A stretch of DNA of 63,618 nt from Paludibacteraceae bacterium (GTDB lineage Bacteria > Bacteroidota > Bacteroidia > Bacteroidales > Paludibacteraceae). Under the pieces are notes generated by a model, which was not told where the DNA came from, ran no database searches, and saw nothing but the letters and a program-made list of their open reading frames with translations. The stretch spans positions 1-63,618 of the forward strand of contig JAFUUE010000089.1 of the NCBI GenBank assembly GCA_017483945.1. Direction: 5' to 3'. Position numbers and translations under genes: made by a program. This document shows, piece after piece, positions 1-63,618 of this stretch. Position 1 is the first letter of the stretch. Each line of letters begins with the position of its first letter.

Positions 1-336
1 ACCGAGCGACGAGATACCTTTGTTGAGCACCTCCAGCGCTTTCTCGTTCGCCTTGCGCGCGTTGCGGCAGGCGCAGATGTTCTGGCGGATGGCCCACTCG
101 TTGTTAGTACGTGTACCGCGCACGTAGGGGAACTGGCCGGGTGCCGAGACGGTGGTCTTCAGCCCTTTCAGGTCCTCGCGGCGGTAGAAAGGCTGGACGT
201 TGAACCCTTCCGGGGTGCGCCAAACGAGCTTCTTGTCGAAGTCCGCGCCTTTGAGGTCGGCGATAATTTTGTTCTTCCATGTCTCAGCCGAGACCGGCGC
301 AAAATCCGCCAACAGATTCAGTTTGTTTTCTGCCAT
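1..336 (-). CDS. mutA: Methylmalonyl-CoA mutase small (beta) subunit, N-terminal part
   Basis: The reading frame is open from the window edge and starts at an ATG read from 336 leftwards, giving 112 codons of the amino end. The protein begins MAENKLNLLADFAPVSAETW and continues with a WKNKIIADLKGADFDKKLVW stretch and a TPEGFNVQPFYRREDL segment, which match the start of the small, non-catalytic subunit of B12-dependent methylmalonyl-CoA mutase. In Bacteroidales this enzyme interconverts succinyl-CoA and methylmalonyl-CoA on the way to propionate. The large subunit mutB would normally lie downstream, outside the window to the left. A promoter of the Bacteroidetes type lies at 408-438, so the leader is about 65 nt. 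Identification rests on the amino-terminal 112 residues only. Confidence 0.88.
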   Translation of the reverse strand, partial: MAENKLNLLADFAPVSAETWKNKIIADLKGADFDKKLVWRTPEGFNVQPFYRREDLKGLKTTVSAPGQFPYVRGTRTNNEWAIRQNICACRNARKANEKALEVLNKGISSLG

Positions 337-407
337 ACGATTGTGTTTTTAGAATAGTTATTGGGTTGTTATTATTGTCCTGATTCATCCGGTTTCACAA
401 AACCGCG

Positions 408-438
408 CAAAGTTACTGCTTTTTCTTGATATATGCAA
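408..438 (-). promoter_or_regulatory. Promoter of mutA
   Basis: Read on the minus strand: -33 box TTGC (438-435), 19-nt spacer, -7 box TAACTTTG (415-408). This fits the Bacteroidetes sigma-ABfr consensus with the same spacer length as the other promoters in the window. Confidence 0.75.
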
Positions 439-749
439 GAGAAATTGCAAAAAATCGTTCGACTTTTTGCTTCTTTATCCCATTTCACGGCATTCCGAGC
501 CGTTTTTCCTGTTCCCCACGCCCCCAAAAAAGGAGAAGCACCCGAAAGAGCCTCTCTTTTTCACAAATTCTTGCTCGCATCATACGTCTCAACGCTTTTT
601 GCTTGGATTACCACGCCCAAATCCTCAGCCTCTTTGTCGAGTGCGCAGGTCGTCAGGCCTGCGTCCTTTCTTCCTTCTCCGGCGCCGATTCGCCGCCTTC
701 CTCGTCCAACGGAATTACGCGGGTCCAATTCAAAAATCTTGAATCCCTC

Positions 750-780
750 TTGCATATATTGAAAAAAAGCACTATCTTTG
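750..780 (+). promoter_or_regulatory. Promoter of the 927 gene
   Basis: -33 TTGC (750-753), 19-nt spacer starting ATATATT, -7 TATCTTTG (773-780). It implies a leader of about 140 nt that contains the 11-bp array at 804-847. Confidence 0.72.
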
Positions 781-803
781 CACTCGGTTTTGCCTATCGT
801 TCT

Positions 804-847
804 CGCGTGATTGTCGCGTGATTGACGCGTGATTGACGCGTTATTCG
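804..847 (+). repeat. 11-bp tandem array, four units (GTKATT family)
   Basis: Four consecutive 11-mers: CGCGTGATTGT, CGCGTGATTGA, CGCGTGATTGA, CGCGTTATTCG. Re-phased, each is GT[G/T]ATT plus five variable bases. The array sits between the promoter at 750-780 and the start codon at 927, so it should be transcribed as leader RNA. The same unit plan recurs at 8905-8948 (inverted) and 36021-36097. Confidence 0.85.
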
Positions 848-926
848 CCTGTCGACACCATAACGATAGTGCTAAAACACAACGAAGAACTAATTATAAT
901 TTAACCCTCTTAACAACCGAACGCGT

Positions 927-1430
927 ATGTCACAAGCCTCGCTCGAATCTCCGGTAGCCGAACTCCACGGCAAGTACTCCAAAGACGGCACTATCTTCCG
1001 CCAGAAAAAGTACCGCTCCGACACAGGCGCAGTCCTCCACGCCTGCGTGCAGGAAGCCTACAAGCCCTCCAATCCGCGCAATTTCAAGAAGACTCCGCCT
1101 AAAGGCGCCGAACTTGCCAACATGAACCGCTTTGGCGAGGCGCACCGCCGTGCTCACGCGCTTTTGAACGCCGGCCGCCTCACGCCTGACGAACTCGCCG
1201 CCATGCCGGCCGCCGAACGCGAAGCCACCGAGCAACTCCGCGCACAATTCGCTGCTTACCAGGCCCGCTTCGAGCGGCAACTCACCGCCGCCCCCGACCC
1301 GCAAGCACCCTTGCTCCCCAAGACCTCGCCCGGCTACATCCACAACCCTGCCAACCCTCAACGCCGCCGTTACTACACCCTCGTCACCTTCCTCCGGGCC
1401 ATCATCTCCATGGAACTGAAAGCGCAGTAA
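927..1430 (+). CDS. Conserved-looking hypothetical protein, 167 aa
   Basis: I do not recognise a named family. The N-terminal half (LHGKYSKDGTIFRQKKYRSD, then QEAYKPSNPRN) is basic and resembles a type of short Bacteroidetes protein of unknown function with a G-K-[YF]-x(5)-[IV]-F-R-Q-[KR] opening. The middle (residues about 75-110) is a charged Ala/Glu/Arg-rich helical stretch, and the C-terminus is again basic (NPQRRRYYTLVTFLRAI). There is no signal peptide or membrane segment, so a cytosolic, possibly nucleic-acid-binding protein is plausible but unproven. The ATG at 927 follows an AT-rich leader without Shine-Dalgarno, as usual in this phylum. It appears to be transcribed alone from the promoter at 750-780. 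Confidence 0.65.
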   Translation: MSQASLESPVAELHGKYSKDGTIFRQKKYRSDTGAVLHACVQEAYKPSNPRNFKKTPPKGAELANMNRFGEAHRRAHALLNAGRLTPDELAAMPAAEREATEQLRAQFAAYQARFERQLTAAPDPQAPLLPKTSPGYIHNPANPQRRRYYTLVTFLRAIISMELKAQ

Positions 1431-1522
1431 CCGCGTAAACCGCCTTGCGTCTGTTCTTCTTTCGGGATAGTATCCCCTCATTTTGCATGTATATTCCCGC
1501 CGCTTTTTATCCATATTCCTAA

Positions 1523-1571
1523 AAAAAATGCACTTCGCTCTTGCGTATATGCAATTTTTGTTGTACCTTTG
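1523..1571 (+). promoter_or_regulatory. Promoter of rho with an upstream element shared with lysS
   Basis: -33 TTGC (1541-1544), 19-nt spacer, -7 TACCTTTG (1564-1571). Bases 1523-1544, which include the -33 box and the A-tract plus TGCACTTCGCTC before it, are identical over 22 bases to 48116-48137 ahead of lysS. Confidence 0.78.
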
Positions 1572-1649
1572 TACCCGAATCGGATAATCTATGTCCGTAT
1601 CTCTCCTTAATCTCACCCTATTTTTTACACCGTTTCTCATACAGAATAG

Positions 1650-1666
1650 CACCCTGTGGGTGTTTT
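1650..1666 (+). promoter_or_regulatory. Small hairpin with T-tract in the rho leader
   Basis: CACCC-TGT-GGGTG followed by TTTT inside the predicted leader of rho. It could be a weak intrinsic terminator or attenuator. Autoregulation of rho by leader attenuation is known in Escherichia coli; here it is only inferred from position. Confidence 0.35.
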
Positions 1667-1737
1667 AGGCAAGCGAGATAATGCGAGAAAACTGACCTGA
1701 ACCGATTATCATCACGAACGACTAATTACAATCAAGT

Positions 1738-3618
1738 ATGCAATACGACATGAACAAACTCGAGCAGATGACGCTCGAAGAACTGACAGAGGCGGCTAAT
1801 GCGCTGGGCCTGAAGCCCCGACGTACACACACGCCCAAGATGATTATGTACCAGATTCTGGATGCGCAGGCCGACAAGCGCGCCGCCGATGTGCAGGCAC
1901 GCGAGGATGCACGGGAAGAACGCCGTGCCGCCGAAGGTGAAGGCAAGCGCAAACGCGAACGGCTGAAGCAGAAGCCGCAGGCACAGAAAATCAACACGGA
2001 CAACATGAAGAGCGCATCGGTGCTGGCTACTGTAGGCAACGAGCAAGAGCAGGTCGCACAGATGCAGGAGCAACTGGCGCAGAACAACCACAAGGCCAAC
2101 CGAACGGTTCAGGCCATCGAAGCCCGCAAACCGCTGAGCAACCTGTCCGCATTGGACGCGCCGAGACGCGAGGAAGAGGCCGCTGTAGAGCAGCCCGCCG
2201 CCCCCGTCGCAGAAGCCGCAGTGGCCGCACCGGAGGCTGTTGCTGAGCCGCCCAAGAAGAAACGCGGACGCAAGTCGAAAGCCGAGAAAGAACGGGCGGA
2301 AGCCGAAGCACGGGCCGCAGCACAAGCCGCTGCTGCCGCACAAGAGAATGCACCCGAACAGGCTGTAGCTGACGCGCTGCCGGGCGAGACGGCCGAAGAG
2401 GCTCCTGCCGCCGAAGAGGCCATGCCTGCACAGGATAAACAGGACAAACAACCCAAGCAGAAAGACAACTATGCCGTCAAGGACGTCTATATCGGCGAGA
2501 ACGTCATCGCGATGGGCACGCTCGAGTGCGCGCCGGACGGCTACGGATTCCTACGTTCGGCGGACTATAACTACCTGTCTTCCCCGGACGATATATACGT
2601 GAGCCAGCAGCAGATACGCCAATACGGCCTCAAGCCGGGTGACACCGTGGAGTGCACCATCCGCAGCAACCGCGAGACAGACAAGTATTTCCCCTTGGAC
2701 AAGGTCATCCGCGTGAACGGTCTCGACCCGGAGGTGGCGCGCCGCCGTACGGCCTTCGAGAACCTGACACCGCTGTTCCCGAACGAGAAATTCACGCTGT
2801 GCAAGGGTGACGGCCGGGACCCGCTGTCGGTACGTATCATCGACCTCTTCGCCCCCATCGGCAAAGGTCAGCGCGGACTCATCGTGGCGCAGCCAAAGAC
2901 CGGTAAGACCGTGCTGCTGAAAGAGATAGCCAATGCCATAGCAGCCAACCACCCCGAGGTATATATGATTGTCCTGCTCATAGACGAGCGTCCCGAGGAG
3001 GTGACCGACATGGCGCGAAGCGTCAACGCGGAGGTGATTGCCTCGACGTTTGATGAGCCTGCGGAGAACCATGTGAAGGTAGCCAATATCGTACATGAGA
3101 AGGCCAAACGACTGGTCGAATGCGGTCACGACGTGGTGATTCTGCTGGACAGCATCACGCGTCTGGCGCGCGCATATAATACGGTAGCCCCGTCGAGCGG
3201 CAAGGTGCTGTCCGGCGGTGTGGAGGCGCAGGCGCTGCATAAGCCCAAGCGCTTCTTCGGCGCAGCGCGTAACATAGAGAACGGCGGCAGCCTGACCATC
3301 ATCGCCACCGCCCTGACCGAGACCGGCAGCAAGATGGACGACCTCATCTTCGAGGAGTTCAAGGGCACGGGTAACATGGAGCTGCAGCTGGATAGAAAAC
3401 TCTCGAACAAGCGCATCTTCCCCGCCGTGGATATCCCCGCCAGCAGCACACGCCGCGACGACCTGCTGCTGCCGCAGGATGTGCTGAGCCGCATGTGGCA
3501 GATACGCAAGCAACTCAGCGACATGAACGGCTCGGAGGCAATGGAGAAACTGAAGTCGTTCATGGAGCGCACACGCGACAACGACGAGTTCCTGCTCGCC
3601 GTGAACGGAGAAAGATAA
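1738..3618 (+). CDS. rho: Transcription termination factor Rho with long disordered insert
   Basis: This is the hexameric RNA-dependent ATPase that ends transcription. Residues 5-45 form the N-terminal helical domain ([19 protein letters not shown]). Residues about 45-245 are a low-complexity insert rich in Ala, Glu, Lys, Gln and Pro with an AT-hook-like KKKRGRKSK patch. The cold-shock RNA-binding domain follows ([15 protein letters not shown]), then the ATPase core with Walker A AQPKTGKT near residue 385, Walker [14 protein letters not shown] and the [20 protein letters not shown] loop region. At 626 aa it is far longer than the 419 aa of E. coli Rho, as usual in Bacteroidetes. The start could be ATG 1738 or the nearby ATG 1750. 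A promoter at 1541-1571 gives a leader of about 160 nt. Confidence 0.97.
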
Positions 3619-3623
3619 CAACA

Positions 3624-3644
3624 AACTCTCAACTCTCGACTCTC
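3624..3644 (+). repeat. 7-bp tandem array between rho and aroQ
   Basis: Three heptamers AACTCTC, AACTCTC, GACTCTC immediately before the aroQ GTG start. They resemble the GACTTTC heptamers inserted in lepA (43337-43361). Confidence 0.7.
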
Positions 3645-3648
3645 AAAG

Positions 3649-4104
3649 GTGAAGATTGCAATTATCAATGGTCCGAACCTGAACCTGTTAGGCAGACGTG
3701 ACCCGGAGCATTACGGGACAGCAAGCATGGAGCAGGTGCTGACGGCGCTACAACGCCGTCGGCCGGACGTGTATTTCACCTACTACCAGAGCAACCACGA
3801 GGGCGACCTGATAGACCGGTTGCAGGCCACGCTCATGCAGGACGAGCAGACACCCTTATATGACGGCATCATACTGAACGCCGGCGGGTACAGTCATACG
3901 AGTGTGGCGCTACGCGATGCAGTGGAGCTGTGCACAGTGCCGGTGGTAGAGGTGCACATCAGTAATATCTACGCACGCGAGCCGTTCCGGCGCACCAGCC
4001 TGCTGACCGACGTCTGTGCACATAGCATTATCGGGCACGGCACATCCGGGTACGAAGAGGCCGTTGTGTGGATTGAACAATACCTTCGCAATAATAACAC
4101 ATGA
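3649..4104 (+). CDS. aroQ: 3-dehydroquinate dehydratase, type II
   Basis: It catalyses dehydration of 3-dehydroquinate to 3-dehydroshikimate in the shikimate pathway, as a cytosolic dodecamer. The 151-aa length fits the type II family. Family motifs are all present: NGPNLNLLGRRDPEHYG at the start (catalytic Tyr region), the flexible-lid arginine nearby, QSNHEGDLID, LNAGGYSHTSVALRDA, and VEVHISNIYAREPFRRTS with the catalytic His. The start is GTG at 3649; no upstream ATG fits. It follows rho by 30 bp across a heptamer repeat, and its TGA overlaps the ATG of the next gene by 4 bp, which suggests translational coupling to an unrelated outer-membrane gene. Confidence 0.96.
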   Translation: MKIAIINGPNLNLLGRRDPEHYGTASMEQVLTALQRRRPDVYFTYYQSNHEGDLIDRLQATLMQDEQTPLYDGIILNAGGYSHTSVALRDAVELCTVPVVEVHISNIYAREPFRRTSLLTDVCAHSIIGHGTSGYEEAVVWIEQYLRNNNT

Positions 4105-6653
4105 AAAGAATCCTCTCCATAGTGCTACTTGGCATCGTCGCAACGACCGGTGTCTATGCCCAATACCGCCTGAGCGGTCAGGTCTTGGACGCCCGAAGCC
4201 GCCGGGTGGTGGAGTTCGCCAACGTGACATACACCCGAGCGGGGGACAGCATCCCTATGGGGGGAGGCGTGACTGACTTGGACGGCGAGTTCAGCCTGAC
4301 GGGAATCGGCAACGGCACCTATGAGGTGCGCGTGTCCTTCCTCGGCTACGTGGACAAGACGCGGCGCGTGACGATACAGGGAGCCGACAAGTCCATCGGC
4401 AAGATTTACCTGGAGGAAGACAGCCGTGCGCTACAGGAGGTGGAGGTCGTCGGCCAGGGAAGCACGATGCGCTTTGAGTTAGACAGAAAGGTGTTCTCCG
4501 TGGACCAGAACATCGCCTCGGCAGGCGGTAGTGTGACCGATGCGTTAGAGAACATCCCGTCGGTGGATGTGGACCAGGAGGGCAATATCTCGCTCCGCAA
4601 TAGCGACGGCGTGGAGATTTGGATAAACGGCAAGCCGTCAGGGCTGACCTCGGAGAACCGCGCGCAGATACTGCAGCAGATGCCGGCGGAGAGCATCCAA
4701 AATATTGAGTTGATAACCAACCCAAGCGCGAAGTTCTCGCCGGAGGGAACATCGGGTATCATCAACCTGGTACTCAAGAAAGACCGCAAGGCTGGTTATT
4801 ACGGCAGCGTGACAGCAGGTATCGACTACGCGCTATCGGCACCGTGGACCACTCCTCCCGGGGCGAACATCGGCCTGAATATCAACATGAATAAGGGCAT
4901 CGTAGATGCCTACTTCAATGCGGGTTACCGCTACCACACGAACAACGGCGGCGTGCTGAACAACCGCTACAACGTGCGGGGCATGGGGGCGCAGGAACTG
5001 AGTGACATAGCGCCCGACAGCATCCTGACCCGACTGGAGACTACGGGACAGAACACGCACCAAGGCGGCGGGCTGTTCCTGCGTGGCGGCGTGGACATCC
5101 GCATCACCGACCACTCGACGATAGGCATGTCGGGCTTCGGCATCGTAGAGACACGGGACGCCTTGCGCATGTGGGACAACAACAGGACAACCTACCTGAT
5201 GACCGACTATGCCTCGGGGGACACACTGCGGGACTACAGCCGTCTGCAGACAGGCGGGGGCTGGCACCCGGGCGGCAACGCGATGCTGGACTACCGGCTG
5301 GACTACGGGAAGCACAAACTGAGCGTGAGCGGTGCGTATTACAACTTCAGCTTCAACCAAGACAACCTGTACACCCAAGCGGAGGCAGGGCGGGACACGA
5401 CAGCCCAACAGCAGGTGACCTATAACACGGACCGGAGCGTAGAGGTGAAGGCAGACTATGAGTGGAAGCCGACACAGGCGAGTCGATTGGAGGCCGGATA
5501 CCAGGGACGCATCGCGTGGCGCAAGACGGAGGCACAGGCGTGGAACGGAAGCAAGCAGGAAGAAGAGCTATACGCCTACTATAATGACTTCCGCACAGAC
5601 GAACAGACACATGCGCTGTATATCACCTATGGCAACCGTTTCTGGGACAAACTGAGCGTGCAAGCAGGACTGCGAGGGGAACTGTTCAAGCGCCATCTGG
5701 AGTCGCTATACAAAGACGGCACAGGAGCATTGCAAGACGCCTATGCGCAGAAGCCGGAGAAGCAGGACACCACCTACTTCCAACTGTATCCGAGCGTGTA
5801 TATCGGTTATGACTTCGGTCACGGGCATGAGTTGCAACTCAACTACACACGGCGTGTGGACCGTCCCCGAGGAAATCAGTTGAACCCGCGGCAGAACTTC
5901 TCGGACTCGACGAACATCTCCATGGGTAACCCCGAACTGACACCGAGTTACAGCAGTAACCTGGAGTTGAACTACCTGAAGACGTGGGAGCGTCATACGC
6001 TGAGTGCGGGACTCTTCTGGCGCTACAAGGAGGACATTGTGCAGAACGTGAGCTACGTGGACGGCGCAATCATGCGCAACACCTATATCAATGCGGCGAC
6101 GCGTCACGAGACGGGTCTGGAGATAGCCGCGAAGAACCGACTGTTCGGGGAGTTGCTGCAGTTGACGACCAGTGTGGACTTGTACTATAACCTGATTGGT
6201 GCAAGCACATACGACAACATCCTGAACGGTCGGGAAGTGCATATCGACTTGCCTTCGCAGCAGACGTTTGCGTGGAGCGCGCGCATCAATGCGTCGTTCC
6301 TGTTCACAAAGACGTTCTCGGGGCAACTATATGCCGGTTACCGGAGCCCGCGTGTGCTGGCGCAAGGTATGACGACACACAGTTACAATATCGATTTGGG
6401 ACTACGAAAAACATTCCTGGAGAAGCGTTTGGCATTATCTTTGAATGTACGGGATATATTGGATTCGCGCGCCCGAAGAAGCATCACCTGGGGCGAGGGA
6501 TTCCGCCAAGAGTCGGAGCGTCGCTGGCACAGCCGGAGCGTGAGCCTGACAGTGACCTACAACTTCGGTAACATGCAGCAACGCAAGCCGCGCATGCCTC
6601 AGGGCGACAGCTCATCAATAAGCAGCTACGACGAGGGCGGCGGCGAAGAATAA
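4101..6653 (+). CDS. Outer-membrane beta-barrel protein, TonB-receptor-like, with carboxypeptidase-regulatory domain
   Basis: The protein has 850 aa. A signal peptide occupies about residues 1-20 (MKRILSIVLLGIVATTGVYA). Then come a carboxypeptidase-D regulatory-like domain (about 21-110, RLSGQVLDARSRRVVEFANV ... VRVSFLGYVDKTRRV), a plug-like domain (ALENIPSVDVDQEGNISLRN, INGKPSGL, IELITNPSAKFSPEGTSGII) and a long beta-barrel that ends in the aromatic-rich strand SVSLTVTYNFGN followed by a short polar tail. This is the OMP_b-brl_3-type architecture common in Bacteroidetes. Substrate is unknown; there is no SusD partner nearby, so it is not a classic starch-utilisation pair. The start overlaps the aroQ stop by 4 bp. 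Confidence 0.88.
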   Translation: MKRILSIVLLGIVATTGVYAQYRLSGQVLDARSRRVVEFANVTYTRAGDSIPMGGGVTDLDGEFSLTGIGNGTYEVRVSFLGYVDKTRRVTIQGADKSIGKIYLEEDSRALQEVEVVGQGSTMRFELDRKVFSVDQNIASAGGSVTDALENIPSVDVDQEGNISLRNSDGVEIWINGKPSGLTSENRAQILQQMPAESIQNIELITNPSAKFSPEGTSGIINLVLKKDRKAGYYGSVTAGIDYALSAPWTTPPGANIGLNINMNKGIVDAYFNAGYRYHTNNGGVLNNRYNVRGMGAQELSDIAPDSILTRLETTGQNTHQGGGLFLRGGVDIRITDHSTIGMSGFGIVETRDALRMWDNNRTTYLMTDYASGDTLRDYSRLQTGGGWHPGGNAMLDYRLDYGKHKLSVSGAYYNFSFNQDNLYTQAEAGRDTTAQQQVTYNTDRSVEVKADYEWKPTQASRLEAGYQGRIAWRKTEAQAWNGSKQEEELYAYYNDFRTDEQTHALYITYGNRFWDKLSVQAGLRGELFKRHLESLYKDGTGALQDAYAQKPEKQDTTYFQLYPSVYIGYDFGHGHELQLNYTRRVDRPRGNQLNPRQNFSDSTNISMGNPELTPSYSSNLELNYLKTWERHTLSAGLFWRYKEDIVQNVSYVDGAIMRNTYINAATRHETGLEIAAKNRLFGELLQLTTSVDLYYNLIGASTYDNILNGREVHIDLPSQQTFAWSARINASFLFTKTFSGQLYAGYRSPRVLAQGMTTHSYNIDLGLRKTFLEKRLALSLNVRDILDSRARRSITWGEGFRQESERRWHSRSVSLTVTYNFGNMQQRKPRMPQGDSSSISSYDEGGGEE

Positions 6654-6688
6654 AGGACTATCCGAGCCGGGATTTATAAGGAGAGACA

Positions 6689-7414
6689 TTGAAGAGACGA
6701 GTATTATATATCATCATCTGCCTGCTTCCCATGACAGCAATGGGTCAGCGGTATAACGGCGGTCAGAACAATCCCTACGTGGACGAGAAGCGTGTGCACT
6801 TCGGCTTCTCGCTCGGTATGAACCTGATGTCCTTCGGTGTGACGGATTCGGAGGAGGAGATTAACGGAGAGGTCTATCATGCCCGCGTGAGCAACCTGAT
6901 GCCGGGATTCTCTGTAGGCTTTATCACAGACGTGCGCCTGAGCAGACACTTGAATCTGCGTTGCACTCCGGCTCTGCATTTCGGTTCGCGCACCCTCAGT
7001 TATATCGCGGAGTCGGGACATGAAGTGCACGGAAGTTTCGGCAATGGTGACAAGACAGACATGCTGAGTATGCCTATATCCGTACCGCTGTACCTGAAAT
7101 GGTCCGCCGAGCGGGAGGGGAATTACCGCCCGTACCTCATCGGCGGCGGCGGCGTGAGTTACAACGTGAGCCGTGACCCGGAGCGGCCTGTCTATCTGAA
7201 AGGGCTGGACTATTTTGTCGAAGTGGGCTTCGGCACAGACTTGTACCTGGAGTGGTTCAAGTTGTGTCCTGAGATTAAGTACCAGATAGGTTTTGCCAAT
7301 ATACTGACACCGTTGGAGGAGCGTGCGGAGTTGACAGAGCCGGACCAGTTCTATACCCGTGCGTTGCGTCGTCTGACGAGCCAGATGCTGACAATCACCT
7401 TCAACTTTGAGTAA
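6689..7414 (+). CDS. porT: PorT-like outer-membrane protein (type IX secretion)
   Basis: The protein has 241 aa with a signal peptide (MKRRVLYIIICLLPMTAMGQ) and an eight-stranded-barrel-like body with alternating strands, for example VHFGFSLGMNLMSFGV, MPGFSVGFITDVRLSRHLNLRCTP and LYLKWSAE. Length and opening pattern fit PorT, an inner face outer-membrane component needed for the T9SS in Porphyromonas and Flavobacterium. The start is TTG at 6689, preceded by an unusually clear AAGGAGA (6678-6684). The stop TAA shares two bases with the ATG of the downstream lipoprotein. Carrying a T9SS is supported by C-terminal sorting-type domains on the CotH-like and GH-like proteins here. A generic beta-barrel protein of the same fold cannot be excluded. 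Confidence 0.72.
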   Translation: MKRRVLYIIICLLPMTAMGQRYNGGQNNPYVDEKRVHFGFSLGMNLMSFGVTDSEEEINGEVYHARVSNLMPGFSVGFITDVRLSRHLNLRCTPALHFGSRTLSYIAESGHEVHGSFGNGDKTDMLSMPISVPLYLKWSAEREGNYRPYLIGGGGVSYNVSRDPERPVYLKGLDYFVEVGFGTDLYLEWFKLCPEIKYQIGFANILTPLEERAELTEPDQFYTRALRRLTSQMLTITFNFE

Positions 7415-8862
7415 TGAAAAGGATTCTTCCATATCTGCTTCCGCTGCTGCTATGCATCACCTATCTAACTTCCTGTCAAGAGGATATCATCAGTGAGGAC
7501 CCGGCGCTGAATCTGTCTTTCTCGCGGGACACGGTGTCTTTCGACACGGTGTTCACGGGTATCGGCAGCGCGACGCAACAGGTGAAAATCTATAATCCGA
7601 ATCGCAATGCGGTTCGGATTGATTATATCCGTCTGGACAGTGCGCGGTGGTTCCGCATCAACGTGGACGGCGAGAACGACCCTACCCGACTGCGTGACAT
7701 GGAGTTACGGGGCGGAGACAGTCTGTTCGTCTTCATCGAGGTGCATGTGGAGCCGCAGAACATGAACAGCCCGGTACTGATAGAGGACGCGATACGCATC
7801 GGTCTGAACGGTCATAACCAGGCAATCCGACTGGAGGCGTACGGACAGGACGTGCATGTGCTGCGCAGCGCAGGACGCATGATGCGGACAGGCAACTATC
7901 GTTTTCAAAACGACAAACCCTACCTGATATACGACACAGTGGTGGTGGAAGGCAAGATGTCTTTTGACCCGGGCAGCAACCTGTATATGCACGACGGGTC
8001 GGTGCTTTATGCGCTGGGCAATGTGGATGCGCAGGGGAGTACGGCCTACCCTATCCGTATTCAGGGCGCGCGGCGTGACCGCTTGTTCGACAGTGTGCCT
8101 TACCGCTACGCGGCGGGGCAATGGGGCGGGTTCTACCTGGTGAAGGCGGACGGCATGCCGATATATGTGCTTGACCATGTAGAGATTACGAGTGCGAATG
8201 TAGGACTGTACTGCATCGGCGACGAAGGCGAGTCACGTCCGCATCTGAGCCTACGGAACTCGCTGATTCATAACCATGCGCTGTACGGACTGGTGCTGCA
8301 GAATGTTGATGCAGAGATCATTAATACGGAGATAAGCAATGCAGCGTCGTATTGCGTATATCTGGCGGGCGGAAATCACGAGATAACGCATTCGACCATC
8401 GCCTCGTATTTCAACTCGACCAATATCCGCGTGCAATCAACTCCGCGGCAAGATGATGCAGCCCTATATATCAACGACCTGAGCAAGCATATGGTGCCTA
8501 CTCGCCTGCGTCTGCGCAACAGTATTGTGACAGGAGTGAGACGGAACCAATGGCTGCTGGCGACACCCTTCCCCGAGTATTATCCGGAAGAGGTGTATGG
8601 TAACTACCTGAAGACAGACACGTTAGAGATTCCTCATGCGTGGGGCAACGTATATTGGCAGGATGGAGATACAGCCGCCGTGTTCCGCAACGATTTCTAT
8701 GAGTACAAGGTATATCGGTACTATGATTTCCGCTTAGATTCATTATCTCCCGCCCGCGGGATAGCAGACTCGGTATGCGCATTGTCCTACCCGACGGACC
8801 GTATGGGGAACAGCCGCGTAGGGAAAAAGCCCGATGCGGGATGCTATCAATACACGGAATAA
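7414..8862 (+). CDS. Lipoprotein with right-handed beta-helix
   Basis: The protein has 482 aa. A lipoprotein signal peptide ends at LTSC with Cys at residue 21. Residues about 30-145 look like an Ig-like beta domain (SFDTVFTGIGSATQQVKIYNPN, close to abnormal-spindle/HYDIN-type sequences). Residues about 170-440 are short repeating strands typical of a parallel beta-helix (YVLDHVEITSANVGLYCIGD, LSLRNSLIHNHALYGLVLQN, INTEISNAASYCVYLAGGNH). Related lipoproteins are common in Bacteroidales, but I know no function for them. It overlaps porT by two bases and is probably co-transcribed with it, so a surface or envelope role is likely. Confidence 0.75.
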   Translation: MKRILPYLLPLLLCITYLTSCQEDIISEDPALNLSFSRDTVSFDTVFTGIGSATQQVKIYNPNRNAVRIDYIRLDSARWFRINVDGENDPTRLRDMELRGGDSLFVFIEVHVEPQNMNSPVLIEDAIRIGLNGHNQAIRLEAYGQDVHVLRSAGRMMRTGNYRFQNDKPYLIYDTVVVEGKMSFDPGSNLYMHDGSVLYALGNVDAQGSTAYPIRIQGARRDRLFDSVPYRYAAGQWGGFYLVKADGMPIYVLDHVEITSANVGLYCIGDEGESRPHLSLRNSLIHNHALYGLVLQNVDAEIINTEISNAASYCVYLAGGNHEITHSTIASYFNSTNIRVQSTPRQDDAALYINDLSKHMVPTRLRLRNSIVTGVRRNQWLLATPFPEYYPEEVYGNYLKTDTLEIPHAWGNVYWQDGDTAAVFRNDFYEYKVYRYYDFRLDSLSPARGIADSVCALSYPTDRMGNSRVGKKPDAGCYQYTE

Positions 8863-8904
8863 AACGTTCAAAAGAATTTTTGTAACTCGCAGATTCTTCG
8901 TAAG

Positions 8905-8948
8905 TAACATACTAATAACCTACTAATCACATACTAATCACATACTAT
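8905..8948 (-). repeat. 11-bp tandem array, four units (GTKATT family, inverted)
   Basis: On the plus strand the 11-mers are TAACATACTAA, TAACCTACTAA, TCACATACTAA, TCACATACTAT. Read on the minus strand they become GTGATTAGTAT, GTGATTAGTAG, GTTATTAGTAT and a degenerate GTTACTTACGA. The array lies 18-61 bp upstream of the start codon at 8966. It shares the 16-mer GTGATTAGTAGGTTAT with the array at 36021-36097, which runs in the opposite orientation. Confidence 0.85.
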
Positions 8949-8965
8949 TGATACTGGTTTGAACT

Positions 8966-11905
8966 ATGAAAAGGAACTGGAATATATTGATTTTTAGCCT
9001 ATTATTTATTTGTTTATTTTGGGCAGTCCCTGTTAACGGTCAGCAGGCGGCAGGCGCGAAGCACGACGTGTATGGTCGTGTGGTGAGCCAATCGGACGGT
9101 AAGGCGATAGAGATGAGCACGGTTCGTCTGTTTCAGTATGCGGGCACGGACTCATTGCTGGTGACAGGTGCCCAGACGGACGACGAGGGCTACTACCTGC
9201 TGAACGGTGTGGCAGACGGCAGTTACAAGTTGATAGTAAGCTCCGTAGGATACAAAGAGGTCGTTGTCGCAGTGACGGTACGAGGGAAAGACACGGAGTT
9301 GGAGCCACTGCGACTGGCGGAGGATGTGCAGGCATTAGCGGAGTTAGACGTGCGCGGTCACGCCGCGGAGATGACAGTCAAAGGCGACACAATCGAGTAT
9401 AACACCAGTGCTTACAAGACGAACGAGGGGGATGTGGTGGAGGACCTGCTGAAGAAGATGTCGGGCGTAGAGGTGAGTCAAGACGGCACGGTGAAAGTGA
9501 ACGGAGAGACGGTCACGTCCATCCGCATCGACGGCAAGAAATTCTTCGGGGACGACGTTCAGGCCGCGACGAAGAATATACCTGCGGACATGATAGAGAA
9601 GATACAAGTGATTGACGACAAGTCGGATATGGCCAAGTTAACAGGCTTCGAAGACGACGAGACGCAGCGTATCATCAACCTGACGCTGAAGCAGGACAAG
9701 AAGCGCGGCCTGTTCGGCAACTTCAACGGCGGCGTAGGTGCGGACATGGTGGCCGACAACGGGCAATGGTTCGGGTATAATCCGCGGTTCATGAGCGAAG
9801 ACTTCCGGTATAACGCGGGGTTGTTTCTGAACATGCTATTGGATGACAGTCAGACGACTATCATGGGTGGCGGGAACAACACGAACGAGGCCCGGAGCGG
9901 TCGCGGACGCAGTACGTTGTCAAACGGCGACAACGGAATCACATGGGCGGAGAACCTGGGCGTCAATACGAACATCGTAGGCAAGAACGGCTGGCTGTAC
10001 GGCGGCGACGCGCAGATGGGGCACAGCTACACGGACATGCGCACACTGAGCGAGACAGAACAATGGGGCGAGGAGTACCGCTATTTCCGCCGCGACACAA
10101 GTGCGCAGACATCGAACATGTGGGATGTGCGCGGGCAGGTAGAGACAGAATGGCAGATAGACAGCATGAATAAGTTGATATTGCAGCCGGAAGTGACGTA
10201 CTCAAACACGGTGTCAGATAGTTACAAGGACTACAACTACCGCCGCGACGCAGACACGCTGACGCGCGGTGAGCAACTGAACACAAGCCGGTCGCAGAGT
10301 GTGGGTGCGAAACTGAAGGTGATATATAACCACAAGTTCCGAAAAGCCGGACGTACGCTGACGCTGAATGCGAACGTCAACTTCACGAGCAGCGACAGCC
10401 ACTCGCACAACTTCGCGCAGAACGATTTTGTGAGCACATCGAGCCGGGAGGTGATTAACCAATGGACAGACAAGCGCAATCAGGGGGTGACATATGGTTT
10501 CAGGCTCTCATACGTGGAGCCGATATGGCGGACAAACCACTTCCTGGAGACAGCAGTACAGTTCTCGCACAACAACCGTCTGTCCAAGAAAGACCAATAC
10601 AACGACAGCCTGCGCACGGACCGTGATGAAGAGTACTCCAACAGTCTAACGAACAACTACATAAGCGAGATAATCGAAGCCAACTACAAATGGGTGGAGA
10701 AGTTGTTTGACCTGACAGTAGGTGTGCGCATCAACCCATCACAAACTCTGTCGGAGACGATGTACGGCGACGGTTCGGTGCTGTTACGGAGCAATAATGT
10801 GTGGAACTTCTCGCCGAACGCGTCGTTCAAATACAAGATGGGCAAGAAGAATTTTGTCCGTCTGCGCTACCGCGGTACGAGTACACAGCCGAGTATCGAC
10901 CAGATAGAGCCGGTGCGGGACAACAGCAACTCGATGAACGAGACGGTGGGCAACCTGAACCTGCTGCCGGAGTTCAAGCATAACATACGACTGATGTACA
11001 GCAAGTTCGACGCCAACAGCTTCTCAAGCATGATGGCGGGACTGCAAGGCAACGTGACGAAAGACGCACTGGTGAGCAACAACATATACGACGAGCACGG
11101 CAAGCTGTACCAACAGACAGTCAATGCGTCGGGTACGCCGTGGAACGTGCAGGGGGATTTTATGTACAACACCCCGTTTGCGAAGAAGCTGATGCAGTTC
11201 AACACACGGACGATCGTATCATATAACCAGCGCGTGTCGTACCTGCAGCGCGAGCAGAGCGCAGCGAGCATCGCACAGATGATTAGCGACGACACATGGA
11301 TGCTGGGGCAAGAGAGCCGCACGGGGAGTCTGCACGTGGAGGAGGACTTGACGCTACGGCTGACGCATGACATAGTGGATGTGGGCGTTGTGGGCAAGTT
11401 CAACTACACGCGGACCACAAACACACTCAGTCAGCAGACCGCGTCGAATGTGATACGATGGAGCGTGACAGGCGATTTGAGCTTCCACCTGCCGAGGAAC
11501 TGGGACATCAGTACGGACGTGGGCTACACAGACCGCATCGGTTACGGCGAGTCGCTGGGCAACCTGAGCGAGGTGGTGTGGAACGCATCGGTCAGCAAGA
11601 CATGGACCAACGCGAGTCTGAGTCTGAACCTGCACGACCTGCTGAACCAGAGTCTGGCCATCACGCAGACCATCAGCGAGAACTCTATCAAGTACCAGGC
11701 CAACAACTCATTAGGGAGTTATTTCCTAATCACCTTCACATATAAGTTGAACAAGATGGGTGACCTGAAAGCGAGCGGTCGTGCTGCGCGCATGCAGGAG
11801 ATGATAGAGAACCAAGGGAGTCAGGCTCCCGGCAGCGGAGCAATGCCTCCGACACCACGTGGTGGTGGCGAACCGCCGATGGGTCCACCGCCGGGGATGT
11901 TGTAA
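8966..11905 (+). CDS. Large outer-membrane beta-barrel protein with carboxypeptidase-regulatory domain
   Basis: The protein has 979 aa. The signal peptide spans about residues 1-26 (ending PVNGQ). A carboxypeptidase-regulatory-like domain follows (DVYGRVVSQSDGKAIEMSTV ... VSSVGYKEVVV), then a plug-like region (DTIEYNTSAYKTNEGDVVED, LLKKMSGVEVSQDGTVKVNG, IRIDGKKFFGDDVQAATKNI) and a beta-barrel to about residue 935. The C-terminal 45 residues are an unusual Pro/Gly/Met-rich tail (PPTPRGGGEPPMGPPPGML), which would be exposed after the last strand. It has the same overall architecture as the 4101 gene but is clearly divergent. It is preceded by an 11-bp repeat array and is convergent with the esterase gene, with 9 bp between stops. 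Confidence 0.85.
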   Translation: MKRNWNILIFSLLFICLFWAVPVNGQQAAGAKHDVYGRVVSQSDGKAIEMSTVRLFQYAGTDSLLVTGAQTDDEGYYLLNGVADGSYKLIVSSVGYKEVVVAVTVRGKDTELEPLRLAEDVQALAELDVRGHAAEMTVKGDTIEYNTSAYKTNEGDVVEDLLKKMSGVEVSQDGTVKVNGETVTSIRIDGKKFFGDDVQAATKNIPADMIEKIQVIDDKSDMAKLTGFEDDETQRIINLTLKQDKKRGLFGNFNGGVGADMVADNGQWFGYNPRFMSEDFRYNAGLFLNMLLDDSQTTIMGGGNNTNEARSGRGRSTLSNGDNGITWAENLGVNTNIVGKNGWLYGGDAQMGHSYTDMRTLSETEQWGEEYRYFRRDTSAQTSNMWDVRGQVETEWQIDSMNKLILQPEVTYSNTVSDSYKDYNYRRDADTLTRGEQLNTSRSQSVGAKLKVIYNHKFRKAGRTLTLNANVNFTSSDSHSHNFAQNDFVSTSSREVINQWTDKRNQGVTYGFRLSYVEPIWRTNHFLETAVQFSHNNRLSKKDQYNDSLRTDRDEEYSNSLTNNYISEIIEANYKWVEKLFDLTVGVRINPSQTLSETMYGDGSVLLRSNNVWNFSPNASFKYKMGKKNFVRLRYRGTSTQPSIDQIEPVRDNSNSMNETVGNLNLLPEFKHNIRLMYSKFDANSFSSMMAGLQGNVTKDALVSNNIYDEHGKLYQQTVNASGTPWNVQGDFMYNTPFAKKLMQFNTRTIVSYNQRVSYLQREQSAASIAQMISDDTWMLGQESRTGSLHVEEDLTLRLTHDIVDVGVVGKFNYTRTTNTLSQQTASNVIRWSVTGDLSFHLPRNWDISTDVGYTDRIGYGESLGNLSEVVWNASVSKTWTNASLSLNLHDLLNQSLAITQTISENSIKYQANNSLGSYFLITFTYKLNKMGDLKASGRAARMQEMIENQGSQAPGSGAMPPTPRGGGEPPMGPPPGML

Positions 11906-11914
11906 TCCAACCGT

Positions 11915-13129
<1,215 letters not shown>

Positions 13130-13994
13130 TTAGTTATTTGTCAGGGATTGTATGTCACGTTGTATCTGTCGGCGGAGTTGCTCCAATGAATCGAAACGCG
13201 TCTCTGGGCGCAGGAAGCGCAGCAATTCGACTCTCAGGGAGGCGCCGTATAGGTCACCGCTGTAGTCCGGGATATGCAGTTCGAGTGTACGTTCGGAGGC
13301 CTCGACGGTCGGGTTCGCTCCGATATTGAGCAGGGCGGGCTTCGTCTCCCCATCGGGCATATGCACCCGGACAGCATAGACGCCATCCGCGGGGATGAGT
13401 TTGTCGGCATCCACCTCCATATTGGCCGTCGGAAAGCCGATAGCCCGTCCGATAGCCCGTCCGTGCACCACGCACCCGCGCAGACTGTAGGGGCGCGTCA
13501 ACATCGCCGCCGCGGCCTCGCAGTCGCCCTGCATGAGGGCACGACGTATCGCGGAAGAGGAGACTGCGCCCTCGGGCGCACGGTCGATAGGCATAAGTTG
13601 CACGCCGGCCTGCTGCGCGGCCTGCTCGTAGTCAGCGAAAGAGGTGAGGCGGTCGCTGCCGAAAACGATGGTCGTATCCCATGAGGAGAAGCGTGACACC
13701 GCAATGGTCATGGAGGAGCGCGAGGAACTCCGCAGCGGTCATATGACGCACGACGGGGAACTGAAAGCAGAAAATCTCGTCGGGCGACTCGGCGCGCAGC
13801 AGGGCTATACGCTCGTCATAGGTCGTGAGGAGAGGCTTGGGGACGCCGCGGAGGAGCGTCTCGGGATGTTGCTCAAAAGTGATGACGGCACTCTGCAAGC
13901 CGTGCTCGTGTGCAACCCGACGGAGGACAGACAGCAGATAGCGGTGTCCGGAATGGACGCCATCAAAGAAGCCTATGGTCGCAGCATAACTCAT
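13130..13994 (-). CDS. ribF: Bifunctional riboflavin kinase / FAD synthetase, frameshifted
   Basis: RibF makes FMN and FAD from riboflavin. The N-terminal nucleotidyltransferase part reads from ATG 13994 (MSYAATIGFFDGVHSGHRYL, then ITFEQHPETLL, TTYDERIALL, LLLMGYDHRF) and then leaves frame. The remainder is open in the frame of 13130-13711 (GSDRLTSFADYEQ, SSSAIRRAL, and the kinase domain with GRAIGRAIGFPTANMEVD, YAVRV, NIGANPTVE, LELHIPDY). The two halves join if the run of four A on the plus strand (13662-13665) is read as three, so a single-base expansion explains the break. Because FAD synthesis is normally essential, a sequencing or assembly error is likely, but a real mutation is possible. 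The promoter at 14053-14083 is shared with prmA. Confidence 0.88.
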
Positions 13995-13998
13995 AACA

Positions 13999-14023
13999 TA
14001 GTCGAAAGGTGCTTAGAGCACGC
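13999..14023 (-). promoter_or_regulatory. Short hairpin element upstream of ribF, shared with mnmA
   Basis: The plus-strand motif AGTCGAAAGGTGCTTAGAGCAC matches AGTCGAAAGGTGC-GTAG-CGCAC at 18111-18132 except for two bases that pair with each other in the hairpin (T-A here, G-C there). Both copies lie just upstream of a minus-strand start codon. Confidence 0.4.
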
Positions 14024-14052
14024 CATATCAGCGAGCGTCAACTAAACTGATG

Positions 14053-14083
14053 CAAAGGTACGAATAATTTTGCATATATGCAA
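14053..14083 (-). promoter_or_regulatory. Promoter of ribF (divergent module)
   Basis: Minus strand: -33 TTGC (14083-14080), 19-nt spacer, -7 TACCTTTG (14060-14053). The -33 box lies in the 14-bp perfect palindrome TTGCATATATGCAA (14070-14083) shared with the prmA promoter. Confidence 0.8.
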
Positions 14084-14100
14084 TTTTTTCTGTATCTTTG
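14070..14100 (+). promoter_or_regulatory. Promoter of prmA (divergent module)
   Basis: -33 TTGC (14070-14073), 19-nt spacer, -7 TATCTTTG (14093-14100). It overlaps the ribF promoter at the palindrome 14070-14083, so the two should compete for RNA polymerase. Confidence 0.8.
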
Positions 14101-14122
14101 TGCCTAATTATCCCCAATACAT

Positions 14123-14926
14123 ATGCAATATAGCGTAGCCCATTTTGAGTATCATTTTGCCGAAGAGTGGCAACAGGCTGTCTTTGAACAACAACTGGCA
14201 GACATCGGATTCGACAGTTTCGACGGAGAAGATGCGTATATAGTGAGTCAACAACTGGACCAAGCGGCATTGGAGTCGCTGGCGGACGCCACCGAGGGCG
14301 TGAGATTAGTGAGTGTGGAGCGTTGTCCCGACAACGACTGGAACGCCACATGGGAGCAGGAGCATGCGTTGGAAGTGCTGGCCTGCGGTGTGCAGATACG
14401 CCCCCGTTGCGCTTTCGGGGCCGGACACCACCAGACGACCCGCATGATGACAGAGGCGCTGCAAGAGGGTGCCGAGGGGAACAGTCCCCTGCTCAACCCA
14501 CGCGGGAGGCGCGTACTGGACATGGGATGCGGCACAGGCGTGCTCGGCATCACCGCCGCCAAACTGGGTGCCGAGGAGGTGGTGGGCATTGACATTGACG
14601 AGAACAGCGTAGCGAACACGCAAGAGAACGCCGCACTCAACAATGTGAATATCACCGTACTGCAAGGCTCTACCCCACCCGTCGCAACAGACGAAGGCGA
14701 ACGGTTCGACCTCATTATGGCCAATATCCACCGCAACATCCTGCTTGCGCAACTGCCTGCCTATGCGCGACTGCTGCGCAAGGGGGGACAAGTATGGCTG
14801 TCGGGGTTCTACGAAGAGGATGCGGAGGTGCTCATTGAGGCCGCACAGCAACTGGGACTACGGCTCGTCAGCCACAGGCATATAGACGAGTGGCAGGCGG
14901 TGTTTATGGAAAGCGGGGAGAGATAG
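14123..14926 (+). CDS. prmA: Ribosomal protein L11 methyltransferase
   Basis: It methylates ribosomal protein L11 with S-adenosylmethionine. At 267 aa it is slightly shorter than the E. coli enzyme (293 aa). The N-terminal L11-recognition domain (residues 1-55) is followed by a linker with DWNATWEQEHALEVL and IRPRCAFGAGHHQTTRMM, both typical of PrmA. The class I methyltransferase core has motif I VLDMGCGTGVLGI (about residues 130-142), the acidic motif VVGIDIDENSV and motif IV DLIMANIHRNIL, which resembles the NIL signature of the family. The start ATG at 14123 follows the promoter at 14070-14100 by about 15 nt of leader. Confidence 0.96.
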   Translation: MQYSVAHFEYHFAEEWQQAVFEQQLADIGFDSFDGEDAYIVSQQLDQAALESLADATEGVRLVSVERCPDNDWNATWEQEHALEVLACGVQIRPRCAFGAGHHQTTRMMTEALQEGAEGNSPLLNPRGRRVLDMGCGTGVLGITAAKLGAEEVVGIDIDENSVANTQENAALNNVNITVLQGSTPPVATDEGERFDLIMANIHRNILLAQLPAYARLLRKGGQVWLSGFYEEDAEVLIEAAQQLGLRLVSHRHIDEWQAVFMESGER

Positions 14927-14939
14927 TCCAAACAAACGC

Positions 14940-16862
14940 TTAGGGGGTGAGGAGGATTTTTTGGGTGGAGGAGCCGTGGCGGAGGATATAGACACCGGCA
15001 GGGAGGGCGTGCAGGCTCGTGCTGCCGGGGTGTTCGTAGAAGCAACTGCCGGGGTGTTCATAGAAGCAGCCGCAGGGACGTCCATAGAGGTCATAGACGA
15101 GATAAGGTCCGGAGGCATCCACTGTCGCTACGCTCTCGGGCGCGTATGGTATATAGGTATATCCTAATCGGTTGTCGAGCCAGTCGATACGGTCAGAAAG
15201 AAAGCGCTTGACGTTAGCCACTTCGCCTTGGTAACTGCCCCAGAGGACAGGGTTCTGGTGAACATAAGCATTCATGATGGGCCAGCGGAGGAAGTTAAGA
15301 CGCTGAGAGGCATCGAGTTGGTCGGCAAGACTGTCTATCCAGAGTTCGAGTTGGTCGGCGGTGATGCCGTGGTGGCGCACCTCATCCCAGATAGTAAGCA
15401 GCTGCTGCTGAGCGGCTCCATCACGAATGACGATACGATCCACGAACGCACGCATGTTACCGGCACAACTGCCCCCGCTACGGTAGATATAGTCCGGCTT
15501 GTCGTTGATGGGATAGGTGCGGTTATCATTCTCGAAGGCAATGTCAAAATCCCAGACGGGGCCGGTGTAGAGGGTGTCATTGTTGCGGTACTTATACATG
15601 TAAGTGCTCCAGTAAGTGTCCGTATTGCCGGACAATTCTCCGACGAGGAAATGGCGGAGGAACGTGTTATAGTCGAGACAGGAGCTGGGGTTCTGCTCCA
15701 TACGATTGAAACACTGACGGATATAGTCAAACTGCCGAGGCGTAATGGTCTCGTCAGAGGGATGGTGTATGGTGACGGGATTGACTCGGTCGGAATAGAA
15801 CCAGGAGGTCCCCTCGTAGGCATAGGCGTCCACCTCGATGAGGTAGCCCCCGGTGAGGGCCTCGCCGAGGGTGTCGGCGGGTGTCATCTCCTGCACGGGC
15901 ACGCGCCCTTCGTGCACCTGGACGCGGTCGCTGAGCTGGTAACAGCCTTTGTATTCGCCATTGAGCAGCACGTCCACGGCCTGTGCATAGGGCGTGTAGG
16001 GCATATGCACGAGGCGGCTCAGGTGGTTGGCGAGGAGGTTGCGGAGGAGGGTCTTGTCGCCATAGTTATTGATGAGGTTCCACTTGCGGGCCTTGGTCGA
16101 GGTCCCCGGCATGGCCTGCTTCCGGTCGAAGGTGATGCGGTAGGGTTTCTTAGGGAAAGTACGGGAGTAGTTACCGCGTTCGCGGGTGGTGGCGGGCTGG
16201 TTGAGCAGGTGCGTCCCATCGCCGGAGATAATCAGCACCTGAGCAGGGATTTCGTGAATCTTGTCGTAAGGGATTTCGCCGTTGAGGGTATGAATGCTGA
16301 CGGTCGGGAGGTTGGTGAGTTGGTAGAGACGGGTGTCATCGCCTGAGCCGGCATGGCCGTAGAACTCGAGTTCGGCAATGTTACAACGCGCATCATCGGG
16401 GCCGACATAACGCACATAGCGGAAGCCGCGGGAGCAGGTGACATCGGCGTAGGATAGTTGGCCGATAGTCCCCTGTTCGTCAATGATATACAGCGGAAGC
16501 GCATCCATAAAGTCCTCCCTGTTTGCCCCCTCGAAGACGCCGAGGAGGACACGTTGGGGTCCATGACTGTCCACGCGCGGCGCCCATCCGACGCGAGTGA
16601 TGACATGCGGAGTCCCGAGGTCAAGGCCGCACCACGTGTAACTACGCTCCCAAGAGGCAAAGCAGGTGTTGAGGTCGCCGTCGAAGGCCATCTCGCGGGT
16701 GTTGGCCGTGCGCGACTCGGTGAAAGTGGTGTAATCGACGGTGGCCTCGGTGCCGATGATGAGGCCCGTGAGCTTGCTATCCTGCCCGCGCAGGGGGGCG
16801 AGCGAGAGGAGTAACAGGCTGATAATGAAGACGATGCGGACAGGATGGGTGGTCATATGCAT
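14940..16862 (-). CDS. Secreted CotH-like protein with discoidin-like domain and T9SS C-terminus
   Basis: The protein has 640 aa with a signal peptide (to about residue 26). Residues about 30-170 resemble an F5/8 type C (discoidin-like) domain (AFDGDLNTCFASWERSYTWC, GLDLGTPHVITRVGWAP, ELEFYG). Residues about 180-560 are CotH-like: RERGNYSRTFPKKPYRITFD, KARKWNLINNYGDKTLLRN, DVLLNGEYKGCYQLSDRVQV, and GPVWDFDIAFENDN near the metal site. CotH of Bacillus is an atypical protein kinase; secreted bacterial members are mostly uncharacterised. The C-terminus (VYDLYGRPCG ... LPAGVYILRHG ... KILLTP) is a T9SS type A sorting domain, interrupted by a duplicated CFYEHPGS octapeptide. It is last in the minus-strand run from lpdA. 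Confidence 0.82.
   Translation of the reverse strand: MHMTTHPVRIVFIISLLLLSLAPLRGQDSKLTGLIIGTEATVDYTTFTESRTANTREMAFDGDLNTCFASWERSYTWCGLDLGTPHVITRVGWAPRVDSHGPQRVLLGVFEGANREDFMDALPLYIIDEQGTIGQLSYADVTCSRGFRYVRYVGPDDARCNIAELEFYGHAGSGDDTRLYQLTNLPTVSIHTLNGEIPYDKIHEIPAQVLIISGDGTHLLNQPATTRERGNYSRTFPKKPYRITFDRKQAMPGTSTKARKWNLINNYGDKTLLRNLLANHLSRLVHMPYTPYAQAVDVLLNGEYKGCYQLSDRVQVHEGRVPVQEMTPADTLGEALTGGYLIEVDAYAYEGTSWFYSDRVNPVTIHHPSDETITPRQFDYIRQCFNRMEQNPSSCLDYNTFLRHFLVGELSGNTDTYWSTYMYKYRNNDTLYTGPVWDFDIAFENDNRTYPINDKPDYIYRSGGSCAGNMRAFVDRIVIRDGAAQQQLLTIWDEVRHHGITADQLELWIDSLADQLDASQRLNFLRWPIMNAYVHQNPVLWGSYQGEVANVKRFLSDRIDWLDNRLGYTYIPYAPESVATVDASGPYLVYDLYGRPCGCFYEHPGSCFYEHPGSTSLHALPAGVYILRHGSSTQKILLTP
15009..15062 (-). 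repeat. 24-bp tandem duplication inside the CotH-like gene
   Basis: Two near-identical 24-bp copies encode CFYEHPGS twice, between the first and second strand of the sorting domain. It is in frame, so the domain is lengthened but not broken. Confidence 0.7.
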
Positions 16863-16898
16863 TCGTTATAAGCGGTTCATACTAAGGGAGTTACAGGG

Positions 16899-18101
16899 TC
16901 AGCTTCGTTTCAGGTTCGTTCCAGGTTCGTTAGGCGCTACGGAGATGATGCCTCCACCGACGAGGAGTTCGTCCTGATAGAGGACGCAACTCTGGCCGGG
17001 TGTGACGCCCCAGACGGGCTCGGCGGTGCGGAGGGTGGCAGTCGTGGAGTGTGAGGTCGCCGTATAACGGCGATTCGCGGGCGCGGTCTGTGACCGAGAC
17101 AAAGAGCCCGCGTCCCAGGTGGCAGTCGTGGGGGGCGGGGTCGCGTCCCAGGTGGCGAGGATGGGAGCGGAGCGGTAGCGGATACGGGCGAGGATGGGCT
17201 GTGAGGGGTCGCCGAAGAAGCGGACATCGCGAAGGGGGATGCGGCAAGTGAGCAGGTCATCATGGCGACCGAGGGTGACGGTGTTGGCATCAGGGTCGAT
17301 GCGGGTGACATAGGCCGGCTCTCCGAGGGCCACGCCGAGCCCTTTGCGCTGGCCGATGGTGTAGTTGGCATAGCCGCTGTGGCGGCCGAGGACGCGCCCT
17401 TCGGCATCGACATAATCCCCCTGCGCAAAAGCGCGTGCGCAGTCGTCGGGCGAGCACTCGCGGGTGAGGAAAGCGCGGTAATCGCCGTCGGGGACGAAGC
17501 AGATATCCTGGCTCTCGACCTTCTGACTGAGCCGGACATAGCCCCGCTCGGCGGCCATAGCACGCACCTCGGGCTTGGTGTAAGCACCGAGGGGGAAGAG
17601 CGTGCGGCGTAGGTTGTCCTGCGTGAGCATCCAGAGGAAGTAGGTCTGGTCCTTGCGTGTATCAACGGCGGTGCGGAGGAAGAGGCGGGAGTCATGCTCG
17701 GCGATGCGTGCATAGTGGCCCGTGGCGATATAGTCGCAGCCGTATTGGTCCGCTACGTCGGTGAGTACGCCCCACTTGATGTGTGAGTTACAGAGGACGC
17801 AGGGGTTAGGCGTGCGGCCGTGGAGGTACTCGGAGATGAAGTTGCCGATGACCTCGCGGCGGAAGACGTCGCGGAAGTCCACTATATGATGCGGGAAGCC
17901 GAGCCGCTCGGCCATATGCTTGGCCTCCATGATGCTCTCGACGGAGCAGCACCCTTTCTCGCGAGCGAGGCAGGACTCCTTGATGGAGTCGTAGGTGCGG
18001 AAAGTGCAGCCGACAAGTTCATAGCCCTGCTCGAGGAGGAGCATGGCGGCGACGGTGGAGTCAATACCGCCGGACATGGCCATCAATACACGTTTGCTCA
18101 T
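16899..18101 (-). CDS. mnmA: tRNA-specific 2-thiouridylase MnmA with repeat-derived insert and tail
   Basis: It thiolates U34 of Lys, Glu and Gln tRNAs. The start ATG at 18101 gives MSKRVLMAMSGGIDSTVAAM; the longer upstream frame has no family similarity. The PP-loop motif SGGIDS is at residues 10-15, the catalytic Cys101 in NPCVLCN, and the second Cys in SQKVESQDICFVPDG. IGQRKGLGVALGEPAYV and VTPGQSCVLYQDELLVGGGI mark the central and C-terminal domains. There are two oddities. Residues about 313-355 (WDATPPPTTATWDAGSLSRS and onward) interrupt the C-terminal barrel with a repeat-encoded insert. The last residues (NEPGTNLKRS) are encoded by an 11-bp repeat array, where homologues end near GGGII. 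Total 400 aa versus about 360 usual. Confidence 0.95.
   Translation of the reverse strand: MSKRVLMAMSGGIDSTVAAMLLLEQGYELVGCTFRTYDSIKESCLAREKGCCSVESIMEAKHMAERLGFPHHIVDFRDVFRREVIGNFISEYLHGRTPNPCVLCNSHIKWGVLTDVADQYGCDYIATGHYARIAEHDSRLFLRTAVDTRKDQTYFLWMLTQDNLRRTLFPLGAYTKPEVRAMAAERGYVRLSQKVESQDICFVPDGDYRAFLTRECSPDDCARAFAQGDYVDAEGRVLGRHSGYANYTIGQRKGLGVALGEPAYVTRIDPDANTVTLGRHDDLLTCRIPLRDVRFFGDPSQPILARIRYRSAPILATWDATPPPTTATWDAGSLSRSQTAPANRRYTATSHSTTATLRTAEPVWGVTPGQSCVLYQDELLVGGGIISVAPNEPGTNLKRS
16900..16932 (+). repeat. 11-bp tandem array encoding the MnmA C-terminal tail (CAGGTnnGTT family)
   Basis: Three units CAGCTTCGTTT, CAGGTTCGTTC, CAGGTTCGTTA, followed by GGCGC. The stop codon of mnmA (minus strand) is at the edge of the array. 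The units match the array at 55525-55557 read on its minus strand (CAGGTCTGTTC), and both arrays end in GTTAGG. Confidence 0.8.
17034..17157 (-). repeat. Imperfect repeats inside mnmA
   Basis: GGTGGCAGTCGTGG occurs at 17034-17047 and 17118-17131, each followed after a variable G-rich gap by GGTCGC. CGTCCCAGGTGGC occurs at 17111 and 17144, 33 bp (three 11-bp steps) apart. The block accounts for most of the extra residues in the C-terminal domain. Confidence 0.55.
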
Positions 18102-18110
18102 AGTTTTTTT

Positions 18111-18134
18111 AGTCGAAAGGTGCGTAGCGCACCC
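18111..18134 (-). promoter_or_regulatory. Short hairpin element upstream of mnmA
   Basis: AGTCGAAA followed by the hairpin GGTGCG-TAG-CGCACC, 9 bp upstream of the mnmA start on the minus strand. See the matching element at 13999-14023. It could also act as a weak terminator for the upstream Sel1 gene, but no T-tract follows it. Confidence 0.4.
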
Positions 18135-18147
18135 CAAATTATGTGGT

Positions 18148-20556
18148 TTATCGGGAGAGGAGGTCGTCCAAGCGGTCTTCCTCGTCCTTGAGTTCGCGAT
18201 AGAGCGCCCAGGCTTTGTCCTTGTCAACGGGCGTGCCGATACCCTCTCTATAGAAGTGCTGAAGCAGTTCGTTGGCGTCCTCGTAGCTGCTGTCGTAGGG
18301 GGAGATAGAGGAGTGGTGATAGACATAGTCGGCAAGCCGGAAGGCCTCGGCGGGGTCGGGGTCGATGCCGTTACCGGTCTCATAGCGTTTGGCCATTCGG
18401 AGCATGGCCTTATGGTCGCCCTGCTCGACGAGACGGAGACACACGCGTGCCGCCTCGGCAGCAGAGTCGGCGTCGGGTTGTTTATTGAGATAGTTGTAGT
18501 ACTCATTCAAGCAGTCTTCATCGCCGAGGTCAGCCCCCTTCTTGGCCAGTTCGCGCCAAGGGGCACTTCCCCACTCCTCCAGCGTCAGGAGCATGTTGTA
18601 GGCCTGGGGAACACCCTGCTCAGCGGCCTGCCGGAGGAAGTCAGCTGCCTTGTCGTGGTCAGGCTCAAGATAGACAGCGGGCGGGTTGGAGAACTTCTCG
18701 TGGACACCATAGCGGAGGAGGCTGCCGACGATATACTGCGCTTCGGCATGTCCGGCCAGAGCATAGGGCAGCGCGGAGTCATAGACATCACGCCGGTTGG
18801 AGGCGCAGTCATCGCGTTTGTACCACCAGAACCACCACTTGACGGTCTCGTCGTCCGGCTCGTCGTGGTCGGGTTGGGGCTCGGGGGCGTCATCGTTCTC
18901 GAAGAAACCCACGCGGTCGCTATAGAGTCGGAAGAGGGAGTAGGCCATCTGCCCGTAGAGGCGGTCGTAGGGCGAGCCGTCCGGGTCCCAGAAGAGGAGG
19001 CAGTAGAAAGCACGGGGGACGAACTTGCCATCTTGCTCCTCTATCTCTTTCTTGCCCTTCATGTAGGCCTGAGCCGTCTCATCGCCGGTGTCGGCGAGGT
19101 TGGTGATAGCGGCCAACAACTCCTCATCATCCTGACAGTTATAGGCGACCCAGGCGTAGCGCCGGAGGCACTCGGGGTTGAGGTTGCATGCCCCGTGCCA
19201 GATGACGCGGGCGTGAGCCGTGGGGTCGGACATAGTGTCGTCGAGTTGCTGTTCCCAGTCCACGGCGTCGGCGGGTGCCGGGTCTTCGGCGGGTTGTTCG
19301 CCGGGGCGAAGGCCGAGTTCTATCTCGCGTTGTGCGTCTTCGTCGCCCATATCCGCTGCCAGCTGTTGGTAGTAGTTTGCCTTCTCGGGGTCATTTCCCC
19401 ACTCGGCATCCTCCCAATAGAAGGAGAGATAGTGCGCCGACATCGCTTCTCCCGCCTCCACGCCTTGCTCCCAGTATTGGACGGCACGGTCCATGTCCAT
19501 GTTACATCCTCGTCCCATGGAGAGCATGAATCCCATCTCGGTCATGGCGAGTGCGTAGCCCATATCGGCGGCGTGCTTGTAGTACCGGAGTGCCTCTTTG
19601 TCGTCGTTGTCCACGCCGCTTCCGCGGCGGTACATCTCGCCGAGGTAGAAGCAAGAGGTCTTCGCCGCCCACTCGTTGTGGCAGTAAGCTGTCTGGCGGA
19701 AGAGTTCGAGCGCCTTGGCGTAGCCCTGCTCGACGCCGTCGCCGATGTAGTACATAGAGCCCAGCATAGTCTTTGCCTCCTGGCGCTCCTGCTCGGCGGA
19801 ACGGCGGAAGAAGTCGAAGGCGATGGCGGAGTCCGGCTCGAGGAAGTCGTCTTCGCCCGAGAGGTAGGCATAGCCCAACTTACAGAGCGCAGCAGGGTGG
19901 TCCTGCTCGGCGGCGAGGCGGTAGTAGTCGATGGCGCGGCGTTTGTCCTCGGGGACTCCGTTCTCGCCAAAGTAGTAGTCCTGTCCGATGCAGAACAGTG
20001 CGTCGGGGTTGCCCAACTCGGCGGCACGGAGCCATAGGCGGTGCGCCTCTTCCTTGTCCTCGGGGAGGTCGAGACGCGGGACACCATAGTAGCGGAGGTA
20101 GGCCAGATGGTTGAGCGCGACAGCGCTGCCCGCCTCGGCCTCGCGGAGCACTTGGTCATAGTCCTCTGCCGTGAAGATATCCCAGCGGGAGTTGATGGCA
20201 TCCTTGCCCTCCTCGCGTATGAAGGTGACATAGAGCTCGGAGGAGGCATAGTTGAGGGGGACGGTGCAGAGTTTGGTGGTCCGATTGACCGGGACGAAGA
20301 CCTCGCGGTCTCCCACGAGGAGGGTGGCGCCGTCGGGGGCGACGGCATGGAGACGGACGGCGGGGAAGCGGTGGGCTATCTCACTGCGCCACCACTTGTT
20401 GGGGATGAGCGACAGGAGGGATTGGTGGAGGGTCAGTTCGCTGCAGGCGGCTTCGCCGCTGTAGGACTCGGTGTGGACGATGCCGGGGTCGAAGGCATCG
20501 ACATCGCTTACGATGCTGAGCTTGGTCCAACCAAGCAGGCCTTGAGGAGTGTTCAT
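18148..20556 (-). CDS. Sel1-repeat (TPR-like) protein, 802 aa
   Basis: No signal peptide or membrane segment is visible, so it is probably cytosolic. The first 110 residues are a non-repetitive domain (for example REVFVPVNRTTKLCTVPLNY). From about residue 125 a long series of Sel1-like repeats of about 36 residues follows, each with a central A-x(2)-G-x-[AP]-x-A pattern and a G-x-G-V or G-x-G-I turn: AAELGNPDALFCIGQDYYFG, AAEQDHPAALCKLGYAYLSG, GVEQGYAKALELFRQ, AADMGYALAMTEMGFMLSMG. A second Sel1 block fills the C-terminal third (AAEQGVPQAYNMLL, YETGNGIDPDPAEAFRLADY). Sel1 arrays are protein-interaction scaffolds; the partner here is unknown. It lies 15 bp downstream of the GH-like gene and 46 bp upstream of mnmA. 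Confidence 0.85.
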   Translation of the reverse strand: MNTPQGLLGWTKLSIVSDVDAFDPGIVHTESYSGEAACSELTLHQSLLSLIPNKWWRSEIAHRFPAVRLHAVAPDGATLLVGDREVFVPVNRTTKLCTVPLNYASSELYVTFIREEGKDAINSRWDIFTAEDYDQVLREAEAGSAVALNHLAYLRYYGVPRLDLPEDKEEAHRLWLRAAELGNPDALFCIGQDYYFGENGVPEDKRRAIDYYRLAAEQDHPAALCKLGYAYLSGEDDFLEPDSAIAFDFFRRSAEQERQEAKTMLGSMYYIGDGVEQGYAKALELFRQTAYCHNEWAAKTSCFYLGEMYRRGSGVDNDDKEALRYYKHAADMGYALAMTEMGFMLSMGRGCNMDMDRAVQYWEQGVEAGEAMSAHYLSFYWEDAEWGNDPEKANYYQQLAADMGDEDAQREIELGLRPGEQPAEDPAPADAVDWEQQLDDTMSDPTAHARVIWHGACNLNPECLRRYAWVAYNCQDDEELLAAITNLADTGDETAQAYMKGKKEIEEQDGKFVPRAFYCLLFWDPDGSPYDRLYGQMAYSLFRLYSDRVGFFENDDAPEPQPDHDEPDDETVKWWFWWYKRDDCASNRRDVYDSALPYALAGHAEAQYIVGSLLRYGVHEKFSNPPAVYLEPDHDKAADFLRQAAEQGVPQAYNMLLTLEEWGSAPWRELAKKGADLGDEDCLNEYYNYLNKQPDADSAAEAARVCLRLVEQGDHKAMLRMAKRYETGNGIDPDPAEAFRLADYVYHHSSISPYDSSYEDANELLQHFYREGIGTPVDKDKAWALYRELKDEEDRLDDLLSR

Positions 20557-20571
20557 AGTGTTTGGGTATAA

Positions 20572-22995
20572 TTAGGGTTTTATGATTTTATGTACCTGCG
20601 TACCTGTCACGCGGATATAGAGCCCTGTTGCAGGGCGTGCAACAGGTCGTCCGAGTAGGTCAAAGCAGCGTTCTGCGCCGTCGGCAGCCGAGGGGACTAC
20701 CAGGGCGGTCGGGTCGTCAGTCTGCTCAATGAGGAAATCATCGAAGCGTGCCTCCACGGGGCCGGCAACAGTGCCGGTATAAGCGAGACAGAGGCTGCTG
20801 AGCGTGTCGCCGATGCAGGTAGAGGGGAGGACGACGGACAACTGCTGCCAGTCAGCAGAGGCGGGCTGTGTCTGCGCCCGATAGGTCTGTCCGCTGCGCG
20901 TGGTGACGAGCAGTGTGGCTCCGGCTCCGAGGGCGTCCGCCAGCCGATAGGCGCTCACGCGGAGGGGACAGGTGACGGGTATCTTGAGTTCGGCGATACG
21001 ATAGAGGTAATCCGCCGCCGCAGAGGCTGTGAGCGTCATGCGGGCACTATAGAGGCCGCTATGGGCAGCACCCTGCTCGATGACACAAGAGGCACCGGAG
21101 ACGCCGGAAGCGCGCACTTGGGCACTATGGTAGAAGCAGGGATCGACGGGGAAAGTGCCGGAACTCTGCGCGACATCGTTGACATAGTTATAGAGGGTCG
21201 TGCGCTGCTCAAGGCCGTTGCGATAGTACACCGGGCCGAGCGAATAGGGAACAGGGACGCTGTCGCAGAGGGGGCGCTGCCCTTTGGCGAGGCGTGTTGC
21301 CTCACCGGCCAGACGGATATAGAAGTCGGAGGAGAGCCATATGCCATCGGCGGAGGTGGTGAGGAAATAGGCATCGGTGGGCAAGAGTGACCAGTCGGTA
21401 GCAGCGGGCAGAAGGGCCGTGCCTTCGTCATACTCGTCGAGCATGGCGAAATAGAGGTTTGTCAAACCGGCCCGACGAGCCGTCTTGGCCTGGTTCCAGA
21501 GAAATTCTCCGGCCCGACGCGGGGCCTGGTTGAGTTGTCCGGGGTTCCACGTAGCCCAGCCGAAGCCGGCAAAGACGACGGGCATATAGGCAAGGTTGTG
21601 GGACTGACAATAGGTGACATCCTGAGCAAGGAGCTGTTGGAAGTAGTTGTACTCCATGTCATTACTGAAGCGTCCGACCATCCATGGCGAGACCATGTCG
21701 TAGCGGAGATAGACCTGCTCGAAGCTCTCCTGATTGGCGGGGTCGGGTTGAGAGGGGCCCTTGGCATCATTGCGGTTCTCGCGCCAATAGGTAGGCACAC
21801 CGCCAATGACATAACAGCCGCGAGAGCGCAGGAAGTCAATGAGGGCGATGGTCTCTGCCGCGGTGCCGGGGTGGTTATCGGTGAAGCCGGTGCCCCAAAT
21901 TTGCACCACGGGTTTACCGTTCACCGTGGCATAAGCGGGGGACTCGGTGAGGCGGTAGTTCTGCTCGATGTTATAGACCCAGTCGAAGCGTATGATGTCC
22001 GCCCAGGAGTTCTCAAGGCCGTTGGAGGTGATGTCGTAGCAGATATAGAAGATGCGTCCGGTCTGCTCGGCGGCCTGCCGTATGAGGAGGGGCGTGGCGG
22101 AGTCGGAGGAGGTGATGCTACGGAGCGAGGCACCGAGGAAGCGCTGTACGGCGACGCCGTCCATCCCGGCCTGCTGCATGAGTTCGAAATGCTTGTTGAT
22201 GACGCGTGCGGAGCGGGAGGTGAAGAGCCGGGCAGGCTGTCCGTTACCGAGGTCGGCGAAGCCGGTCTGGGCGAGGTCAGCGGGGTCGTAGAAGGAGACA
22301 TCGGGGTAAATCTCGAAGGTGTGGTTGTAGCGTCGCGGCCAGCGGGTGCCGTCCTGCGCGACGGCGTTGTTGCTCCAATGGACCCAGAAGTCATATTGGC
22401 CTCCGGTATCAAACCAGGCCTGGTAACCGGCGACGGACTTGCCGATGAACTCAGAGTAGGCGCTGCCGCCAAGGTGCTGATGAACAGGCTCCAGAAGCGG
22501 GTCGAGGACACCGTTGAGTATCTCGATACGGCTGATATAGTTATTGTCACTAATACGGAAGTCGGCCTGCTGGTTCTGGGCATTGCGCAGAGAGGCGTCG
22601 CGGACGGCCATGGTGGTAGTCATCCAAGTGAGGGTGTTGGTCTTGTTGACCGTGGCGTCGAGGTAGTCGCCGGTGGTGCCGTTGTACTGGAGTTTGACCT
22701 CGCCGGTTCCCTCATCGAAGTATGTTATCTTAAAGATGAGGGTGTTCATGGAGGCAGGGACGGCATTGTCGTCCACGCGGAAATAGCCGTACTTGGTGGC
22801 AGGGATATGAATGCAGCGGCGTCCGCCCTTGGTGACGAACTCGGTGTAGGGCTCGTCGTTGGGGTCGTTCTTCATGAAGTGGTACATGTTGGTACCCTGT
22901 GCGGACGCGGTGAGGTCCACGGAGGCGACCATGTCGGCGGCGGAGAGGCGCAGTACTGTGAGGCAGCAGAGCAGGGATAGGAGGAGGTGTTTCAT
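20572..22995 (-). CDS. Secreted GH71/GH99-like protein with T9SS C-terminus
   Basis: The ATG at 22995 gives a signal peptide (MKHLLLSLLCCLTVLRLSA) and an 807-aa protein; the open frame upstream overlaps lpdA and is not used. Residues about 20-165 form a beta-rich module. The region from GYQAWFDTGGQYDFWVHWSN through EIYPDVSFYDP, ELMQQAGMDGVAVQRFLG, DWVYNIEQNYRLTESPAYAT, VYLRYDMVSPWMVGRFSND and FAGFGWATWNPGQLNQAPRR looks like the GH71/GH99 TIM-barrel type that Bacteroidetes genomes often carry as putative xylosidase/arabinosidase. Catalytic residues cannot be assigned by eye. A beta-sandwich and a T9SS-type C-terminus (CFDLLGRPVARPATGLYIRV) close the protein. It likely acts outside the cell on plant or fungal polysaccharide. 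Confidence 0.7.
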   Translation of the reverse strand: MKHLLLSLLCCLTVLRLSAADMVASVDLTASAQGTNMYHFMKNDPNDEPYTEFVTKGGRRCIHIPATKYGYFRVDDNAVPASMNTLIFKITYFDEGTGEVKLQYNGTTGDYLDATVNKTNTLTWMTTTMAVRDASLRNAQNQQADFRISDNNYISRIEILNGVLDPLLEPVHQHLGGSAYSEFIGKSVAGYQAWFDTGGQYDFWVHWSNNAVAQDGTRWPRRYNHTFEIYPDVSFYDPADLAQTGFADLGNGQPARLFTSRSARVINKHFELMQQAGMDGVAVQRFLGASLRSITSSDSATPLLIRQAAEQTGRIFYICYDITSNGLENSWADIIRFDWVYNIEQNYRLTESPAYATVNGKPVVQIWGTGFTDNHPGTAAETIALIDFLRSRGCYVIGGVPTYWRENRNDAKGPSQPDPANQESFEQVYLRYDMVSPWMVGRFSNDMEYNYFQQLLAQDVTYCQSHNLAYMPVVFAGFGWATWNPGQLNQAPRRAGEFLWNQAKTARRAGLTNLYFAMLDEYDEGTALLPAATDWSLLPTDAYFLTTSADGIWLSSDFYIRLAGEATRLAKGQRPLCDSVPVPYSLGPVYYRNGLEQRTTLYNYVNDVAQSSGTFPVDPCFYHSAQVRASGVSGASCVIEQGAAHSGLYSARMTLTASAAADYLYRIAELKIPVTCPLRVSAYRLADALGAGATLLVTTRSGQTYRAQTQPASADWQQLSVVLPSTCIGDTLSSLCLAYTGTVAGPVEARFDDFLIEQTDDPTALVVPSAADGAERCFDLLGRPVARPATGLYIRVTGTQVHKIIKP

Positions 22996-23029
22996 ACGGC
23001 GGGTATATAAGAGGATTGCTAATCGGGGC

Positions 23030-24412
23030 TTACAGGAGGGTCTCTTTGAGTATCTCGCTGACGGTGGGGTGCGGGAAGATGACCTGACGGAACTCGGGGA
23101 TGGTATATCCCATCCGGACGGCGAAAGAGGCCGCGCTGACGAACTCGGAGCAGGGATTACCAATCATGTGCACGCCGAGGATGGTGTTGTTGCGGCGGTC
23201 GGTGATGATTTTGCAGAGTCCGGTGTCGCCCTCGTTCTCCGCGACAAAGCGTCCGCTATAGGTCATGGGGAGGGTGTGCACTTGGAAGAGGGAGTCCACC
23301 CCACCCTCCATGGCGGCGATGCGCTCGTCGCCCTCCATGTCGCAATAGAAGTCGCGCACCTGCTGTTCGGTGAGTCCGACGGAGGCTATCTCGGGGTTGG
23401 TATAGACGACAGAGGGTATGGCGTTGTAGGCGATACGCTGGAGAGGGAGTTGGCGGAGCATGCGTCCGACGGCGACCTCTGCCTGGCGCGCGGCGACATG
23501 GGCAAGCATGACCTTGCCGGTGACGTCTCCGGCGGCATAGACATTCTTGAGATTCGTGCGCATGAACTCGTCCACCCATATGGCACCGCGTTCGAGCCGC
23601 AGGTCCGAGAGGGCTTCGAGGCCTTGGAGGTTAGCACGCCGTCCGACGCAGACGAGTATGCGCTCAGCTTCGATGAGTTCGCCGTCGGTGATGAGGACAT
23701 CGCCTTCGACCGCTTTGACGCGCGTGTCGGTGAGGATGCGTATGCCGGATTTGCGGTACTTATCGAGGAGGAGAGCGACGATGTCCGGGTCGAGGTTGGG
23801 GAGGATAGTAGGCATGGCCTCCACGACGGTGACGGCGACGCCGAGTTCGTGGTAGAGCGTGGCGAACTCCATCCCGATGACGCCGCCTCCGATGATGGCG
23901 ACAGAGGCGGGCAGTTCCTTGGCCTCGAGGGCCGCGGTCGAGTCCCATACGGCGGGGTTGTCCTTCAGGCCGGGGATAGGCGGCATGAAGTTGGTGCTAC
24001 CGGTACAGATGAACAGCTGCTCGGCGGTGTATGTCTCGCCGTTGGCAGTGAGGGTGACCTCGCTGTCGGTACGGGCAGTCACTTGCGCGGGCGCGTTGAC
24101 GATGGTGCATGCCTGCAGGCGGGCGCGTATGCCGGCGACGAGCTTGCGCACCACTTTGGTCTTGCGCTGCTGCATCTTGGCGTAGTCAAAGGCGACATTG
24201 TCAGCAGTGACGCCATACTTGGCGGCATTGCGTGCATTGTGGTAGAGTTTGGCGCTATAGAGGAGCGTCTTGGTGGGGATACAGCCGACATTGAGGCATG
24301 TACCTCCGAGGGCTGTTTGTTCGAAGAGCAGGACACTGAGTCCGGCCTTTGAGGCCAATTCGGCCGCTGTGTAACCGGCGGGGCCTCCGCCGAGGATAGC
24401 AAGATTATACAT
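23030..24412 (-). CDS. lpdA: Dihydrolipoyl dehydrogenase
   Basis: This is the FAD-dependent E3 component that reoxidises dihydrolipoamide of 2-oxoacid dehydrogenase or glycine-cleavage complexes. At 460 aa it has the normal length. The FAD-binding motif is AILGGGPAGYTAAELASKAG, the redox-active disulfide GGTCLNVGCIPTK, the NAD-binding motif VAIIGGGVIGMEFATLYHEL, the second FAD contact NVYAAGDVTGKVMLAHVA, and the C-terminal catalytic HPTVSE pair. It is the first gene of the minus-strand run down to 14940. The only other glycine-cleavage gene in the window is gcvT at 52561, not linked. I see no clear promoter box directly upstream. Confidence 0.96.
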   Translation of the reverse strand: MYNLAILGGGPAGYTAAELASKAGLSVLLFEQTALGGTCLNVGCIPTKTLLYSAKLYHNARNAAKYGVTADNVAFDYAKMQQRKTKVVRKLVAGIRARLQACTIVNAPAQVTARTDSEVTLTANGETYTAEQLFICTGSTNFMPPIPGLKDNPAVWDSTAALEAKELPASVAIIGGGVIGMEFATLYHELGVAVTVVEAMPTILPNLDPDIVALLLDKYRKSGIRILTDTRVKAVEGDVLITDGELIEAERILVCVGRRANLQGLEALSDLRLERGAIWVDEFMRTNLKNVYAAGDVTGKVMLAHVAARQAEVAVGRMLRQLPLQRIAYNAIPSVVYTNPEIASVGLTEQQVRDFYCDMEGDERIAAMEGGVDSLFQVHTLPMTYSGRFVAENEGDTGLCKIITDRRNNTILGVHMIGNPCSEFVSAASFAVRMGYTIPEFRQVIFPHPTVSEILKETLL

Positions 24413-24471
24413 AGTTGAACGGGTATATTGTCGTTGTTTTTTCGTATTACGGATGTCCCCTGATTCTCCCC

Positions 24472-24557
24472 TCGACCGTCGGGAACGGTACGGGTCGCGT
24501 TCCGAGATCCGTCGGAGATCCGTCGGGGATCCGTCGGGAACGGTACGGGGCGGGCAG
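24472..24557 (-). repeat. 11-bp tandem array, eight units (GATCCGTCGG family)
   Basis: Phased 11-mers include GAACGGTACGG, GTCGCGTTCCG, AGATCCGTCGG (twice), GGATCCGTCGG and again GAACGGTACGG. Bases 24504-24549 are the exact reverse complement of 44391-44436 inside the oxidoreductase alpha gene (46 identical bases). Confidence 0.88.
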
Positions 24558-24572
24558 GCAATTTTAAGTGAT

Positions 24573-24593
24573 GATTAATGATTAATAATTAAT
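24573..24593 (+). repeat. 7-bp tandem array
   Basis: Heptamers GATTAAT, GATTAAT, AATTAAT, adjacent to the 11-bp array. Confidence 0.65.
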
Positions 24594-24661
24594 AAAGGAG
24601 CACATGACTAAGAGGGACTTTAAGGGGGAGCTTTAGAGGGCTTTAAGGGGGCATCCGGGAA

Positions 24662-27640
24662 TTATTTGGGAGGAGGCGGGGACGGGAGGGCGGCGAAGGC
24701 GTGTGAGCGGAAGCCGTCGATGCAGAGGGTGATGGGTTCGTCCAGCCGTACATGGCGTATATAGGGCGTCTCCTCCAGGGCGGGGAGGGCGTTAAGAGCC
24801 TCTTCGTCAAAGCAGTCGTCGGGTCGGCCGTAGGGATCGATGTGCATATAGCCGACGTTGAAGGAGGTGAGGTTCTGGAAGAAGTGACTTCCCTGGCTGG
24901 GGTCGATGCGGAAATCGGGCAGGCAGCACTCAGCGATAGCTCGCGCTTCGCTGATGTCACTCCATATGACGGGCACTCCGAGGGTCGGTATGGCCGAGCC
25001 CCAGCGCCCGTATCCGAGCAAGAGATAGCCGCGCGACTCAGTGCGCATGCGGTTGTTCCACTCGCGGAGGGTGTCGGCCATCTCGCGTGTGTGGAGCACA
25101 TCGAACGCGTCGCGCCGGAGGTAGATGATGTCGCGCACATCCTCTATGCGTCCGACGCCGAGGGCGCTGTCGGAGAGGAGGAGCGGGCGGGACTGGTCGA
25201 TGGTGTCCCAGTCCACCTTGGCGTTCAGGCTGTCGGCGGAGATAGGGCGTATCTGGAGGACGCTGAACTGCATGGGTTCGCTGTCCATATTGCAGGCGAA
25301 CTCTATCTCGACAGGCGTCTTCATCTCGGCCGCCGCCACGTCAAGCAAGTGACGGAGGATGGAAGCGAGAGGGAAGGTGTCGAACTTGAGTATGGGTGCG
25401 AAAGAGACGATACGAGGGCCGTCGGGGAAACAGCTATCGACGATGCGCTGGTTGGCATAGTCGAAGGTCGAGGCGACATGGTGGAGACTCGGGAAGCGGT
25501 TGCAGTCGGCGATGTCGAGATGCAGGAGGTTGACGGCGTCGTTGATAGACGTGCGGAAGCGATCAGGCTGCAAGTCAAGGGCATACATCTGCTTCTGGGT
25601 CTCGCGTAGCGCGAGGTCGGGCGTGGATGTCTGGATGACATGCCGCGGGTAGCGCGGCGAGAAACGCAGGACCGGGTCGCCGTCCACGACGGTCTTTCCC
25701 AGTCCGTAGGCGACCTTGACGATGCCTTCCTCGGGTTTCTCGTTGCCGACGGGATAGAAATTGATGCTGCGCGCCACGCCGCTGAAGGTGGGGAACCAGA
25801 GCCCCTGCTGCTCGGAGCCGCAGACCTCCTGGAGGACGATGGCCATTTTCTCCTCGGAAATCATGTTGCCTGTGCTGGTGATATAGCCGCGGGCGGAGGC
25901 GAGATAGACAGAGGCATAGACCGACTTGAGCGCCTTCTTGAGCAGGCGGAGCTGCTGTTCGGGGTTGTCGGTATGGGGAATCATGTAGGTAGCATAGACG
26001 CCCGCAAACGGCTGGTAGTAAGAGTCTTCCAACTTGCTGGAGGAGCGGATAGCCAGCGGGCAGTCCGTGACGCTGACGAAGCATCGCAGGGCCTCGATGA
26101 GGTCGTCGGGCAGTCCTGAGGTGACGAACTCCTGGAGTATCTCCTCGTCGCTGAGGTCGCTGTTGATGACATCCTGCAGTCCGTTGTCATGGATAAAGCG
26201 GTCGAAGTACTCGGTGGTGATGACCATGGTGCGGGGGACGGTGACGCGGACGTCCTCCCAGCGGTCGTAGAGGTTGTATTTATTGAGGATATGATTGAGG
26301 AAAGCCAGTCCGCGTGCTTTTCCTCCGAGCGAACTGGAGCCGACGCGCGAGAACAAGATGGTGTCGTTCCATGTGGCGGGGTCGAAATGTGCGACGACAC
26401 CTTGCGCCTGGTGGATGCGGTAGTCGTGGATGAAGCGTATGTTCTGTTCGCGCACCTGCTCGACATCGTTCTCGTCGCTGATGATGAGGGGCTCGACAAG
26501 GCGTCCGAGGTCGAAGAGTCCGCGTGCGTAGAGCCACTTGGAGAGCTTGTTATTATCCGAGAGCCGACGGAAGTCGCGTGCGGGGAGTTGGGTGATGAGT
26601 TCTTCGAGTTGGCGCATATTGCTGGCGCGTGCTATCTCGGCGCCGGTCTTGTGGTGGCGCACGATGAAGTCGCCGAATCCGAACTCATTGCTGATAAAGT
26701 CGGAGAGTTCCTGGGTCAGGGTCTTGCTCTTCTTTCGGATAAATCCGACATGCAGTTTCTCGGCGGTGTGGCGCATCTCGCCTTGCGAGGACTGCAGGAC
26801 GAAGGGCATGGTGGGGTTGTCACGGCGAATGAGGCGGCATAGCTCGACGCCGGCATCCTGCTGCTCGGTCTCGGGAGCGTCGCCCTTATGGACGACAAAG
26901 CCGATGTCGCTGATGACGCCGATGATGTTCTCCTTGTACTCGGCGTAGAGTTGCTTGGCCTCGTCGAGGCATGTAGCCAGGAGCACCTTGGGGCGGGCAC
27001 GTTTGCGCATGAGTTGCTGCTGCTCGTTGAGGGCGTCGCGTATGGCCATGGCGTTCTGCTGGAAGATAAGTCTGTAGAGGACAGGCAGGTAGGTGGAGTA
27101 ATAACGCACGGAGTCCTCGACGAGGAGGATAGCCCGCACGCCCTCCTCGTGGATGTCGTGGTCGGCATTCATCCGATCCTCGAGCAGCTTGATGATAGCG
27201 ATGATGAGGTCAGAGGAGCTGTTCCAGCAGAAGTAGTAATCAATCGGCGCCGCCTCGGAGCGGGAGGCGAAAGCGGCGAGTTGGCGCATGACCTTGGTGT
27301 ATATCTCGCGAGAGAAATTGGTGAGCAGCACGACCGGCGTGCCGGGGATAAGTTCCTTGATTGTCTTGGCAAAGGCGACGACGTCGGTGTTGCCGGAGTT
27401 GTACATGGTGATAACCAGGTCGAACGAGTGGCCGTCGCGCACCATCTGCAGGGCTTGCTCGGGCGTCTCGGCGCGTGTGATACGCGGCGGGTTACTCAGG
27501 TTGAGTTCCAGATACTCCTGGGCAATCCGGACATCAATACGCCCGTCTTCCTCGAGGGCGAAGTTGTCGTAGTTGTTGCACACGAGGAGTATATGCCGTA
27601 TGCGGCGGCTCATGAGTTCGGTTTTTCCGTTTCGTTCCAT
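24662..27640 (-). CDS. PEP-synthase-like protein: receiver-like N-terminus plus PEP/pyruvate-binding ATP-grasp domain
   Basis: The protein has about 992 aa. Residues about 10-160 (HILLVCNNYDNFALEEDGRI, FDLVITMYNSGNTDVVAFAK, PGTPVVLLTNFSREIYTKVM) and about 170-330 (AILLVEDSVRYYSTYLPVLY, NIIGVISDIGFVV) resemble two response-regulator receiver domains, the second with acidic EDS and an SDIGF segment. Residues about 430-800 are the ATP-grasp nucleotide-binding domain of PEP synthase and PPDK (VGSSSLGGKARGLAFLNHIL, CPLAIRSSSKLEDSYYQPFA, GVYATYMIP). The swivelling phospho-His domain and the PEP-binding barrel are absent, so a classical PEP synthase reaction is unlikely. Start is taken at 27640; ATG 27613 (MSRRIRHILL) is equally possible and ATG 27688 less so. 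Promoter at 27706-27736. Confidence 0.78.
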   Translation of the reverse strand: MERNGKTELMSRRIRHILLVCNNYDNFALEEDGRIDVRIAQEYLELNLSNPPRITRAETPEQALQMVRDGHSFDLVITMYNSGNTDVVAFAKTIKELIPGTPVVLLTNFSREIYTKVMRQLAAFASRSEAAPIDYYFCWNSSSDLIIAIIKLLEDRMNADHDIHEEGVRAILLVEDSVRYYSTYLPVLYRLIFQQNAMAIRDALNEQQQLMRKRARPKVLLATCLDEAKQLYAEYKENIIGVISDIGFVVHKGDAPETEQQDAGVELCRLIRRDNPTMPFVLQSSQGEMRHTAEKLHVGFIRKKSKTLTQELSDFISNEFGFGDFIVRHHKTGAEIARASNMRQLEELITQLPARDFRRLSDNNKLSKWLYARGLFDLGRLVEPLIISDENDVEQVREQNIRFIHDYRIHQAQGVVAHFDPATWNDTILFSRVGSSSLGGKARGLAFLNHILNKYNLYDRWEDVRVTVPRTMVITTEYFDRFIHDNGLQDVINSDLSDEEILQEFVTSGLPDDLIEALRCFVSVTDCPLAIRSSSKLEDSYYQPFAGVYATYMIPHTDNPEQQLRLLKKALKSVYASVYLASARGYITSTGNMISEEKMAIVLQEVCGSEQQGLWFPTFSGVARSINFYPVGNEKPEEGIVKVAYGLGKTVVDGDPVLRFSPRYPRHVIQTSTPDLALRETQKQMYALDLQPDRFRTSINDAVNLLHLDIADCNRFPSLHHVASTFDYANQRIVDSCFPDGPRIVSFAPILKFDTFPLASILRHLLDVAAAEMKTPVEIEFACNMDSEPMQFSVLQIRPISADSLNAKVDWDTIDQSRPLLLSDSALGVGRIEDVRDIIYLRRDAFDVLHTREMADTLREWNNRMRTESRGYLLLGYGRWGSAIPTLGVPVIWSDISEARAIAECCLPDFRIDPSQGSHFFQNLTSFNVGYMHIDPYGRPDDCFDEEALNALPALEETPYIRHVRLDEPITLCIDGFRSHAFAALPSPPPPK

Positions 27641-27705
27641 ACAGAATAGCAGTTGCGACGCGCTCGCGCGTGACGTGCGCGCAAACATTAGTATAAATAA
27701 TAGTG

Positions 27706-27736
27706 CAAATGTACGACAAAAAATCCATATATGCAA
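27706..27736 (-). promoter_or_regulatory. Promoter of the PEP-synthase-like gene
   Basis: Minus strand: -33 TTGC (27736-27733) followed by ATATATGG, 19-nt spacer, -7 TACATTTG (27713-27706). Confidence 0.72.
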
Positions 27737-27754
27737 ACTTTTTCGCACAAAGAG

Positions 27755-27785
27755 TTGCCGTTTTCGGATTTTTTTAGTACCTTTG
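27755..27785 (+). promoter_or_regulatory. Promoter of the M16 protease gene
   Basis: -33 TTGC (27755-27758), 19-nt spacer, -7 TACCTTTG (27778-27785). It is divergent from the 27706-27736 promoter, but the -33 boxes do not overlap (18 bp apart). Confidence 0.75.
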
Positions 27786-27825
27786 TAGCCGTTAAAATAG
27801 GATTTAACCAAAACAACGATAACTT

Positions 27826-30723
27826 ATGAAGAAATCTCTCATCCTCCTTCTGTCCCTTTTCGCGATAGCGATACAGGCAAAGGAGTACCCCTACAAGACG
27901 GTCGAAGGCGACCCTCTGCAAGCACGTATATACACCCTGGATAACGGGCTGACCGTGTACCTGACGCAGAACAAGGAGAAGCCTGAGATACAGACCTTTA
28001 TCGCCGTACGGGCAGGCAGTCAGAACGACCCTCTCGAATCGACGGGACTGGCTCATTACCTGGAGCATATCATGTTCAAGGGCACGCGCCAATACGGCAC
28101 GACCGACTATGAGCGGGAGTTGCCCAACCTGCGGGCAATCGACTCGCTGTACGAGGTGTATGGCAAGACGGTTGACCCCGAGAAGCGCAAGGCTATCTAC
28201 CACCAGATTGACTCGTTCTCGTACGAGAGTTCGAAGATAGCCATCGCCAACGAGTTCGACAAACTCATCAGCGGCATCGGCGCAACGGGCGTCAACGCCT
28301 ACACGAGCACAGAGATGACATGCTACCACGAGGTCATCCCCGCGGGCGAGTTGACCCGCTGGGCGATGATTGAGTCGGACCGGTTCCAGCACCTTGTCAT
28401 CCGCGGCTTTCACACCGAGTTGGAGGCTGTATATGAGGAGTTTAACATGAACTCCACACGCGACAACCGCAAAGTATTCCTGGCCCTTGACCAGGCGCTG
28501 TTCCCCGACATCCCCTACCGTCAGCACACGACGCTGGGCACGCAGGAGCACCTGAAGAACCCCAGTCTGGTCAATATCCGCCGCTTCTACGACACGTACT
28601 ATCGTCCTAACAATGTGGCCGTTTGCCTGTCCGGCGACTTCGAGTTCGACCATGCTATCGCCGTAGTGGACCGCTGGTTCGGCGCATGGGAGCCGCGTCC
28701 TATCCCCGCATTCCACAAGCCGGAGCAGGCGGACCTCAAGGCTCCGAAAGACACCACAGTCTATGGCAACGAAGCACCGCAGGTATGGCTCGGGTGGAAA
28801 CTGCCTGACGTGCGTCACGAAGATATTGATGCACTGGAGATTATGGCAGAGGTACTGCAGAACGGCAAGTGCGGTCTGCTGGACGTGGATGTCAACCAGA
28901 AGCAACTGGTGCTCTATGCCGCCAGCGGAATCAACACCGGCAACGACTACTCGATGTTCCTCATGCTGGGCGCCCCCAAAGAGAAGCAGGACCTGGGCGA
29001 GGTACGCCGCGTGCTGCTCGCCGAGGCAGACAAACTGAAGAAAGGCGAGTTCTCCGAAGACATGCTCGCCGCTATCATCAAGAACATGAAACGCAACGAG
29101 TTGATTGGACTGCAGTCCAACAACAACCGCGTGGATAAATTCATCACGGCACATATCTACCAGATACCCTACGAGGAGATTGTGTCCGAGTTGGACCGCA
29201 AATCGCACATCACCAAGGAGGATATCGTCCGCGTGGCTAACCGCTACCTGACAGACAGTTACGTATGCGTGAACAAGGTACAAGGCGAAGACGCCAACCC
29301 GCCCAAGGTGGACAAACCCACCATCACGCCCATTGAGATGAACCGCGAGAAGCACTCCGCCTTCTACGAGAAAGTGATGTCCATGGAGTCCGAGCGTCTG
29401 GAGCCGCAGTTCCTCGACATGCAGAAAGACCTGAGCGTATCCACCCTGCCCGGGAACATACAACTTCTCTACCGCCAAAACACTGAGAATGAACTGGGCA
29501 GCCTGTCCTTCGTCATACGCCGCGGCAACGACCAGGACCTCACGCTGGACCTGGCGGAGTCGATGCTTGACTACTTAGGCACCGCGGGAATGAGCGTGGA
29601 CGAGTATCAGGCCAAGCTCTACGCCGACGCGGCCGAGGCATGGGTGCACGTCCAGGCCAACGAGACGGAGATAGGCGTATATGGCCTGCAGGAGACCATG
29701 CCCGACGCACTGGCGCTGGTCGAGGAACACATCCTCACCGCGAAGCCGGACGAGGAGGTCTATGCCGAGGTGGTGAGCGATATCATCAAGTCGCACGAGG
29801 ACGCCAAGAGCAACCAGCGTGCCTGCTTCTCGCACCTGCGCGCCTACGCTGAATATGGCAAGAAAGCCGTCACACAGCGCACCCTCACCCCCAAGCAACT
29901 GAAGAAAACCGGCGCGGCAGCCTCCCTGGCACACCTGCGCGCCATCCTGCCGGCTATCGAGCGCGTGGAGTACTACGGCCCGCTCAGCGAGGAAGAGGTC
30001 AAGAAAATGCTCAGCTCGTCAAAACTGCTGAACCAAGCCGACCCCGCCAAACGCACCGAGCCCAAGCGTATCGTGCCGCAGCAGGTCAGCAAGAGCGAAG
30101 TGCTCATCGCCCCCTACGTGGCCAACAACACATACATGATGGCATACGCCAACTGGGGAGAGGTCTATAACCCCAAGGAGCTCGCACTCATCCGCCTGTT
30201 CAACGAGTACTTCGACGGCTCGATGGGCGGTATCGTCTTCCAGGAGATGCGTGAGAGTCGCGCACTGTGCTACGGCTCCTCTGCCGGCTATGTCACCCCC
30301 TCCTACAAGGGCGATAACAACTCCTTCTTCACCTACGTCCTCACCCAGACCGACAAGCTGGCCGACTGCATCGAGACCTTCGACAGCATATGCAACCACA
30401 TGCCCCTGTCCGAGGCCGCCTTCGTGAACGCCAAGGAGTCGCTGCTCAAGCAGATAGAGCGTCGCCGCTACGTCCGTTCCGCCCCCATCAGCGCCTACCT
30501 CTCCTTCACACGGCTGGGATGGGACCATGACATGTGGCAGGACATCTACAAGGAGGTACAGAACCTCACGCTGGACGATATTGTCCGCTTCCAGAAGGAG
30601 CACGTGGCCAACCGCACCTATAAGTATATCATCCTGGCCAATCCCGATGACTTGGACCTCAAGTACCTAAAGACCAAGGGGAAAGTCCGCAGTCTGAAGA
30701 CCAAGGATATCTTCGTCTATTGA
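27826..30723 (+). CDS. Zinc metalloprotease, M16 (insulinase/pitrilysin) family
   Basis: The protein has 965 aa with a signal peptide (MKKSLILLLSLFAIAIQA), so it is periplasmic or outer-membrane associated. The inverted zinc motif HxxEH is GLAHYLEHIMFKG (His77, Glu80, His81), and the downstream zinc-binding Glu lies in HTELEAVYEEFNMNSTRDN. Four M16 domains are expected in this length. The second half lacks the motif and forms the inactive side (SLSFVIRRGNDQDLTLDLAE, NEYFDGSMGGIVFQEMRES). Many Bacteroidales encode such a secreted M16 peptidase; the substrate is unknown. The queH ATG starts two bases after its TGA. Confidence 0.93.
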   Translation: MKKSLILLLSLFAIAIQAKEYPYKTVEGDPLQARIYTLDNGLTVYLTQNKEKPEIQTFIAVRAGSQNDPLESTGLAHYLEHIMFKGTRQYGTTDYERELPNLRAIDSLYEVYGKTVDPEKRKAIYHQIDSFSYESSKIAIANEFDKLISGIGATGVNAYTSTEMTCYHEVIPAGELTRWAMIESDRFQHLVIRGFHTELEAVYEEFNMNSTRDNRKVFLALDQALFPDIPYRQHTTLGTQEHLKNPSLVNIRRFYDTYYRPNNVAVCLSGDFEFDHAIAVVDRWFGAWEPRPIPAFHKPEQADLKAPKDTTVYGNEAPQVWLGWKLPDVRHEDIDALEIMAEVLQNGKCGLLDVDVNQKQLVLYAASGINTGNDYSMFLMLGAPKEKQDLGEVRRVLLAEADKLKKGEFSEDMLAAIIKNMKRNELIGLQSNNNRVDKFITAHIYQIPYEEIVSELDRKSHITKEDIVRVANRYLTDSYVCVNKVQGEDANPPKVDKPTITPIEMNREKHSAFYEKVMSMESERLEPQFLDMQKDLSVSTLPGNIQLLYRQNTENELGSLSFVIRRGNDQDLTLDLAESMLDYLGTAGMSVDEYQAKLYADAAEAWVHVQANETEIGVYGLQETMPDALALVEEHILTAKPDEEVYAEVVSDIIKSHEDAKSNQRACFSHLRAYAEYGKKAVTQRTLTPKQLKKTGAAASLAHLRAILPAIERVEYYGPLSEEEVKKMLSSSKLLNQADPAKRTEPKRIVPQQVSKSEVLIAPYVANNTYMMAYANWGEVYNPKELALIRLFNEYFDGSMGGIVFQEMRESRALCYGSSAGYVTPSYKGDNNSFFTYVLTQTDKLADCIETFDSICNHMPLSEAAFVNAKESLLKQIERRRYVRSAPISAYLSFTRLGWDHDMWQDIYKEVQNLTLDDIVRFQKEHVANRTYKYIILANPDDLDLKYLKTKGKVRSLKTKDIFVY

Positions 30724-30724
30724 T

Positions 30725-31336
30725 ATGCCCAAAGCGCCCGCCATCCTATTGCCCCCGGGCATGCAGCCCCATGCAGCCGGAGAACAACTGCTGCTGCACG
30801 TGTGCTGCGCCCCCTGCTCCTCGGCCATCGTGGAGTGGCTGCTGGACAATGGGATACGGCCGGTCATCTACTACTTCAACCCCAACATCTACCCGCTTGA
30901 GGAGTACAACATACGCAAGCAGGAGAGCCGGCGGCACGCCTCGAGCCTCGGCATCCGGTGGCTGGACGGCGACTACGACCACGACGCGTGGCGGTGCGCC
31001 ATACACGGATGCGAGGACGAGCCGGAGCGCGGCGCGCGGTGCGAACTATGCTTCCGCCACCGCCTGCTCGCCGCCGCCCGGATGGCACAGACACTACGCC
31101 TCCCCAACTTCACCACCACCCTCGCCTCCTCGAGGTGGAAGAGCTTGGAACAGATAACACGCGCCGGCGAGTGGGCCGCGACACAAGTGACGGATGTCCG
31201 CTTCTGGGCTCAGAACTGGCGCAAAGGCGGGCTGCAACAGCGGCGGAACGAACTGCTGCGCGAGTACAACTTCTACAACCAGCGCTACTGCGGATGCGAA
31301 TTCAGCATGCCCAAAGAGACAGAAACGGCGCACTAA
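30725..31336 (+). CDS. queH: Epoxyqueuosine reductase QueH
   Basis: It catalyses the last step of queuosine synthesis in tRNA (epoxyqueuosine to queuosine) as the non-orthologous replacement of QueG. The protein has 203 aa. Family cysteine motifs are present: HVCCAPCSSAIVEWL (Cys27, Cys28, Cys31), RCELCFRHRL and YCGCEFSM near the C-terminus, together expected to hold an Fe-S cluster and a second metal. YYFNPNIYPLEEYNIRKQES and FTTTLASSRWKS are also characteristic. It sits one base after the M16 gene stop and 13 bp before the DUF4837 gene, so the three are probably one transcript. Confidence 0.93.
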   Translation: MPKAPAILLPPGMQPHAAGEQLLLHVCCAPCSSAIVEWLLDNGIRPVIYYFNPNIYPLEEYNIRKQESRRHASSLGIRWLDGDYDHDAWRCAIHGCEDEPERGARCELCFRHRLLAAARMAQTLRLPNFTTTLASSRWKSLEQITRAGEWAATQVTDVRFWAQNWRKGGLQQRRNELLREYNFYNQRYCGCEFSMPKETETAH

Positions 31337-31349
31337 TACACAACACACT

Positions 31350-32462
31350 ATGCACCTCAGACACACCACCCTATCCCTCCTCCTGCCGATGACCCTGCTG
31401 CTGACCGGCTGCGGGAACGGCAACCAACGCTCACTCGTCTCCGCCACCGGCACTATCTACGAGTGCCTGGTCGTCATTCCCGGCAACGCCCTGAGCAGCG
31501 AGAGCCTGGACAAACTGTCAGCCCTCCAACAACGCACAAGCACCGGCGGAGCATACGACGAGCCGATACAGACCTACTACGACATGGTGCGGAGCGTCAT
31601 GGCCGAACCCATGCCCTGCATGCCCCAGATAGAGCCCTACTTCCAGTGCACACACGTCACCCCGCAGGCCTTCGATAACCTGCTCAAACCCACACGCAAC
31701 ATCCTGCAGGTCGATGTCAATCCGCAGAAATACACCCATACCCAGACACGCTATTTCAACGACGTATGGAGCCACCCGCAGGCCGTATGCCGCATCCAGA
31801 CACCCGCAATCGACTCGCTCACTGACTATTGGCTGCAGAACGGCGAGCAGATACGCGAGTGGTTCATACGCAGCGAGATGAGCCGACAGGCCTATTTCTA
31901 CCGCGCCTCAACCGACAAGGAGGCACGCAAAGCCGTGCGCGCGGCCACTGGAGCAGACATGCTCATCCCCGAGGAATACATGCTCATCCAAGACACCATC
32001 CTGCGCACACCCGACCCCTGCCATGTCGTCTGGTGCTGCAACAACAAGGGCTCCATGCGACGCGACCTCATCGTGTACGCCTACCCCTACACCAGCGACA
32101 GCACTTTCACCCGCACCTTCCTCTGTGATAAACGCGACGAAGTGCTCGGACGACTCGTCACCGCCACCGTCCCCGGCTCGCACATGGGCACCGAGTACCG
32201 CGTCTTCCCCCCGCAGATGCGGCCCCTCACCGTGCAGCAGGACGGCTATGCGGCAGAGATACGCGGCCTGTGGAAGATGCTCGACGGCGAGGCCATGGGA
32301 GGACCATTCGTCAGCCACACACGGCTCAACTACCAAACGGCACAAGTCGTCACAGCCGAAGTCTTCGTCTTCGCCAGCGGACAAAAGAAACGCAATGCAC
32401 TCCGGCAGGCCGAAGCTATACTCTACACCATGCAACTGCCGCAGGACAAAATCGGCGACTGA
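31350..32462 (+). CDS. DUF4837-family lipoprotein
   Basis: The ATG at 31350 gives a 370-aa protein with lipoprotein signal LLLTGCGNGNQ (Cys21). The longer upstream frame overlaps queH and is not used. Segments such as GTIYECLVVIPG, AEPMPCMPQIEPYFQCTHV, VWSHPQAVCRIQTP, LQNGEQIREWFIRSEMSRQ and IPEEYMLIQDT fit DUF4837, a Bacteroidetes family of unknown function anchored in the envelope. It is last in the run M16-queH-DUF4837. The minus-strand small RNA ends 8 bp beyond its stop. Confidence 0.85.
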   Translation: MHLRHTTLSLLLPMTLLLTGCGNGNQRSLVSATGTIYECLVVIPGNALSSESLDKLSALQQRTSTGGAYDEPIQTYYDMVRSVMAEPMPCMPQIEPYFQCTHVTPQAFDNLLKPTRNILQVDVNPQKYTHTQTRYFNDVWSHPQAVCRIQTPAIDSLTDYWLQNGEQIREWFIRSEMSRQAYFYRASTDKEARKAVRAATGADMLIPEEYMLIQDTILRTPDPCHVVWCCNNKGSMRRDLIVYAYPYTSDSTFTRTFLCDKRDEVLGRLVTATVPGSHMGTEYRVFPPQMRPLTVQQDGYAAEIRGLWKMLDGEAMGGPFVSHTRLNYQTAQVVTAEVFVFASGQKKRNALRQAEAILYTMQLPQDKIGD

Positions 32463-32469
32463 CGGGCAC

Positions 32470-32592
32470 AAAAAAGCCTTGTATATGCGGGTCGTCGTTT
32501 CGGTAAGTGTTTAGGCTGAACGACTTCCGGACTATATACAAGGCGATATTGTTGCCCGTGCGTACGCAACGCGGCTGTCCTGCGATACAAAA
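32470..32592 (-). ncRNA. Probable small RNA with nested hairpins and terminator
   Basis: On the minus strand a -7 box TACCTTTG (32607-32600) is followed by a sequence with no open frame that ends in an 11-bp stem, GCCTTGTATAT (32544-32534) pairing with ATATACAAGGC (32486-32476), then six T (32475-32470). The stem encloses a second hairpin (GTCGTT pairing with AACGAC). The strong terminator of the araC-type gene lies just upstream, so this is an independent unit. The -33 region is weak: TTGC occurs, but 24 nt upstream of the -7 box. A Bacteroidales 6S-like or Bacteroidales-1-type RNA is one possibility; I cannot confirm the family by eye. The 5' end is estimated. Confidence 0.6.
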
Positions 32593-32599
32593 AGATGTG

Positions 32600-32607
32600 C
32601 AAAGGTA
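32600..32607 (-). promoter_or_regulatory. -7 box of the small RNA
   Basis: TACCTTTG on the minus strand. No TTGC at the usual 19-nt distance; the nearest is 24 nt upstream (32635-32632). Confidence 0.5.
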
Positions 32608-32661
32608 CATAAATTCTACCGAAAATAGTTCGCAATTCGTACAAAAATATTCTCAAAACGT

Positions 32662-32706
32662 AAAAAAAACACCCCGCAGGCCGCTATTTTGCAGCATGCG
32701 GGGGTA
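32662..32706 (-). terminator. Terminator after the membrane AraC-type regulator
   Basis: Inverted repeat CACCCCGCA (32670-32678) with TGCGGGGGTA (32697-32706). On the minus strand it is followed by eight T (32669-32662). Confidence 0.82.
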
Positions 32707-32726
32707 TTTTTTCGCGTCAATTTTTC

Positions 32727-33815
32727 CTATATCTCCCTCAACGCTTTCGCACGGAACTCATGTGGAGTCAGCCCCGTGTGTTCCTTAAACACCCGATAAA
32801 ACGTCTGCTCGTTCGTGAAACCGCTGGTCGCTACGGCATCCGCTATCGCCTCCTTGGCATGACCATAACGCCGATCCGCCAATATATCTTTCGCATACTC
32901 CACGCGGTAACGCCCAATGAACGATGCGAAATTGACGCCATACGCATTGTTTATCAACTGGCTGGCATAGGTTCGGTTCGTGCTGAGCAACCGCGCCACA
33001 TCCACAATCGTCAGCACCGGATTCAGATACAGCCGTTCATCTTCCATTAGGCGCTCCAAGTGCTCACACAACTGCTTATCGGCTACTGACAACACTTTCC
33101 CCGCCTCATCCGCGACATCTTCCTCCATCATCGCCACCTCCGCCTCAACCGTCAACTGGGTGGTCACATATCCCATCCAGAAAAGGAACAGACTGATACT
33201 GAGCGAGGGAAGCGTATGCCAATTTGTGTACAGCGACTCCGGACCCAGAACTCCGAAGAGCAGCGCTATCAGAGAGAATACCACAAAGAGCCACAACAGC
33301 ACTCGTACCATCAGCAAATTATAACTGCGCCCGTCCGAATAGGTGTTATCCAGATACACACGGTACGCGCGCAACATCCGGTAACCACGGATGCCCACAT
33401 ACACCACCATGCCGATAAAGAAAATGCGCTGCACCCAACGGAAATACGGCATCCACTCCGGCGACAGGTAGTAAATCAGCGGATAACCTACCATCACCAC
33501 CGCCGACGGCACACACATCCATACCACATCCGCGTGACGCAGCGGATGACCCGTCAACTCGCACAGGTACCAGTAGAACATCGGGTACATCAGTAGGTTC
33601 ATCACACCATACATCGTGCCGAACAACACACTGCGATAACCGATGAAATACACGAAGTGGCACATATACAGCAGCAGCGCCACATAGAAAAACAGTTGCA
33701 GTATCAGGTCACGCTTGTCTATCCGCCACTGACTCAGTTGGCGCAGAAACAGATACGAGCCCCAGAACAGGCCCACCATCATCGGCAGCGATATGAACAA
33801 GGCGGATACAGTCAC
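32727..33815 (-). CDS. Membrane-anchored AraC-family transcriptional regulator
   Basis: The protein has 362 aa. Residues about 5-220 hold six or seven hydrophobic segments (for example LFISLPMMVGLFWGSYLFL, LFFYVALLLYMCHFVYFIGY, VLLWLFVVFSLIALLFGVLG). Residues about 255-360 are an AraC-type double helix-turn-helix (LTIVDVARLLSTNRTYASQL, IADAVATSGFTNEQTFYRVF, KEHTGLTPHEFRAKAL). This layout is common in Bacteroidetes, where the membrane part is thought to sense an envelope or small-molecule signal. Target genes are unknown. Its start overlaps the stop of the C_GCAxxG_C_C gene by 4 bp; a strong terminator follows. Confidence 0.9.
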   Translation of the reverse strand: MTVSALFISLPMMVGLFWGSYLFLRQLSQWRIDKRDLILQLFFYVALLLYMCHFVYFIGYRSVLFGTMYGVMNLLMYPMFYWYLCELTGHPLRHADVVWMCVPSAVVMVGYPLIYYLSPEWMPYFRWVQRIFFIGMVVYVGIRGYRMLRAYRVYLDNTYSDGRSYNLLMVRVLLWLFVVFSLIALLFGVLGPESLYTNWHTLPSLSISLFLFWMGYVTTQLTVEAEVAMMEEDVADEAGKVLSVADKQLCEHLERLMEDERLYLNPVLTIVDVARLLSTNRTYASQLINNAYGVNFASFIGRYRVEYAKDILADRRYGHAKEAIADAVATSGFTNEQTFYRVFKEHTGLTPHEFRAKALREI

Positions 33816-34282
33816 GACTCCTCCGTTGCATTACAATATATCCGCACCGCCGACGCCACCATGTGCAGGCACGGCTTACTGCGGTACCACTCGGCATCCG
33901 GAGCATTGTCGGAAATGCGAAGAGGTTGTTTCTGACGAAGTTGTAGCAATTCGCTGCATATCAGCGAGCCATTCTCCCTGCGAAAATCCTCCGCCACACG
34001 GCGCACCAGCGCGTAGTTTTTCATCTTCTGCGCGTTATCTCCCGCCTCCGTCTGACCGTTCTTCAGGCCCGCCAACACCACCATCGCCGAGCACGCGCCG
34101 CAAGTCAGGTGCATCCGACCCATACCGCCCCCGAAGCCCGCTGACACACGCAACGCCGTCTCCTCGTCCATTCCATACAGGTCCGCCAACGCACCGCATA
34201 CCGCCTGAGCACAATTATAACCGCGCTCCGCAAACAGCTCCGCCGCGTGATGCACACGTGCTTCTATATCTCTCTGTGTCAT
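33812..34282 (-). CDS. C_GCAxxG_C_C family protein
   Basis: The protein has 156 aa. It carries the cysteine pattern that names the family: YNCAQAV, then GGGMGRMHLTCGACSAMVVL (the GCAxxG core), ICSELL and KPCLHMV. The conserved cysteines suggest a redox or metal-binding role, but the function is not established. It is cytosolic by sequence, although a hydrophobic helix follows the core. It is encoded between menG (8 bp upstream) and the AraC-type gene (4-bp overlap). Confidence 0.9.
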   Translation of the reverse strand: MTQRDIEARVHHAAELFAERGYNCAQAVCGALADLYGMDEETALRVSAGFGGGMGRMHLTCGACSAMVVLAGLKNGQTEAGDNAQKMKNYALVRRVAEDFRRENGSLICSELLQLRQKQPLRISDNAPDAEWYRSKPCLHMVASAVRIYCNATEES

Positions 34283-34290
34283 ATGCTTAT

Positions 34291-34971
34291 CTATTTAGTC
34301 GCGTGGTAGATGGTTGATATGCCGAATGTCAGCGACTCCGCCGTCGCGTCCCGGAATCCGCACCCCTCCAACCGAGCTAACATCTCCTTCGGACGCGCAA
34401 AATCACGCACCGAACGGTAGAAATACCGGAACGCCTCCTTGTCCTTCGTCAGCCACCCGCCTATCGTCGTCATGACATGATTGAAATACATATCATACGC
34501 CCACGCTATCAGTCGGTTACTCGGATAACTAAACTCCAGTATCATCAGTCGGCCGCCCGGGCGGAGCACACGCGCCATCTCCCTTAGGCCCTGCTCCAGG
34601 TCCGTGAAGTTACGCACGCCGTACGCGCAGGTCACCACGTCGAACACCCCGTCTTCATAAGGCATCTCCAGCGCGCTTCCCTGCCTGAATGTCAGTCTGT
34701 CAGCCAGTCCCGCACGCTGCGCCTTAGCCTCCCCCACACGCATCATCTCGGCCGACAGGTCCAGTCCCTCCACCTCCGCCGCGCCGCCACGGCGCAACGC
34801 CGCTATCGCTAAGTCGCCCGTGCCCACTGCCACATCCAGCACACGCTGGCCGGACAGCGAACCACGACCTATTGCATGCCGACGCCACAACCGGTCTATA
34901 CCAAACGATGTCAGGTGGTTAAACAGGTCGTAACGGCGAGCTATCCTATCGAACAAGTGTCCTATATCCAT
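34291..34971 (-). CDS. menG: Demethylmenaquinone methyltransferase
   Basis: It makes menaquinone from demethylmenaquinone with S-adenosylmethionine and indicates a menaquinone-based electron transport chain. The protein has 226 aa, normal for the family. The UbiE/MenG signatures are visible: FDRIARRYDLFNHLTSFGID, the SAM-binding VLDVAVGTGDLAIAAL, VEGLDLSAEMM, DVVTCAYGVRNFTDLEQGLR and RVLRPGGRLMILEFSYP. It lies 4 bp after the alpha/beta-hydrolase gene in the same run. Confidence 0.95.
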   Translation of the reverse strand: MDIGHLFDRIARRYDLFNHLTSFGIDRLWRRHAIGRGSLSGQRVLDVAVGTGDLAIAALRRGGAAEVEGLDLSAEMMRVGEAKAQRAGLADRLTFRQGSALEMPYEDGVFDVVTCAYGVRNFTDLEQGLREMARVLRPGGRLMILEFSYPSNRLIAWAYDMYFNHVMTTIGGWLTKDKEAFRYFYRSVRDFARPKEMLARLEGCGFRDATAESLTFGISTIYHATK

Positions 34972-34975
34972 TCTC

Positions 34976-35887
34976 TCACAGTCGCTTATGCTTGTATAAC
35001 AACTTCGTCGAGTTGATGTGGAACGGCTCCGGTGCTATCGCGCTGTCCTGCAGCGTCACGTCCATCGCACGCTGACGCCCTTCCTCCACATATTGATGCA
35101 CAAAACTGTTTAACTCATACGTCAGCAGCGGAGCACCCACGCACGCCTCATGCGCCTGACCCGTCATGCGGTAGATGCAGTACGGATAGCCGTAGTGCGC
35201 AAAACGCTTGACCAGCGACGATGAGCCATACCAACCTAACTTGCCGAATTCCACCTTATTATAGGTGACTATCCCGTCCTCCGTCCCGTGAACCATCATC
35301 GTCGGAGCGGGCTTGTCGTAGCGCCATTGCACACGTCCCTGCTCCGAATAAACAGCTCCGCTGAAGGACACCACGCCCGCAGGACGCCAACCCGCCGGCA
35401 AAACTGACGCGTAATCCAGCCGGTTACAACGCCCGTAGTCCGTCATCAGCGCCGTGATTGCGCCTGCCGACGAGCCTTCCAGGATAATCTTGTCACCGTC
35501 TATCCCCAACTCCTCCGCATGACCGACCAGCCACGCCACGGCCGCGCAACAGTCCTCCGCCGCCATGTATATGCAATGAACCAGTGTCTCCACGCGTATC
35601 TTCTTCATCTCTATCCCTTTTAATCCCAGGCGGTAATCAATCGCCACGGCCGTATAACCCATGTCCGCCAACTGCGCGCACCATGCGCTGTCCCATGCGT
35701 TCTGCCGGTAGCCCATCAGGTAGCCCCCGCCGAACACATGCACCACCGTATAACCATTCGCCGTCTCAGGCCGATACACATCCAATCGGAGCGTCGTGTC
35801 GCGCTCAGCATACGCATATGTCTCACGCGCCGATAGCGACAACAAACTGCATAGAAATATACCTATCAAAAACAAACGTCTCATCAT
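34976..35887 (-). CDS. Exported alpha/beta-hydrolase (esterase/lipase-like)
   Basis: The start is chosen at ATG 35887 (MMRRLFLIGIFLCSLLSLSA, a signal peptide), because the upstream ATG at 35905 would lie before the transcript start predicted from the -7 box at 35907-35914; the leader is then about 13 nt. The protein has 303 aa. VVHVFGGGYLMGYRQNAWDS is the oxyanion-hole region, AIDYRLGLKG the next strand, LEGSSAGAITAL the nucleophile elbow (G-S-S-A-G), MMVHGTEDGIVTY carries the acid, and the basic His lies in GQAHEA. It resembles carboxylesterase/BD-FAE-like hydrolases. Substrate is unknown. Confidence 0.85.
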   Translation of the reverse strand: MMRRLFLIGIFLCSLLSLSARETYAYAERDTTLRLDVYRPETANGYTVVHVFGGGYLMGYRQNAWDSAWCAQLADMGYTAVAIDYRLGLKGIEMKKIRVETLVHCIYMAAEDCCAAVAWLVGHAEELGIDGDKIILEGSSAGAITALMTDYGRCNRLDYASVLPAGWRPAGVVSFSGAVYSEQGRVQWRYDKPAPTMMVHGTEDGIVTYNKVEFGKLGWYGSSSLVKRFAHYGYPYCIYRMTGQAHEACVGAPLLTYELNSFVHQYVEEGRQRAMDVTLQDSAIAPEPFHINSTKLLYKHKRL

Positions 35888-35906
35888 GTATCTGATTTTA
35901 TCCATG

Positions 35907-35937
35907 CAAAGGTACAACTTTTTTTGCACATGTACAA
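35907..35937 (-). promoter_or_regulatory. Promoter of the hydrolase-menG operon (divergent module)
   Basis: Minus strand: -33 TTGT (35937-35934), 19-nt spacer, -7 TACCTTTG (35914-35907). It shares TTGCACATGTACAA (35924-35937) with the opposite promoter. Confidence 0.75.
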
Positions 35938-35954
35938 AAAAATGAGTAATTTTG
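35924..35954 (+). promoter_or_regulatory. Promoter of the RluA-type gene (divergent module)
   Basis: -33 TTGC (35924-35927), 19-nt spacer, -7 TAATTTTG (35947-35954). It predicts a long leader (about 180 nt) that contains the 36021-36097 array. Confidence 0.7.
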
Positions 35955-36020
35955 CAACATGTACACCAATATAACCCCCTATCAAGCCACACATTGCACC
36001 CATCGAAAGCCCGTTGTAAT

Positions 36021-36097
36021 CTTTAGTGATTCTTTAGTGATTCTTAGGTTATTCATAGGTGATTAGTAGGTGATTAGTAGGTGATTAGTAGGTTATA
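36021..36097 (+). repeat. 11-bp tandem array, seven units (GTKATT family)
   Basis: Units: CTTTAGTGATT (twice), CTTAGGTTATT, CATAGGTGATT, AGTAGGTGATT (twice), AGTAGGTTATA. Each contains GTGATT or GTTATT plus five variable bases, except the degenerate last one (GTTATA). It lies in the predicted leader of the RluA-type gene and is followed by a small hairpin CGGAC-AAA-GTCCG (36100-36112). Confidence 0.88.
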
Positions 36098-36141
36098 TGC
36101 GGACAAAGTCCGAATAACAACCACAAATATACGCATTTACC

Positions 36142-37461
36142 ATGTTCCTCTACCCGCATTATTATACCCCCGCCCCCGAGGCGCAACAGGCCGCACGCCG
36201 CCTTATGCAGTATGTCCGTCAGTACATGGACACCCACCCCGACAGCGAACTCCACCGCCGTGGCAAGATGTTCGGCGTCCTCCTCTGCACCGACGGCACC
36301 GTCCTCTGGGCCTTCTCCGCCCTACTCGACGGCCATGACCGACTCCCCGGATTCGTCCCGCCCGCCTATGGCGATGCGGCACCCATGCCCGTCGGACATG
36401 ACGCCGAAGAGAGCCGCGAACTCCAGCGACAATGGTTCGCACGCTACCGGCTGCTCAACGCACGCGGAGAAGAGCGCGACCTCCTCTCTATCTTCGCCGA
36501 CCGAAAGCCGCTCCTCACGCCCGAGCAGTATTTCTCTTCGCAGAAACATGCTGTCCAACAGTCTGATGCACAGCCTCTACCGCCCGCAGGAGCAGGCGAC
36601 TGCTGCGCCCCCAAACTGCTCCAGGAGGCCTATCGACGCGCACTCACGCCCCTGTCCATGGCCGAGTTCTGGATGGGAGCCGCCCCGCGCGACGAGGTCC
36701 GCTTCGAGGGACATTTCTACCCCGCATGCCTCTCCAAGTGCCGCCCTATCCTGCAGCACATGCTCCTCGGGCTGGACGTGCAGCCAGACCCCCTGCTCGC
36801 ACACGACCGGCATCTCGCCGACGACGTACGTATCCTATTCGAAGACTCCCTTCTCCTCGCCGCCGACAAGCCCGCAGGACTGCTCACCGTCGCCGGACGC
36901 GACGGCCAATACAACCTCACCGACCATCTCCGCGCCATCCGGCCCGACACCCTCCTCATGCCCGTCCACCGGCTCGACATGGACACAAGCGGCATCGTCC
37001 TCTTTGCCAAGATCGAAGATGCCTACCGCGCCATGCAGCAGCTCTTCGTCTCCCACCGCGTGGAGAAAGTCTATCGCGCTGTTCTGCAGCCGCCTGCGTC
37101 CGACTCCCCCGCCGCCGCACTCCCTGCGCAAGGCCTTCTCTCACTGCCTCTACGCCCCGACCCTACCGACCGACCGCGCCAACTCGTGGACACCATCCAC
37201 GGCAAACGGGCCGTCACCCGCTATACACTCGACGGACCACACCCGCTCGGCATAGCTGCCACCTTCCGCCCCGAGACAGGCCGCACCCACCAGCTCCGCG
37301 TACACGCCGCCCACCCCGACGGACTCGCCATGCCTATCATCGGCGACCGGCTCTACGGCACATGCCCCGCACCGCGCCTCATGCTCCATGCCGCCTCACT
37401 CTCTTTCACCCATCCCTTCACCCTCCGACCCATCCGCATCGAGGCCCCATGCCCCTTCTAA
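36142..37461 (+). CDS. RluA-family pseudouridine synthase with long N-terminal domain
   Basis: The protein has 439 aa. The C-terminal half (from about residue 225) is the RluA catalytic domain: LLAADKPAGLLTV, the catalytic motif HRLDMDTSGIVLFAK with Asp279, KVYRAVLQ, and FRPETGRTHQLRVHAAHPDG. It isomerises uridine to pseudouridine in rRNA or tRNA; which site cannot be told. The first 220 residues are an extra domain with no obvious motif, also seen in longer Bacteroidetes members. The leader is long and carries the 11-bp array. The predicted promoter is the plus half of the divergent module at 35907-35954. Confidence 0.9.
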   Translation: MFLYPHYYTPAPEAQQAARRLMQYVRQYMDTHPDSELHRRGKMFGVLLCTDGTVLWAFSALLDGHDRLPGFVPPAYGDAAPMPVGHDAEESRELQRQWFARYRLLNARGEERDLLSIFADRKPLLTPEQYFSSQKHAVQQSDAQPLPPAGAGDCCAPKLLQEAYRRALTPLSMAEFWMGAAPRDEVRFEGHFYPACLSKCRPILQHMLLGLDVQPDPLLAHDRHLADDVRILFEDSLLLAADKPAGLLTVAGRDGQYNLTDHLRAIRPDTLLMPVHRLDMDTSGIVLFAKIEDAYRAMQQLFVSHRVEKVYRAVLQPPASDSPAAALPAQGLLSLPLRPDPTDRPRQLVDTIHGKRAVTRYTLDGPHPLGIAATFRPETGRTHQLRVHAAHPDGLAMPIIGDRLYGTCPAPRLMLHAASLSFTHPFTLRPIRIEAPCPF

Positions 37462-37485
37462 TCGCACAAAAAAGCGCGACAACAC

Positions 37486-37516
37486 TTGCATATCTCGCCA
37501 AAAAGCAGTACCTTTG
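37486..37516 (+). promoter_or_regulatory. Promoter of the AmgK-RapZ / MurU unit
   Basis: -33 TTGC (37486-37489) followed by ATATCTCG, 19-nt spacer, -7 TACCTTTG (37509-37516), about 30 bp before the start codon. Confidence 0.78.
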
Positions 37517-37545
37517 TACCCAAACGAGCACAATCTTTTCCCTGC

Positions 37546-39012
37546 ATGACACAACAACCCATCGCCCAATCCGGCAGCAACCGCCGTTACATACGCGAGG
37601 CCACCCCGCAAGGCACCACGCAGATACGCGTCATCGGCACATCCCTCGCGGAGAACCGGGCCTTCTGCTACCTCAGCGACCACTTTCGCGCACGCGGAAT
37701 CAACGTCCCGCAAGTCACTTGGATAAGCCCAGACGGCATGTCCTATCTCCAGGAGGACCTCGGTGACTCCCTGCTCTTCGACCGCATCCGTAACGGACGC
37801 GAGACCGGGGTCTTCTCCCCCGAAGAGCAGCAACTGCTCACGCGCACCCTCAGCGACCTCGCACAACTGCAGGTCCTCGGCGCGCAAGACCTCGACTGGT
37901 CACGCTGCTACCCCGTGCCCGCCATGGACCGGAGGAGCATCCTCTGGGACCTCAACTACTGGAAATACTGCTTCCTCAAATATACCCATATCGACTTCGA
38001 CGAGTGCGCACTCGAGGACGACTTCGACCGCCTCGCCGACTATATCCTCTCCCTCCCCGCCGAGACTTTCCTCTACCGGGATTTCCAGAGCCGCAATGTC
38101 ATGGTGCGCGACACGCCTGACGGCCCGCAACCCTGGTTCATCGACTTTCAGGGAGGCCGCCGAGGTCCCTTCTACTACGACCTCGCCTCCTTCCTCTGGC
38201 AGGCGACAGCGCATTACCCCGACGACCTGCGTGAGCGGCTCCTCGATGCCTACTACGAACGCATGCGCCTCCTCCGCCCGGACTTGCTCCCCGCACGCCC
38301 GGATTTCCGTCGCTGCCTGCAGCATGTCGTCCTCTTCCGCACACTGCAGGTCCTCGGTGCCTACGGCTTCCGCGGATGGGGCGAACGCAAACAGCACTTC
38401 CTGCGCTCCATTCCGCCCGCCCTCGCCAACCTGCGCAACCTCTTCGGCGGCCCCCTCTCACTCGCCGCCGACTACCCTGCTCTCGCCGACCTGAGTGCCG
38501 TCCTGAGCACTATTCCCGCCGCACAAACCGACGCCTCCGACGCCGCGCCCGAAGCATCAGCCGCTGCGCCTGCCACACCGGCTGTCGCCTCCGACATCCC
38601 CGACGACGCACTGACCGTCACCATCTACTCCTTCTCCTTCAAGCGAGGCATACCCGAAGACCCAAGCGGCAACGGAGGAGGCTACGTCTTCGACTGCCGT
38701 AGCACCCACAACCCCGGCAAGTACGACCGATACAAGTCCCTCACATGACTCGACCAACCCGTCATCAATTTCCTGCTCGAAGACGGCGAGATAACCGCCT
38801 TCCTCGATAGCGTCTGGCGACTCACCGACCACCATGTCGGGCGCTTCCTCGAACGCCGCTTCACCCACCTCCGGATAGCCTTCGGCTGCACCGGAGGACA
38901 GCACCGCTCCGTCTATTGCGCCGAGGCCACAGCCCGCCATCTGCACGAGCAGTTCGGCGTACGCATCCGACTCATACACCGCGAACAACACATAGAAAGA
39001 ACCATCGAATGA
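37546..39012 (+). CDS. AmgK-like aminoglycoside-phosphotransferase-fold kinase fused to a RapZ C-terminal domain, with in-frame TGA
   Basis: From ATG 37546 the frame codes 400 residues to TGA at 38746-38748, then continues open for 87 codons to TGA 39010-39012. Residues 1-320 are an APH-fold kinase: catalytic loop YRDFQSRNVMV and metal-binding FIDFQGGRRGPFYYDLASFL. An Ala-rich linker (about 330-350) leads to a RapZ-type C-terminal domain (TIYSFSFKRGIP, GGGYVFDCRSTHNPGKY; after the stop, LDQPVINFL, IAFGCTGGQHRSVYCAE, HREQHIER). Homologues would have Gly where TGA stands (GGA to TGA is one base). The downstream end overlaps the next ATG by 4 bp, which argues that the full 488-codon gene is the ancestral unit. 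AmgK phosphorylates MurNAc/GlcNAc at C1; substrate here is inferred. Confidence 0.85.
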
Positions 39013-39758
39013 AAGCTATGATCTTCGCCGCAGGCCTCGGCACGCGCCTGCGACCCATCACCGACACACTGCCTAAAGCCCTCCTCCCCATAGCCGGCAA
39101 GACCCTGCTGGAGTGGCAGATTGACACCCTCCGCCAGGCCGGCATCAGCGACATCGTCATCAATGTTCACCATCTGGCGGACCAGATTCGCCGCTTCCTC
39201 ATCGACCACGAGAACTTCGGTTGCAATATCCTCATCAGTGACGAGACTGCCCAACTGCTTGAGACCGGTGGCGGCCTGCGCCGAGCTGCCGCGCTGCTCG
39301 GCTACCGGGAGCCTATCCTCGCCATGAACGTGGACATCCTCAGCACTATCAACCTGCACCGACTCATCGCCGCACACCGGCTGGACACCATGGCGACGCT
39401 GGTCGTCAGCCGGCGGGACACACAGCGATACCTCCTCTTCGACGAGCACAACAACCTCTGCGGATGGAACAATATCGCCACCGGCGAACTACGCCCCGCG
39501 GACAGAGCCGGACAACTCAGCGACCGACTCAGCGACGGCACCCTCCGGCGGCTCGCCTTCTCCGGCATGCACATCATCTCGCCCGAGCTCTTCCAACTGA
39601 TGCAGACATGGCCCGAACGCTTCCCCATCATTGACTTCTACCTCACCATCTGCCGTCAGTACGAGATAAAAGCCTATATCCCGCAGAACTACCGCATGAT
39701 GGATATCGGCAAAATAGAACATCTGCGCGAGGCCGAAGCCTTCGCGCAGACGCTCTAA
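39009..39758 (+). CDS. MurU-like nucleotidyltransferase
   Basis: The ATG at 39009 overlaps the end of the upstream gene by 4 bp (ATGA); the longer frame from 38916 is not used. The protein has 249 aa. The sugar-phosphate nucleotidyltransferase signature is AMIFAAGLGTRLRPITDTLPKAL with the dinucleotide-binding GLGTRLRP, then VINVHHLADQI, LLETGGGLRRAAALLG and NVDILSTINLHRLI. In Pseudomonas, MurU converts MurNAc-1-phosphate to UDP-MurNAc after the kinase AmgK. Adjacency to an AmgK-like kinase supports the same role here, but a related NDP-sugar pyrophosphorylase is possible. Confidence 0.85.
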   Translation: MKAMIFAAGLGTRLRPITDTLPKALLPIAGKTLLEWQIDTLRQAGISDIVINVHHLADQIRRFLIDHENFGCNILISDETAQLLETGGGLRRAAALLGYREPILAMNVDILSTINLHRLIAAHRLDTMATLVVSRRDTQRYLLFDEHNNLCGWNNIATGELRPADRAGQLSDRLSDGTLRRLAFSGMHIISPELFQLMQTWPERFPIIDFYLTICRQYEIKAYIPQNYRMMDIGKIEHLREAEAFAQTL

Positions 39759-39790
39759 TCGAATATCTTACAGAGTTATAGACCCTTCTT

Positions 39791-40765
39791 CTACAGGTAC
39801 ATATTCAATGCATGGTGCAGGCACGTGACGCGGCATGAACCGCTGAAGTGGCTCACTATCCCGTCCGCCTCTATGCGCAGATGCGCATCGTCCGCCACTT
39901 GTACCTCCACCTCTTGCCCCGTGAACGAGTGGATGAAGTCCATCTCTAACAGCCGCCCGTCGAATAGTCTCGGTATAGCCTTGCGCACTTGGGACAATGT
40001 CGGACGATTGGCGCACATCGCGTGGAACACGCCGTCCGACGGGTCCGCCTGCGGATTCTGGCGTATTCCCCCGCCCGAGAACGGACCGTTCCCGATATTC
40101 ATGGTGAACATCGCGCTGTCCGTAACCGTCTGACCGTCTGCACTGATACGTGCCGCTATCGGCTGCTGGTGCCGCAGCGACATCAGCAGGGCGATGAAGT
40201 AGTTGAGCGCATGGCTGCCCATATAGTATTTGAGAACCTCTGCCCGCGCGCAACACATCGAGTCCACACCGAAGCCCACCGAGTTGATGAAGTAGCGCCG
40301 ATGCGCCTCCCCGTTGCGCAGGTAGGTCACACAGCCGACATCTATCGGATGCGCCTCCCCGTCCAGAAAACGCGCTATCGCCTTCTCACCGTCCCGCGTC
40401 AGTTGCCAGTAACGACCCCAGTCGTTGCCCGTCCCGCACGGTATCAGCCCCAACGACACACAACGCCGCTGCTCCTCCGGCACGCGGGCCGTCATCACGC
40501 CGTTGACCGCCTCCGACAACGTGCCGTCTCCGCCTACCACCAGCACACACTCGCTGCCGGCCTCCACAGCCTGCCGGGCTAACTCGATGGCATGACCCGC
40601 ATACTGCGTCGCCACCACCCGGTACCGTATCCCGCGCGACTCCAGTGCCGCCGCCAGCGCACGCTGCTGCTTGCGGTATCTGCGCTTGCCCGAAGTCGGA
40701 TTGGTCAGCACCGTCAGCACGCTGCCTTCCTTATATAATATGCCGCTTTTCATGCTCTTTTTCAC
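39791..40765 (-). CDS. Diacylglycerol/lipid kinase family protein
   Basis: The protein has 324 aa. The diacylglycerol-kinase catalytic signature is VLVVGGDGTLSEAVNGVM (GGDGT), preceded by NPTSGKRRYRKQQ and followed by LGLIPCGTGNDWGRYWQL. The C-terminal beta-sandwich is also recognisable (FINSVGFGVDSMCC, FTMNIGNGPFSGGGIRQNP, DAHLRIEADGI). YegS/DgkB-type enzymes phosphorylate lipids at the inner face of the membrane; the exact lipid is unknown. It is convergent with the MurU-like gene (32 bp between stops) and follows the terminator of the rpmB operon. Confidence 0.9.
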   Translation of the reverse strand: MKKSMKSGILYKEGSVLTVLTNPTSGKRRYRKQQRALAAALESRGIRYRVVATQYAGHAIELARQAVEAGSECVLVVGGDGTLSEAVNGVMTARVPEEQRRCVSLGLIPCGTGNDWGRYWQLTRDGEKAIARFLDGEAHPIDVGCVTYLRNGEAHRRYFINSVGFGVDSMCCARAEVLKYYMGSHALNYFIALLMSLRHQQPIAARISADGQTVTDSAMFTMNIGNGPFSGGGIRQNPQADPSDGVFHAMCANRPTLSQVRKAIPRLFDGRLLEMDFIHSFTGQEVEVQVADDAHLRIEADGIVSHFSGSCRVTCLHHALNMYL

Positions 40766-40792
40766 TTTTCTTTACGCACTTCCGCACGACTC

Positions 40793-40827
40793 ATAAAACA
40801 AGGGCACCGCGCGCTGCGCAGTGCCCT
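40793..40827 (-). terminator. Terminator of the rpmB-rpmG-DUF4295 operon
   Basis: Inverted repeat GGGCAC ... GTGCCC (40802-40826) with an inner GCGC-rich stem. On the minus strand it is followed by TTGTTTTAT. Confidence 0.8.
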
Positions 40828-40844
40828 CTGATATCTCGGAACGA

Positions 40845-40997
40845 TTACGCGAAGAATTCTTTCACCTTATCGTTCTCTACTATCTCTTCCTGGAAGATGA
40901 AAGCGCCCGTCTTCGGCGACTTGACCATCTTGATACATTTGGTATGGTTACGTCCGGAGTTACCTGTTTGGAGCGTAGCGACGGCTTTCTTTGCCAT
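40845..40997 (-). CDS. DUF4295 family protein, 50 aa
   Basis: A short gene with ATG at 40997 and TAA at 40845-40847. The translation starts MAKKAVATLQTGNSGRNHTK and ends with NDKVKEFFA. This matches DUF4295, a small basic protein found in Bacteroidetes directly after rpmG and thought to be ribosome-associated, because of its size, charge and constant position. It has 25 bp to rpmG and is followed by the terminator at 40793-40827. Confidence 0.9.
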   Translation of the reverse strand: MAKKAVATLQTGNSGRNHTKCIKMVKSPKTGAFIFQEEIVENDKVKEFFA

Positions 40998-41022
40998 AGT
41001 GTTTCTGTGTCTAAAGGGTTAA

Positions 41023-41211
41023 TTACTTGATCTCTTTGTGGATGGTATAACGCTTCAGTATCGGGTTATACTTCTTCAACTCCAGACGATCGGGAGTGTT
41101 CTTGCGGTTTTTGGTCGTGATGTAACGAGACGTACCGGGCATACCGCTGGCCTTATGTTCCGTGCACTCCAATATGACTTGCACACGTGCTTCTTTGTTT
41201 TTCTTTGCCAT
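41023..41211 (-). CDS. rpmG: 50S ribosomal protein L33
   Basis: A 62-aa basic protein with the L33 pattern [40 protein letters not shown] and [10 protein letters not shown]. It has a single cysteine, so it is the zinc-free form. It is the second gene of the rpmB-rpmG-DUF4295 operon, in the standard Bacteroidales order. Confidence 0.96.
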
Positions 41212-41229
41212 TGTTGTGTCCTTTCCTCA

Positions 41230-41517
41230 TTAAGCGTTGTTGTTCATGACCTCGTCGGAAAGCAGGACGTTGTTCCATCCTAACTTCAGGTAACCCTTCT
41301 CAGCTGCCTGCTTGATGGCGGCATCCAGACCGATCTTGTTAATTGTACGGAGACCCGCTGCACTCACGTTCAGCCAGATCCAGCAATCCTGTTCTACCCA
41401 GTAGAACTTCTTGTGGAACAAGTTCACATCGAACGTGCGCTTCGTATGGCGCTTCGAATGCGAGACATTGCATCCACGCAAGGCTTTCTTGCCTGTAATT
41501 TGACAAATCTTTGACAT
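41230..41517 (-). CDS. rpmB: 50S ribosomal protein L28
   Basis: A 95-aa protein with the L28 opening [20 protein letters not shown], the basic [13 protein letters not shown] segment and [20 protein letters not shown]. Its start lies about 110 bp downstream of the promoter at 41626-41656, and it leads the three-gene ribosomal operon. Confidence 0.96.
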
Positions 41518-41625
41518 TTTAGTATATATTTTATTATTTATTTTCAGCCGATTGCGCGAATGCTAACCCACATATCCTACGACACCAAAAGGCTCTAATG
41601 AGCCCATTTCACGCGAAAAATCATG

Positions 41626-41656
41626 CAAAGGTACGAAAAAAAAATGGATTACGCAA
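41626..41656 (-). promoter_or_regulatory. Promoter of the rpmB operon
   Basis: Minus strand: -33 TTGC (41656-41653), 19-nt spacer, -7 TACCTTTG (41633-41626). Confidence 0.75.
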
Positions 41657-41741
41657 ATATTTTTTACTTTTTTACGCTTTTTCTTACTTTTTATGACTGT
41701 TTATGGCATATTCAGGGATAAAGACACGGATAATCAAGACC

Positions 41742-43550
41742 CTAATCCAACTTCAGCACGGCCAGGAAAGCTTTCTGGGGAACTTCGACATTTCCTATCT
41801 GTTTCATGCGCTTCTTGCCACGCTTCTGCTTCTCCAGCAACTTGCGCTTGCGGCTCACGTCGCCGCCGTAGCACTTGGCCAGCACGTCCTTGCGCACCTG
41901 CTTGACCGTCTCGCGGGCAATAATCTTCGCGCCGATAGCCGCCTGTATCGCGATGTCGAACTGCTGACGGGGCAGCAACTCCTTCAGTTTCTCGCACATA
42001 CGACGCCCGAAATCCACGGCATTGCTCCGGTGCGTCAGGGTGCTCAGCGCGTCCACCTGCTCCCCGTTGAGCAGAATATCCAGCTTCACCAGGTCCGACT
42101 GACGGAAGCCGTTCGGGTGGTAGTCGAACGATGCATACCCTTTCGATATGGACTTCAGTTTGTCGTAGAAGTCAATGACTATCTCGCCCAGCGGCAGGTC
42201 GAAGTACAGCTCGATACGGTTGCCGCTGATATACTCCTGTTTGATGAGCTCGCCGCGCTTGCCCAGACACAGGGTCATGATAGGGCCGATATAGTTGCTG
42301 GTCGTGATGATGCTGGCGCGGATGAACGGCTCCTCGATATGGTCGATGAGTGTCAGGTCCGGCATACCGGCGGGGTTATGCACCTCATGCTCCACGCCGT
42401 CCTTGGTGAAGACGCGGTACGACACGTTCGGCACCGTCGTGATGACGTCCATATCGAACGCACGGTCAAGCCGTTCCTGGATAATCTCCATATGCAGCAG
42501 CCCCAGGAATCCGCAGCGGAAACCGAAGCCTAACGCCACCGACGACTCCGGTGTGAAGGTCAGACTCGCATCGTTCAACTGCAGTTTCTCCAGACTCGCG
42601 CGCAGGTCCTCATAGTCCTCTGCCTCAATCGGATAGACGCCCGCGAACACCATCGGCTTCACTTCCTCGAAGCCCGCGATGGCCTTGTCGCACGGACACG
42701 CCACATGTGTAATCGTGTCGCCCACCTTCACCTCGCTGCTCGTCTTGATGCCCGAGATGATATAGCCCACATTGCCTGCACTTATCTCCTGCGTGGGCTG
42801 CATATCCAGCTTGAGCACGCCTATCTCGTCCGCGTCGTACTCCTTTCCTGTTTTGAAGAAGCGCACGCGGTCGCCCGCACGCATAGTGCCGTTCACCACT
42901 TTATAGTAGCCGATGATGCCGCGGAACGAGTTGAACACCGAGTCGAACACCAGGCACTGCAGCGGCGCATCCGGGTCGCCCTGCGGAGCAGGCACACGCT
43001 CCACTATTGCGTCCAGTATAGCCGCCACGCCATCGCCCGTCTTGGCCGAGCAGCGCAGTATATCCTCGCGCTTGCAGCCTAACAGGTCGATAATCTCATC
43101 CTCCACCATGTCAGGCATCGCGCTCTCCATGTCGCACTTGTTCATCACCGGGATAATCTCCAGGTCATGCTCCAGCGCCATGTACAGGTTACTGATGGTC
43201 TGCGCCTGCACACCCTGACTCGCATCCACGACCAACAGCGCCCCTTCGCATGCCGCGATACTGCGGCTCACCTCGTAGCTGAAGTCCACGTGCCCCGGAG
43301 TATCTATCAAGTTCAGCGTGTACTCCTCCTGCTTTTGACTTTCGACTTTCGACTTTCGACTATACTTCATCTGTATCGCATGGCTCTTTATCGTGATACC
43401 CCGCTCTTTCTCCAGGTCCATGTCGTCCAGCACTTGGTTCTCCATGTCGCGTTTGTCCACGGTTCCCGTCATCTCTAACATGCGGTCGGCCAGCGTCGAT
43501 TTGCCGTGGTCGATATGCGCTATGATGCAAAAATTACGTATATTCTTCAT
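41742..43550 (-). CDS. lepA: Elongation factor 4 (LepA) with a heptamer-encoded insert
   Basis: This ribosome-binding GTPase promotes back-translocation and affects 30S assembly. ATG 43550 gives [20 protein letters not shown]; the longer frame extends into the promoter and is not used. The protein has 602 aa, normal. G1 is HIDHGKST, G2 in [10 protein letters not shown]3 [17 protein letters not shown]4 MNKCD, and the LepA-specific C-terminal domain is intact ([40 protein letters not shown]). The oddity is that residues about 61-72 ([11 protein letters not shown]), just before [13 protein letters not shown], are encoded by GACTTTC heptamers and have no counterpart I know in other LepA proteins. 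Confidence 0.97.
43337..43361 (+). repeat. 7-bp tandem array inside lepA
   Basis: Three GACTTTC heptamers plus GACTA. On the minus strand they encode the RKSKVESQK insert of LepA between switch I and G3. A related heptamer array precedes aroQ (3624-3644). Confidence 0.75.
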
Positions 43551-43583
43551 CTTTCTGCAGATTATTCCAACATAATTACGCTG

Positions 43584-43614
43584 CAAAGGTACAAATAAAT
43601 TTGCAGATATACAA
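43584..43614 (-). promoter_or_regulatory. Promoter of lepA (divergent module)
   Basis: Minus strand: -33 TTGT (43614-43611), 19-nt spacer, -7 TACCTTTG (43591-43584). It shares TTGCAGATATACAA (43601-43614) with the opposite promoter. Confidence 0.78.
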
Positions 43615-43631
43615 AAAAAGTCGTAACTTTG
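43601..43631 (+). promoter_or_regulatory. Promoter of the oxidoreductase alpha/beta operon (divergent module)
   Basis: -33 TTGC (43601-43604), 19-nt spacer, -7 TAACTTTG (43624-43631). Confidence 0.78.
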
Positions 43632-43684
43632 TGCCGCTTTTTGTGCGTTTACCTACAAATAGGAACGCCTAAGAACTAATAACC

Positions 43685-45685
43685 ATGCAACAAGTAGTAA
43701 TACGATTCTGCGGCGATTCAGGCGACGGCATGCAGCTGACTGGCAACCTCTTCAGCTCCCTCTCCGCCCTGCTCGGCGACGAAATCTCCACCCTGCCCGA
43801 CTACCCCGCCGAGATACGTGCGCCACAAGGCACCCTCGGAGGTGTCAGCGGCTTCCAACTCAACCTCGGACGGGACGTCTATACTCCCGGCGATAAGGCC
43901 GACGTCATCGTCGCCATGAACGCAGCGGCACTCAAAGTGTGCACGCTCGGCAGTAAATTCAACCATCCCGGCGCCGTCTTCAACACACGCGACGCACTCT
44001 ACAAACCCGACGCCATCATCATCGTGGACACCGACAGCCTGGCTCCAAAAGACCTCGAGAAAGCGCTGTACACCACCGACAATCCCTTCACCGAACTCGC
44101 CATTCCCGAGTCCGTGCAGGTCATCCCCGTCGCGCTCACCACGCTCACTAAGGCCGCGCTCGCCGACTCAGGACTGGACAACAAGGCCATGCTCAAGTCC
44201 CGCAACATGTTCGCGCTCGGACTCGTATGCTGGCTCTTCGACAGACCCATCGACCGCGCCATACACTTCCTCGAAGGCAAGTTCGCCAAGAAACCCACAC
44301 TCATCGAACCGAATACCAAGGTCCTCGTGGACGGATACAACTACGGACAGAACCTCGCCCTCAATATCCGGCAAATCGTCGTGGACCACACCCGTACCGT
44401 TCCCGACGGATCCCCGACGGATCTCCGACGGATCTCCGACGGCACACCGACGGCACACCGACGGCTGGCCGACGGCAGAGAGGAGGCAAACCCGTACCCC
44501 GGCCGACGGTCGGCCGACGGTCGACCGACGGTCAACACTACTCCCGACGTACCCGCCGAACGACCCTACACATCTATCGCGGGCAATAAAGCGACCGCCT
44601 GGGGCTTGATTGCCGCGGCCGAGAAAGCAGGCAAACGCCTCTTCCTCGGTTCCTACCCCATCACCCCCGCAACGGACATCATGCACGAACTGGCGGCGCG
44701 CAAGGACATGGGCGTCATGGTCGTGCAGGCCGAAGATGAAATCAGCGGCGTCTGCACCGCCATCGGAGCCGCCTTCGCAGGCGACCTCGCCTGCACCAGC
44801 ACCTCTGGTCCCGGCCTCTCACTCAAGTCCGAAGCCATCGGACTCGCCGTCATGGCCGAACTGCCGCTCGTCGTCATTGACGTACAACGCGGCGGACCCT
44901 CTACGGGACTGCCCACCAAGACCGAACAGACAGACCTCATGCAGGCCGTTTACGGACGCAACGGCGAGTGTCCCGCCGTCGTCATCGCGGCCTCCACACC
45001 CGCCAACTGCTTCGACTACGCCTACCGCGCCGCACAGATAGCGCTCGAGAACATGACGCCCGTCATTCTGCTCACCGACACCTATCTGGCTAACGGCACA
45101 TCCCTCTGGCAGATTCCTCGGCTGGCCGACCTGCGCGACATCCGTCCGCAAGGCGCGCCCGACGCACTCGCCGGACGGTTCAACCCCGCCCTGCGCGACC
45201 CCGACACGCTCGTCCGCTACTTCGCACCCGCCGGACGAGAGGGCTTCCAACACCGTAACATCGGACTCGAACGCGACGCCGAACGCGGCACTATCTCCAC
45301 CAACCCCGAGAACCACGAGCAGATGGTGCGCACACGTCAGGCCAAAATAGACCGCCTCGCCGAACGGCTCCCCCGACTGACCGTCGAGGGCAACACCGAC
45401 AGCGACACACTCCTCGTCGGATGGGGCTCCACCTACGGACACCTCCGCGCCGCAGCCGAAGCGCTCCATTGCGCGCACGCACATTTCAACTATATTAACC
45501 CCCTACCCGCGAACACGGCCCAAGTCCTCGCACAATACCGGCGCATCGTCGTCTGCGAACTCAATACCGGCCAGTTCGCCGCACTCCTCCGAAGCCGGAT
45601 AGAAGGCCTGCACATCGAACAATACAACGAGATTCAGGGCCAACCCTTCGCCGTTGAACGTATAATAGACTTTGTCAAACCATGA
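43685..45685 (+). CDS. korA: 2-oxoacid:ferredoxin oxidoreductase, fused gamma-alpha subunit, with 11-bp-repeat linker
   Basis: With the beta subunit it oxidises a 2-oxoacid (probably 2-oxoglutarate) to the acyl-CoA with ferredoxin. Residues 1-190 are the gamma domain (RFCGDSGDGMQLTGNLFSSL, PDYPAEIRAPQGTLGGVSGF, NHPGAVFNTRD). Residues about 295-530 are the alpha pyrimidine domain (ATAWGLIAAAEKAGKRLFLG, SYPITPATDIMHEL, VQAEDEISG, TSTSGPGLSLKSEAIGLAVM), then domain II and the C-terminal region. Residues about 236-290 between them are not conserved-looking: they are 11-residue repeats (DGSPTDLRRIS, DGTPTAHRRLA, DGREEANPYPG) encoded by the array 44391-44533. In homologues this linker is short. The total, 666 aa, is therefore about 50 aa longer than usual. 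Confidence 0.93.
   Translation: MQQVVIRFCGDSGDGMQLTGNLFSSLSALLGDEISTLPDYPAEIRAPQGTLGGVSGFQLNLGRDVYTPGDKADVIVAMNAAALKVCTLGSKFNHPGAVFNTRDALYKPDAIIIVDTDSLAPKDLEKALYTTDNPFTELAIPESVQVIPVALTTLTKAALADSGLDNKAMLKSRNMFALGLVCWLFDRPIDRAIHFLEGKFAKKPTLIEPNTKVLVDGYNYGQNLALNIRQIVVDHTRTVPDGSPTDLRRISDGTPTAHRRLADGREEANPYPGRRSADGRPTVNTTPDVPAERPYTSIAGNKATAWGLIAAAEKAGKRLFLGSYPITPATDIMHELAARKDMGVMVVQAEDEISGVCTAIGAAFAGDLACTSTSGPGLSLKSEAIGLAVMAELPLVVIDVQRGGPSTGLPTKTEQTDLMQAVYGRNGECPAVVIAASTPANCFDYAYRAAQIALENMTPVILLTDTYLANGTSLWQIPRLADLRDIRPQGAPDALAGRFNPALRDPDTLVRYFAPAGREGFQHRNIGLERDAERGTISTNPENHEQMVRTRQAKIDRLAERLPRLTVEGNTDSDTLLVGWGSTYGHLRAAAEALHCAHAHFNYINPLPANTAQVLAQYRRIVVCELNTGQFAALLRSRIEGLHIEQYNEIQGQPFAVERIIDFVKP
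44391..44533 (+). repeat. 11-bp tandem array, about 13 units, inside korA (GATCCGTCGG family)
   Basis: Units include CCCGTACCGTT, CCCGACGGATC (twice), TCCGACGGATC, TCCGACGGCAC, ACCGACGGCAC, ACCGACGGCTG, GCCGACGGCAG and, after two degenerate units, GGCCGACGGTC (twice) and GACCGACGGTC. Three units equal 33 bp, so the protein repeats every 11 residues. Bases 44391-44436 are the reverse complement of 24504-24549 without mismatch. Confidence 0.92.
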
Positions 45686-46713
45686 CACCACAAGACTTCA
45701 AATCAGACCAATACGTGCGCTTCTGCCCCGGCTGCGGTGACCACGCTATCTGCATGGCGCTCCAGAAAGCCATGGCCGAGATTGGCATACCGCCCCATCA
45801 GACCGTCGTCATCTCCGGCATCGGATGTTCCTCGCGCATGCCGCACTACCTCAACACCTACGGCTTCAACACCATACACGGACGAGGAGCCGCTATCGCC
45901 ACCGGCGTGAAGACCTCGCACCCCGAACTGACCGTATGGCAGATGACCGGAGACGGAGACTGCCTCGCCATCGGAGGCAACCATTTCATACACTCCCTCC
46001 GGCGCAACGTGGACCTCAACATCTGCCTCTTCAACAACCGTATCTACGGACTGACCAAGGGTCAGTATTCGCCCACCTCGCCCAAGGGCTTCGTGAGCAA
46101 GTCCTCTCCCTTTGGTACCGTGGAACGCCCCTTTATCCCCGCCGAACTCGTCATGGGCGCACGGGGCACATTCTTCGCACGCACGCTTGATGTGGACATG
46201 CCCACCACGGTCAACTGCCTCGTCGAGGCGCAGCGCCACAAGGGCGCCAGCGTCGTTGAGTGCCTCGTCAACTGCGTCATCTTCAACAACGGCACACACG
46301 CTTGGATAGCCGACCGCGACACACGCGCCGAGCGCACCATCATCCTGCGCCATGGCGAGAAGATGCTCTTCGGCCGTGATAACGAGAAAGGACTCGCCCT
46401 CGACTACTCGCAGGGCCTGCTCCCCGTACTGACCGTCGTCCCCGCCGACGACCCGCGCGTGCTCGTCCATGACACCACACTCGCCGACCCCACCCTGCAC
46501 CGCATGCTCGCCCTCATGGGCCAACAGCGCTACATGCAGGTGCCCAACGGCGCCGACCTGCCTGACGACGGACTGCCCATCGCACTCGGTGTCATTCGCA
46601 ATGTCGCCGAGGACACCTACGATGCCGCCGTCAATCGCCAGATAGACGAGGTCCGTGCCCATGCCAAAGCGCACACCTTCGACCAACTCACCGCCACCCT
46701 CGAACAATTCTAA
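45682..46713 (+). CDS. korB: 2-oxoacid:ferredoxin oxidoreductase, beta subunit
   Basis: This is the thiamine-diphosphate-binding partner of the gamma-alpha subunit; the ATG overlaps its stop by 4 bp. The protein has 343 aa. RFCPGCGDHAICMALQKAM is the family opening, GIGCSSRMPHYLNTYGFNTI follows, and the ThDP motif is MTGDGDCLAIGGNHFIHSLR followed by the NNRIYGLTKGQYSPTSPKG loop. The two-subunit layout without a separate ferredoxin subunit is common in Bacteroidetes. Specificity (2-oxoglutarate versus other oxoacids) is inferred from overall similarity only. Confidence 0.93.
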   Translation: MTPQDFKSDQYVRFCPGCGDHAICMALQKAMAEIGIPPHQTVVISGIGCSSRMPHYLNTYGFNTIHGRGAAIATGVKTSHPELTVWQMTGDGDCLAIGGNHFIHSLRRNVDLNICLFNNRIYGLTKGQYSPTSPKGFVSKSSPFGTVERPFIPAELVMGARGTFFARTLDVDMPTTVNCLVEAQRHKGASVVECLVNCVIFNNGTHAWIADRDTRAERTIILRHGEKMLFGRDNEKGLALDYSQGLLPVLTVVPADDPRVLVHDTTLADPTLHRMLALMGQQRYMQVPNGADLPDDGLPIALGVIRNVAEDTYDAAVNRQIDEVRAHAKAHTFDQLTATLEQF

Positions 46714-46776
46714 ACCATTTCAAACAACTCTAAACAACTCTAAACAACTTTAAACAACTTTAAACAACTTTAAACC
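46711..46776 (+). repeat. 10-bp tandem array between korB and nhaD
   Basis: Units of TAAACAACTT or TAAACAACTC with degenerate flanks. The korB stop TAA (46711-46713) is the first base triplet of the array, and the array ends 16 bp before the nhaD start. Confidence 0.85.
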
Positions 46777-46792
46777 CCCAAATAACACCTCT

Positions 46793-48094
46793 ATGGAACA
46801 CCTCATTCCTGCTTGGATGCTGATACCCTTTGTGGTAATGCTCCTCTGTATCGCGGTTCTTCCGCTCGTGCCTAAAGTGGGCGAGTGGTGGGAAGAGAAC
46901 CTGCACAAGCTCTTCGTCTCCCTGCTGCTCGGCACGCCCGTAGCCGTATGGATGTGCCTCAACGGCATGAGCCACGACATCACACACCAGATGGTCTATG
47001 ACTACATGCCCTTCATCCTGCTCCTCATGTCGCTCTTCGTCACCACCGGCGGCATCTGTATCCGGGCTGACCTGCGCGCCACACCGCTCACCAACACGCT
47101 TATCATGGCACTCGGCTGGGTCCTCGCCTCCTTCATGGGAACGACCGGCGCCGCCATGCTCCTCATCCGGCTCCTGCTCGAGACCATCCAGCAACGTAAG
47201 TACAAGGTACACACCGTCGCCTTCTTCATCGCTATCGTAGCTAACTGCGGCGGTCTGCTCACCCCGCTCGGAGACCCACCCTTGTTCCTCCTCTTCCAGA
47301 AAGGTGCCCCCTTCGGATGGTTCATGTCGATGATTCCCGAATGGGCTGTCACCGGCGGTCTGCTCCTGCTCATCTATTTCCTGCTCGACACATGGTACTA
47401 CCGCCGGGAGCCGCTGGCTAACCTCATGGCCGACGTGCGTGAGCATAAGCCGCTGCAGCTGTCCGGACTCATCAACATCTTCTGGCTTCTCTGCGTCATC
47501 GCCAGCACCATGTTCATCAACAAGACTTATATCCCCGCCATGGGAGCAGAGGATGCACCCTTCTACCTCAAGCTCTTGCGCGAGTGGGCATTCATCCTCA
47601 TCATTCTCGGCTCCATCGTGACGACCAAGAAGGACGTCCGCCTCGCCAATAACTTCTCTTGGACACCTATCCTCGAGGTGGCTTGCGTCTTCCTCGGCAT
47701 CTTCGCCACCATGACCCCCGCCCTCATGTTCCTCCAGCAGAACCCGCTGCCCGTAAACAAACCCTGGGAGTTCGTTTACTGCACCGGCGCCCTCTCCGCC
47801 TTCCTCGATAACGCCCCCACCGCCATGGTCTTCCATGCCACCGCCACAACACTGCCCGCCGCAGAAGGTGCCGTCATGGTTGCCGGCATACAGGAGATCT
47901 TCCTCAAGGCTATCTGCATGGGTGCCGTCTTCTTTGGCTCACTCACCTATATCGGCAACGGACCCAACTTCATGGTCAAGTCTATCGCCGAGCAGGACGG
48001 CATCAAGATGCCCAGCTTCTTCGGATATATGTTCAAGTACTCGCTCGTCATCTTCCTGCCTGTCTATATCATCGTCCAACTGCTCTTTATCTAA
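46793..48094 (+). CDS. nhaD: Sodium:proton antiporter, NhaD family
   Basis: The protein has 433 aa with about 11-12 membrane segments. It starts MEHLIPAWMLIPFVVMLLCI. MPFILLLMSLFVTTGGICIR, the GWVLASFMGTTGAAMLLIRL segment, IAIVANCGGLLTPLGDPPLF and SAFLDNAPTAMVFHA match NhaD-type members of the ion-transporter superfamily, which exchange Na+ for H+ at the cytoplasmic membrane. The TPLGDPP and LDNAPT re-entrant motifs are intact. It is preceded by the 10-bp array and followed by a hairpin that overlaps the lysS promoter. Confidence 0.9.
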   Translation: MEHLIPAWMLIPFVVMLLCIAVLPLVPKVGEWWEENLHKLFVSLLLGTPVAVWMCLNGMSHDITHQMVYDYMPFILLLMSLFVTTGGICIRADLRATPLTNTLIMALGWVLASFMGTTGAAMLLIRLLLETIQQRKYKVHTVAFFIAIVANCGGLLTPLGDPPLFLLFQKGAPFGWFMSMIPEWAVTGGLLLLIYFLLDTWYYRREPLANLMADVREHKPLQLSGLINIFWLLCVIASTMFINKTYIPAMGAEDAPFYLKLLREWAFILIILGSIVTTKKDVRLANNFSWTPILEVACVFLGIFATMTPALMFLQQNPLPVNKPWEFVYCTGALSAFLDNAPTAMVFHATATTLPAAEGAVMVAGIQEIFLKAICMGAVFFGSLTYIGNGPNFMVKSIAEQDGIKMPSFFGYMFKYSLVIFLPVYIIVQLLFI

Positions 48095-48115
48095 GGGACT
48101 TGGACTGCAAACAAC

Positions 48116-48152
48116 AAAAAATGCACTTCGCTCTTGCCGATGTGCATTTTTT
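48116..48152 (+). terminator. Hairpin with T-tract after nhaD, overlapping the lysS promoter
   Basis: ATGCAC (48121-48126) pairs with GTGCAT (48142-48147), extended by the A-tract before and the T-tract after. The hairpin contains the -33 box of lysS, so termination of nhaD and initiation of lysS share sequence. Confidence 0.6.
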
Positions 48153-48164
48153 TTTGTACCTTTG
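48134..48164 (+). promoter_or_regulatory. Promoter of lysS
   Basis: -33 TTGC (48134-48137), 19-nt spacer, -7 TACCTTTG (48157-48164). The 22 bases 48116-48137 are identical to 1523-1544 before rho. Confidence 0.8.
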
Positions 48165-48201
48165 TACGCGTATTTGGAAATATCTTAACAAACGACTATA
48201 T

Positions 48202-49749
48202 ATGGAACTTTCAGAACAAGAATTAGTGAGGCGCCAGAGCCTGCAAACCATGCGCGAGATGGGCATTGACCCCTACCCCGCAGCGGAATATGTTGTAACC
48301 GCTTACTCGACCGATATACATGCCGAGTATGCTGCCAAAGAAGCAGCCCTGCCCGCACCCGTTGAAGGCGAACAAGCCCCGCAGGTGGAGCCTTGGGAAG
48401 TGAGCATCGCCGGACGACTCATGAGCCGGCGCATCATGGGCAAAGCTTCCTTCATCGAACTACAGGACTCCAAGGGACGCATCCAGGTCTATGTCAGCCG
48501 GGACGACATCAATACCGAGGCACAGCCCGAGATGTACAACATCGTCTTCAAGAAACTGCTCGACATCGGCGACTTCATCGGTATCCGCGGATTCGCCTTC
48601 AAGACACAGACCGGCGCCGTCTCCGTGCATGCCAAGGAACTGACCGTGCTGGCTAAGTCATTGCGCGTTCTCCCTATCGTCAAATACAAAGACGGTGTCG
48701 CCTATGACAAGTTCGACGACCCCGAACTGCGCTACCGCCAACGCTACGTGGACCTCGTGGTCAACGACGGTGTCAAAGATACGTTCCTCAAGCGCGCCAC
48801 TATCCTGCGCACGCTGCGCCAAGTGCTCGACCAGGCCGGCTACACCGAGGTGGAGACCCCGACACTGCAGTCCATCGCCGGAGGAGCCTCCGCACGCCCG
48901 TTCATCACCCACTTCAACGCCCTGGACATCGACATGTACATGCGTATCGCCACTGAGCTCTACCTGAAGCGACTCATCGTCGGCGGATTCGAAGGCGTCT
49001 ATGAGATTGGCAAGAACTTCCGCAACGAGGGCATGGATCGCACACATAACCCCGAGTTCACCTGCATGGAACTCTATGTCCAGTACAAAGACTACAACTG
49101 GATGATGTCCTTCACGGAGCAACTGCTGGAGCGCATCTGTATCGCCGTGAACGGTAAGCCCGAATCGGTCATCGACGGTAACGTCGTGTCTTTCAAGGCT
49201 CCCTACCGCCGCCTGCCTATCCTGGAAGCCATCCAAGAGAAGACCGGCTACGACCTCAGCGGCAAGTCCGAGGACGAGATACGCGACATCTGCAAGACGC
49301 TCCACGTCGAAGTGGAACCCGCCTGGGGCAAAGGCAAGATGATTGACGAACTGTTCGGAGAGTTCTGCGAGGGCACCTTCATCCAACCCACCTTCATCAT
49401 CGACTACCCCGTTGAGATGTCGCCGCTCACGAAGATGCACCGCTCCAAACCCGGCCTGACCGAGCGTTTCGAACTGATGGTCAACGGCAAAGAGCTGGCT
49501 AACGCCTACTCCGAACTCAACGACCCCATCGACCAGTATGAACGCTTCAAGGAACAGATGCGACTCGCAGCCAAGGGCGACGACGAGGCCATGATTATCG
49601 ACCACGACTTCATGCGCGCGCTCGAATATGGCATGCCCCCCACATCGGGCATCGGAATAGGCATCGACCGGCTCGTCATGTTCATGACCGGCAAAGCAAC
49701 CATACAGGAGGTGCTCCTCTTCCCGCAAATGAAGCCCGAAAAGAACTGA
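48202..49749 (+). CDS. lysS: Lysyl-tRNA synthetase, class II
   Basis: It charges tRNA-Lys. ATG 48202 gives MELSEQELVRRQSLQTMREM, the standard start; the longer frame includes the terminator and promoter. The protein has 515 aa, normal. The N-terminal OB-fold anticodon-binding domain includes SIAGRLMSRRIMGKASFIEL and QVYVSRDDI. Class II motif 1 is around FLKRATILRTLRQVLDQAGY, motif 2 FRNEGMDRTHNPEFTCMELY and motif 3 GMPPTSGIGIGIDRLVMFMT. lysS followed by gpsA is a familiar Bacteroidales order; pgi, which often follows there, is absent here. Confidence 0.97.
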   Translation: MELSEQELVRRQSLQTMREMGIDPYPAAEYVVTAYSTDIHAEYAAKEAALPAPVEGEQAPQVEPWEVSIAGRLMSRRIMGKASFIELQDSKGRIQVYVSRDDINTEAQPEMYNIVFKKLLDIGDFIGIRGFAFKTQTGAVSVHAKELTVLAKSLRVLPIVKYKDGVAYDKFDDPELRYRQRYVDLVVNDGVKDTFLKRATILRTLRQVLDQAGYTEVETPTLQSIAGGASARPFITHFNALDIDMYMRIATELYLKRLIVGGFEGVYEIGKNFRNEGMDRTHNPEFTCMELYVQYKDYNWMMSFTEQLLERICIAVNGKPESVIDGNVVSFKAPYRRLPILEAIQEKTGYDLSGKSEDEIRDICKTLHVEVEPAWGKGKMIDELFGEFCEGTFIQPTFIIDYPVEMSPLTKMHRSKPGLTERFELMVNGKELANAYSELNDPIDQYERFKEQMRLAAKGDDEAMIIDHDFMRALEYGMPPTSGIGIGIDRLVMFMTGKATIQEVLLFPQMKPEKN

Positions 49750-49783
49750 CCACTGCTGAATGTTATCTGAATCCTAAGATTTA

Positions 49784-50779
49784 ATGATTATGTCTCCACG
49801 TGTAGCAATTCTCGGCTCAGGCTCCTGGGCAACAGCCCTGGCCAAAATAGTGATGACCAACCAGATGAACATCAGTTGGTTCGTGCGACGCCAACAGACC
49901 ATCGACGAGTTCATCGAGACCGGACGTAACCCCGGCTACCTCTCCACGGCCTCGTTCGACACCAACCGCATCCGCTTCTCTACGGACATCAACGAAGTCA
50001 TCTCCCAATCGGATATCCTCATACTGGCTATCCCTTCACCCTATATCAAGCAGTCGCTCAAGAAGATACGCCGCTCCCTGAGGCAGAAGACCGTCGTGTC
50101 TGCCGTCAAGGGACTCATCCCCGACGACAACCTCATCGTCACCGACTACCTCCACCGGCGGTTCAATATCCCGACCGACCAGCTGGGCGTGATTGCCGGA
50201 CCGTGCCATGCCGAGGAGATTGCTCTGGAACGACTCAGCTACCTCACCATCGGCTGCGAGGACCTGCAGCGGGCACGCGACATCGCACAGCTCTTCAACA
50301 CCAGCTACGTCCGCACGACCGTCAGCCGAGACGTCAGCGGACTGGAGTACTGCTCCGTGATGAAGAACATCTACGCCACGGCCGCCGGCATGTGCCAAAG
50401 CCTGCACTATGGCGATAACTTCCAGGCCGTGCTCCTGAGCAATGCCATTCAGGAGATGCAACGATTCACCGATGCCGTCACGCATAACCGACGCGATGTC
50501 AATGCCTCCGGCTATCTCGGAGACCTACTCGTCACATCCTACAGCAAGTTCTCACGCAACCGCCAGTTCGGACAGATGCTCGGCATGGGATACTCCGTCC
50601 GCGCCGCACAGCTGGAGATGGAGATGGTCGCCGAGGGATACTACGGCACACATGCTATCTACCTGGCTAACCAGAAGATGCACGTCTCTCTCCCTATCGT
50701 GGACGCCATGTACGACATCATCTTCAACCAGAAAGCACCGGCACCCGTCATTCGACAACTCACCGAGCAACTCATCTAA
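49784..50779 (+). CDS. gpsA: Glycerol-3-phosphate dehydrogenase (NAD(P)+)
   Basis: It reduces dihydroxyacetone phosphate to sn-glycerol-3-phosphate for phospholipid synthesis, in the cytosol. The protein has 331 aa. The Rossmann motif is AILGSGSWATALAKIV. ILAIPSPYIKQSLKK and VIAGPCHAEEIALERLSYLT (substrate region), the catalytic-Lys segment SGLEYCSVMKNIYATAAGMC and GYLGDLLVTSYSKFSRNRQF match GpsA. The start could be 49784 or ATG 49790. It lies 34 bp after lysS and probably shares its transcript. Confidence 0.95.
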   Translation: MIMSPRVAILGSGSWATALAKIVMTNQMNISWFVRRQQTIDEFIETGRNPGYLSTASFDTNRIRFSTDINEVISQSDILILAIPSPYIKQSLKKIRRSLRQKTVVSAVKGLIPDDNLIVTDYLHRRFNIPTDQLGVIAGPCHAEEIALERLSYLTIGCEDLQRARDIAQLFNTSYVRTTVSRDVSGLEYCSVMKNIYATAAGMCQSLHYGDNFQAVLLSNAIQEMQRFTDAVTHNRRDVNASGYLGDLLVTSYSKFSRNRQFGQMLGMGYSVRAAQLEMEMVAEGYYGTHAIYLANQKMHVSLPIVDAMYDIIFNQKAPAPVIRQLTEQLI

Positions 50780-50806
50780 TCGTATCAATCTATAAAAACA
50801 ACAAAT

Positions 50807-51307
50807 ATGAAAAAGACACTCGTTTCCATGATGGCCCTCTGCGCCATCGCACTGACATCTTGCGGCGTACTCTCCGGCACCGCTAACAAGCAAGCCCAAC
50901 CCGCACAAACAACCACAGTCGCCACCACCGATGCCGCCACGCAGGGACAATCGGCCGGAGCAGCCCTCAAGAGCCTCTATGCCCAGTACAAAACCGACGG
51001 ACGCTTCGATACCAAGAACCTCAACAACATCATCAACACGCTCCAACTGGTCAACGCATGCTCCGACCTCAAGAACAACGTCAAGCAGGGAGACTACTGG
51101 AAGAACTTCGCCTCAGGACTCATCCTCGGCTCCGAACAACTCGTCACCGAGAAGATAGCCCAACCTGTCACCGAGCAACTCAATAACCTCGCCGAGCAGG
51201 TGGACACCACCAAACTACAACAGGCTACCACCGACGCCTCCGCTGCCGCAAGCAGCATCGGACAAGCCGCAAGCAGCCTCACCAGCCTATTCAGCCTCTT
51301 CAAGTAA
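50807..51307 (+). CDS. Small lipoprotein of unknown function
   Basis: The protein has 166 aa with a lipoprotein signal ending ALTSCGVLS (Cys19). After a Thr/Gln/Ala-rich linker (residues about 25-50) come two helical stretches: [20 protein letters not shown] ... [20 protein letters not shown] and [20 protein letters not shown]. The C-terminal tail is Ala/Ser/Thr-rich with Leu/Phe at the very end ([11 protein letters not shown]). It resembles small Bacteroidales lipoproteins found near gpsA, but I know no function. It lies 27 bp after gpsA and 7 bp before pepT. Confidence 0.75.
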
Positions 51308-51314
51308 TGCCGTT

Positions 51315-52526
51315 ATGACTCTTACTGAACGCTTCCTGAAGTACGTCAGCTTCTGCACCACTTCAGACGAGAACACCAACCTCACGCCCTCAACACCCGG
51401 ACAGATGGAGTTCGCGCAATACCTGCGTGACGAACTGACCGCGCTGGGCATGACCGATGTCCTGCTGGACGACAACGGCTACGTCACGGCGACACTGCCC
51501 GCTAACTGCGAGGGCAAACCCGTCATCGGATTCATCGCCCATATGGATACCGCCCCCGACGCCAGCGGCAAGAACGTCCAACCACGCATCGTACGCAACT
51601 ACGACGGCGGAGACATCCTCCTCAACGAGGCGGAGAATATCATACTTGAGACCGCCAAATACCCCGAGATACTCAACTACCGCGGACAGGACATCATCGT
51701 CACCAACGGCAAGACACTCCTCGGAGCCGACGACAAGGCCGGACTCGCAGAGATAGTCACCGCCATGGACTACCTGCTCCGACATCCCGAAATCAAGCAC
51801 GGTAAGATACGCATCGGCTTCACACCCGACGAAGAGATAGGCCAAGGAGCCGACCATTTTGACGTCAAGGCGTTTGGCTGCGACTGGGCCTATACCATGG
51901 ACGGCGGTGCAATAGGCGAGTTGGAGTTTGAGAACTTCAATGCCGCCGCCTGCAAGATTCATGTCCATGGCGTCAACGTCCACCCGGGCTCTGCCTACCA
52001 TAAGATGCAGAACTCCATGCGTATCGCCTACCAGCTGGCCGTCATGCTGCCCCGCTGGGAGACGCCCGAACATACCGAAGGCTACGAAGGTTTCTACCAT
52101 CTCATCGGCATGAACGGGACCGTAGAAGAGACCACCCTCAGTTATATCATCCGTGACCATGACCGCGCACGCTTCGAGAGCCGCAAACGTGAGTTGGAGC
52201 ACCTTGTCCGCAAGGTCAACCGCGAGTACGGAGAAGGCACCGCCGAGATTGAGATGCGCGACCAGTACTACAACATGCGCGAGAAAATCGAACCCGTCAT
52301 GCACATCATTGACCTGGCCGAAGAGGCAATGAAGGCTGTTGGCGTCACGCCTAAAGTCAAGCCCATCCGTGGCGGCACGGACGGCGCCAGACTCTCCTTC
52401 GAAGGACTCCCCTGCCCGAACATCTTCGCCGGAGGCGAGAACTTCCACAGCCGGTTTGAGTACCTCCCAATACCCAGCATGGAGAAGGCCTGCCAAGTAA
52501 TCCTCGAAATCATACGAATGGCATAA
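51315..52526 (+). CDS. pepT: Peptidase T (tripeptide aminopeptidase)
   Basis: A zinc aminopeptidase of family M20 that releases the N-terminal residue of tripeptides in the cytosol. The protein has 403 aa, normal length. Zinc and catalytic motifs are present: [19 protein letters not shown] (metal His and catalytic Asp), [20 protein letters not shown] (bridging Asp), [19 protein letters not shown] (catalytic and metal Glu), TMDGG and [10 protein letters not shown]. The dimerisation lid (residues about 205-310) and the final zinc-binding His in [16 protein letters not shown] are intact. Confidence 0.95.
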
Positions 52527-52543
52527 TAACTAAACACATGAAC

Positions 52544-52572
52544 AAATGGTAAATGACCAAATGGTAAATCTC
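52544..52572 (+). repeat. 15-bp duplication at the gcvT start
   Basis: AAATGGTAAATGACC followed by AAATGGTAAATCTC. The duplication places two in-frame ATG codons (52546 and 52561) in near-identical context. Confidence 0.65.
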
Positions 52573-53652
52573 AAAACAACCCCCTTCACGGATATCCACA
52601 TCGCCCTCGGCGCCAAGATGGCCGAGTTCGCGGGATTCAACATGCCTATCCAGTACCCCACCGGCATCAATCGGGAGCACCAAATCGTCCGCGAGGGCGT
52701 CGGAGTATTCGATGTCAGCCACATGGGCGAGTTCTGGGTCAAAGGAGAACGCGCACTCGACTTCCTTCAGTACATCACCACCAATGACCTCAGCGTCATA
52801 CCCGCCGGCAAGGCGCAATACACCTGCATGCCCAATGGAAAAGGAGGCATCGTCGATGACCTCATCATCTATAAGTACTCCACCACCAAATACCTACTCG
52901 TCGTCAATGCCGGCAATATCGACAAGGACTGGGAATGGGTGAATAAAATCCGCGATTCACGCGCGGACTTTTCCGAAGTAATCCTAGACAATGCAAGTAG
53001 CAAGTACGGACAATTAGCCGTACAGGGACCTAAGGCTACCGAACTCCTCCAACTGCTCACAGACGCCGACCTTAAGTCGATTCCTTACTACGCCTTCCGC
53101 GAATGGTCTTTTGCGGGCGTACAGGGTGTTATTCTCAGCAATACAGGCTACACCGGCGCCGGAGGATTCGAACTCTATTTCCCCGCTGAAGCCGGACGCC
53201 AGATATGGGACGCTCTCTTCCAAGTCGGCGAGCCCTTCGGACTGGCACCCATCGGACTCGGAGCACGAGACAGCCTGCGGCTTGAGAAATGGTACTGCCT
53301 CTACGGACACGACATCGACGACACCACCTCCCCTCTCGAGTCCGGACTCGGATGGATTACCAAACTGGACGCCAAAGACTTCATCGACTGCGACTTCCTA
53401 CGCCGACAGAAAGCCGAAGGTGTGCAACGCAAACTCGTCCATTTCCAAATGCTCGAACGTGCCATCCCTCGCAACGGATACACCATCTGCGACGCCGACG
53501 GAAACACCATCGGGCACGTCACCTCAGGTATCATGCTCCCGACTACCAAAGTCGGCATCGGAATGGGATATGTCTGCACACCGCAGGCCGTCAAGGATAA
53601 CACCATCTACGTCAATATCCGCGAGAAACTCCAACCGGCACAAATAGTCTGA
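52561..53652 (+). CDS. gcvT: Aminomethyltransferase (glycine cleavage T protein)
   Basis: It transfers the aminomethyl carbon from lipoylated H protein to tetrahydrofolate, releasing ammonia. ATG 52561 ([20 protein letters not shown]) fits the family start best; the in-frame ATG 52546 produced by the 15-bp duplication would add five residues, giving 368 aa. [58 protein letters not shown] and [20 protein letters not shown] are GcvT motifs, followed by the C-terminal barrel. The P and H protein genes are not in the window. It is 19 bp after pepT and 15 bp before the ABC-F gene. Confidence 0.95.
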
Positions 53653-53667
53653 CACACACCCTCTTAG

Positions 53668-55497
<1,830 letters not shown>

Positions 55498-55524
55498 AAT
55501 AACCTGCTGATTCCCAGACCCCCT

Positions 55525-55557
55525 AACAGACCTGGAACAGACCTGGAACAGACCTGA
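55525..55557 (-). repeat. 11-bp tandem array, three units (CAGGTnnGTT family, inverted)
   Basis: Plus strand: AACAGACCTGG, AACAGACCTGG, AACAGACCTGA, between the ABC-F stop and the deacetylase-like start. Read on the minus strand the units are CAGGTCTGTTC and the array runs into GTTAGG, as does the MnmA-tail array at 16900-16932. Confidence 0.82.
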
Positions 55558-55597
55558 CCATACTAATACCCAAGAAATTAGCCAATTACATAGCACC

Positions 55598-56803
55598 ATG
55601 TCCAACCAATCCGACCTACAACAACTCATCCGGTATATCCTCACCTTCCTGCTCTACGACAGCGAGCAGGCCGCTGCCTTGGTCGGATATACCGACAACC
55701 CCGCCGAATGGGATAAGTATCAGCTCGTTATACTCCCGTCCGGACACCTCGGCAAAGACTGGGTCCTCCCCGACCTCGCCAACCCGCGGCGCGAAGGCAA
55801 GTTCATCTCCTTGGACATCGTCTATAACACGGCCTTCTTCCTCTCCCGAGCGGAAGAACTGCTCACAACCGAGCGCGACGAGCACGGACGCTTCGCCGCG
55901 GCCTACTCCCTCTTGGGAGAGCAGAACCGCCTGCAGATACCCCTCCTCGACGAGTACAGCCGCTTCCTCACCAAAGCACTCGAACATGCCTGCGACGAGA
56001 CAGAGAGAACCTGCCCCGCACGACTCCCCGAACCCGGATTCAGCCGCATCTACCTCACACACGACATCGACTCCGTCGAGCAGTACCGCCACCTCCGCGG
56101 CGCGCTCGGAGGCATCGCACGGGGACAACTCCACCGGGTCTTCAACGCCTGGCGTGACATCCACAACGACCCCATCTATACCTTCCCATGGATTGTTGAG
56201 CAAGACAAGCAACTGCAACATAATGTGGATAATGTGGACATTATCTATTTCGTCAAGCATACACGCGGCTTCGGATACGACTATCCACAGTACTGCCTCC
56301 ACGGTCGCGACTACCGCCGCTTGGAGCACCTGCTCACCGCCTCCGGCGCACAACTCGGACTCCACAGCAGCTACTACGGCCACCTGCCACACACCCTCCC
56401 GGAGGCCCCGCAAGGAAGCCGCCTCCACCGCTCCCATTACCTCCGATGCTCCATCGACCAAATGGAACGACTCGTAGCGGCTGGCGTCACCGACGATTTC
56501 ACCATGGCCTTCCCCGACCGCGCCGGCTTCCGCCTGCAGACCACAAGACCCGCACGATGGATTAACCCTAAGACCTGGCAACTGACACCCCTCACCCTCC
56601 ATCCCCTCACGGTCATGGACTGCACCCTCTCCAATACCAATTACATGAACCTCTCCGAGGACGAAGCCTACTACTACTGCCAGCGCCTCTTCGACAAAGT
56701 CCGCCAGAACGCCGGAGAACTCGTCCTGCTCTGGCACAACAACATCTTCACACCCGACACCTACCACCGGCGTCTGTACACAGAATTACTCAAGTATATC
56801 TGA
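55598..56803 (+). CDS. Polysaccharide-deacetylase-like protein (DUF7033 type)
   Basis: The protein has 401 aa with no signal peptide. The N-terminal 120 residues match an accessory domain seen in front of deacetylase-like domains (DKYQLVILPSGHLGKDWVLP, ISLDIVYNTAFFLSRAEE). The rest is NodB-like: IYLTHDIDSVEQYRH supplies the metal-binding Asp pair, then IIYFVKHT, GAQLGLHSSYYGH with a metal His, RSHYLRC, and LVLLWHNNIF near the end. Such proteins sit in surface-polysaccharide clusters of Bacteroidetes. Substrate is unknown. It is the first of four closely packed genes (55598-59427). Confidence 0.78.
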   Translation: MSNQSDLQQLIRYILTFLLYDSEQAAALVGYTDNPAEWDKYQLVILPSGHLGKDWVLPDLANPRREGKFISLDIVYNTAFFLSRAEELLTTERDEHGRFAAAYSLLGEQNRLQIPLLDEYSRFLTKALEHACDETERTCPARLPEPGFSRIYLTHDIDSVEQYRHLRGALGGIARGQLHRVFNAWRDIHNDPIYTFPWIVEQDKQLQHNVDNVDIIYFVKHTRGFGYDYPQYCLHGRDYRRLEHLLTASGAQLGLHSSYYGHLPHTLPEAPQGSRLHRSHYLRCSIDQMERLVAAGVTDDFTMAFPDRAGFRLQTTRPARWINPKTWQLTPLTLHPLTVMDCTLSNTNYMNLSEDEAYYYCQRLFDKVRQNAGELVLLWHNNIFTPDTYHRRLYTELLKYI

Positions 56804-56827
56804 GGCACAACGACACACACAAAACAT

Positions 56828-58060
56828 ATGAAGCGCCTTCTCTTGCTAACTGACGCCCCTGCCGCACCGCTCTATGCCCCACGCATGCGGCATCTCATCT
56901 CCAATCTGGCACAAACAGGTTGGAATTGGATTGTTGTCAGCGAGAGAATACCGGCAGAACATTTCACATTCCCGGACTGTACCTATCTCCCCTTCACATT
57001 CTACAAAGAGGGGAATACAATATGGAATAAATGCTTATGGTTGGCGGATAAGTTGTTCGACATCAAGGAATACAGGTTGTTGCACTTCGTTCGACGACAT
57101 GTCCAACCATCTGACATCGACGCGATTGTCTGCTCCTCTTTCCACACCTTCCCGCTACCTGCTGCTGCACGATTGGCTCGGGAATGGCACTTGCCGTTAC
57201 TCATTGACTTGAGGGATATTGCCGAACAATGGGGCGATACGCCATACATGCAACATCCGCTCCACACACCATTCGGATGGCTGAACCGCTGCTTGACGCG
57301 ACTCTATACACGCCACTCCGTACGACTACGCAATAAGGCCCTGAGCCACGCACAAGTCGTCACAACGGTCTCCCCGTGGCATCAAGATGTACTTGCTAAA
57401 CTGCATCCCGATGTGCACCTCATTTATAATGGGTATGACTCACATACTTTCGTACCCAAGGATGAAGTTTCAGAGACCTTTGATATTACCTATACGGGCA
57501 AAATCTACGACTTCCGCTTACGTAGTCCGCAACTGCTCTTCCAAACTCTCGAAACCATGCAGCAACAGGGGCTGCTCCCCTCTACTCTACACGTGCACTT
57601 CTACTGTGAGCCGACTATTCACACTGCACTGCAAGAGTTGGCTGAACAATATCATATCAGTCACTTGGTTCATATCCACTCATATGTTCCGCAAAACCGG
57701 ATTACGCCGCTGCTCCATCAGTCCTCTATCTGCCTGTTACTGACCAACAAGGCAAGTTCCTCTGGCCCCCACGGCATCCTCACCACCAAGTTCTTCGAAG
57801 CGCTCGGCGTCGAGAAACCCGTCCTCTGTGTCCGCTCCGACGAGGAGTGCCTCGCCCGAGTCATACGCGACACCAACGCCGGCATTGCCGCCACCTCCGT
57901 CGCGGAGGTTCAAGCCTTTATCCTCGATAAGTACCGCGAATGGCAACACCGCGGCTATACCCGCCAACCCGTCAACGCCGAGCAGAAGCAACTCTTCACA
58001 CGCCGGCGTCAGGCGCAACAGTTCGAATCCCTCTTCCTCAAACTCCTCAATGAGCGATAA
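56828..58060 (+). CDS. Glycosyltransferase, GT4-like
   Basis: The protein has 410 aa in a two-Rossmann-fold GT-B layout. The N-terminal half begins LLLLTDAPAAPLYAPRMRHL and contains PLLIDLRDIAEQWGDTPYMQ. The C-terminal half has DITYTGKIYDFRLRSPQLLF, SYVPQNRITPLLHQSSICLL and the donor-binding TTKFFEALGVEKPVLCVRSD. Membership in family GT4 is likely; sugar and acceptor are unknown. By eye the first three quarters (56828 to about 57750) are more AT-rich and use other codons than the last quarter and the neighbours, which suggests recombination or transfer. Its last 11 bases overlap the HAD gene. Confidence 0.82.
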   Translation: MKRLLLLTDAPAAPLYAPRMRHLISNLAQTGWNWIVVSERIPAEHFTFPDCTYLPFTFYKEGNTIWNKCLWLADKLFDIKEYRLLHFVRRHVQPSDIDAIVCSSFHTFPLPAAARLAREWHLPLLIDLRDIAEQWGDTPYMQHPLHTPFGWLNRCLTRLYTRHSVRLRNKALSHAQVVTTVSPWHQDVLAKLHPDVHLIYNGYDSHTFVPKDEVSETFDITYTGKIYDFRLRSPQLLFQTLETMQQQGLLPSTLHVHFYCEPTIHTALQELAEQYHISHLVHIHSYVPQNRITPLLHQSSICLLLTNKASSSGPHGILTTKFFEALGVEKPVLCVRSDEECLARVIRDTNAGIAATSVAEVQAFILDKYREWQHRGYTRQPVNAEQKQLFTRRRQAQQFESLFLKLLNER

Positions 58061-58589
58061 ACGAACCATATTAGTGGACATCTGTTGGACGCTCTTCTAC
58101 TCCAACACGACCTACGACTTCCTCCACATCAAGGGGAATCCGCTCAACTCGCTCATATATCGTCTGTTCCGCCATGACCTCGTGCGCAGCAGAGCCATCA
58201 AGAGGTTTAACCGCCTCACCTCGGAAGAACAGCGCACACAAGCCGAACACTTCTACAACCACTACCTCGAACCACGCAAAATAGCAGAAGTCTGGGCTCT
58301 CCTCAAGGACAGAGACGTCATTCTCGTCTCTCACACCATGCCCGTCATTGCGCAAACCGTCGCTGAACACATAGGAGCCAAAGCCTTCTATGCCACTCCG
58401 CAGAAAGAAGATGTCCTCCCTCTCTATTCCGACTTCGACATCATCACCGACAACCTGACCGACCTACCGCTCATCCGTCGTGCCGCACATGCGACTATCC
58501 TGACATACAACAACCGCGACCGCTGGCTACGCCGGCTGCCCGACACACACAACATCACCTTCATTGACACCAACCGAACCCGATATTAG
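58050..58589 (+). CDS. HAD-like protein with altered catalytic motif
   Basis: ATG 58050 gives 179 aa (MSDKRTILVDICWTLFYSNT). The fold pattern is that of the HAD superfamily: motif I LVDICWTL, motif II VILVSHTM, a Lys-containing AFYATPQKED and motif III SDFDIITDNLTDLPLI. In phosphatases motif I is DxDx[T/V]; here the second Asp is Cys (DICWT), so the general acid is missing and normal phosphatase activity is doubtful. It overlaps the glycosyltransferase stop by 11 bp and the next start by about 26 bp. Confidence 0.7.
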   Translation: MSDKRTILVDICWTLFYSNTTYDFLHIKGNPLNSLIYRLFRHDLVRSRAIKRFNRLTSEEQRTQAEHFYNHYLEPRKIAEVWALLKDRDVILVSHTMPVIAQTVAEHIGAKAFYATPQKEDVLPLYSDFDIITDNLTDLPLIRRAAHATILTYNNRDRWLRRLPDTHNITFIDTNRTRY

Positions 58590-59427
58590 ACTGCGATATA
58601 CCCGCCCGTATATCCCGAACGCGGTGTTCTACATCCCGTTCGCCTATTACTATGTCGTGCGCTTGGGTACACTCCCCAAGTTGCTCTCTTGGATGCTCAT
58701 CTACCTCATGCCCACGGCCTTCTATTCGGCTGTCGGCTATAGCGGCCCGTGGCCTCTCTTCGCCCTCTCGTACCTTCTGGTCCTCTTGGCGACATTCAGC
58801 CTCTATGAGTGCGGTTATATCATCAACGACACCGTCTCTGTCCGCCGCGAGGAACAACCCGCCATCCGCCTCTATGACCGCAATCTGTCCCACTTTGCCC
58901 GTTGGCAAGCCTGCATCCTCGGCGCACGCCTCCTCTATGCCCTGACAGCCCTCCTCGGCCTCTACCTGCTGTGCCGCGACACCACGGTCATCTGCCATAT
59001 AGGACTCGCCCTCTTGGCTATGTGCCTGCTGTTCGCGCTATACAACCGCTGCCGAAGCCGCAACAACGTATGGCTCTACCCCCTGTTGGTCTGCTCGCGC
59101 TACCTGCCTTTCCTGCTACTCTTCCCCCATCCGAGAACTATATACCTGTTGCTCTTCCTCTCCTTCCCTCTTCTGAATGCACTGGAGCGTTTCTCCATGC
59201 CGCGCTACCGATGGCCGCTCATGCGCACACTCATGCCCGATGAGCCCTCCAAGACACGCTTCCGCGTAGCCTACTACATACTACTCGTGCTCATCACAAC
59301 ACCGCTCATACTCCTCACCGAACACTCCTGGGAGTGGTTGCTCCCTATATATATACTCTGCGCCTACCGTATTGCACTGGCTCTATGGCTGCGCACACAC
59401 CATCCTGACAATTACCTAAATGGATAA
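58564..59427 (+). CDS. Polytopic membrane protein, UbiA-prenyltransferase-like
   Basis: The start is uncertain: TTG 58564 keeps the full frame (287 aa), and no ATG occurs before the first membrane segment. Seven or eight hydrophobic segments are visible (LLSWMLIYLMPTAFYSAVGY, LFALSYLLVLLATFSLYECG, LLYALTALLGLYLLC, TVICHIGLALLAMCLLFALY, YLPFLLLF, VAYYILLVLITTPLILL). The loop YECGYIINDTVSVRREEQPA resembles the first conserved loop of UbiA-type enzymes found in polysaccharide clusters, but the Asp-rich motif is incomplete. A lipid-carrier or decaprenyl-phosphate-related step is possible. Function is unproven. Confidence 0.5.
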   Translation: MTPTEPDIRLRYTRPYIPNAVFYIPFAYYYVVRLGTLPKLLSWMLIYLMPTAFYSAVGYSGPWPLFALSYLLVLLATFSLYECGYIINDTVSVRREEQPAIRLYDRNLSHFARWQACILGARLLYALTALLGLYLLCRDTTVICHIGLALLAMCLLFALYNRCRSRNNVWLYPLLVCSRYLPFLLLFPHPRTIYLLLFLSFPLLNALERFSMPRYRWPLMRTLMPDEPSKTRFRVAYYILLVLITTPLILLTEHSWEWLLPIYILCAYRIALALWLRTHHPDNYLNG

Positions 59428-59430
59428 AAT

Positions 59431-61815
59431 ATGAAAAGAATGATGCTTTTACTGAGCCTCAGCATGCTGACGACGCTGAGCCTCTGGTCTGCCACCTACT
59501 ACGCCTCCCCGACAGGCAGCGGAAACGGCAACACCTACGCGACCCCCTGTTCCCTGGCGAACGGGCTGAAGAAACTGAAGAACGCCGGCGATACGCTCTA
59601 CCTATTGGCCGGACAATACGACCTCGGCACAACCTCGATACAGAACCTCAACGGTACTGCCGCACGCCGCATCGTTATCAGCGGCTACCCCGGACAGACC
59701 GCCATACTGGATTTCCGGACAACGGCCTATGGCAAACGCGGGTTGGAGATTAAGAACACCTGCACATACCTCCACCTCTACAACCTCACCCTGCGCTATT
59801 CCGGCAAGAACAACCTCTACAACGAGGGCTCCTACTGCCTCTTCGAGAACCTCGACATCTACGGCTCCGCCGATACAGGATGCCAGATGAAGAACGGAGG
59901 CTACAATACCATCAAGAACGTGGACAGCCACGACAACTGCGACTACGAACTCGGAGGCCTGACCGCCGCTGACTTCGGAGGCAATGCCGACGGCTTTGCC
60001 GACAAACAGCACAGCGGCGCGCCCAACACCTATATCGGATGCCGCGCATGGAACAACTCCGACGACGGATGGGACTTCTTCCAACGGAACACATCCGCCT
60101 ATACGGAGAAGACCGTCATCGAGAACTGCATCTGCTACCAAAACGGCCCCGCCTACTACGACTTCACCAACCACGGCCGCTACCAGACCGACAAATCCTG
60201 GTTCGACCAGTTCGCCGGGAACGGCCGTTCTATCGTCAACGCCGACGGCGAGACCAAGACATGCTCCCTCTCCCGGTACGTGAACGAGGGCAACGGCAAC
60301 GGCTTCAAGCTGGGAGGCGACTATACCACGCACAACGTCTTGATACACCACTGCCTGGCCGTGGGCAACACCGTCAAGGGATTCGACCAGAACAATAATG
60401 CCGGCACCATGTACTGCTACAACAACAGCGGCTACCGAAACCGCTATAACTACGGGTTCCACAACAGCAGCTACGGCACCCTCTATATCCGCAACTGCCT
60501 GAGTCTGTCCTCCTCGAGCAAGGACCAGCTGACTACCAAGACCGTCGCCGCCAACGACCATAACTCGTGGAACACAACGGGCGTGAGCTGCACCGCAGCC
60601 GACTTCCTCAGCACCGACACCACGCAGTTCCTGACCCCGCGTCTGGCGGATGGTTCGCTCGCACAAGGTACCCTGCTGCGACTGGCGACCGGCTCCGACC
60701 TGATAGATGCCGGCGTAGATGTCGGCCTCGACTTCACAGGCTCCGCACCCGACCTCGGATGCTACGAGACCGACGGCGTGCTGCGCCCGAGCGTCGTCTG
60801 TACATCCGGCAATAGCGAACAATGGCTCACCGTGGGCGACTCCATCGTGCCCATCGTCTTCGAGTGGGGAGGGAGTGCCACACGCCTGACATGCTCCGCA
60901 AAACCGGAGGGGATAGAGCACAAGATTAGCAACAACAACCACACGCTGACCCTCAGCGGGGCACCCACACAGAGCGGAACCTTCACCATCACCGTGACCA
61001 CCGTCTCCGCCGACGCCCAGACAGCCTCGCTCACGGCCGTCCTCCACGTCAAAGGCCAGACGGGACACCGTATCGCCTACGTCACATTGCCCGGCTCGTC
61101 AGAGGATGCGCCCCTGCTGCTCCACCTGCGCGCAAGCGACTCGCTCACCATCACCGAGACGGACGCCACGGACAACACCATCGACTACAGGGACTACGAG
61201 GTCATCGTCCTCGGCAGCAAGCCCAACAGCGCGGCGGCCGGACTGGCTGCGCTGGAAGGCTATAACAAGCCCATGCTGCTGCTCAAGCCCTTCCTCCTGA
61301 AGAACACCGTATGGAATTGGGGCACAGCCGTCAATACGTCGGACCTGAGCATCACGGTCAGCCAACCCGAGCACCCGCTCTTCAACAACCTGACACTCGG
61401 GGACAATAACACGCTGCAACTCTTCACCCAATGCAATACCAATGCCGTCACCGCCATATCACAGTGGACCGGCACTGCAGGCTTTGACGACCTTGCAAGC
61501 CCCGTCTCGCAGGCCACCTACACCACCATCGCCGACATGCCCGCAGGCACCGACTGCAACGGCACCGTTCTGCCGCAGCGGCTGGTGATGATCGGACTGT
61601 CCGAATACTCAACCATCTACCTCACCGACCAGGGCAAGCAACTCGTGGAGAACGCTATCTACTACCTGCTCGGCATAGATGTCACCACCGGCCTGACCGC
61701 CGTGACGCCCGACAACCGCCCGACGGCCGTCAAACAGCTCACGCCGCAGGGCCTGCGCATCATCGTGAACGGACATATATATACCGCAACCGGACAACTG
61801 CTTAACCAACAATAA
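59431..61815 (+). CDS. Secreted PL9-type pectate-lyase-like protein
   Basis: The protein has 794 aa with a signal peptide (about residues 1-21). Residues about 22-450 form a right-handed beta-helix whose best-conserved stretch, GGNADGFADKQHSGAPNTYI and AWNNSDDGWDFF, is the calcium and catalytic region of polysaccharide lyase family 9. The likely substrate is polygalacturonate or rhamnogalacturonan. Residues about 455-550 are an Ig-like domain, followed by a domain with IAYVTLPGSSEDAPLLLHLR and YEVIVLGSKPNSAAAGLAAL. The C-terminus (LTPQGLRIIVNGHIYTATGQ) resembles a short Bacteroidetes C-terminal sorting-type tag. It follows the membrane-protein gene by 3 bp. Confidence 0.8.
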   Translation: MKRMMLLLSLSMLTTLSLWSATYYASPTGSGNGNTYATPCSLANGLKKLKNAGDTLYLLAGQYDLGTTSIQNLNGTAARRIVISGYPGQTAILDFRTTAYGKRGLEIKNTCTYLHLYNLTLRYSGKNNLYNEGSYCLFENLDIYGSADTGCQMKNGGYNTIKNVDSHDNCDYELGGLTAADFGGNADGFADKQHSGAPNTYIGCRAWNNSDDGWDFFQRNTSAYTEKTVIENCICYQNGPAYYDFTNHGRYQTDKSWFDQFAGNGRSIVNADGETKTCSLSRYVNEGNGNGFKLGGDYTTHNVLIHHCLAVGNTVKGFDQNNNAGTMYCYNNSGYRNRYNYGFHNSSYGTLYIRNCLSLSSSSKDQLTTKTVAANDHNSWNTTGVSCTAADFLSTDTTQFLTPRLADGSLAQGTLLRLATGSDLIDAGVDVGLDFTGSAPDLGCYETDGVLRPSVVCTSGNSEQWLTVGDSIVPIVFEWGGSATRLTCSAKPEGIEHKISNNNHTLTLSGAPTQSGTFTITVTTVSADAQTASLTAVLHVKGQTGHRIAYVTLPGSSEDAPLLLHLRASDSLTITETDATDNTIDYRDYEVIVLGSKPNSAAAGLAALEGYNKPMLLLKPFLLKNTVWNWGTAVNTSDLSITVSQPEHPLFNNLTLGDNNTLQLFTQCNTNAVTAISQWTGTAGFDDLASPVSQATYTTIADMPAGTDCNGTVLPQRLVMIGLSEYSTIYLTDQGKQLVENAIYYLLGIDVTTGLTAVTPDNRPTAVKQLTPQGLRIIVNGHIYTATGQLLNQQ

Positions 61816-61816
61816 T

Positions 61817-63610
61817 ATGCTACGCAAACTTCTCCCCACCCTCCTCTCTGTAGGCCTGCTGCTCGCGTCGCTGCCTGTGCTGGCCGACGACGCCGTGTAC
61901 AACGAGCTGCACTACACCACCGACCCCATCCTCCTCACGGCCGAGGTGGCCGCTAACCCAAGAGTCTCCGGCGATATATATATCCCCGAACGTATCCAAA
62001 TAGGGCAAAAGACCTATACCGTCACCGGCGTCAGCGACCGCGCATTCCGGGGCTGCAAACAGCTGACAGGCATCGTACTGCCGCACTCGCTACGGCAAAT
62101 CTACCGCTCCGCCTTTGAGGGAACGGGTATCTGGCTCAATAAGGACAACTGGCAAAACGGCCTGCTCATCATCGACAGCTGCCTCATCGCCGTGGACAAG
62201 ACCGTCAAACCCGTCCTCACTATCCCCGAGGGACTGCGGCTCGTGGCGGCCGGCGCCTGCCAAGGGAACAAGACCCTCACACGCGTCAACTGGCCGGCCT
62301 CCGTCACCCGCATTGACCACGAGACATTCCGCGACTGCAAGAACCTCGCCAAGGTCGCTATCCCCGCCACTGTCAGCGAGATAGGCGAAGATGCGTTCAC
62401 CGGCACGGCCATATGGACCAACCCTAAGAAATGGAAGCGCGGGGCACTCATCATCGACAACTGCCTCATCGCCGTCAATAACGATGCCCCCGCCAAGTTC
62501 GTCCTGAAGACCAAGGTCCCCGTGCGACTCGTCGCCGCTGCCGCCTTCCGGGCTAACAAGACTGTCAAGACCGTCACGCTGCCCGAGGGCATACGCGAGA
62601 TACCCGGCGCCTGCTTCTACCAGTGCGCCGCCCTCACTCAGGTCAATATCCCCGCAACGGTCAACAGGATAGGCAACTACGCCTTCTATCAGTGCACCGC
62701 GCTGCGCAATGCACGCCTGACAGGACATGCCCTCTCTATCGGCGTCGGCGCCTTCTACCAGTGCGAACTGCTCGGCGAACAGTTCCTCGGCGATAGCCTT
62801 CGCGTCCTCCCCACAGCCGCCTTCTATGCTTGCCACAGCCTGAAAAACATCGCGTTCCCCGCACGGATGCACACCATCGGGGACGGATGCTTCGCCGGAT
62901 GCGGACTGCTCGAGGACCTGCGACTGCCCGACTCGCTGGCCTATATCGGCGAGATGGCCTTCGCCGGCTGCGCCAAGATATACCAGGTCGTCGTGCCTGC
63001 AGGCGTCAACTCCCTGCATAAGGGCACCTTCACCGCCTGCTCACGGCTGGAGAAAGTGCGGCTGCCGGACGGACTCTACGCCGTCGGAGACGAGGCGTTC
63101 AAGGACTGCGTCGCCCTGGAGAAAGTGCTGCTCCCCGCCAGCACCTTCCGTATCGGAGACAAGGCGTTTGACAACTGCCTGAACATTAGTCGTATCGACC
63201 TGCCGGACAACATACATTATATTGGCACACAGGCCTTTATCGGATGCAAGCAGCTACAGACCATCACCCTGCCCGCATCGCTCAAGCAGGTCGAGAGCGG
63301 CGCGTTCTCCCAGTGTGTAAACCTCCGCTCCGTCACCTTCCAATCGGACGTGGACACCATCCGGAGCGGCGCTTTCTACGAGTGCCGCGCACTGCGTGAA
63401 CTCGTGCTGCCGGAAGGGCTGAAGCTCATAGAGGAAGAGGCCTTCGCCGAGTGTCATGCGCTCGAACGTGTGCGCTGGTGCCGCACGCTCGAAGAGGTGC
63501 GCCCGGCCGCCTTCCGCAACTGCTACCGCCTGCCCGTCCCCACACTGCCCGACGAGGTGCTCATCGGTAAGAATGCCTTCAAGGGCTGCAAAGAGAAACC
63601 CGCCAAGTAA
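61817..63610 (+). CDS. Secreted BspA-type leucine-rich-repeat protein
   Basis: The protein has 597 aa with a signal peptide (about 1-23, ending VLADD). From about residue 60 to the end it consists of some 22 LRR_5 (BspA/Treponema pallidum type) repeats of about 23 residues with the pattern I-P-x-x-[LV]-x-x-I-x-x-x-A-F-x-x-C-x-x-L, such as LPHSLRQIYRSAFEG, IPATVSEIGEDAFTG, IPATVNRIGNYAFYQCTAL and LPASLKQVESGAFSQCVNL. Such proteins bind host or bacterial surfaces. No clear sorting domain is visible at the C-terminus (AFKGCKEKPAK). The gene follows the pectate lyase with 1 bp between stop and start. Confidence 0.9.
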   Translation: MLRKLLPTLLSVGLLLASLPVLADDAVYNELHYTTDPILLTAEVAANPRVSGDIYIPERIQIGQKTYTVTGVSDRAFRGCKQLTGIVLPHSLRQIYRSAFEGTGIWLNKDNWQNGLLIIDSCLIAVDKTVKPVLTIPEGLRLVAAGACQGNKTLTRVNWPASVTRIDHETFRDCKNLAKVAIPATVSEIGEDAFTGTAIWTNPKKWKRGALIIDNCLIAVNNDAPAKFVLKTKVPVRLVAAAAFRANKTVKTVTLPEGIREIPGACFYQCAALTQVNIPATVNRIGNYAFYQCTALRNARLTGHALSIGVGAFYQCELLGEQFLGDSLRVLPTAAFYACHSLKNIAFPARMHTIGDGCFAGCGLLEDLRLPDSLAYIGEMAFAGCAKIYQVVVPAGVNSLHKGTFTACSRLEKVRLPDGLYAVGDEAFKDCVALEKVLLPASTFRIGDKAFDNCLNISRIDLPDNIHYIGTQAFIGCKQLQTITLPASLKQVESGAFSQCVNLRSVTFQSDVDTIRSGAFYECRALRELVLPEGLKLIEEEAFAECHALERVRWCRTLEEVRPAAFRNCYRLPVPTLPDEVLIGKNAFKGCKEKPAK

Positions 63611-63618
63611 CCTCCCCC

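Follow-up and report, generated by a model that had tools for sequence, protein, structure and literature searches.

An 11-base repeat array in the korA linker of a Paludibacteraceae bacterium, probably one copy of a dispersed family

The korA locus and its linker array

The window analysed, a stretch of 63,618 nucleotides from a Paludibacteraceae bacterium (contig JAFUUE010000089.1), carries a korA-type gene whose product scores above the TIGR03710 cut-off (Table 1). The Pfam domains POR (gamma) and POR_N (alpha) cover residues 13-218 and 317-532, respectively, and between them, at about residues 236-283, the gene contains an array of 11-base units, each composed of CCGACGG and four variable bases. 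The korA frame stays open across the array, and the next residue after it that is invariant in 30 aligned sequences is Y295. TRF reports a period of 11 at 44403-44476 (6.7 copies) and at 44500-44533 (3.1 copies), as well as a period of 33 at 44403-44477, which confirms the 11-mer construction described in the first-pass annotation. The array is a mosaic of three modules in the order A-B-C. Module C fits the genus-wide pattern CCGACNGTNNN, and the CACA-type pairs of module B are found also on contigs C19, C33, C66 and C68. The claim that the array must stay in multiples of three units does not hold, as korA has 10 clean CCGACGG units, grouped 7 + 3, plus connecting sequence, and it is the total length that sets the frame.

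Table 1. Array-bearing features of the window and of the remaining source genome (positions are those of the window; L numbers denote loci elsewhere in the genome)
Feature	Position or locus	Strand	Basis or setting
2-oxoacid:acceptor oxidoreductase alpha subunit, korA type, gamma and alpha domains fused, 666 aa	43685..45685	+	open frame
Module A: header CCCGTACCGTT and CCGACGG-ATCC/ATCT units (the 46-mer)	44391..44436	+	sequence
Module B: CCGACGG-CACA, -CACA, -CTGG, then CCGACGGCAGAGAGG and connector	44436..44490	+	sequence
Module C: header CCCGTACCCCGG and CCGACGG-TCGG, -TCGA, -TCAA	44491..44535	+	sequence
Intergenic module A, same 46-mer	24504..24549	minus	upstream of minus-strand gene 23030-24412
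Second header and one CCGACGG unit, TCGA type	24476..24494	minus	intergenic array
Pyridine nucleotide-disulphide oxidoreductase gene	23030-24412	minus	Pfam Pyr_redox_2
Isoleucyl-tRNA synthetase (ileS)	L131, source genome		array in open frame; passes NCBIfam cut-off
EPSP synthase (aroA)	L157, source genome		array in open frame; passes Pfam, below NCBIfam cut-off
rRNA methyltransferase	L150, source genome		array in open frame; passes Pfam, below NCBIfam cut-off

In order to compare the linker between relatives, the best 80 of 114 korA loci were taken together with the window, and 79 of these 81 could be parsed. The relatives listed are Paludibacteraceae MAGs, many from ruminants and other herbivores, and the best korA segment among the matches listed is 74% identical. 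Only the window carries a CCGACGG array among the 79 parsed linkers, and none was seen in the 28 other korA loci parsed from a set of 30 (G130 unparsed). Relatives show instead a shorter linker or other repeats, and a conserved protein linker is therefore rejected. Tandem repeats are present in 17 of the 79 parsed linkers, the window among them, at a density of 3.64 per kb versus 0.263 per kb in the remaining frame; the commonest period is 7 (14 of 28 rows), while a period of 14 accounts for three rows. For one such repeat (L052) a search of its own genome gave four matches, all confined to that linker. It is thus unsupported as a dispersed family, and some linkers may grow locally.

Repeats of other kinds surround korA. 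The adjoining lepA-type GTPase gene (41742-43586, minus; Pfam LepA_C) holds the 7-base repeat TCGAAAG at 43332-43361, in a loop that measures 14 residues in most parsed loci (30 of 36) and 25-33 residues in the other six, the window among them; the korA linker and the lepA loop have a stretch of 14 bases in common in L055 and of 11 bases in L079. A 10-base array of AACAACTTTA (46703-46775) starts in the last codons of the frame that follows korA (45682-46713), and contig C36 (L142) has this 10-mer after an array as well; it may be another dispersed family. Further 11-base arrays, with unrelated units, lie at 804-845, 8905-8947, 36037-36093 and 55525-55556. At 16899-16931 (minus) an 11-base array supplies the final codons, stop included, of a gene of the tRNA methyltransferase type (Pfam tRNA_Me_trans). 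Of the 19 arrays in the window, 7 have a period of 11, more than any other period. Among 69 arrays in stretches of 20 genus genomes, periods 7 and 14 (12 each) and 11 (seven) are the commonest, and one Markov shuffle each of the window and of these stretches gave one and three arrays, respectively.

Copies in the source genome and in the genus

Module A of korA is the exact reverse complement of its intergenic counterpart over 46 bases, with no extension possible on either side, so the inverted perfect match noted in the first-pass annotation, one copy of which lies within the korA linker, is borne out. A 45-base part of it has exactly two matches in the window at up to three mismatches, versus none in 100 dinucleotide shuffles. 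Read in its own direction, the intergenic array has a second header 55 bases further downstream than the first. The match had been read as recent copying between the two loci and not as slippage. Copying remains the more apt description of how the arrays look, but the event is not special to these two loci: a genome search for further 46-mers gave five beyond the window pair, i.e. seven exact copies on six contigs (C2, C8 twice, C19, C33, C61 and C92), and a private exchange within the window is rejected. With seven occurrences spread over six contigs, an assembly artefact is also unlikely. All 23 ATCY-type sites of the genome were fetched, and the seven with the exact 46-mer are among them.

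The source genome searched (1.99 Mb, 93 contigs, 89% completeness) contains 95 matches to CCGACGG-N4-CCGACGG versus one for the backward control. We grouped these matches into 33 places, among which the overlapping contig-end pairs C60/C71 and C4/C37 possibly represent one place each. The modules fall into three recurrent types, A (ATCC/ATCT), B (CACA, CTGA/CTGG, CAGAGAGG) and C (TCGG/TCGA); their order varies, they are commonly preceded by a header such as CCCGTACCGTTC or CCCGTAGCGGAG, and the arrays are either intergenic or in frame within enzymes (korA, ileS, aroA and the rRNA methyltransferase). This looks like a genome-wide spread of 11-base repeats in a gut bacterium, with dozens of copies and no private link between two loci. 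The same array, with a few other differences, has three units at the end of contig C4 (C4:31527, L130) and five at that of C37 (C37:1, L143), which may reflect strain variation, paralogy or assembly. Two further arrays near contig ends (L134 on C16 and L146 on C52) each lie close to the same sequence of about 50 bases, which by eye we take to be the end of an insertion sequence.

These counts bear on the idea that tandem repeats expanded locally in each linker and resemble each other between loci by chance. The L052 repeat, restricted to its own linker, and the tandem arrays of period 7, 8, 9 and 11 present in many loops are consistent with such growth. However, 46 exact bases at seven loci are not due to chance, and with a period of 11 each unit gained or lost shifts the frame, which makes stepwise growth in a needed gene hard. 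We hold this explanation to be extremely improbable, and for the CCGACGG family of the source genome it is in our view refuted.

A search for a mobile gene tied to the arrays gave none, the sole Y1 transposase match (Y1_Tnp, C9:537-767, L218) accompanying another repeat. This repeat, the palindrome GGACGCGGGCGGCTCGCCCGCG, has 142 matches in the genome at up to one mismatch, often as inverted pairs about 80 bases apart; it flanks the Y1_Tnp match and apparently supplies some of the N-terminal coding sequence of that frame, and together the two look like a REP/REPIN with its RAYT. The palindrome is also found in frame in aroA, the rRNA methyltransferase, an HU-domain protein (L160) and a sigma-54 regulator (L167). 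A REP/RAYT system of this kind could spread the 11-base repeats within larger mosaic blocks, given that the palindrome is often near arrays, shares the in-frame habit in these four genes and flanks the only Y1_Tnp match in inverted pairs. The transposase contig C9, however, has no CCGACGG-N4-CCGACGG match, the arrays showed no special hairpin in a fold test, and GGACGCGGGCGGCTCGCCCGCG is missing from the window (up to one mismatch) despite the two arrays there. We regard this origin as improbable.

Of 151 genus genomes, 97 contain the three-unit CCGACNGTNNN array (96 of 150 if the window's own genome is set aside) and 54, some of which are incomplete, lack it; the backward control gave three matches, all within one genus genome. 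When 295 genomes from across the order were searched, the pattern was present in that of the window, in G129, a member of the same genus, and in a single one of the 293 that belong to other genera. Among the genomes searched, the CCGACGG-type family is thus virtually confined to this Paludibacteraceae genus, with one exception. Arrays of the ATCY spelling were found in none of 40 other genomes searched (24 from the same genus), and a search of G121 for the exact CCGACGG-N4-CCGACGG pair gave none.

Among the matches listed, the last four letters of the unit vary by species or species group: CGAA/CGAG with TCGA in G130, CGAA/CGAG/CGGA with TCGA in G086, predominantly TCAA in G050, G041 and G017, TCAG in G084 and TCGC-like letters in G082 and G066. 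TCAA is common to many genus genomes in this set; one or two letter sets dominate most genomes, while G098 and G104 are mixed. The likeness of copies within a genome suggests continued copying or conversion. Homogenisation is uneven across genomes, and spellings common to several species may, as far as their letters tell, be due to plain descent.

Coding copies, reading frames and orientation

The ileS loop was compared in the 30 best loci of 135 matching genomes, ranked by likeness to an array-containing query, and in 20 further loci hand-picked from lower ranks; all 50 were parsed. At least two adjacent CCGAC units, of differing spellings, are present in 17 of the 50, a frequency that is inflated because the query itself contains an array and the sample favours such loci. 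The loop is spelled CGAA in G130, TCGA in G086, ATCC/ATCT in G000 and TCAA in G050, G129, G101, G095, G155 and G144, and the letter set recurs elsewhere in the same genome in G130, G086, G000, G050, G129, G101 and G144. The same loop holds other tandem repeats in G005 (GGAAGCTCATC), G011 (ACGAAAACGAC), G041 (GGACAAT), G082 (AATACCGG) and G136 (GACCTTAAA), and is short in G158, G112, G003 and G083. The 11-mer GGAAGCTCATC is found at four other loci of G005 (up to two mismatches). In other species, an ABC protein (L238), a glycosyltransferase (L208) and a flavoprotein (L222) each carry an array between their Pfam domains. The array of L236 (residue 355) is close to the border of the EPSP synthase match (189-308) and the glycosyltransferase match (342-556) of a single frame, and that of L237 (residue 406) is inside the span of a phosphatase N-terminal domain. 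The aroA copy of the source genome carries two inserts, and in the rRNA methyltransferase the PUA-like domain is reported as two stretches. The scores of these two proteins below the NCBIfam cut-offs indicate that some inserts may harm.

Since 11 cannot be divided by three, an array encodes one and the same peptide, in rotation, whichever frame is used. In nine CCGACGG units tested the sense strand is without stops in all frames, while TCAA and TCAG units have antisense stops in every frame; in the units of the source genome both strands are open. The coding arrays use the three phases in the proportion 8/7/3 (n=18; of the 19 coding sites given, L208 was missed by the pattern, and for L220 two frames are possible), and ileS alone covers all three phases in the seven species tested. 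This mixture argues against selection for one peptide. Since each single-unit step breaks the frame, stepwise slippage within the gene is also argued against, and a run of exactly three units is seen in 15 of the 18 coding arrays, in several genes and species.

The same arithmetic underlies the suggestion of the first-pass annotation that a change of one unit would switch korA off. Counted from the first unit, the two other korA frames reach a stop after 62 and 68 codons, so that loss or gain of one unit would remove the alpha domain. Slippage at the array could then act as a contingency switch, and the C4/C37 ends, which lie outside korA and have three versus five units with degenerate ones counted, suggest that unit number can differ within the assembled population or between copies. 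On the other hand, exactly three units run together in most coding arrays, the korA units are degenerate, which should hamper slippage, and core genes such as ileS are unlikely targets. The frame-shift is arithmetic and no evidence of a switch; on/off switching of korA is unsupported, and we consider it very unlikely.

Orientation was scored in 86 entries, with genes taken from our codon-usage script, which missed gene 23030-24412; some entries are duplicates (L213 and L229; one L129 site entered three times), and the end pairs C60/C71 and C4/C37 probably represent one locus each. Between co-directional genes, 30 arrays run with the genes and seven against (one duplicate, six distinct; binomial p ~7e-5). 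All 16 clear coding copies, which come from several species and are flanked on each side by 60 codons or more, are in sense orientation, including the four of the source genome. Antisense stops bias coding copies to sense for the TCAA and TCAG spellings only. The orientation of the arrays may stem from selection or from a copying step tied to transcripts.

This strand bias, between genes and in coding copies alike, would be in line with the arrays being functional sites, e.g. for an RNA- or DNA-binding protein, selected in transcript leaders and tolerated in linkers, and it agrees with such a role that the CCGACGG core is kept while the four other letters drift. The Bacteroidetes -7 box has the form TAnnTTTG. 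Within 80 bases upstream of the arrays this motif was found at none of 24 in the source genome and at six of 35 in other species, versus two to four in three control windows, and the three array RNAs that were folded did no better than shuffles (z -0.73, 0.92 and -0.96); a promoter association and an RNA structure are thus both unsupported. Against functional sites speak also the lack of the pattern in the 54 genus genomes, some of them incomplete, and the antisense stops, which alone bias the TCAA/TCAG coding copies. We therefore hold this role to be rather unlikely.

Interpretation and comparison with known systems

The explanation that we consider likely is that the korA insert represents a copy from a dispersed 11-base family, the ready-made blocks of which land in tolerant linkers. 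Our confidence is tempered by spellings that are not fully uniform within species. Preformed blocks of about three units and a header would be copied to new places in the genome and persist in intergenic regions, and in protein loops and interdomain linkers that tolerate extra residues. A block in a linker would harm little, given a non-triplet period and stop-free sense frames, with only the total length having to fit. Copies within a genome would tend to be kept alike, and the same loop would be refilled or overwritten across species, the korA array being a passenger linker. The distribution of the copies is what suggests copying in as blocks, homogenisation and near-neutrality.

A bolder extension, which we put forward tentatively and regard as doubtful, is that frame-agnostic arrays of 11-base (and 7-base) units, with no stop in any of the three sense frames, are copied in transcript orientation into the genes and leaders of one genus, perhaps via an RNA or single-strand intermediate, and that species-level spellings keep rewriting the loops of core enzymes. 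If so, the length and sequence of linkers would turn over by module exchange rather than by point mutation. A stop-free array with a non-triplet period is readable in any frame. The findings as a whole suggest that non-triplet short tandem repeats may serve, genus-wide, as spare parts for the linkers of core enzymes. The spellings of the ileS loop offer a natural series on the spread and homogenisation of small repeats and on the cost of linker turnover. Also, arrays of period 11 or 7 within genes are not necessarily switches.

A search of the open-licence literature (Paludibacteraceae, Bacteroidetes, Bacteroidales and period-11 topics) gave, among the papers listed, no description of these arrays. 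The Rickettsia palindromic elements (RPE), as summarised in PMC10969869 (Ogata and others 2000, 2002), are small dispersed repeats that have inserted in frame into protein-coding genes unrelated to each other and share a conserved peptide; they are palindromic with a length of about 150 bp. The arrays likewise sit in frame in unrelated genes (korA, ileS, aroA and the rRNA methyltransferase, with more in other genomes), but they are tandem 11-mers read in all three frames, with spellings that differ between sister species at the same loop; nor do they share the hairpin of that summary, as their RNAs fold like shuffles and the unit holds only CCG-A-CGG. The TAACTGA heptamers of Beggiatoaceae, Cyanobacteria and Bacteroidetes are, according to the account in PMC4679880, intergenic direct repeats, many per genome, oriented upstream of start codons and of unknown mobility and function; some lie within frames, mainly at the protein periphery, and they have stops on the forward strand. 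The arrays are also short non-triplet tandem repeats oriented with neighbouring genes (30 versus 7), whereas their unit is an 11-mer (CCGACGG-N4) and not a 7-mer, with a stop-free sense strand and a location inside core enzymes.

REP/REPIN sequences and their RAYT, including GTAG- and CGTC-tagged kinds, are described in PMC3733652 and PMC6006769 as dispersed, genome-specific and sometimes coding, traits which the arrays share. In these descriptions REPs are tagged palindromes, the GTAG kind being tied to a Y1 transposase, while the arrays are neither, the sole Y1_Tnp match (C9) being flanked by another repeat. The heptameric G-rich repeats of Xanthomonas and Nostoc, in the description of PMC4692102, are over-represented non-triplet tandem repeats of the G-quadruplex type, placed preferably between aligned genes and under-represented in coding regions. 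The arrays resemble them as over-represented non-triplet tandem repeats with a preference for positions between aligned genes, and differ in having coding copies and in not being of the G-quadruplex type. The arrays lack at least one defining feature of the RPE, of the TAACTGA heptamers and of REP. By analogy, the RPE appear nearest in idea, the TAACTGA heptamers nearest in form, and REP the nearest system of dispersed, genome-specific repeats.
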